Source of the DNA: a virus
Virus record (IMG/VR): IMGVR_UViG_3300042344_000393
Coordinates: 1 to 24,939 of that record
Reading direction: 5' to 3' (one strand)
DNA length: 24,939 nucleotides
In this document: in pieces, positions 1-24,939 of the stretch
How the letters are laid out: the number at the start of each line of letters is the position of its first letter
Numbering within the stretch: position 1 is the stretch's first letter
Translations under genes and position numbers: made by a program
The notes under the pieces: model-generated
The model's database searches: none
Told to the model about the DNA's origin: nothing
The model's input: the letters and a program-made list of their open reading frames with translations, nothing else

Positions 1-136
1 CGTTCCGCTCCGCGCCGACACGGCAGGCCGCGAATGGCCGCTGCGGGACGGCTGATTTTGGGACGTTCGCCCCGCACTGGGAGCAAGTCCACGAGTCGTC
101 AGATTCGACCCATTGGCAGAATATAGATGCACTCAC
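1..136 (-). CDS. Zinc-ribbon-like small protein, 3' end outside the window
   Basis: This is the first 45 codons of a gene that runs off the left edge. It starts at a GTG (136-134) that overlaps the upstream stop as GTGA, with GGGAGG 8 nt before it. The readable part has Cys7, a CxxC pair at Cys18/Cys21 followed by Gly, and Cys38 in an AACR motif, with Trp9 and Trp16 around them. This pattern is typical of small metal-binding proteins at the end of phage tail modules, but I cannot name a family. It is the last gene seen in the structural operon and is translationally coupled to the cysteine-rich tip protein before it. The function is unknown. That it is a real gene is well supported by the start context and the cysteine spacing. 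Confidence 0.7.
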   Translation of the reverse strand, partial: MSASIFCQWVESDDSWTCSQCGANVPKSAVPQRPFAACRVGAERN

Positions 137-3100
137 GGGCTCGTCCTCCCATCGTCTTTGTCGGGGCAGTTTGGATAGACAGGGATCGTTGCGGCAACGC
201 CGACTGAGTAGCCATGCTCGATCACGACGTAGTCGCCGACATTTGCCGTCGGGCCATTGAATGGCTGCCGCCACAGTTCATAGTTGAGGGAGTCGCATTC
301 GACGCCCTGCGGCCCCGGCGCGTAGACCTCCGATACCTTGCCCTTCAGCCGGTAGAGCCCGAACGGCCCCTTTGGGTTGCCGTTGACGAACTGGCTGCCG
401 GACGGCAGCGGCGACAGGGAGTTTAGTCCCTGCCCCTGGTCGCACAGGTTCGTGCTTTCGACCCTGTCTGGAGTTCCTATCGCCCCCGGCGCGCCGCCTT
501 GACCGTATGGCCCGTTCACAGACATCCCCGTCCACAGGCGATACATCGGGTACGACCTGTTTAGGAGCGAGTGGTAGCACTCATTGAGGGTGCAATGTTC
601 GGCGCGGCGGTGAAACGGCGGGTGGCTTCCTTGGATGAGGTCGTGCGTCGAGTTTTCCGGGTGATAGGCGTCATACACCCACCCGTGCCAGGGGACATAC
701 GAGAGCATGGTTGCCGGCGAGCCGCCGAACGTGCTGCCGACCTCGATGTTCTCCATCTCCCACATCATGCCTGACTTGGGGTTGGCGTAGTCCCGACCGC
801 CGAGTGGGATGGCGACGGGGTTCTGTTGCGTCGAGTGGAGTGGGTCTTGGGCTTCCCCGATCGGTATCTGGACGATCGTGCATGATGTCACCTCGCCGAA
901 TGTCGCACTCGTCTTGTCGGTGTTGATCGCGACAGTCGCCCTGGCGCCGAACCCCGTGTCGCTTCCGGTGTAGACCGAAACATCAGGGTGCCTTACGCCG
1001 TTGGCCCACACCGTCCTGTACATGAGCCCGCCGGAAAGAACCTGAAGTTCTAGAATCGCTCCGTTTTCGTCAACGTCTGTGATCAAGACTCGACACACGC
1101 CATCGCGATGCGCGAACGCTTCTTGAATGACCGAGTTTCCGTTGACAACCAGTTCGAGCGGGACATGGCCGGCTGAGTTGAGATTCTGCCCTTCGTACCA
1201 AGCTCCGTTGGGGTTTGCGTCGGGGTCGTCGCCGCCGCTTCTGCCCCAGGCGTTTGCGTACTGCTGGCCCCCTTCGGGCTTCACCTCGAAATCTTGCCCC
1301 GCTTCGTACCCGCTGCCGCCGTTCTCGATCGTGACGTCGGTGACTCGAAAATAAGAAAACCTGTCAGCCGCTGGTTCATGCAGTTCCCCGTCGGCGTAGT
1401 CTGGCCTTGGAAATCCGAGAACTTGCTGAAGCACGAACAAGCCGATCACCGCACCGGAGCCTTCGCCGATGTCTGGCACTGCCTTCGGCAATATGGGCTC
1501 GACGTGCCTCTTGTCGACGAATGCGTAGTAGCCGCCGCCAGACTTCACTTGACCTCCGGTCAGCGGCCCGCCGATGGCGCTCTCGTTGCCGCCGTCCGCA
1601 CCGATGATGGGGGTGATCTGAGCCCCGCCGCCTGGGCATTTGGGGTACGGGCGGTACTTCTTGAGCAGTTTGGTTTTCTGGTCGGCCTCCTGGGAGGACG
1701 CAAACACCTCGAATGAAAGCGACTCGTACTTGTAGGGATTGACGATGACGCTGATCGTCGTTCGGCAAGGAACTCGCTTCACCGTGACACTGACCTGCGT
1801 CAGGCCGCCCGTGTTGACATGAAATCCGGCGATTTCGCTCATGTCGGCCTGCCGCACGGGGACGCCGACTCCCTGCCAGTGTAGGTAGCACAGGTCGGTC
1901 TTGTTTGCCCACCTGTATGCCCCCCGCTCATCCGGCGAGAGGAGGTAGCAGAACATATTCCCCATGCCGAAGCCGTATCGCCAAATGTCGGAGCCGTTGA
2001 TTTGCCAATCCAGAACCGCTCCGTCGTCGTCAACGTCCACGACCTTGGCGATCGCGGCTGCGTGTACCTCGACGCCGGGCGAAATTGGCGTGAACGTGAT
2101 CGTGTCGTCGATCTCGTAGCCCGTTCCTCCGATGTCCACGCTGTTGGGGTGGCAGATCACTCTCGCGTAGGACGGATAGTGCGCGGTTCTGTTGTTCGCT
2201 GACACTGGAACAAAGCACGCGCCGGCAACGAACTCCGGGTTGCGAAACCACGGGACGATTTCCAGTTCGACGATTCCGCCAGAGTCGTTGACCTTCGTGA
2301 CGCGAAGGCTCTGGTAGTACCGCTTGACGCCGAGGCCGTCGACTTCTGGGCCTGCGCCGTACTTGTCTCGCCATGTGATCGGAAAGTTGAGGCACGCTGC
2401 GTCGAGGTCGGGGAAGGTGAGCAGTATCTCACCACCACTGAGAGAGTCCATCCAGAACGGGTCGAAGTCGACCTTGAATGACTGTCCAACCTCGTATCTT
2501 CTGCCGGGATTGAGAATCTTGACCATCCCGACTCGCCAACTGATTGGTTTCTGCGGCTTCGCGGCTTGATAACCGTACTCAGTGTTTCTGTAGAGTTTGT
2601 CTGGAACGAGGATTAGACGCAGGTTGGCGGTGAAGTTCTCTTCGGGCGGTATTGCGATGAGATGCGGCCACACTGTCCCCTCGTGGGCGGTGCATTTGTA
2701 CTGCTCGCAGATGCCCGGCTCCTCGGCGTTCGCGGGCCGCCTAGGCCCGCACCTGTAGTCGATGCAGTACCACGACCCTTCAGGAGGGTTCTCTGGCGGC
2801 GTGTCAGAGACGGCGCACGACAGGCTTGAAATAATGAAATTGTCGCAGTTGGCTGAGAACTGCCAGTTCCTGCGACAGAACACATCAAACACGAGCCGGG
2901 CGTCGATGTCGTCATCCGACGCGGCCGTCGAGCGATTGACGGTAGCGGTGAACTCCGGCCGCATATCGCTGGTCAGGCGATGGCAGATGTAGGAGTTGTT
3001 GTAGTCGGGAAGCCACGTTTTTCGCCCAGGATATCGCGAATGCGCGCCGGCGGGGCCATACACGATGCTGTCCATTCCGCCGGGCGGTTTCTGGCAGAGC

Positions 3101-3579
3101 AGTGCAGTTGCGCCCTCTTCGCACTTCTCGGCGAACGCTGCGTCGGCGTTGAATCCGGTGACGTATACCTGACCCTCAAGGCCAGACGCCGCAGTTTGCC
3201 CCGGCGGGCAGTTTCCGAACTGAAAGTCGGTGAACGGAATCATCTGGGGGAACGCAATGGAGGGCCATAGCGTCTGGTAGCAGCCCAGGTAGATAGAGTC
3301 CCCTGAGAGCACGATCTTCTCGCCGTTCCACACCAACTGATACGCGACCTGACATCCGAGTGCATCGAGTTCGTAAACGCAATCAAGGTCGCCGATGTAG
3401 GCGTCGGCAAAACCTTGCTCCAACGGCTCTGGAGCGGCGTCTCCAGAAACGCGCTGCACCCAGATAGGCATGCTCGTCCCGGCCCAGCCGGAGGGGGTCA
3501 CGACAATTGACTGCGGCGCGCAGCACCGCATCTCGGGGCAGCAACACTGGCTCGTGTTGTTCGTCAGGAACGCAGGCAT
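133..3579 (-). CDS. Large cysteine-rich tail-tip / fibre-like protein (1148 aa)
   Basis: I choose ATG 3579: it forms TGATG with the upstream stop and has GGAG 5 nt before it. A GTG two codons earlier is less well placed. The N-terminus carries CCCPEMRCC at residues 12-20, and more than 30 further cysteines are spread along the chain. Three glycine-rich beta repeats can be seen, of the general form G-G-x-G-Y-E-x-G, then a strand, then V-x-D-x-x-G-A-I-L-E-L. They begin near residues 360, 490 and 770. Such repeats are common in phage fibre and tip proteins. Size and place, four genes after the tape measure at the end of the tail module, fit a tail-tip, receptor-binding or fibre protein. No enzymatic motif was seen. 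The tail role is inferred from position; the family is not recognised. Confidence 0.65.
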   Translation of the reverse strand: MPAFLTNNTSQCCCPEMRCCAPQSIVVTPSGWAGTSMPIWVQRVSGDAAPEPLEQGFADAYIGDLDCVYELDALGCQVAYQLVWNGEKIVLSGDSIYLGCYQTLWPSIAFPQMIPFTDFQFGNCPPGQTAASGLEGQVYVTGFNADAAFAEKCEEGATALLCQKPPGGMDSIVYGPAGAHSRYPGRKTWLPDYNNSYICHRLTSDMRPEFTATVNRSTAASDDDIDARLVFDVFCRRNWQFSANCDNFIISSLSCAVSDTPPENPPEGSWYCIDYRCGPRRPANAEEPGICEQYKCTAHEGTVWPHLIAIPPEENFTANLRLILVPDKLYRNTEYGYQAAKPQKPISWRVGMVKILNPGRRYEVGQSFKVDFDPFWMDSLSGGEILLTFPDLDAACLNFPITWRDKYGAGPEVDGLGVKRYYQSLRVTKVNDSGGIVELEIVPWFRNPEFVAGACFVPVSANNRTAHYPSYARVICHPNSVDIGGTGYEIDDTITFTPISPGVEVHAAAIAKVVDVDDDGAVLDWQINGSDIWRYGFGMGNMFCYLLSPDERGAYRWANKTDLCYLHWQGVGVPVRQADMSEIAGFHVNTGGLTQVSVTVKRVPCRTTISVIVNPYKYESLSFEVFASSQEADQKTKLLKKYRPYPKCPGGGAQITPIIGADGGNESAIGGPLTGGQVKSGGGYYAFVDKRHVEPILPKAVPDIGEGSGAVIGLFVLQQVLGFPRPDYADGELHEPAADRFSYFRVTDVTIENGGSGYEAGQDFEVKPEGGQQYANAWGRSGGDDPDANPNGAWYEGQNLNSAGHVPLELVVNGNSVIQEAFAHRDGVCRVLITDVDENGAILELQVLSGGLMYRTVWANGVRHPDVSVYTGSDTGFGARATVAINTDKTSATFGEVTSCTIVQIPIGEAQDPLHSTQQNPVAIPLGGRDYANPKSGMMWEMENIEVGSTFGGSPATMLSYVPWHGWVYDAYHPENSTHDLIQGSHPPFHRRAEHCTLNECYHSLLNRSYPMYRLWTGMSVNGPYGQGGAPGAIGTPDRVESTNLCDQGQGLNSLSPLPSGSQFVNGNPKGPFGLYRLKGKVSEVYAPGPQGVECDSLNYELWRQPFNGPTANVGDYVVIEHGYSVGVAATIPVYPNCPDKDDGRTSP

Positions 3580-4082
3580 CAGCACTCCGCAGCGAGAAGA
3601 AGCCAGAGCGTGTTGTACGGCCGCATCACGGGCACATCTTGCCCATCCACGTTGTTATAGGCGCCCGTCCAATACTCCCCGTCCACCGACGAGATCGGCA
3701 GGACGGCGCACCACATATACGAGTCGTTGCCGCTGCGCGTCGGGATGTACGAGAACAGGTTCATCGTCACGGCGACGACTTCTTCGCCGTCACCGTCAAG
3801 TTCTGGTACCCAGTCGTTTGGCGTGCTGGCGTTTGAAGGTTGGACGTAGAGTTTGACCAACTTCAGGTTGTCGGAGCCGGTCTGGCCCGGCTCGTTGTAC
3901 CAGGCGCCCGTGAACTGTCCGAGGCGAATCGTGCTGCCGCCGCGGCGGCTGGGCATCCCCTGCAACCTCGTCGGCACATCCGCGCCGTTCTCCTTCATCG
4001 GAGTGCCTTTGACCAACGAGATCACCTCGTTGATCTCGTTGCGCTTGTTCGGCCCGACGAAGTAGCGTTCTGGGCGTGCCAT
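3579..4082 (-). CDS. Tail-module protein of unknown family (167 aa)
   Basis: ATG 4082 overlaps the upstream stop as TAATG, and the stop overlaps the next gene as TGATG, so translation is probably coupled on both sides. The protein is soluble, without signal peptide or membrane segment. It has an N-terminal basic stretch with an ISLVKGTPM segment, then beta-rich sequence with many Tyr and Trp residues in the C-terminal half, and ends WLLLAAEC. I do not recognise the family. Lying between two other tip-region genes, it is most likely a structural or assembly component of the distal tail. That is inference from position only. Confidence 0.6.
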   Translation of the reverse strand: MARPERYFVGPNKRNEINEVISLVKGTPMKENGADVPTRLQGMPSRRGGSTIRLGQFTGAWYNEPGQTGSDNLKLVKLYVQPSNASTPNDWVPELDGDGEEVVAVTMNLFSYIPTRSGNDSYMWCAVLPISSVDGEYWTGAYNNVDGQDVPVMRPYNTLWLLLAAEC

Positions 4083-5191
4083 TAGGTGAGCCGTAGGCCA
4101 AGGACTTCTGTGAAGTCAATCTCAGGGGCAACGCGGTAGCGTTCGATCAGCACCGGGTAGGCGAACTCGCCGTTGTCACGAACGACCTTCCGGGGCGTGC
4201 CGCTGAAGTTGAGCGGGACGGGCTGTGCCGAGGGAATCTGCGATGCGCCGCCGTTCTCATACTCGAAGACCTTGACCATCGCCCGCACCTTGTCGCCGGC
4301 AGCGACGTTGTCGAAGAGCGCCAGTGGCGTCACGATCTTGCCGCCGGAGTGCTTCAGCGGCTGGCCGAATGCGTCCTCATTGGCTGCGGCGCCTGCGGGG
4401 GCGAATGCCCTGACATTGAAGCCCGTCAGCGGCACGGCCATGTCCCAGCCTATGTCCTGGTCTGTGTATCGCTGGCCGCCGTAGTGGATGTACGGGACTC
4501 TGTTTCGCCGGAACGCGAACTCGTAGGATGCCATCCATCCTCGCCAAATGCGGGTTCCGAACGCCTCGACATGGGGCTTGGTTTGGACGCCGCGAAACAT
4601 CACCGACGCCCGCGTGCATGACAAGCTGCCAAGTGTGAAGTCGTTGCTGTTGACTGATCCGGCGTGCATAACGTGCCGCGTTGGATCAAGCGGCTCGTAC
4701 TGCTCGATGTTAATGGTGACGATCGGCTCGAGCCTGGTGACGCCGTCGTAGCGGTCGCCGACGGGATTCACGGCCGGGCCGGGGTCGTTCCACGCGGGCG
4801 AACCGTCGAAGTTGATCTGATACCACGCATAGACCGGCACCTCCATCAGCGAGGTGCTCGTCGTCCAGTTGGCCGGCCGGACGTCGGGCGTCATGAGGCT
4901 GGGCTCCTGCCCGCCGCCCGACGTCTCCTTCGTCCCGTACTGGAACGTGCAGACGATGACCATGCGGCTTTCGCCTTCGTAGGCCGCCGAGAACGACTGA
5001 CAGAAGATTTCGGTGTTCGACGGGTGCCGGTCGCCGATCTGGACGCCGCAGGCTCCCTGGATGTCCAGGTACTCGCCGACCTCCGACATCATCACGCGGA
5101 AGACGCGGGTCTGCGAATCGGCGACGACGCCTTCCTCGCTTGACCGGGAGAACTGCGCTCCGCTCGAGACTTCACTCACCATCCTGGGCAT
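4082..5191 (-). CDS. Tail-module protein of unknown family (369 aa)
   Basis: ATG 5191 has GGAGGG 7 nt upstream, and the upstream gene stops 3 nt before it. The product is beta-rich with no transmembrane segment or enzymatic motif. Several segments look like edge strands of virion proteins (VPVYAWYQINFDG, EPIVTINIEQYEP, SYEFAFRRNRVPYIHYGG). The C-terminus has VLIERYRVAPEIDF. It lies two genes after the tape measure, where siphoviruses usually carry distal tail and tip proteins, so a minor tail role is likely. I cannot place it in the Dit or Tal families by eye. The next gene starts within its stop codon. Confidence 0.65.
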   Translation of the reverse strand: MPRMVSEVSSGAQFSRSSEEGVVADSQTRVFRVMMSEVGEYLDIQGACGVQIGDRHPSNTEIFCQSFSAAYEGESRMVIVCTFQYGTKETSGGGQEPSLMTPDVRPANWTTSTSLMEVPVYAWYQINFDGSPAWNDPGPAVNPVGDRYDGVTRLEPIVTINIEQYEPLDPTRHVMHAGSVNSNDFTLGSLSCTRASVMFRGVQTKPHVEAFGTRIWRGWMASYEFAFRRNRVPYIHYGGQRYTDQDIGWDMAVPLTGFNVRAFAPAGAAANEDAFGQPLKHSGGKIVTPLALFDNVAAGDKVRAMVKVFEYENGGASQIPSAQPVPLNFSGTPRKVVRDNGEFAYPVLIERYRVAPEIDFTEVLGLRLT

Positions 5192-5194
5192 TGA

Positions 5195-5563
5195 TCAGCC
5201 CTCCGTAATGTCGACGCGAAGGCGGCTGCCGGCCGTGCCGCGGGCCTGGTACGACGTCCCGCTGGAGAGCCGGAAGACCGCCGGCTCGCCGGCCCGCAGC
5301 GTGGCGAAGGAGACGAACGACCCGCCGGCCTCGATGCCGATCTGGACGGTCGACGCCGTCGCCGTCGACAGGTTCCGTAGGAACCCCAGCCCGACGCTGC
5401 CGAGGTTCGCCGTCGAGATGCTCGAGGCGTTCGTCGTCAGCGTGTAGGTGTCGCTCCGCAGGCCGGTGAGGGCCATCGCTGCCGTGACGCCGGCGGCGTT
5501 GTTGTTGCTCGACAAGAAGCCCTTGTCGACTCTCATCGTCACGCTGTAGGAGATGTCTGCCAC
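5195..5563 (-). CDS. Small beta-rich virion-type protein, third member of a three-gene family (122 aa)
   Basis: It starts at GTG 5563 with GAGGAG 6 nt upstream, just after the tape measure stop. The first half ends in a Ser/Thr/Asn-rich stretch. The second half contains FLRNLSTATASTVQIGIEAG, an F-x-x-L-x-x-G-E-P-A-V-F-R-L segment, and a C-terminal LRVDITEG. This second half lines up with the C-terminal halves of the proteins at 12508-13017 and 13019-13507: R/K-N-L/T-S motif, IxxG, a strand around LxxGxxxxF, and a closing LR(I/V) strand. No enzymatic residues are obvious. It is probably a small structural beta-sandwich protein. Its exact place in the virion is unknown. Confidence 0.7.
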   Translation of the reverse strand: MADISYSVTMRVDKGFLSSNNNAAGVTAAMALTGLRSDTYTLTTNASSISTANLGSVGLGFLRNLSTATASTVQIGIEAGGSFVSFATLRAGEPAVFRLSSGTSYQARGTAGSRLRVDITEG

Positions 5564-5578
5564 TGTAGGCTCCTCTGG

Positions 5579-8500
5579 TTAGTCGAAAATTCCCGGCGGA
5601 TTGCCGCCGTTTGCCTTCGCGATGGCGACCAGTTCACTGAGCGACGCGCTCTGCTTCTGGAGTTCCACGAGGTTCTGGTTGCGGGCCGAGTCGTCGCCCC
5701 GCAGGAGGCGGTTGAGTTCCGAGGCTCCTTGAACCGTCGAAACGTCGGTGGCCTGGAGGGCCGCCCGCGACGGGCCTTGGAGGACGGCGTTCTGCACCTC
5801 GTCGGCGAGGTTGAATATGGCGGGGGCGGCTTGGCGCTGGGCGTCTTCGACCGCGCGGCGCTGGGCGGCTATGAGGGCCACTTCGTTGTCCTCGGCACCG
5901 CCAGGCAGAGCCTCGAAGTTCGCCCGAATGTCACGAAGCGTCCCGGCAAGTTCCTCGCCAGCGCGCTGGGCAGGAGTCGCCGCAGCCTGCCGGCCACGCT
6001 CTGCCGACTGCCTCCGCCGCTCCTCGAAGGTGCTGTTGTCGCGGGCTTGGCGAACGGCAGGGTCGTTGTCAACGGCCCGCTGGACGGCGGCTTCGTTCTC
6101 GGCGCGGAGCCGCTCGCGCTGTGCAATCAACTGCTCTCTCTGGCCTGGCGCAAGGACGCCTGTGCTTGCCAGTTGACTGTCGATCGATGCGGCCTCCATC
6201 TCTCGCCTCTGAACCTCCCCGTCCTGCCTTGCCCGTTCTTCGGCGAGTGCCGTCTCCCGGCGAACGTTGTCCCTTAGCTCGCGCTGCCGTCCGAGGTCGC
6301 GCTCTGCGCGAGCCCGCTCCGGGGACGGGTTACCCCGCGGGACTCCCCTCTCAAGGTCGTCGCCACGCGCTTGGTCGGCGGCAGCCTGAGCCGACTGGAA
6401 GTTGCTCTCGGCCTCCTGTCGAACCCTGTCGAACGCCGACGCGAAGAGTTCGACGGATCGTCGAGCGGCGTCGACAGCCTTCACCTCGCGGTCGCGGGCG
6501 TTGATGGCGCCCTGAATCTTGCGGACTTCTTCCTGGGCTTTCTGGGCGGACTGGAGGTCGCCGCCAGAACCGGACTCTCTCGCTCGCTGTTGCGCGCCAG
6601 CAAGTTCACTCTGAGCCTCTTGCAGCCTCTCAGTCAAGCCGTCAAGTTGCGTCTGCAAGCCGACTGCCCCTGGGACGCCTGCCTCGATTGCGTCGGCAAC
6701 CTTTCCCTGCGCAAGCCCGATCTGTTTGGCGGCGGCGATGGCTGACTTGGAGACTTCGATCTCGAGGTTGTTGGCGGCGGCAGTGGCTACATCTTGCTCC
6801 AAAAGAAGTATCGTCTCTGTCAGCGCAACGACTTGGCGACGACGCTCCGCATTGGCCGCCGACTCGTCAAACCCAAAGAAGCCACTGTTCGCTTGAATTT
6901 CTCTGTTTAAATCATCCCTCTGAGCCCGAATTCGGTTTGCTTCCTGTTGGGATGCCTGACCTCTCGGAAGACCAGCAACCCTTGCCACGGCAGCGGCCCT
7001 GTCTTGCTCGGCCCTCCTTCTCAACTCCTCAATCTCTACTTCGGCGCGCCTTTGTGCGCCTCCAGCACCTTGGCCCGCACGGGATGCGTTCTCTCTGAGC
7101 TGCGCCTCGTCGATCGCGAGTCGTGCATTGACGGCCGTCACGGCTGCATCGGCCGCCGATATCCCTGGGCGAGAATTGATTCTGTCTAATGCTTGACGCT
7201 CGCGATTCCTGGCGTCGTTGATGTCGAGTCCCAACCTGATGCGTTCACCGGGGTCTTCGGCTCGCTGAAGCTGTGCCTCGCGGGCGGCGATGATGCCTCG
7301 CTCGCGCTGCACGGCAGGGTCAAGTGCCGCAGCTTGCTCTTGGTTAAACTCTCTCTGCTTCTTGCGGATGTCGTCTAGCTGCTTCTGGAACTGAGCAGCG
7401 TCTGCGCCGGGCTTGGAAAAGCCGATACGCCCGATCTCGTCGGCGATGGCCCGGAACGCGCCGGCCAGGTCTTCGACCAATGACTTCTGGCGAGCCAAGG
7501 CATCGTTGAGCGAGCGAAGCCTGTCCTCGGTGCCGACGGAAGCATTCTGCCACCTGATGTACGCGGCGATGAGCTGGGCGGTAATGGTTACCGCCACGCC
7601 GGCGATGAGTCCGTTCGTGCCGCCGAGGACGAACCCCAACTGGGAGATGTTGTTGCCAGCGGCGCGAATCCGCTGGTCAAGGCCGCCCGTGACGCTGAAG
7701 AAGTCCTCGACGGCGAAGACGGCCTGCTGGACGCCGAGTCCGATGTTGCCGAAGGCGCCGCGGCCGATGTCGCCGGCGCGCTGGAATTGGCGATTGAGCC
7801 TATTCGGCGAGATGCCTGCGGCGGCGGCGGCGGCCCGTATGGCGTCTTGGGCAACGCCATTGATCTGACGCCTCGTCTGCTCGAGGTCGATCGTGCCGCT
7901 GTCGGCCGCTGTGGCTATCGCCGTGCGGAGCCTGTTGAAGGCATCCAGCGCCGGCCCTCGCGCCTGCGTCGAGACGCCGGAGAGAGTCCGTTGCAGAACC
8001 TGTAGCTGCGCGGTGTACCCTTGCAGAGACTGAGCCTGAAGTCCGAACTCGAGGCCGCGGCGACCTTCGCCGCCGAACTGCTGGCCGAAGTTGAGAGCCC
8101 GCTGCGACCGTGCGACGCGCTGCTCAAAACGCTCGGCCTCGTTGGCGGCGTTTCTGATCTGGGCGGCCGTGGCCCCGAACCCCTGTCGGGCCAGGGTTGA
8201 CGCCTGGTCGGTCGCCCTCTGGAGGGCGGGGATCAATGCCGTCCGCAGCGGGTCGGGGAGCGTGTCGAGTTGCTGGCGAGCGGCGGTGACGCGGTTGATG
8301 ACGTTGTCGACCTGGCGGCCGACCTCAAGCTGACCGCCCAAAGGCCCGGCGCCGCCGGGGATGTCGCCGCCCATCCGCGAGCGGGCCTGACGCTCAAGGT
8401 CGCCTGCGGTGTCGATTGGCGTGGCTCGCCGAGAGAAACGGCCCTGGGCCTCGGCGATTTCGGCATCCCGCCGGCGGCGTTCCTCTTCCTGCCTGAGACG

Positions 8501-9538
8501 GAGCAGATCGCCGACCGGCGTGGCCCGTCTGGAGAACTGGCCTTCTGCGGCAGCGATTTCGGCATCCCGCCGGCGGCGTTCCTCTTCCTGCCTGAGACGG
8601 AGCAGATCGCCGACCGGCGTGGCCCGTCTGGAGAACTGGCCTTCTGCGGCAGCGATTTCGGCGTCTCTTTGTCGGATCGCTTCAGCCGCCGCGGGCGCCG
8701 CCACTGCGGCGTCAAGGGACTCTGAAAGCTCGCCTGACCGCCTGATCAGCCGAGTAAGCCTCTGCTCCGCTGCCGCCGTGTCGATGTTCAGGATGCGGCG
8801 ACTCTCGATGGTTGCCTGAACACGCTGGATCAGGTCATCAAGCCTCGCCAATTGCTGAACAGACCGGCCCACAGACCCGTCGTCAAGGACGCTCGCAGCC
8901 GCGCCCTGCGCCCGATTTCTTGCCGCCGCCGAAGCGGCCAGCGAGTCCCTGACTCGCGGGGCGACGAACGCCAGTTCACGCCCCCGCGGCCCGCTGCCTG
9001 CGATTGCCGACGCCTCCGCCAGCCTGTCGGCGGCCTGCGCTGCCTGCTCGGCCTTGAGGCGGATTCGCTCAAAGCTCCTCTCGCCAACAGTGCCACCGCG
9101 ATTCAGCACAGCCGACAAGTTTTCGGCGCTTCGCTGGGCCGACCTCATGGCGGGCTCGAAGGCCGTCTGGACGCTGGCCGAAAGGCGCTCCACCGTCCTC
9201 GCTGCGGCGCCCAGCGGCTGGTTGACCTCAGAGGCCGCTCGCTGAATCCTCTTGAACTGCTCGACCGCCTGAGTCAGCGACGCGAAGGTGGATGTGTCGA
9301 ACCCCTTGAACGACAGCCGCTGCGACGCGACCGCTTGGAGAGCCCGCGACACCTTCTGCGACTCGGTGTAGATGCCCCGAAGAGAAGTCGCCGCAGACCG
9401 CTCTGCCGACTTGAGCGATGACTCCATCGCCGACGCGAACGAGCGAACCTCCTTCGCCGACGCATTCAACTTGCTGTTGAAGTCGGAGGTGTTCGCCGTT
9501 ACCAGCGCCGAGATTTTGCCGAGATACGCTTTTGCCAT
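5579..9538 (-). CDS. Tail tape measure protein (1319 aa)
   Basis: This is the longest gene, placed right after the G/GT chaperone pair as in siphoviruses generally. Tape measure proteins set tail length and are packed by the G/GT chaperones inside the tail tube. The sequence is overwhelmingly helical and rich in Ala, Arg, Gln and Glu, with long coiled-coil stretches from residue 10 to about 600 and again from about 690 onward. One hydrophobic segment lies near residues 635-655 (GGTNGLIAGVAVTITAQLIA), which is usual for the membrane-interacting part. A 33-residue unit containing AEGQFSRRATPVGDLL is present twice without change near residues 293-358, followed by a diverged third copy. ATG 9538 has AAGGA and GAGG just upstream and lies 4 nt after the T stop. 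No peptidase or lytic domain was recognised. Confidence 0.93.
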   Translation of the reverse strand: MAKAYLGKISALVTANTSDFNSKLNASAKEVRSFASAMESSLKSAERSAATSLRGIYTESQKVSRALQAVASQRLSFKGFDTSTFASLTQAVEQFKRIQRAASEVNQPLGAAARTVERLSASVQTAFEPAMRSAQRSAENLSAVLNRGGTVGERSFERIRLKAEQAAQAADRLAEASAIAGSGPRGRELAFVAPRVRDSLAASAAARNRAQGAAASVLDDGSVGRSVQQLARLDDLIQRVQATIESRRILNIDTAAAEQRLTRLIRRSGELSESLDAAVAAPAAAEAIRQRDAEIAAAEGQFSRRATPVGDLLRLRQEEERRRRDAEIAAAEGQFSRRATPVGDLLRLRQEEERRRRDAEIAEAQGRFSRRATPIDTAGDLERQARSRMGGDIPGGAGPLGGQLEVGRQVDNVINRVTAARQQLDTLPDPLRTALIPALQRATDQASTLARQGFGATAAQIRNAANEAERFEQRVARSQRALNFGQQFGGEGRRGLEFGLQAQSLQGYTAQLQVLQRTLSGVSTQARGPALDAFNRLRTAIATAADSGTIDLEQTRRQINGVAQDAIRAAAAAAGISPNRLNRQFQRAGDIGRGAFGNIGLGVQQAVFAVEDFFSVTGGLDQRIRAAGNNISQLGFVLGGTNGLIAGVAVTITAQLIAAYIRWQNASVGTEDRLRSLNDALARQKSLVEDLAGAFRAIADEIGRIGFSKPGADAAQFQKQLDDIRKKQREFNQEQAAALDPAVQRERGIIAAREAQLQRAEDPGERIRLGLDINDARNRERQALDRINSRPGISAADAAVTAVNARLAIDEAQLRENASRAGQGAGGAQRRAEVEIEELRRRAEQDRAAAVARVAGLPRGQASQQEANRIRAQRDDLNREIQANSGFFGFDESAANAERRRQVVALTETILLLEQDVATAAANNLEIEVSKSAIAAAKQIGLAQGKVADAIEAGVPGAVGLQTQLDGLTERLQEAQSELAGAQQRARESGSGGDLQSAQKAQEEVRKIQGAINARDREVKAVDAARRSVELFASAFDRVRQEAESNFQSAQAAADQARGDDLERGVPRGNPSPERARAERDLGRQRELRDNVRRETALAEERARQDGEVQRREMEAASIDSQLASTGVLAPGQREQLIAQRERLRAENEAAVQRAVDNDPAVRQARDNSTFEERRRQSAERGRQAAATPAQRAGEELAGTLRDIRANFEALPGGAEDNEVALIAAQRRAVEDAQRQAAPAIFNLADEVQNAVLQGPSRAALQATDVSTVQGASELNRLLRGDDSARNQNLVELQKQSASLSELVAIAKANGGNPPGIFD
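8462..8659 (-). repeat. Two identical 99-bp tandem copies inside the tape measure gene
   Basis: The blocks 8462-8560 and 8561-8659 read identically, and the period of 99 bp keeps the frame (33 residues). A third, diverged copy adjoins them on the low-coordinate side (about 8415-8461 and beyond), where the protein reads AEIAEAQGRFSRRATPI. Identity at synonymous positions suggests a recent duplication. 33 residues equals three hendecads, so the duplication keeps a coiled-coil register. Confidence 0.95.
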
Positions 9539-9542
9539 CGCC

Positions 9543-10192
9543 TCATCCTTGAGGTGCCTGGAGCTTCATCAGCTCGGCGAAAATCTGGTCGTTCGTCTGC
9601 TCTGGCTTGATCGCTCGGGGGATGAACACCGACTCTTCGGGGATGTCCTTACGCTTGTAGTTGCCGGAGGAGGCCATGATGATCCGGCATATCCTCGCGG
9701 TCTGAGCCCAATGGTCGGGGAGTGGATACCGCTGGTCGAAGGCGTACCACTCCGCGATCTCTTCGCTGTCAACCTCCTGTAGCAACCTCTTGACCGACAT
9801 CCCCAGGCACAGGGCCAAGCGGAGGTAGAACCTCCGCTCGGGCCTGTCGGTCATCATTCTTTTCCCAGGTTCTCCACGGCCTCCTGCGTGAAGGCGTTGA
9901 TCTTCCACGCCGTCTCGAAGACGCGGTTGAGGACGACGCTCGACTTCTTGCCGAGTTCCTTGGCGTCCTCGTCCTTGAAGAGCCGGTCGCCCTTCTCGTC
10001 GCAGAGGCACAGCACGAGGAACCGAACGCGGAACGACTTCATCTTCTGTTCCGCGTAGGAGTCCTCGAAGGCGTCGCGGTCGGTGCCGCTGATGATCTTG
10101 ATGTAGTAGTCGCCGCCCCACTCGGGGATCGCCACCTTCTCGATCTTGATGTCGTCGGCGGCGAGGATGCGGCTGCGGAGGTCGAGGGCCAT
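9543..10192 (-). CDS. Tail assembly chaperone GT, -1 frameshift fusion (216 aa)
   Basis: This product arises when ribosomes slip -1 at GGGAAAA (9866-9860). The first 111 residues are those of G; the last 105 are read in the -1 frame and end at the TGA 9545-9543. The T part begins RMMTDRPERRFYLRL and continues with LALCLGMSVKRLLQEV and EEIAEWYAFDQRYPL. This matches the usual T-domain pattern of an R-x-x-L-x-L-x-x-G-x-(S/T)-V segment followed by EWxA(F/Y). In lambda, GT bridges the tape measure and the tail tube protein during assembly and is absent from the finished virion. An ATG (9857) overlapping the G stop as ATGA could also allow T to be made alone by coupling. The T frame has no good start of its own further upstream. 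Confidence 0.88.
9810..9866 (-). promoter_or_regulatory. Programmed -1 ribosomal frameshift signal
   Basis: On the minus strand the heptamer GGGAAAA (9866-9860) sits in the G frame as G-GGA-AAA, the canonical X-XXY-YYZ form. It is followed by a 13-nt spacer that includes the G stop codon. Then comes an inverted repeat: CAGGCCCGAGCGGAGG (9846-9831), loop TTCTA, CCTCCGCTTGGCCCTG (9825-9810). This gives a 16-bp stem with one C-C mismatch and one G-U pair. Slippage joins LGK to RMMTDRPERR in the downstream frame. Confidence 0.9.
9854..10192 (-). CDS. Tail assembly chaperone G (112 aa)
   Basis: ATG 10192 has GGAG about 10 nt upstream. The protein is a small acidic-basic mixed helical protein beginning MALDLRSRILAADDIKIEKV, with the usual DAFEDSYAEQK segment and a C-terminal helix ending in VENLGKE. 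It is the size and shape expected of the first of the two overlapping chaperone genes before a tape measure. In the phage tail assembly pathway it coats the tape measure until the tube polymerises. Its last codons hold the slippery heptamer that gives the GT fusion. Assignment rests on position, the frameshift arrangement and general similarity to phage tail assembly chaperones. Confidence 0.88.
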   Translation of the reverse strand: MALDLRSRILAADDIKIEKVAIPEWGGDYYIKIISGTDRDAFEDSYAEQKMKSFRVRFLVLCLCDEKGDRLFKDEDAKELGKKSSVVLNRVFETAWKINAFTQEAVENLGKE

Positions 10193-10210
10193 GCTGCTAG
10201 GACTCCAGGG

Positions 10211-10618
10211 TCAGTAGGGGATGTTGTTCATCACGAAAGTCATTCGGCCGCGCATGAAGTCGCCCGCGGCCAGTTCGGTTCCGGCGCTCTCGAGCACCGC
10301 CTCGGACTGCACAACGAACGCCGCAGAGTTGGCGATCGTCAGCGTCCCCACCTGGCCGCCGCTGCTGCCATTGAAGGTCGTCAGCGGCACAGCACGGGCA
10401 AGCTCCGTCGAGTCGCGGAGATACTCGATCGTGACCTTCGCCGGGGACAGAATGTCCCCCGTGGCGACCATCTTGCGGCCCCCAAGGGGGTCGCCGACCT
10501 GGGTCATGTCGACGATCTCCGGCGTCGCCTCCTCGACGGAGATCGACAGAACCTTCGCGGTGAAGGTTCCGCCGGCATCCTGGAATGCGAACGTCGTCCC
10601 TTGCGACGAGATAGCCAC
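10211..10618 (-). CDS. Tail-tube-like protein, second of two paralogues (135 aa)
   Basis: It starts at GTG 10618 with GGGAGG 6 nt before it. The product is beta-rich with no cysteine and no membrane segment. It shares with its upstream neighbour an N-terminal S/A-Q-G-x-T-F-x-F motif, an EI/LLDxTxxG segment followed by G-x-x-M/VFVxG, a V-x-I-x-Y strand, and a C-terminal GDFMRGRMTF strand (GDFIRGSATF in the neighbour). Lying between the DUF3168 tail terminator and the chaperone G, this is where the major tail tube gene is expected. Which of the two paralogues forms the tube is not decidable by eye. This one is longer, with an insertion around GSSGGQVGTLT. Confidence 0.75.
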   Translation of the reverse strand: MAISSQGTTFAFQDAGGTFTAKVLSISVEEATPEIVDMTQVGDPLGGRKMVATGDILSPAKVTIEYLRDSTELARAVPLTTFNGSSGGQVGTLTIANSAAFVVQSEAVLESAGTELAAGDFMRGRMTFVMNNIPY

Positions 10619-10641
10619 AGACGCCTCCCGTCAAGCAGACG

Positions 10642-10974
10642 TCAGGAGAGGCGGAACGTGGCCGACCCCCGGATGAAGTCGCCGACAGAGCCGCCCAGCG
10701 ACGCCTGCGACACCGTCGCATTGCCGCTGAAAGACATCGGCCCGCTGATCGAGAGGGCGCCGGACGAACCCGCCGAGAGGATGGTCGTGTTGATGTAGTC
10801 GATCTGGACTTCGCGCTCGGTCGCGAACCCGCCGACGAACACCCGCCGGCCGTTGGCGGCGATGCCGAGGTGGGTCGCGTCGAGGAGGTCTTGCGAGTCA
10901 TTGACCTGAACCGAGGTGACGGTGACCGCGGAGCCACCGAACGTGAACGTAAGTCCCTGTGCCGACGTTCCCAT
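10642..10974 (-). CDS. Tail-tube-like protein, first of two paralogues (110 aa)
   Basis: ATG 10974 is preceded by AAGGAGG at a spacing of 8, one of the best ribosome binding sites in the window, which fits a protein needed in many copies. The sequence is a compact beta protein with TSAQGLTFTFGGSAVTVTSV, DATHLGIAANGRRVFVGGF, EVQIDYI and GDFIRGSATFRLS. It is a clear paralogue of the next gene. Place and expression signals suggest the main tail tube subunit, although 110 residues is short for that family. An alternative is a minor tube or decoration subunit made alongside the longer paralogue. Confidence 0.75.
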   Translation of the reverse strand: MGTSAQGLTFTFGGSAVTVTSVQVNDSQDLLDATHLGIAANGRRVFVGGFATEREVQIDYINTTILSAGSSGALSISGPMSFSGNATVSQASLGGSVGDFIRGSATFRLS

Positions 10975-10995
10975 GTATCGCGCCTCCTTGCGCTA

Positions 10996-11424
10996 CTAAG
11001 TGGCAGATTCCTGCCAGGTGACCTGATACAGTTGTCTGACCTCGTAGGCTGGGGGCAACTGAGCCCCGGCAACCGTCGGGTCGAGGAAGTCGTCCGTTTC
11101 GGACACCAACCTCATATCTTCTATCGTAGCATTCGCCATCGTGCCGGTGTGACCATCGAGGGCCAGGCGAACCTCGTCAGCCAGCGTGCGGACGGTGTCG
11201 TAGGACAGCGCCCACGACGATATCTGGAGGTTCACGGTCGGCATGAAGATCGGCCCGCCCAGCGACGACTCGCGGGCGATGTTCGCCCGCCGGTAGACGA
11301 TGAACGGCAGGCTCGCCCCGGTCTTCGGCACGGCGATGGGGTAGACCTGGAAGCCGACGATCCGCGCCACGCCGGGGGTCGACACCAGTCGGAGGTAGAT
11401 GTGCTTTTCTGGTGAGATGAGCAT
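10996..11424 (-). CDS. DUF3168-type tail completion / terminator protein (142 aa)
   Basis: ATG 11424 forms TGATG with the stop of the upstream gene. The protein shows the DUF3168 pattern: an early IYLRLVSTPGVARIVG helix and turn, a strand with SLPFIVYRRAN, a strand reading VNLQISSWALSYDTVRTLAD, the helix DEVRLALDG, and a closing strand VRQLYQVTWQE. This family includes lambda gpU-like and gp17-like tail terminators, which cap the tube and join it to the head. Its position immediately before the tail tube genes agrees. Confidence 0.85.
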   Translation of the reverse strand: MLISPEKHIYLRLVSTPGVARIVGFQVYPIAVPKTGASLPFIVYRRANIARESSLGGPIFMPTVNLQISSWALSYDTVRTLADEVRLALDGHTGTMANATIEDMRLVSETDDFLDPTVAGAQLPPAYEVRQLYQVTWQESAT

Positions 11425-12194
11425 CAGGTGTACCTGTTGATCTGGGCCTGGATGGCGGCGAACAGGATGTCCTGCACCTCTTTGTGGTTCGCCGTGATGG
11501 TGTCTTCCATCGGGTGGTACGCCGGCATCGGGTCGATGCTTTCGCCGGGGCCGAGGGTGATGGGGTGCTGCTTGCCGTTGTCGTCGAGGGCGAAGTCGTG
11601 CGAATACCCCTTGCCGCGGCCGGCCTGGCGGGTCGGCTCGTTGATGCTGCCCATGAGGAAGTAGTAGCCGCGGCCTTTGCGGGCGAACTCCTCGTCGTTG
11701 AGCGTCCCCGTCCGCTTCATCTTCCCGTTGATGGCCTGATGGACGTTGACGTAGGTCTGACGGCCCTGCGTTCCTGGCCGCCGCCGGCCCGTGCCGAACT
11801 CCACGAGCCAGGCGTGGTTGCCGCTGCCGTCGCGCTCGTCGGCCCCCTTGTTTCCGGTGCTCTGGGGGCCGGTGATCGACACGCCGACCCTGCCGTCCTC
11901 ATAGTCCTTGCTGATCGTCTTGACGCTCTTGGCGAGGTTGCCGGTCGCGCCGCCGCTCCTCGCCGAGAACGGCCTCGACACCAGAATCTTGTAGTCGTCG
12001 CGAATGGGCTTCGACGCCTGGAAGGTGATCTTCTTCAGGAGCCCCGGCAGCTCGAGGGCGCCGGCGACGCGGGCCAGCTCCTGCGCCAGCTCGCGGGCGC
12101 CGGCCGTCTGGATGGTGACGAAGCCCTTAGTCCTCTCAATCGAGGACTCCCCATCGACGATTCGTGGCGCTCCTAGGCGTCGTTCGATCGCCAT
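11424..12194 (-). CDS. HK97 gp10-like tail/neck protein (256 aa)
   Basis: ATG 12194 overlaps the upstream stop as TGATG and has GGGAGG 7 nt before it. The same frame is open further upstream, but that part overlaps two clearly real genes and is excluded. Family marks are ARELAQELARVAG near residue 35, a helix LLKKITFQASKPIRDDYK, the LAKSVKTISKDY segment and the diagnostic HAWLVEFGTGRRR near residue 125. It continues to PMPAYHPMEDTI, another typical element. At 256 residues it is longer than the usual 120-160, through an insertion around YVNVHQAINGKMKRTGTL that includes RGYYFLMGS. The family lies at the head-tail junction and acts in tail completion. Confidence 0.85.
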   Translation of the reverse strand: MAIERRLGAPRIVDGESSIERTKGFVTIQTAGARELAQELARVAGALELPGLLKKITFQASKPIRDDYKILVSRPFSARSGGATGNLAKSVKTISKDYEDGRVGVSITGPQSTGNKGADERDGSGNHAWLVEFGTGRRRPGTQGRQTYVNVHQAINGKMKRTGTLNDEEFARKGRGYYFLMGSINEPTRQAGRGKGYSHDFALDDNGKQHPITLGPGESIDPMPAYHPMEDTITANHKEVQDILFAAIQAQINRYT

Positions 12195-12511
12195 CAGATG
12201 ACCTCCCTGACGAGGAGTTCGGTCATCGTGCGATCGATGCGGTCGGTGATGCTCGCCACCTCCATGGTCTTGCCGCGCCACTGCACGCGGTAGTGGTAGG
12301 TGACGCTCGGCCGGTGGCGGATGCGGATGCGATGTGTCGCCACGACGTCGGCTTGCTGGGCCTGGAGGATGTCCTTGGCCGCCAGACCCTCGACCTCGGC
12401 CCACACCGTCGCCTCCGCGGTGAACGTCAGCGTGGCTTCGCCCATAGGGCTGCGAGACTCGCTCGGAGCCAGGAGGCTGACCCGCTCGTTCATGCGGCCG
12501 GCGGAAATCAC
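12194..12511 (-). CDS. Head-tail adaptor / joining protein (105 aa)
   Basis: The start is GTG 12511, overlapping the upstream stop as GTGA with GAGGG upstream. It gives MISAGRMNERVSLLAP, the usual N-terminus of this family (xxAGxLxxRVxL). The ATG six codons later would remove that motif. Further marks are TLTFTAEATVWAEVEGL, the strand HRIRIRHRPSVTYHYRVQWRGKTMEV, and a C-terminal ELLVREVI strand. Phage head-tail joining proteins bind below the connector and form the stopper ring. Order (connector, then adaptor, then gp10) is the standard one, interrupted here by two extra small genes between connector and adaptor. Confidence 0.88.
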   Translation of the reverse strand: MISAGRMNERVSLLAPSESRSPMGEATLTFTAEATVWAEVEGLAAKDILQAQQADVVATHRIRIRHRPSVTYHYRVQWRGKTMEVASITDRIDRTMTELLVREVI

Positions 12512-13017
12512 GAGACGGTTCCCTCGCCGATGAGGACGATTTCGTAGGTTGCGCCGGAACCGCCCGATACCCGCAGCTTGTTGCCTGCGGCCACTGCAAG
12601 TCCGGCCGCCGACGGGTCGCACACGAACACGGCGGCGCCCTTGGACAGCGTGTACCCGCTGGTAAACGATGTGGGGGTTCCAGACCACGGCGACGACGGC
12701 GCCACATCACCCTGCTGGTCGCGCCCCAGCGAAATGCCGCCGTCCGTCGCCGAGGTGTTCTTGATATACAGAGCCTTGATCGACGAGAAGGAGACGGTTC
12801 CGCGATCGTCGGCCAATGCGGTCAGGACGAGGTCGTCGACCTCGCTGACGCCGATGGCCCTGGTGCCGCTCCAGGTGACCTGCGCCTGGTTGGCGGCGGT
12901 GCCATTGCTGAAGAACGCCGCGAACGTCGCCGGCGTGACCCGCATCTGAGTCGACATTTCGTCGCTGGTCGTCTCGTGCGACACCAGAGACAAGGAAGCC
13001 TGCGCTGTCAGCGGCAT
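12508..13017 (-). CDS. Small beta-rich virion-type protein, family member (169 aa)
   Basis: ATG 13017 lies right after the upstream stop with GGGGA about 7 nt before it. The N-terminal half has SLVSHETTSDEMSTQMRVTP and a strand-rich VSEVDDLVLTALADDRGTV. The C-terminal half reads SSIKALYIKNTSATDGGISL, then SKGAAVFVCDP, then GNKLRVSGGSGATYEIVLIG. That half matches the next gene upstream and the gene at 5195-5563. No family name is recognised. Its place between the connector and head-tail adaptor suggests a head, neck or decoration component. The stop overlaps the next start as GTGA, so the two are probably translated together. Confidence 0.75.
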   Translation of the reverse strand: MPLTAQASLSLVSHETTSDEMSTQMRVTPATFAAFFSNGTAANQAQVTWSGTRAIGVSEVDDLVLTALADDRGTVSFSSIKALYIKNTSATDGGISLGRDQQGDVAPSSPWSGTPTSFTSGYTLSKGAAVFVCDPSAAGLAVAAGNKLRVSGGSGATYEIVLIGEGTVS

Positions 13018-13018
13018 A

Positions 13019-13507
13019 TCAGTTCCCCATGATGTGGATTTCGTATTCCGTCCCGCTCGGGCCGCCGATCCGCAGGAGGCTGCCGCCGGTTGTGGTGGCA
13101 AACCCCGTCGAGTTTGGGCAGGAGAGCAGGAACGACCCCAGCGGCCGGATCGGGTAGCCCCGCAGCGACAGCGAGCCGAGGTTGACCATCGGCGAGAAGT
13201 TCCACGAGACGACGTCGGTGGCGAAGTTCCTGAACTCCGCGCCGTTCCATCCTGCGGTCATCCCGATGGCGTTGGACGACGACAGATTCCTGACGCACAG
13301 CACCTTGACGTTGGACACGCCGGCCGCCGACAGGTCGATGTCGTCGTGGCCTTCAGCGCCGCACGCCCTGCGGTCGCTCCACACCACGGTGCAGTCGCCG
13401 ACGTCCAGCACGAACCGGAGCGGGTGGTGCTTGATCGACGACGTCAGGCCGCTGGTGACGACCTTCTTGGCGTCGATGTCAACCGCCACCGCGGCCTCGA
13501 CGCTCAT
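13019..13507 (-). CDS. Small beta-rich virion-type protein, family member (162 aa)
   Basis: ATG 13507 overlaps the stop of the connector gene as ATGA and has a G-rich ribosome binding site. The same frame is open upstream but lies inside the connector gene in another frame. Key segments are VDIDAKKVVTSGLTSSIKHH, SNVKVLCVRNLSSSNAIGM, a hydrophobic LGSLSLRGYPIRPLGSFLLS and the closing LLRIGGPSGTEYEIHIMGN. The V/I-K-x-L-x-V/I-R/K-N and G-x-Y-E-I-x-I/L-x-G elements are shared with its tandem neighbour, so the pair probably arose by duplication. Function unknown; a structural role is inferred from operon position. Confidence 0.75.
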   Translation of the reverse strand: MSVEAAVAVDIDAKKVVTSGLTSSIKHHPLRFVLDVGDCTVVWSDRRACGAEGHDDIDLSAAGVSNVKVLCVRNLSSSNAIGMTAGWNGAEFRNFATDVVSWNFSPMVNLGSLSLRGYPIRPLGSFLLSCPNSTGFATTTGGSLLRIGGPSGTEYEIHIMGN

Positions 13508-14157
13508 CTGTACCCGCCCCAGCCGCTCGCGGCGAGCAGCGTATCGAAGGTGCCGGGGATGGTGACCATCTGGAGGTTCGCGGCCGTCACTGGCTCTCGG
13601 TTGGCGTACCAGTGGGCCACGAGGAGCAGAATGAGGTGCCGGAGGGTGGCGGGGCAGTTGGCCCCGCTGGCCCCGTAGCCGGCCGTCCAGCGCACGGTGA
13701 CGCTGTTCTCGTCGCCCCGTACCGCCGGCCACACGCCGGAGTACAGCGGGTAGATGCGGCCTGGGGTGACGTATGAGTCTGCCTGGAAGCCGGCGACGCT
13801 GGTAATGGTGTTGTTGGTGCCGCCCTCGTCTCGGTAGATGACGGTGACGGTCTGGGCGGCCATCGGCGGGCGCGGGAGCGTCAGCTCCCACAGGGGGAAG
13901 CAGTCGTAGCGAGCCTCCCAGACGGTCGTGATCATCGAAATGTCGAGGATGTCCTCGACATACAGCCTGGCCGCAGAGATCAGCGTCGACAGGTAGGTAT
14001 TGTCGTCGTCGATGTCGACGCGGCAGTGGGCCTTCGCTTCGGCGAGCGTCACGGGCTCGACGGCCGGCTCGGTGAACCGCCGCAAGCTGCGATACGGCGT
14101 GATGCCGACGCTCGGCGTCTCAGGCGTGACGTAGACGATTCCTGCCCCGGTGGTCAT
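13504..14157 (-). CDS. Head-tail connector protein, gp6-like (217 aa)
   Basis: ATG 14157 overlaps the upstream stop as ATGA, with GAGG 5 nt before it. The pattern of the HK97 gp6/phage connector family is clear: PAVEPVTLAEAKAHCRVDID, then YLSTLISAARLYVEDIL, a central strand region with the proline-rich LPRPPMAAQTVTVIY, and near the end VTVRWTAGYG, CPATLRHLILLLVAHWYANREP. These proteins form a ring under the portal that extends the DNA channel. Length is within the usual range. Confidence 0.92.
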   Translation of the reverse strand: MTTGAGIVYVTPETPSVGITPYRSLRRFTEPAVEPVTLAEAKAHCRVDIDDDNTYLSTLISAARLYVEDILDISMITTVWEARYDCFPLWELTLPRPPMAAQTVTVIYRDEGGTNNTITSVAGFQADSYVTPGRIYPLYSGVWPAVRGDENSVTVRWTAGYGASGANCPATLRHLILLLVAHWYANREPVTAANLQMVTIPGTFDTLLAASGWGGYR

Positions 14158-14351
14158 GGCTGCCTCTTCCTTGGCTTCCTGTCGATCGTTGCCCGTTCAG
14201 CCCGCTGCTCGACGGCGGCCGTCTCGACGACGCGATCCTCGACCGGGACGACCAGCCCGCGGGCGACGAAGATGCGTGCAGCACCGTCGCCCCACTCGAA
14301 CTCCTGGCCGACCTTGTAGCCGCCGAACGCCTTCGCGACGCGAACCTTCAT
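14154..14351 (-). CDS. Small head-module protein (65 aa)
   Basis: I prefer ATG 14351, which overlaps the upstream stop as ATGA and has GGGGG about 8 nt before it. An ATG five codons upstream would lie further inside the glycosyltransferase gene. The protein reads MKVRVAKAFGGYKVGQEFEW then ARIFVARGLVVPV, followed by a basic C-terminal tail ending in KPRKRQP. Small proteins with this strand-turn-helix form (V-x-x-GYKxGxxxE and a helix ending in RG) are often found between capsid and connector genes of siphoviruses. Their function is not known. The basic tail could bind DNA or acidic capsid surfaces, which is a guess. Confidence 0.75.
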   Translation of the reverse strand: MKVRVAKAFGGYKVGQEFEWGDGAARIFVARGLVVPVEDRVVETAAVEQRAERATIDRKPRKRQP

Positions 14352-15073
14352 TTTACGATCCCCCATGCCCGCTCATGCGGAGTGCCGCTCGACCAGTAGT
14401 CGGTCGTGTGCTGCTGCACCTTGCCGCCCGCGTCCTGCCTGGACGGCCAGGTGATCATCAGCTCGGCGTGGCCGATGCTGATCTGGGTCGCCATGCCCAG
14501 CGTGTTGCCGGCCTTCGCCCACGCCCGCCAGAAGTAGATGTCCTCGTCCACATGGCCGCCCGTCCACTCGCCCTTGTCGTTGGCGTGGGCCAGGAACCAC
14601 GGCTTCTCGACCTTCTTGAGGGCCGCCGTGCGGAACAGGGTGCAGCCGAAGTGGGCCGTTTCGACCCGCTGGACGGGCTTCGCGAACCAGTCGTCCTCGA
14701 CGGAGGTCTTGTCCTCCGGGGCGACGCCGGGGAGGGCGAACATCACCGAACTGCTCTCCCGCTTCTGTTGCAACGGGGCGATGGCGTCCACGCCGGAGAA
14801 GTAGAGCAGCGTCATCAGCGCCTCGACGGTGCGGGGGGTGAAGACGCTGTCGTAGTCGATCGTCAGGATGACGTCGTAATCGTCGATGACGCTCTCCATC
14901 GACCTCTGGACGCACTGGCCCCAGAACGCACCGGAGTGCTTGACGATGGGGATCTTGTGAGGCGTCAGCGCCTGCGAGACGCAGAAGAAGTTGTCAGTGA
15001 AGCCGAGGCGAGGGGTGCTCATCAGAGCAACGACCTTCGCCTCGGCTTCGCACTGACCTACACGCAGCAACAT
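14348..15073 (-). CDS. Glycosyltransferase, GT-A fold (241 aa)
   Basis: ATG 15073 has AAGGAG 6 nt upstream. The Rossmann-like N-terminus has AKVVALMSTPRLG, then IPIVKHSG and YDVILTIDYDS, with the DxD metal/sugar-nucleotide motif at Asp73-Tyr-Asp75. The acceptor side shows TAHFGCTLFRTAALKKVEKP and GGHVDEDIYFWRAWAKAG, with the acidic Asp176-Glu-Asp178, and ends in a strand before GHAE (His202), a common second metal ligand. All expected GT-A residues look intact. It lies inside the head operon, coupled by ATGA to the next gene, so its likely target is a virion protein or another phage product made late. Its donor and acceptor cannot be read from sequence. A hairpin overlaps its ribosome binding site. 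Confidence 0.82.
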   Translation of the reverse strand: MLLRVGQCEAEAKVVALMSTPRLGFTDNFFCVSQALTPHKIPIVKHSGAFWGQCVQRSMESVIDDYDVILTIDYDSVFTPRTVEALMTLLYFSGVDAIAPLQQKRESSSVMFALPGVAPEDKTSVEDDWFAKPVQRVETAHFGCTLFRTAALKKVEKPWFLAHANDKGEWTGGHVDEDIYFWRAWAKAGNTLGMATQISIGHAELMITWPSRQDAGGKVQQHTTDYWSSGTPHERAWGIVK

Positions 15074-15077
15074 GGGA

Positions 15078-15095
15078 CGCTCCTTGTGAGGAGCG
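15078..15095 (-). promoter_or_regulatory. Hairpin overlapping the glycosyltransferase ribosome binding site
   Basis: The 79 nt between the decoration-type gene and the glycosyltransferase contain CGCTCC-TCACAA-GGAGCG on the minus strand: a perfect 6-bp stem with a 6-nt loop. The AAGGAG ribosome binding site lies in the loop end and 3' arm. When folded it would hide the site, so translation may be lowered or depend on an opening event. The rest of the gap holds a short direct repeat of GGACGGCC (two copies) and no gene. Confidence 0.6.
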
Positions 15096-15152
15096 GGCGC
15101 GCCTCATGCGCCTTTGTCGGCCGTCCTTGGCCGTCCCGCATGGAATACGGGA

Positions 15153-15596
15153 TCAGCCTCGAACCAGACCGATGACGTTGGCCTGGGCCGCGTTCTCCGG
15201 CGACACCTCGGCGCGACCAAGCCGGCCGACGATCGCCACGGTGGCAGAGGCACCTGGGGTGTAGGACACCTTCAGGTATCGCTTCTTCGCCTTCGTGTCG
15301 ATGTCCATCTTGAGGATGGACGCCGAACCGGTCGCGGAAACCGCGATCGCGGGGATCGAGAAGCCGCCGCTGCCGCCGCCGACGAGGGCGGTGACGTTGG
15401 AGTAGGACGAGTTGTCGTCCGACTCCTCGACCTTCACCGCGTTGGCGAAGACCGTGCTGGCGTTCGACGCGCGGATGACGGTCACGCTGGCGTGATCGTA
15501 TCCGAGGGTGTCGATCGTCAGCGTGGCGGTCGCCGTCGCGCCGACAGCCGCCGTGGGGAGTTCGGCGACGACCCGATGGTTCTGAGCGTGAATCAT
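15153..15596 (-). CDS. Probable capsid decoration / head protein (147 aa)
   Basis: ATG 15596 has AGGAG 10 nt before it and lies just after the capsid gene stop. The protein is beta-rich, low in charged residues and rich in Ala, Val, Thr and Ser. It contains TATATLTIDTLGYDHASVTV, VKVEESDDNSSYSNVTALVG, a Gly-rich turn (GGGSGGFSIP) and KKRYLKVSYTPG. The V-E-x-S-D-D-x-S-x-(Y/W)-S-x-V-T segment recurs in small proteins placed after capsid genes and taken to decorate heads. Place directly after the major capsid gene supports that. No homology to lambda gpD is visible, so the role is inferred. Confidence 0.72.
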   Translation of the reverse strand: MIHAQNHRVVAELPTAAVGATATATLTIDTLGYDHASVTVIRASNASTVFANAVKVEESDDNSSYSNVTALVGGGSGGFSIPAIAVSATGSASILKMDIDTKAKKRYLKVSYTPGASATVAIVGRLGRAEVSPENAAQANVIGLVRG

Positions 15597-15617
15597 CTGC
15601 TAGGTGCTCCTGTTAGA

Positions 15618-16961
15618 TCACGAGGCCGCCGACTTGAGGGCGACCACGGGGCCGGCCTCGCTCGTCGAGCCGAGGGTGTGGTGGTTGATGTCGAACCGCA
15701 TGGTGCCCTGGAGCAGCACCTGATCGGTGGTGGCGTAGACCTGGTCGTACAGCCGCACCGAGAAGTCACGCCGCTTGGCGTAGATGCTCGAGAGGCCGAG
15801 GTTGCCGAAGAGCACCTTGACCTTGCTGGCGTCGGCGCCGAGGGTGCTGTTCATCACATGCACCATCCGCACCGGGTAGCCGAGGAACGTCTCGCCGGCC
15901 GCCGACCCGATCTCGCTGACGGTGTTGCCACCGGCGGCGTACTTCAGGCGAGCGATGCTGGCGGCGTAGCCGGCGGGGCTGACGTACCAGGCCGCGCCCT
16001 GGCGGGCGTAGATCGGCAGCTTGCCCATCGCACCGAGGAAGTCCTCGAGGTCGAGCGTCTCGAAGCCGGTGTTGCCGCTGGCGGCGGTGTGAACCGACGC
16101 CGTGTGGCTGCCGTTGTCGATCTTCGACACGATCCCGCGGATGCCGCCGAAGCTCGAGCCGCCATCACCGATCCACCCGCAGGTGTCGACGGTGTAGGCC
16201 AGCGAGGTGCTGAACTCCTGGGCACAGGCGTCGGCGATCGACACCACGGCGTCCTCGACGACCTCGGAACTCATGCGGCAGGCCACCGCGAGCTTCTTGG
16301 CCGTCAGCGAGACGTTGCCGTAGGTCGGCTCGCTCTCGGTGATGGCAGAGCCTTCGCCGATGAAGTAGGCCGACGTCCCGGTGAGCCGCTTGGGGATCAC
16401 CAGGGTGTCACGGGCCATCGACACGTTCTCGGCGGCGCCGGGGAAGGTGCCGTAGGTTTCGACGAGCCGGATCACGCGGGCGGCGAACTCCTCGGGGACG
16501 AGCGCGCCACCGGCCGAGTTGCTGCCCTCGTTGAGGGCGCGGCCCTCGACGCCGTGGTCACGGCACCACCGGAGGTCGTCGGCGTTCTTGAACACGACGC
16601 CGCGAATCCACCGGCCGCAGCGGTACGCCTGCTCGACGGCCTCGGGGCTGTCGTTGAAGGCCCGCAGGCTCGTGTGATGCGGGTAGATCGCCCGAATCTC
16701 GGTCTTCTTGGGCTGCTCCGGCTCGACGGCCACCGGGGTCGGCGCGGGGGCGGCCTTCTCGACCACCGAACGCAGTTCCGCCTCCTTGGCGGCGAGCTTG
16801 CCCTCGAACTCGAGGTCGGTCTTGACGGTGTCGCACTCGTCGGAGAGCCGACGAAGCTCGGAGGTCTGGTCTTCCGACCGCTCGGCCACAGAGGCCAGTT
16901 CGTTCATCCGCGCGGCGATGGCCGCGGCACGATCCTGAAGACGCTTGAGGTTGCTCGCCAT
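15618..16961 (-). CDS. Major capsid protein, HK97 fold, with N-terminal scaffolding domain (447 aa)
   Basis: ATG 16961 has GGAG 9 nt before it. The frame is open for 33 more codons upstream, but that stretch is non-protein-like and lies in a structured leader. Residues 1 to about 75 form a coiled coil (NLKRLQDRAAAIAARMNELA onward), which is the delta domain that acts as built-in scaffold and is removed by the prohead protease. From about residue 130 the HK97 fold elements follow: GALVPEEFAARVIRLVETYG, VIPKRLTGTSAYFIGEGSAI, the spine helix AVVSIADACAQEFSTSLAYT, GETFLGYPVRMV, and the late VLFGNLGLSSIYAKRRDFSV and VLLQGTMRFDI. The exact cleavage site is not certain. Order protease-capsid matches the family. 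Confidence 0.96.
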   Translation of the reverse strand: MASNLKRLQDRAAAIAARMNELASVAERSEDQTSELRRLSDECDTVKTDLEFEGKLAAKEAELRSVVEKAAPAPTPVAVEPEQPKKTEIRAIYPHHTSLRAFNDSPEAVEQAYRCGRWIRGVVFKNADDLRWCRDHGVEGRALNEGSNSAGGALVPEEFAARVIRLVETYGTFPGAAENVSMARDTLVIPKRLTGTSAYFIGEGSAITESEPTYGNVSLTAKKLAVACRMSSEVVEDAVVSIADACAQEFSTSLAYTVDTCGWIGDGGSSFGGIRGIVSKIDNGSHTASVHTAASGNTGFETLDLEDFLGAMGKLPIYARQGAAWYVSPAGYAASIARLKYAAGGNTVSEIGSAAGETFLGYPVRMVHVMNSTLGADASKVKVLFGNLGLSSIYAKRRDFSVRLYDQVYATTDQVLLQGTMRFDINHHTLGSTSEAGPVVALKSAAS

Positions 16962-17126
16962 GATGGCCTGCTCCGTATTGAGCCGGCCAGGCGGGCATGG
17001 AGATGCGCGACGGCCGGCGGGGTGTTGATCCCGCAAGCGCGCCGCGCCTTGCATCCGCAAGACACTCGCACTGCTCTCGCGACATCCATCGCGAGCGTTG
17101 TGTCTACTTGTAGGCTACCGCGTCGA
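16962..17126 (-). promoter_or_regulatory. Structured leader of the capsid gene
   Basis: This 165-nt gap between protease and capsid genes contains two inverted repeats. One is a perfect 7-bp stem CTCGCGA/TCGCGAG with a 6-nt loop at 17076-17095. The other is GCCGGCC/GGCCGGC with a 23-nt spacer at 16982-17018. Capsid protein is needed in far greater amounts than protease, so this gap may hold a promoter, a processing site or an mRNA-stabilising structure. No convincing -35/-10 pair was seen, and neither hairpin is followed by a T-run. Confidence 0.5.
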
Positions 17127-18371
17127 CTACTTGCCGTGCAACGGAGTCGACATGATCGCTGCCTTCAGCGCCGCTGCCTTGCCGATGTAGTCGGTGGTAT
17201 CGACCATCGATCGCGACGCTTCGGCCTCGAGTTGCCTCACCTTCCTGGCGGCGAAGTTCTTCGCCGGAGTGCCGCCCCACAGAAGCCACGCCACGAAACC
17301 AGGCTTCTCGGCGCCGGGCGTATCCCAGCCTGCGGACTTGCTCGCCGACTCGTGCCGCGAGAACCACGCATTCATCTCGCGAACCCAGTCGGGATTCATC
17401 TCCTCGCGGCGGGCGAGGCGGTTTGCTCGGGCCACCGTCTCGGGCTTCAGCCCGTCGCCGCTCTTGCCCTCTTCGTGCAGCCGCAGGCCGCGCTTCGCCG
17501 CGGCGGCCATGCCGGCCGTCGGCTTGAGGCTGACGGCACGCTCGTCGTCGTCCATGGGCTCCGAGACGTCGGCGTGGGCCTGGAGGTCGGACATCTTCCG
17601 CCCTGTGAACAGGTCGGTTTCCTCCCACCCGCCGTCTTCCGACTCCCAGATGCGGACGAGGGCCGCGGGATCGTCGGCCGTCGCCTCGAGCGAGTACTCC
17701 GATCCCTCGTCGCCCAGGCGGCCCTCGGTCATAACGTGCTCGACGCGGCCGACGCCGCCGTCCCACGCCACGAAGTCGCCCTCGGCGAAGATGGTCGCCG
17801 CGGCCCGAACCTCGGCCGGTTCAGGCTGCGGCGACTCGGCGGCCTTCGCCATGTCCAGGGCTCGCTTGCTGACGTAAGTCTCCGTCGCCAGGTAGGCGGG
17901 GTTGTCCACGGGGCCGGCGTCGCCGAGGAAGTCGAAGCCCCGGATTTCGCGCACCATCCGGCCGCGGTCGTCCTTGTACCAGCGCTCTTTGTCGCCCTTG
18001 GTACGGAACGCGAAGCTCGATCCGCGGACGTCATTTCTCTCGATCAATTCGACGACGTCAGCGGCCGATCGGGGCGGCGAAATCTCGTACCGCAGGCCGC
18101 GGGCGTCGGAGAAGAGCCGCATCGTGCCGCTGGACGTCCGGCCGATCACGCGCTCGTGGTTGTACTTGCCGAAAACGTCGGGGTTCGACCCCAGGACTTC
18201 GTCGAAGGCGCCGGGGAGAATCCGCTCCACGAAGCCCCCCAAGTCCTGCGAGTCGGAGTTGTAGACGGCCGCGTAGCCGCGAATGACCGTGCGGCCATTC
18301 TCGTCTTCCTTGACCTCGAGGCCCGGCGCCTCCGGGTTCAGGCGGATTTCAAGTTCGCTCTGTCCGTCCAT
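17127..18371 (-). CDS. HK97-family prohead protease with two C-terminal extra domains (414 aa)
   Basis: ATG 18371 has GAGGAGG 10 nt before it; the gene overlaps the portal gene by 34 nt. Residues 1-170 are the caudoviral prohead protease domain (family U35): GYAAVYNSDSQDLGGFVERI, LPGAFDEVL, catalytic His72 in KYNHERVIGRT, catalytic Ser in VRGSSFAF (118-119), and FLGDAGPVDNPAY. Residues about 195-265 form a second small beta domain (EGDFVAWDGGVGRVEHV, then DDPAALVRIW and GWEETDLFTGRKMSDL). Residues about 280-385 form a third, helical domain (AAAKRGLRLHEEGKSGDGL to WFSRHE and AWLLWGGTPAKNFAARKV). Both extras recur in phage proteins, often joined to proteases. The enzyme cleaves the capsid delta domain and itself during head maturation. 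Confidence 0.93.
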   Translation of the reverse strand: MDGQSELEIRLNPEAPGLEVKEDENGRTVIRGYAAVYNSDSQDLGGFVERILPGAFDEVLGSNPDVFGKYNHERVIGRTSSGTMRLFSDARGLRYEISPPRSAADVVELIERNDVRGSSFAFRTKGDKERWYKDDRGRMVREIRGFDFLGDAGPVDNPAYLATETYVSKRALDMAKAAESPQPEPAEVRAAATIFAEGDFVAWDGGVGRVEHVMTEGRLGDEGSEYSLEATADDPAALVRIWESEDGGWEETDLFTGRKMSDLQAHADVSEPMDDDERAVSLKPTAGMAAAAKRGLRLHEEGKSGDGLKPETVARANRLARREEMNPDWVREMNAWFSRHESASKSAGWDTPGAEKPGFVAWLLWGGTPAKNFAARKVRQLEAEASRSMVDTTDYIGKAAALKAAIMSTPLHGK

Positions 18372-19942
18372 GTCGCCGTAACCTCCTCGTAGGGTTTGCC
18401 ACTGCGGTGGCAATCCAGAAGCAAATCCCGCGATCCGTCGATCCACGACGTCACGAAGTCTTCGATGTCTCGGCCGGTCGCCGTGGCGGCGTCGCAGAGT
18501 TCCGTCCGCATCCGCTGCCCGTGGGCCTCGAACCAGGCCGCAAGTTTGGCCGGTTTGTTCCGCCGCTCCAGGATGCCGTCGGCCTCGATCGCGGCGAGGC
18601 GTCGAAGCGTCGAAGTGAAGACGATTTCGGCGGCGTCACGCTGGCTGGGCTCGGCGTCGTCGGCCGCCGCCTGGGCCTCCTTCGTGGCCGGTTGCGTGGC
18701 CGGTTCGTCCTGCGGCTGCTCTGACACCTTCGTCGTCGCCGCCGTCGGGTTGCCGGGGGTGTAGTTCTCGAGCAGTTGCATATTGACCTGGACGAACCGC
18801 TTGTCGCCGCCATCGACGGGGTTGTAGCCCAGTTGCTGCCGCACCTCGTTGGTCGAGAAGACGCCCAGGTTCCACATCTCCCGCAGGAACGACGACCGGG
18901 CGTTGAAGTCGCCCACCAGAAGCGCCGAAACGTCGAACTGGGCGAAGTACTTCTTGTCGTCCACCACGAGGTCGCGACGGCACGCAGCCTCGAAGCGTCG
19001 AAGGTGCGGGACGAGCGTGAACGTCACGAAGTCGATGGCCTGCTGCTCGACCGACGAGTACGACGATTTCGTCAGGTCGCCGATCATGTAGGCCGGAACC
19101 CGCGTCGCGCGTGCCACCTCCTCGATCTGGTAGCGGCGTGTCTCGATGAGGCGATTGGTGTCGTTGTTGAGCGACAGCTCCTTGACATGGGTGCCGTGGG
19201 GCAATACTGCCGTCTTGTAGGCATTGGTGGGGCCGTTGCCGTGGATGTCGTTCCACTGCTCGCGGAGCCGCTGGAGCGTCTCGGGCTTCAGCGGCTGATC
19301 GACTTCGATGACCGACCCCGGCCTGGCCCCATTCCCGAAGAATGCGCTCGAGTGCAGTTCCGTCGCCCTCGCCAGCGCGATGGCGTCCCGCATCAGCACC
19401 GTCGGGATGTAGCAGTTGACGCCGTCGGGGGAGAGGCCGCGGTAGGCGAAGACCTCGTCCTGCCGGTAGTACGTCGGCGTCGGCTTGTCGGGCTCCTGGT
19501 AGGCGTACCGCAGCCGGCCGTTCTTCAGCCGTTCGGGCTTCATCCGCGACGGATGCAGCGGGATGAGCTGATCGACGGCCCCGCGCCGGCCGGGCTTGAT
19601 GTGGGCGTAGCCGACGCCCCACAGCATGTGCCACGACTGCATGAGTTCCTTGAACTCGAACGACGTCATCCACTCGTTCGGCTCGTAGGCCAGGATGTCG
19701 TAGAGCGGGTGGCCCTCGGCGATCCGCTTGCCGTCCGGCGTCCGCTCGTAGAGGTGCAGGGGGAGGCTGGCGACCGACTCGCTGACGACCTTGACGGCGG
19801 CCAGGAACGCGCTGCACTGGAGGCTTGCCTCCGGCGAGACGTAGACGCCGGCGGCCGTCTTCCGCTGCTCGACGATCTCCTCGAACACGCGGGAGATGCC
19901 GGAGCGCATTTCGACGATGTCTTCGATGTCTTCTTCGGGCAT
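18338..19942 (-). CDS. Portal protein, HK97 type (534 aa)
   Basis: ATG 19942 follows the large terminase stop by 4 nt, with no clear ribosome binding site, so translation may depend on coupling. Family marks: LQCSAFLAAVKVVSESVASL, PLHLYERTPDGKRI, AYEPNEWMTSFEFKELM, LLWGVGYAHIKPGRRG-like segment near residue 110, VFAYRGLSPDG, and the PAYMIGDLTKSSYSSVEQQA element, then TLVPHLRRFEAACRRDLV. The 12-subunit portal sits at one capsid vertex, and DNA passes through it. From about residue 400 the chain continues with a low-complexity linker (TAATTKVSEQPQDEPATQ) and a helical tail of about 100 residues. This is longer than minimal portals. Confidence 0.95.
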   Translation of the reverse strand: MPEEDIEDIVEMRSGISRVFEEIVEQRKTAAGVYVSPEASLQCSAFLAAVKVVSESVASLPLHLYERTPDGKRIAEGHPLYDILAYEPNEWMTSFEFKELMQSWHMLWGVGYAHIKPGRRGAVDQLIPLHPSRMKPERLKNGRLRYAYQEPDKPTPTYYRQDEVFAYRGLSPDGVNCYIPTVLMRDAIALARATELHSSAFFGNGARPGSVIEVDQPLKPETLQRLREQWNDIHGNGPTNAYKTAVLPHGTHVKELSLNNDTNRLIETRRYQIEEVARATRVPAYMIGDLTKSSYSSVEQQAIDFVTFTLVPHLRRFEAACRRDLVVDDKKYFAQFDVSALLVGDFNARSSFLREMWNLGVFSTNEVRQQLGYNPVDGGDKRFVQVNMQLLENYTPGNPTAATTKVSEQPQDEPATQPATKEAQAAADDAEPSQRDAAEIVFTSTLRRLAAIEADGILERRNKPAKLAAWFEAHGQRMRTELCDAATATGRDIEDFVTSWIDGSRDLLLDCHRSGKPYEEVTATWTDRANLKSA

Positions 19943-19946
19943 TACG

Positions 19947-21449
19947 CTAGATCAGTAGGATTTGCGGGTCGTCTTCGCCACCGTTGTTCTCCGCACTCAA
20001 GACCCCCAGCGGCATGATCAGGGCCACGGCGGCGTCGATCCTCGCGGTCGAGTGCGACTGGCTCTTCGTGGGCTTGATGTTGCCGGCGTCGTCCTGCTTG
20101 ACTTGCATATTGCTGATGTGCAGGGCGAGCGGCGGGTTGCCTCCATGCCTTATCTTCCGGCCCAACACGGCGGTTTCGAGCAGCTTCGTAGGCGCCGAGA
20201 GGCTGGCGTAGCCCTGCCCATACGGCTTGACGTCGATGCCCTCGTTGACCAACTGAGTCGTCAAGTGGGTCGCATTCCACCTGTCGATAGCGACAGACCG
20301 CACCACGTTCTTCTCTGCAAACGAGAGAACGTAGTCGCGAACCACATCGTAATCCGTCACGTTTCCATCTGTTAGTGTAACAAAACCGTCTCTGGCCCAT
20401 TGGCGATACGGTGCTTCGTCCCTGTCGGCGTTCTCCTCGGGGATGAAGAGATGCGCGAAGACGTCGTAGGTGCCGTCCTCGTCGGGCCACACCGCGCAGA
20501 ATGCCGTCGTGTCGCTGGTGCTCGACAAGTCGAGGCCGCACCAGCACGGCCGGCCGTCGGTCGGCCGCAGCGGGGCGTTGCAAGCCTCCCACTGGCCGGT
20601 GCGGAAGAAGCGATTGGCCCCGTTGCTCACCCACTGGTTCAGGTACAGCGTCCGAAACTTGATCTCCTCCGCGACGCTCTCGCGGGCCAGCATCGCCTCG
20701 CGCTCCATGAACTCCTTGCGGACGGTGATGCCGTAGTTCGGGTTGGCCTTCTTCCAGGTGGCCTCCGCGAAGATGTCGTCGTCCTCCTCGGCCGCGAAGA
20801 TGCAGGGCAGGAAGGTGGGGTCTTGGATGATCCCGTCGCGAACCTTCATCGCCCGCTGCCACTCTTCGTAGCACGGCCCGATGCGATCCATGCCGGCCGT
20901 GGTCACATAGATGACCAGCGGCTCATCCCGCATGCCCATACCGCTCTCGAGCACATCGACCAAATCCCGGTTGGGCTGCACATGATACTCGTCCACCACG
21001 ACGACACTCGGATTGAAGCCGTGCTTGCCCTTGTGCTCGCTGGAAAGAAATTGGATGGTGGAATTCTTACTGGGGATGACGATCGACCCCTTGAATATCT
21101 TCGACCGCCGTTGCAGGCCGGGGCAGGATTCGATGAACCTCGAGGCCGCCGTGAACAGGAGGCTGGCCTGCTTGCGATCGCCGGCCGCGATGAGAATCTG
21201 GCCGCCGTCGTCGCCGAAGAAACCCTCGTAGGCGCCGATCAGGGCGCAGGTCGCGGTCTTGCCAGCCTTCCGCGGCACCGCCAGGAGGGATCGCTGGTAC
21301 TGCCGCCGGCCGTCAGGCCGCTTCGTCCCGTAGAGGGCGCGAAGATAGTCCTCCTGCCACGGCTGGAGGGTGAACGGCTTCCCTGCGAATCTCCCTTCGC
21401 TGTGCCGCAGCCACGACGCGAACTCGCAGATGTCAGGCTTGCTTTCCAA
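19947..21449 (-). CDS. terL: Terminase large subunit (500 aa)
   Basis: This is the packaging motor. The ATPase domain shows the Walker A-type VPRKAGKT (residues 58-65), a Walker B VVVVDEYH (149-156) and the coupling motif VTTAG near 183. The nuclease domain has acidic residues in GLDLSS (Asp307), AIDRW (Asp389) and RIDAAVALIM (Asp472), as expected for the RNase H-like fold. Length and order match the HK97/TerL family of siphoviruses. The frame must start at TTG 21449, giving MESKPDICEFASWLRHSEGR. It overlaps the small terminase gene by 17 nt, and no later start keeps the conserved N-terminus. The weak start suggests low or coupled expression. Confidence 0.96.
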   Translation of the reverse strand: MESKPDICEFASWLRHSEGRFAGKPFTLQPWQEDYLRALYGTKRPDGRRQYQRSLLAVPRKAGKTATCALIGAYEGFFGDDGGQILIAAGDRKQASLLFTAASRFIESCPGLQRRSKIFKGSIVIPSKNSTIQFLSSEHKGKHGFNPSVVVVDEYHVQPNRDLVDVLESGMGMRDEPLVIYVTTAGMDRIGPCYEEWQRAMKVRDGIIQDPTFLPCIFAAEEDDDIFAEATWKKANPNYGITVRKEFMEREAMLARESVAEEIKFRTLYLNQWVSNGANRFFRTGQWEACNAPLRPTDGRPCWCGLDLSSTSDTTAFCAVWPDEDGTYDVFAHLFIPEENADRDEAPYRQWARDGFVTLTDGNVTDYDVVRDYVLSFAEKNVVRSVAIDRWNATHLTTQLVNEGIDVKPYGQGYASLSAPTKLLETAVLGRKIRHGGNPPLALHISNMQVKQDDAGNIKPTKSQSHSTARIDAAVALIMPLGVLSAENNGGEDDPQILLI

Positions 21450-21915
21450 AATACTTGTCAGTTGGGTCGTCCACGACCTTCACGGCGCCGTAGCCCAGGC
21501 GGGTGCGGTCGGCCGGGGTGAGGCCGAGGACGGTTTCCAGTTGCCGGAGCTGCTCGTGGCAGTGGTTGCTCTGCGACTGCCACTTGTTCGGCCGGCTGAA
21601 CCGTAGCGAGCCGTCGGGGGCGGTGACTTCGACGTAGCCGCAGCCTTCCTTGGCGAGTTGCATCTCGGCCTCGCGCCACCGCTCCCAGATGATCGAGTAG
21701 CGGGCGATGACCTCGACGTCACTCTCGGCCAGCGTGCCCATCCGCTGCGTGTAGCCGCAGACCAGGCTGAACATCTCCTTCGCCGCGGGGCGAAGCCACT
21801 CGGGCGGCGAGGGGAGGGCATTCAGCGGCGTGCCAAGCTCCTCGCGGGAGTTGGCCTCCTCAGAGCCTCGCAGCTTGAGTTGGTGCTTCGGTAGTGGTGC
21901 AGGGCCGCGTACCAT
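21433..21915 (-). CDS. terS: Terminase small subunit, P27 type (160 aa)
   Basis: ATG 21915 gives MVRGPAPLPKHQLKLRGSEE, the usual start of P27-family small terminases (RGxPPxPxxLKxLxG). The open frame upstream of it covers the end of the HNH gene and is excluded. Other family marks are PPEWLRPAAKEMFSLVC, LAESDVEVIARYSIIWERWREAE, PNKWQSQSNHCHEQLRQLETVLGLTPADRTRLG. The small subunit recognises the packaging site and feeds DNA to the large subunit. No good ribosome binding site precedes the ATG; a perfect inverted repeat lies just upstream. Confidence 0.93.
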   Translation of the reverse strand: MVRGPAPLPKHQLKLRGSEEANSREELGTPLNALPSPPEWLRPAAKEMFSLVCGYTQRMGTLAESDVEVIARYSIIWERWREAEMQLAKEGCGYVEVTAPDGSLRFSRPNKWQSQSNHCHEQLRQLETVLGLTPADRTRLGYGAVKVVDDPTDKYFGKQA

Positions 21916-21916
21916 C

Positions 21917-21934
21917 CACAGTAGTATCACTGTG
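21917..21934. promoter_or_regulatory. Perfect inverted repeat at the small terminase start
   Basis: CACAGT-AGTATC-ACTGTG, a 6-bp perfect dyad with a 6-nt centre, ends one base upstream of the small terminase ATG and covers the last codons of the HNH gene. It could be an operator-type protein site or a small mRNA hairpin that controls the start of terminase translation. It has no T-run and is not a terminator. Confidence 0.45.
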
Positions 21935-22931
21935 TAGGCAAGGGGGCCGCAAGGGAGTCGGACTTCTTGCAGTTGCACCTCCAGCACGCCGCCTGGACGT
22001 TGCTAGGACGATGCCCTGGGCCGGAGGGGCCGAACGACAGCGGCACTATGTGGTCGATGGTAGGGCTTCTGGGGTGTGGGGTTTCTGTGTCTCCCACCTT
22101 CGTCCACTTGGGGAGAAGCTCGCATCGGCATATCTGGCAAGTCCAACCGTCACGCCTGAAGATCGACTTCAACGGGAACGACTCGTAGTGACATCCGTAC
22201 TTCCTGCATCGGTACTTGTGGCCGCCAGATCGCATGCCCTGGTTGATGGCGTCAAGGGAGTCGTTTCCCCAGGAGTGGAACCAGACGGCTAGCTGCTCAT
22301 CCAGAGTAGAGCCGCGTCGATTTGTCAGCCGAGCACATGGGAGGCGAAGACGCCTCGCCTCGAACGCGCACTCTCTCGTGCAATATTTCCCTGAGTTCCT
22401 CCCGGTCGATCTCTTGCGGAACGGCTTCTGGCAGCACAGGCACTGTAGGGTGGCCGGCTTCCTAACGCCGATCCTCGAGGATCGGGCGCAGGCGAATGAG
22501 CAGAACGTCTGAGTTCGGCCTCTTCTCCTAAAATGCCGGCCGCACTTAGGGCATTGCTTCGTGACTCGGTGCGGCTCGTATCGGCACTTCTTGCTGCAAA
22601 ATAAGGCGTTCTTTAGCCCTGCAAACCGCTCGCCGCATCGAGCGCAAGACCTGTCGACAAGCTTTCTCCGGCTCTTGGCACGCTTCCTGCACTCACCAGA
22701 GCAGTATCGCCGTGCTCGCCCGCGTGACCTCAAGTCCTGCAACACCTCGCGACCGCATACGACGCATGGTGCTGAAATTGGCTTTGGCGGCCTGCCGTCG
22801 CTTTTCTTGTAGCACTCGCGAGAGCAGTAGACGCGCGGCCTTGCGCCTCGCGAGGGTGGAACCGGCGAGCCGCAGACTGGGCATTGCTTGCCATCCTTGG
22901 CATCTTCTCCGGCGTCTCCACGCACACCCAA
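21927..22931 (-). CDS. HNH endonuclease with five tandem zinc knuckles (up to 334 aa)
   Basis: Five treble-clef-like units of the form CxxC-(12-17)-CxxxC fill the first 190 residues: Cys17/20/36/40, 56/59/77/81, 96/99/112/116, 127/130/144/148, 164/167/184/188. The HNH domain follows: SIFRRDGWTCQICRCELLPK (Cys265/268), TIDHIVPLSFGG-like with Asp293-His294, and HRPSNVQAACWRCNCKKSD (Asn311, Cys316/319), a complete beta-beta-alpha metal motif. The start is TTG 22931 or GTG 22925; neither has a strong ribosome binding site. HNH proteins beside terminases are known partners in DNA packaging and cos cleavage in HK97-type phages. A homing-type endonuclease is the alternative. Its stop lies 11 nt before the small terminase ATG. 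Confidence 0.9.
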   Translation of the reverse strand: MGVRGDAGEDAKDGKQCPVCGSPVPPSRGARPRVYCSRECYKKSDGRPPKPISAPCVVCGREVLQDLRSRGRARRYCSGECRKRAKSRRKLVDRSCARCGERFAGLKNALFCSKKCRYEPHRVTKQCPKCGRHFRRRGRTQTFCSFACARSSRIGVRKPATLQCLCCQKPFRKRSTGRNSGKYCTRECAFEARRLRLPCARLTNRRGSTLDEQLAVWFHSWGNDSLDAINQGMRSGGHKYRCRKYGCHYESFPLKSIFRRDGWTCQICRCELLPKWTKVGDTETPHPRSPTIDHIVPLSFGPSGPGHRPSNVQAACWRCNCKKSDSLAAPLPTQ

Positions 22932-23133
22932 AGCCTACCGGCGGAGAGTATTTTCTCCAAACCGACAGGCCCAGCAAAAAGGGTACGCTCTCCGGGGCGC
23001 ACGCCCCTAGGGACATGCGGTCTGTGCTCGAAACCCCCACAACGGCGGCCCCCCTTCCTGGGGGTCGATGATGCGGCGCGTCCACACCACCGTGCGCGGC
23101 CCGCGACCGCGCGCATTCGCGTTTCCTAAGTGT

Positions 23134-23246
23134 CTAGTGGCCGCACGAACCACCACGAAACGCGGAAAACATTAGGTACACTTGACGCGATGGATTGCCG
23201 ATACTAGGCTTGTGTTCGTGCGGGCCGCGCGGCTCGCGACCACTAG
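23134..23246. repeat. Long-range inverted repeat flanking the rightward promoter
   Basis: The left arm CTAGTGGCCGCACGAAC (23134-23150) is matched in reverse complement by GTTCGTGCGG (23214-23223) and CCACTAG (23240-23246). The right arm is split by a 16-nt insert that itself contains the palindrome GCCGCGCGGC. The candidate promoter lies between the arms. Confidence 0.7.
23182..23210 (+). promoter_or_regulatory. Candidate sigma70-type promoter for the rightward module
   Basis: TTGACG (23182-23187) matches the -35 consensus in five of six places, and 17 nt further lies TAGGCT (23205-23210), a weak -10 with the key T, A and final T. Transcription from here would give a leader of about 50 nt before the ATG at 23264. 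No other good pair was seen upstream of these genes. Confidence 0.5.
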
Positions 23247-23263
23247 TGCGAAAGGATGACGAT

Positions 23264-23623
23264 ATGAAAGCGGTTCAAGTGTGGCGGGATGGTACAGAAT
23301 GGTTTGAACTGTGGGCGGATCGGGAGGTGGTCGATATCGTATCGACCCGCGAAGAGGCGACCGCGCAGGGCGCGACCACGTTCATCGAAACCGAAGAGCC
23401 GCGTTTCTTCGTTCGCGACGAAAGCGGTCGCGGCTGGTGTGCGGAGTGGAGGTATACCGACATCACGAACGAAGAGCGCGAATACCGTGAAGAGGGAACC
23501 GATACCGACTGCGCTGGAAACGAAATAGAGTTTCAATCGTTCGGCGAATGGCTAGACTCTTCGGACGCTGGCGACACGTTCGACCATTCGGACCAGATGT
23601 ACACTGTAACCCGTATCAATTGA
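23264..23623 (+). CDS. Small acidic protein of unknown function (119 aa)
   Basis: ATG 23264 has GAAAGGA 7 nt before it. The frame is open 23 codons further upstream, but that stretch covers the promoter and has no binding site. The product is strongly acidic, with VQVWRDGTEWFELWADREVV, then FFVRDESGRGWCAEWRY and a C-terminal FGEWLDSSDAGDTFDHSDQM. It looks like a small alpha/beta protein with many aromatic residues. Phage-encoded acidic proteins of this size are often early gene products or DNA mimics, but nothing here proves that. It is the first gene of the rightward unit. The stop codon forms part of the repeated leader of the next gene. Confidence 0.72.
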   Translation: MKAVQVWRDGTEWFELWADREVVDIVSTREEATAQGATTFIETEEPRFFVRDESGRGWCAEWRYTDITNEEREYREEGTDTDCAGNEIEFQSFGEWLDSSDAGDTFDHSDQMYTVTRIN

Positions 23624-23643
23624 ACCACCACCACGAAAGGCTA
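23621..23643 (+). repeat. Repeated intergenic leader with ribosome binding site, copy 1
   Basis: TGAACCACCACCACGAAAGG followed by CTA spans the stop of the first rightward gene and the ribosome binding site (GAAAGG) of the second. The second copy at 23859-23889 has the same ends with extra ACC units. A related string (CGAACCACCACGAAACGCGG) occurs at 23146-23165, upstream of the promoter. Confidence 0.85.
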
Positions 23644-23648
23644 GAACC

Positions 23649-23861
23649 ATGCGCGACCGATTCAATGTAGAAACGTGGGATGCGAATATGCGAGCCGCAA
23701 TCGAACGTAGGGACGGGGATAGGCTCGCGGAATTGATGTACCAGAATGATCGCAACGGATGCTTTTCATACGATGATGTATGTCGCGAATTCGGCAAGAT
23801 GACGCGCGAGAAGTGGCTAGCGGGAACGATTGATTGCGCCGTCCGAATGCTGGACTATTGA
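23649..23861 (+). CDS. Small helical protein of unknown function (70 aa)
   Basis: ATG 23649 has GAAAGG 8 nt before it, within the repeated leader. The protein is mainly helical: NVETWDANMRAAIERRDGDR, LAELMYQNDRNG, then DDVCREFGKMTREKWLAGTI and a C-terminal AVRMLDY. Its layout of short helices with Asn-Gly turns resembles small regulatory proteins of phage early regions. No known family is recognised. It lies between the acidic protein and the Gp88-like gene with spacings of 25 and 34 nt, all on one transcript by appearance. Confidence 0.7.
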   Translation: MRDRFNVETWDANMRAAIERRDGDRLAELMYQNDRNGCFSYDDVCREFGKMTREKWLAGTIDCAVRMLDY

Positions 23862-23889
23862 ACCACCACCACACCACCACGAAAGGCTA
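23859..23889 (+). repeat. Repeated intergenic leader with ribosome binding site, copy 2
   Basis: The stretch runs from the stop of the second rightward gene (TGAACCACCACC) through ACACCACCACGAAAGGCTA, just before the ATG at 23896. Compared with copy 1 it has an 8-nt insertion of the ACC-type unit. Both copies put GAAAGG 6-9 nt before a start codon. Confidence 0.85.
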
Positions 23890-23895
23890 CAAAAC

Positions 23896-24768
23896 ATGAC
23901 TACCGCCATCGACACCCCCACCATCAATCGCTCCGTGCGATCCATCCTTTCCGACAACACGAAACTACGGAAACTCCCGAACGGCCAGAAAGTTATAAAT
24001 GCGGGCGTTACCCTCGCACCATCGAAACGGTCGGGCATCGTAAACGTATGTCCACACGCTACCGCCGCGTGTATCCTAGTTTGCGTGTTGTGGTTTGCGG
24101 GCCGCACCGTTACGCGCACGGTGCGGGAAGCGGCCACGAAGCGGACGCGGTTGTGGTTCTACGATCCGACCACGTTCTACGCTCGCCTCTCGCGTGAACT
24201 GGCCGCGCTCGCGCGCAAAGCGGCCCGTGATGGTGTGCGGGCATTCTGTCGCACGAACGTTGCTAGCGACATTGAACACCCGCACGAAGTGTATAGCGAT
24301 CATCCTTCGATTACGTTCTACAACTACACGAAGAACGAAGACCACGCCCGCGCATATGGTCGCGGAGAGTTGCCCGCGAACTACCACGTTTCCTATTCCG
24401 TTTCGGAGCGTACCACGTTCGCGACCGCTCGCGAATTGAACGCGGCTGGCGTGAATCTGGTGGTGGTATTCGACAGCCACTACTTCGGCCCGCTCCACCG
24501 TTTCGGTATCGTCCCCGCGACCGTTCGTTTCGTGTCGCGCACCACGGGGGAATCGTTCACGGTAGAAACCGTGGACGGGGACATTCATGATCTTCGCACG
24601 CCCGAATTCGATGGTAGGGGCGTGGTGGTCGCTCTTCGTGCGAAGAGCGGAAAGACACTCCGCGAGCGTGCGAAGTCTATGGGGTTTATCAAACAGTTTC
24701 CCGCTGGTGCGCGGTGGTTCGTCGATGAATACGTTCGCGATGGTGTCGCCATCATCGAACTAGCCTAG
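23896..24768 (+). CDS. Gp88-like phage protein (290 aa)
   Basis: ATG 23896 has GAAAGG about 9 nt upstream, within the repeated leader; an open extension of 22 codons upstream overlaps the previous gene and is excluded. The N-terminal part has NTKLRKLPNGQKVINAGVTL, then APSKRSGIVNVCPHATAACI with Cys52, Cys59 and Cys63, and a helix from REAATKRTRLWFYDP to LARKAARD. The middle has a strand-loop series: VRAFCRTNVASDIEHP, ITFYNYTKN, NYHVSYSVSE and VNLVVVFD, which looks like a barrel. This is the layout of the Gp88-type proteins widespread in phages, whose biochemical role is not established. The cysteines could bind a metal or cluster. The assignment is from memory of the family pattern. Confidence 0.65.
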   Translation: MTTAIDTPTINRSVRSILSDNTKLRKLPNGQKVINAGVTLAPSKRSGIVNVCPHATAACILVCVLWFAGRTVTRTVREAATKRTRLWFYDPTTFYARLSRELAALARKAARDGVRAFCRTNVASDIEHPHEVYSDHPSITFYNYTKNEDHARAYGRGELPANYHVSYSVSERTTFATARELNAAGVNLVVVFDSHYFGPLHRFGIVPATVRFVSRTTGESFTVETVDGDIHDLRTPEFDGRGVVVALRAKSGKTLRERAKSMGFIKQFPAGARWFVDEYVRDGVAIIELA

Positions 24769-24786
24769 TTCGCTCGCGACCGCACG

Positions 24787-24825
24787 AAGCGGCCCGCACT
24801 ACTCGCGAGAGTGTGCGGGCCGCTT
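24787..24825 (+). terminator. Strong hairpin after the Gp88-like gene
   Basis: AAGCGGCCCGCAC and GTGCGGGCCGCTT form a perfect 13-bp stem. Between them, after one unpaired T, ACTC-GCGA-GAGT makes a further 4 bp closed by a GNRA-type loop. It starts 18 nt after the stop codon. There is no T-run after it, so it is either a non-canonical terminator or a 3'-end stabiliser. Confidence 0.7.
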
Positions 24826-24832
24826 GCAATTG

Positions 24833-24939
24833 CGGGCCGCAGCATCGACCACCACGCTCGCACCAGCGGGCCGCAGCATCGACCACCACGCTCGCACCAG
24901 CGGGCCGCAGCATCGACCACCACGCTCGCACCAGCGGGC
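24833..24939. repeat. 34-bp tandem repeat array reaching the end of the window
   Basis: Three identical units of 34 bp (24833-24866, 24867-24900, 24901-24934) and the first 5 nt of a fourth. Each begins CGGGCCGCAGCATCGACC and ends CACCACGCTCGCACCAG, with the halves overlapping by one C. The GCGGGCCGC core repeats the 3' arm of the preceding hairpin, and ACCACCACG repeats the rightward gene leaders. There are no unique spacers, so this is not a CRISPR array. The true copy number is unknown because the window stops inside it. Confidence 0.95.

Follow-up and report, generated by a model that had tools for sequence, protein, structure and literature searches.

We predict, with about even confidence, that the GP88 family protein encoded at the right end of this virus record is an early radical-SAM-like three-cysteine enzyme for host takeover or counter-defence. 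Near-invariant cysteines, a predicted shape like that of radical SAM enzymes and a place among the leading genes of many unrelated phages together indicate that it is probably an enzyme of early infection. In a wider and more tentative form, which we consider somewhat unlikely, the family may be a non-canonical radical SAM class with a C-x6-C-x3-C motif, expressed first and chemically disarming the host, in phages of bacteria and probably archaeal viruses, and in some cases part of larger fusion proteins that are possibly injected.

The window, i.e., the stretch of DNA analysed, covers all 24,939 bases of the virus record, which is possibly a genome fragment. Family annotation placed a tailed-phage packaging and structural block on its minus strand, with the terminase small subunit at 21433–21987, the terminase large subunit at 19947–21449, the portal at 18338–19942 and the major head protein at 15618–17060, as well as a tail terminator and tail proteins. 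The three open reading frames ORF1, ORF2 and GP88 lie at the right end on the plus strand, divergent from the terminase, portal, capsid and tail genes. The ORF calls and the minus-strand block thus bear out the gene arrangement described in an earlier reading made from the sequence only. That reading had also described a lower G+C content and distinct word use, and both were confirmed. The G+C content of 23264–24768 is 0.569, while the minimum among 1505-base stretches of 1–22950 sampled in 50-base steps is 0.591. The word TCGCGA is 4.6-fold denser (4.0 versus 0.87 per kb), GAA counted on both strands occurs at 52 versus 32 per kb, and the GAA:GAG ratio is 11:3 in GP88 versus 7:24 in the terminase large subunit gene. 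Neither Rfam families nor tRNA genes were found in the window. Four related contigs were available for comparison (L002, L003, L016 and L018; a further entry, L015, is the same contig as L003), and their identity to the window over the terminase–portal block is 98.6–99.0% for L002 and L003 and approximately 74% for L016 and L018. In 250-base segments, the identity to L003 is 97–99.6% in the structural block and only 76–97% from position 22951 on, and the latter block is in fast turnover as a whole. Despite this turnover, purifying selection on ORF1 and GP88 is strong, with dN/dS values relative to L002 and L003 of 0.12 and 0.10, respectively; relative to L016, the value is 0.066 for GP88 and saturated for ORF1. 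The region fits the start of a tailed-phage early gene block, as our best explanation supposes, and the three genes are likely, by prediction, to be read on a single transcript.

ORF1 (23264–23623, plus strand), the accessory first gene, encodes an acidic protein of 119 residues with no Pfam or NCBIfam family at E ≤ 1. The 70-residue product of ORF2 (23649–23861, plus strand) likewise matched no Pfam or NCBIfam family. The PHROG rows of both proteins were weak, and the assignments of ORF1 as a spanin and of ORF2 as any known protein were rejected, since such rows were all that spoke for them. A spacer repeat belonging to the direct repeat families D4 and D13 is found before ORF2 (copy 1, ATTGAACCACCACCAC...GAAAGGCTA, 23619–23646, plus strand), where it contains the ribosome-binding region of ORF2, and again before GP88 (copy 2, 23857–23892, plus strand). 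Because the spacer flanks ORF2 on both sides, the slot of this variable gene looks like a repeat-bounded cassette. ORF2 is present in none of the four related contigs; in L016 the slot is occupied by an unrelated 83-residue ORF, and in L002 and L003 a single spacer separates ORF1 from GP88. ORF1 is present in three of the four contigs and is missing from L018, whose first gene is GP88, and a scan of viral contigs for ORF1 recovered the L002 and L003 contigs alone. GP88 is found in all four; the linkage is thus loose, with GP88 as its constant member.

These observations bear on the proposal of the sequence-only reading that the two small ORFs and GP88 form one conserved system. The three genes are adjacent and co-oriented with common spacer repeats and composition, and L016 also carries three genes in the same order with a different middle one, as a dedicated three-part system would predict. 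However, the co-occurrence check suggested with that proposal found no conserved linkage for ORF2, and for ORF1 the linkage failed in part. The neighbours of GP88 also differ in other phages. The three-part reading therefore appears to be already largely refuted by these comparisons and we regard it as very improbable; ORF1 and ORF2 would instead be exchangeable accessory genes and not fixed companions of GP88.

A putative early promoter (TTGACG, 17 nt, TAGGCT; 23182–23210, plus strand) lies in the gap from which the packaging genes and ORF1 diverge. The consensus promoter scan of this gap was silent (none found, 0.8 expected), and the assignment was made by conservation: the heptamer ACTTGAC is invariant across the five aligned upstream regions (the window and the four related contigs), and inspection of the sequence by eye placed a –10-like TANNNT hexamer 16–17 nt after it in all five (TAGGCT in the window, TATGTT in L002 and L003, TATTCT in L016 and TACTCT in L018). 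Downstream of the genes, the expected hairpin and tandem repeats were both present. The G+C-rich hairpin after GP88 (24787–24825, plus strand; inverted repeat I12) has 13 perfect pairs and no T-run, and the terminator scan did not report it; the fold of 24780–24832 has an energy of –35.8 kcal/mol, and L016 retains a stem at this position with a changed sequence. A tandem repeat search detected an array of at least 3.2 copies of a 34-nt unit at 100% identity (24832–24939) that is truncated by the contig end in the window, L002 and L003. Only in L016 does the array end inside the contig, after 9.3 copies of 35 nt, and it is followed there by further plus-strand ORFs, eight of which were scanned without a PHROG match. 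In another contig, whose GP88 is 48% identical (L017), short arrays after GP88 are followed by a primase-like gene. This layout fits an early or replication region, and a function of the array as an origin or regulatory site is a guess.

The third gene (23896–24768, plus strand) encodes a protein of 290 residues with a predicted alpha/beta barrel. It was identified as a Gp88-like product in the sequence-only reading, and the profile searches agree: PF17338 matched with an E-value of 1.1e-33 (117.4 bits with a gathering cut-off of 24.4; profile positions 6–221 of 230) and phrog_1617 with an E-value of 1.1e-37. The cysteine cluster noted there (CPHATAACILVC) comprises Cys52, Cys59 and Cys63 in the form C-x6-C-x3-C. 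Far from being degenerate, the three cysteines are kept in 138, 137 and 138 of 138 distinct homologues (an alignment from which L001, L003 and L015 were omitted as duplicates and in which identical sequences were merged). All three are also present in 14 of 14 sequences of a second alignment covering mycobacterial, jumbo, Roseobacter, marine and other phages. Gly69, Asp125, Tyr163 and Ser168 are invariant in the 138 proteins, followed by Asn121, Tyr144 and Arg234 (137), Asn162 (136), Arg119, Asp143 and Asp232 (135), and Asp229 and Lys146 (134). Asp143 of the family is an asparagine in the window protein; Ser124, Thr145 and Lys250 belong to the conserved residues as well. This set of invariant polar residues gives the protein the look of an enzyme active site.

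The family is widespread. When viral contigs were scanned with an alignment of 13 sequences, at least 535 of 599 candidates proved to be relatives, 80 of which were retained, and 47 of 73 candidates from bacterial and archaeal genomes were GP88 relatives. Among 50,697 phage records, 265 contain GP88, of which 235 are Mycobacterium phages, and two different homologues used as queries each gave 265. The window protein had no match in 72,556 plasmid records. It also matched no family among the PADLOC models, and over 83 GP88 members these models gave four stray families with one member each (best E-value 0.002). No credible sequence relative with a solved structure was found, and a literature search, in which most subscription journals were outside the coverage, returned no paper on the function of GP88. 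The overexpression toxicity of a "gp88" (PMC9339283, PMC11797047) was set aside, as the name in the accessible parts of these sources is a gene number that may stand for a family other than PF17338. Two papers on TcmP (PMC12445080, PMC12429752) were not usable, since their accessible text mentions only the name of the partner gene.

The AlphaFold2 model of the window protein, built from an alignment of 83 sequences, has a pLDDT of 94.8 and a pTM of 0.92, and that of a compact homologue of 232 residues has values of 95.5 and 0.91, respectively (92 sequences). Both models consist of alternating strands and helices with the cysteines in the loop following the first core strand, and the suspected barrel-like strand series was thus recovered as a predicted barrel-type fold. 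Foldseek against the PDB gave no match below an E-value of 0.001 for either model, and its top rows were of mixed folds. Its candidates were compared further with VIA-align, in which radical SAM structures occupied the top 20 of 20 rows for the window model (Z = 4.6–6.1) and the top 34 of 34 for the compact homologue (Z = 4.8–6.3) before the first other barrel appeared, although the tool warns that Z values below 8 may reflect a common arrangement. Among the best-ranked structures are QueE, pyruvate formate-lyase activating enzyme, spore photoproduct lyase and viperin, and the structural neighbours of the compact homologue include QueE, TYW1, MiaB and RlmN. Some entries, including 7bi7 (NifB), do not name the superfamily in their titles, and we take them to belong to it. 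That one superfamily tops both lists above many other barrels speaks for a true signal behind the resemblance, which is computed rather than proven. The models are tentatively compatible with a partial (beta/alpha)6 barrel and a cluster loop after strand 1, as in radical SAM enzymes; radical SAM rows come first, at middling Z values (4.6–6.3). Of the folds proposed for checking in the sequence-only reading, the radical-SAM-like one is therefore that which both models resemble most. GP88 lacks the canonical CX3CX2C motif, in place of which C-x6-C-x3-C is found, and also the GGE-type motif for SAM binding, since N-x-x-S-D takes its place where strand 2 ends. Among viral models, Foldseek retrieved the GP88 family itself, including domains within proteins of 995–1211 residues and a match from a Nitrosopumilus spindle-shaped virus.

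Direct comparison by hhalign of GP88 with 12 radical SAM (MoaA-like) proteins, a motif-based selection from 20 loci, gave no similarity (P = 0.13–0.4). Because two marine phage GP88 genes are annotated as "Gp37/Gp68-like", the comparison was extended to DUF5131 (PF07505, phage Gp37/Gp68), which we take from its name to be a three-Cys-motif protein. The DUF5131 sets were chosen by motif, the bacterial one by the Cys motif alone: 17 bacterial sequences from the 18 loci L191–L208 (L203 failed the cysteine filter) and nine virus-type sequences from the 16 loci L161–L176, of which the rest were filtered or duplicates and one of the nine derives from an archaeal genome. GP88 matched the combined 17 and nine sequences with a probability of 83% (P = 8.5e-6) over 114 columns; the bacterial set by itself gave P = 1.6e-5 and the virus-type set only 0.0057. 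DUF5131 profiles with reversed columns gave P = 0.10–0.27 and the best of 13 unrelated families 0.084. The N-x-x-S-D, T-K-x-x-R and P-x-N motifs align in order between the two families, with V-R-L-N-G-T-S-D of GP88 opposite F-I-N-S-M-S-D of DUF5131, Y-D-Y-S-K opposite Q-I-L-T-K, M-P-S-N-Y-H-L-T-F-S opposite P-I-N-A-W-L-G-V-S and, near the C-terminus, V-V-G-L opposite V-I-V-G-G. The cysteines of DUF5131 are spaced as C-x6-C-x2-C in the bacterial type and CX3CX2C in the virus type. The virus type in turn matches radical SAM proteins (hhalign P = 2.1e-5; TIGR04471, "radical SAM mobile pair protein A", E-value 3.3e-6), and the bacterial set alone did not match them (P = 0.05). A distant kinship between GP88 and DUF5131 is thus supported by one pairwise method as a computed relation, and the chain from GP88 through DUF5131 to radical SAM is supported link by link and not end to end. 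For this reason, and because two defining motifs are missing, we suggest that GP88 works like a radical SAM enzyme rather than that it is one.

The position of GP88 in other phages was surveyed with the 235 Mycobacterium records set aside; the 30 others were reduced to 22 distinct phages by counting duplicate accessions once, CM1 and RAS14 as one phage, and four equally long Pelagibacter records as another. GP88 lies at a record end pointing inward, or no more than five genes after the terminase, in 15 of the 22. It is within the first four genes at the record end and points inward in 11 phages (Lo5R7ANS, HTVC115P, HTVC024P, HTVC035P, HTVC120P, HTVC134P, HTVC309P, HMO-2011, CRP-6, CRP-235 and CRP-143), being the first gene in HMO-2011 (a circular record) and CRP-235. 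In four (S46-C10, S42-C7, Bylgja and TRX32-1) it follows the terminase or maturase by at most five genes. The remaining seven have no such position. XacN1 carries GP88 in two places, the first 25 kb in; as the available part of PMC5852040 gives its terminal repeats as 66 kb, that copy falls within the repeat. In RAS14 it is approximately 5 kb from the record end, in ctYwJ313 it is divergent from the structural genes as in the window, and in HTVC023P it lies between terminase genes. It is inside a replication/methyltransferase block in Sansa and mid-genome, some kilobases from tRNA genes, in DC31. In the seventh, Tunturi_5, GP88 is fused to an InPase domain (PF18823, E-value 5.9e-34). InPase is described in the accessible text of PMC5512222, in which the terms gp88 and radical are absent, as a domain of polyvalent proteins, and the fusion points toward counter-defence or takeover. 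Among the mycobacteriophages, a single gene separates gene 88 of PeterPeter (cluster A-type, the one record examined) from the right end, and the other Mycobacterium phages among the matches listed likewise carry GP88 close to the right end, on the minus strand. According to the accessible parts of the sources, cluster A phages have their early promoter, Pleft, at the right end (PMC5712189, PMC6550527) and right-arm genes of D29 are expressed at 15 min (PMC5712189); on these accounts, the GP88 gene of cluster A mycobacteriophages directly follows the early promoter. In environmental contigs, a strand switch lies within two genes of 35 of 47 GP88 genes versus 297 of 569 control genes (P = 0.002), a mild enrichment based on crude gene calls in which three of 81 GP88 ORFs were dropped as not chosen by the caller. 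The guess of host takeover made from the window sequence fits this early-gene position at record ends and behind the mycobacteriophage early promoter, and counter-defence or takeover would be a natural role for leading genes.

In the mechanism that we propose, transcription of the early block would start at the promoter in the divergent gap and lead away from the packaging and structural genes. GP88 would be a metal-cluster enzyme with a partial alpha/beta barrel of the radical SAM type, whose C-x6-C-x3-C motif, in the loop that follows core strand 1, may hold a [4Fe-4S] cluster. The N-x-x-S-D, D-Y-T-K, P-x-N-Y, S-x-x-E and D-x-x-D-x-R motifs at the strand ends would bind S-adenosylmethionine and the substrate. 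Within minutes of DNA entry the enzyme would act on a host target or nucleotide and thereby neutralise a host defence or divert a host process. We infer the cluster, the SAM chemistry and the takeover or counter-defence role from the combined observations above; modification of nucleic acid, suggested earlier, is a guess.

GP88 could also be a barrel enzyme outside the radical SAM type, whose cysteines bind zinc or are structural and whose resemblance reflects a similar partial barrel only. The missing CX3CX2C motif, the failed direct profile comparison, the Z values below 8 for both models and the mixed folds among the Foldseek top rows all agree with this. Against it, a single superfamily fills the leading 20 and 34 VIA-align rows even though many other barrels were among the candidates, and the link to DUF5131 has clean controls; we consider it unlikely. 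One such barrel enzyme was named specifically in the sequence-only reading, a base exchanger like tRNA-guanine transglycosylase (TGT) that modifies phage DNA. It would share a barrel-type model with cysteines, but the zinc site of TGT is C-terminal whereas the GP88 cysteines are near the N-terminus, and no TGT or DpdA row occurs among the Foldseek and VIA-align matches listed. That option gained no support and is the least probable of the explanations considered. If the radical-SAM-like chemistry is accepted, the main alternative to takeover or counter-defence is a metabolic or RNA-modifying role, in which GP88 helps in nucleotide, cofactor or tRNA modification. The locations in Sansa and DC31 and the presence of QueE, TYW1, MiaB and RlmN among the structural neighbours are in line with such a helper; most copies, however, are at a leading end or behind an early promoter, and the Tunturi_5 fusion is to a polyvalent-protein domain, which makes the helper role distinctly unlikely in our view. 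An early enzyme of takeover or counter-defence thus remains our preferred explanation. GP88 is a widespread family of long-standing unknown function, and the hypothesis of an iron-sulphur cluster, SAM cleavage and early action lends itself to tests in the model phages that infect M. smegmatis. If it is true, it would be common for phages to open an infection with radical chemistry.

Compared with its own family (PF17338/phrog_1617, to which gene 88 of PeterPeter also belongs by PF17338), the window form has the same three cysteines and motifs but is longer (290 versus approximately 230–250 residues), with a one-residue insertion after the third cysteine and Asn for Asp in the DYTK motif. DUF5131 is colinear with it in N-x-x-S-D, T-K-x-x-R and P-x-N-x-x-L, and the C-x6-C-x3-C motif is close to the bacterial C-x6-C-x2-C; the spacing of the third cysteine differs, and no DUF5131 row is among the best 25 of 33 Pfam families for 83 GP88 members. 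The radical SAM enzymes QueE, pyruvate formate-lyase activating enzyme, spore photoproduct lyase and viperin are the closest in predicted fold and share the three cysteines after the first core strand, but GP88 differs from them in lacking CX3CX2C, GGE and direct profile similarity. In T7-like genomes, GP88 sits with the leading genes at the genome end, a position like that of the early gene 0.3 of T7; the product of the latter, Ocr, is small and mimics DNA, whereas GP88 looks like an enzyme.

An HNH/endonuclease VII-like gene (21927–22931, minus strand; phrog_1271, E = 1e-33) is located in the window next to the gene for the small terminase subunit, and its sequence contains several CxxC repeats. 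The gene lies where the near-identical structural block gives way to the early block, which is divergent. Comparison of the window with L002 and L003, two contigs near-identical to it in the terminase-portal block, indicated that the gene is missing from both and that its flanks almost meet there. The more distant contig L016 carries a relative. A second shared motif is situated upstream of the promoter-like site: it reads CTAAGTGTC-TA in the window (23125–23137), and its counterparts preceding the first early gene are CTAAGTGTCCA in L016 and CTAAATGTCCA in the related contig L018. The motif is a possible operator.

Tandem repeats also occur in the window. A perfect 99-nt duplication (8454–8662, 2.1 copies, 100% identity) lies inside the minus-strand ORF of 1319 aa (5579–9538), and the unit length keeps the reading frame. 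A 34-nt array occupies 24832–24939 in the window, 5414–5585 in L002 and 5937–6097 in L003, and all three contigs break inside this same array. Copies of the array are distinguished between phages by a G/C change, which is homogenised in L002 and L003 except for the first copy in L002.

Two contigs each carry two GP88 (PF17338) genes separated by approximately 6–7 kb (L042, 5088–5783 and 12386–13084; L046, 8001–8696 and 14134–14853). In Tunturiibacter phage Tunturi_5 (L008, 3344–4681), GP88 follows an inorganic pyrophosphatase domain in a fusion gene labeled “minor head protein”. GP88 of Xanthomonas phage XacN1 (L186, 3983–4735) appears at two places in the record, which is accounted for by its location within the 66-kb direct terminal repeat.

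In a homologue scan of bacterial and archaeal genomes, the cellular GP88 genes nearest to that of the window (~40% identity) were those of Planctomycetes (L094, L095, and L097). Inspection by eye of their surroundings revealed a possible integrase in L097 and a possible replicative helicase in L095. These observations suggest that the loci are integrated elements and perhaps point to the host group. Among candidate distant relatives, DUF5131 (PF07505) proteins of viral contigs and one archaeal genome (L161–L176) have the canonical CX3CX2C motif; for the single member tested (L161), the match was to “radical SAM mobile pair protein A”.
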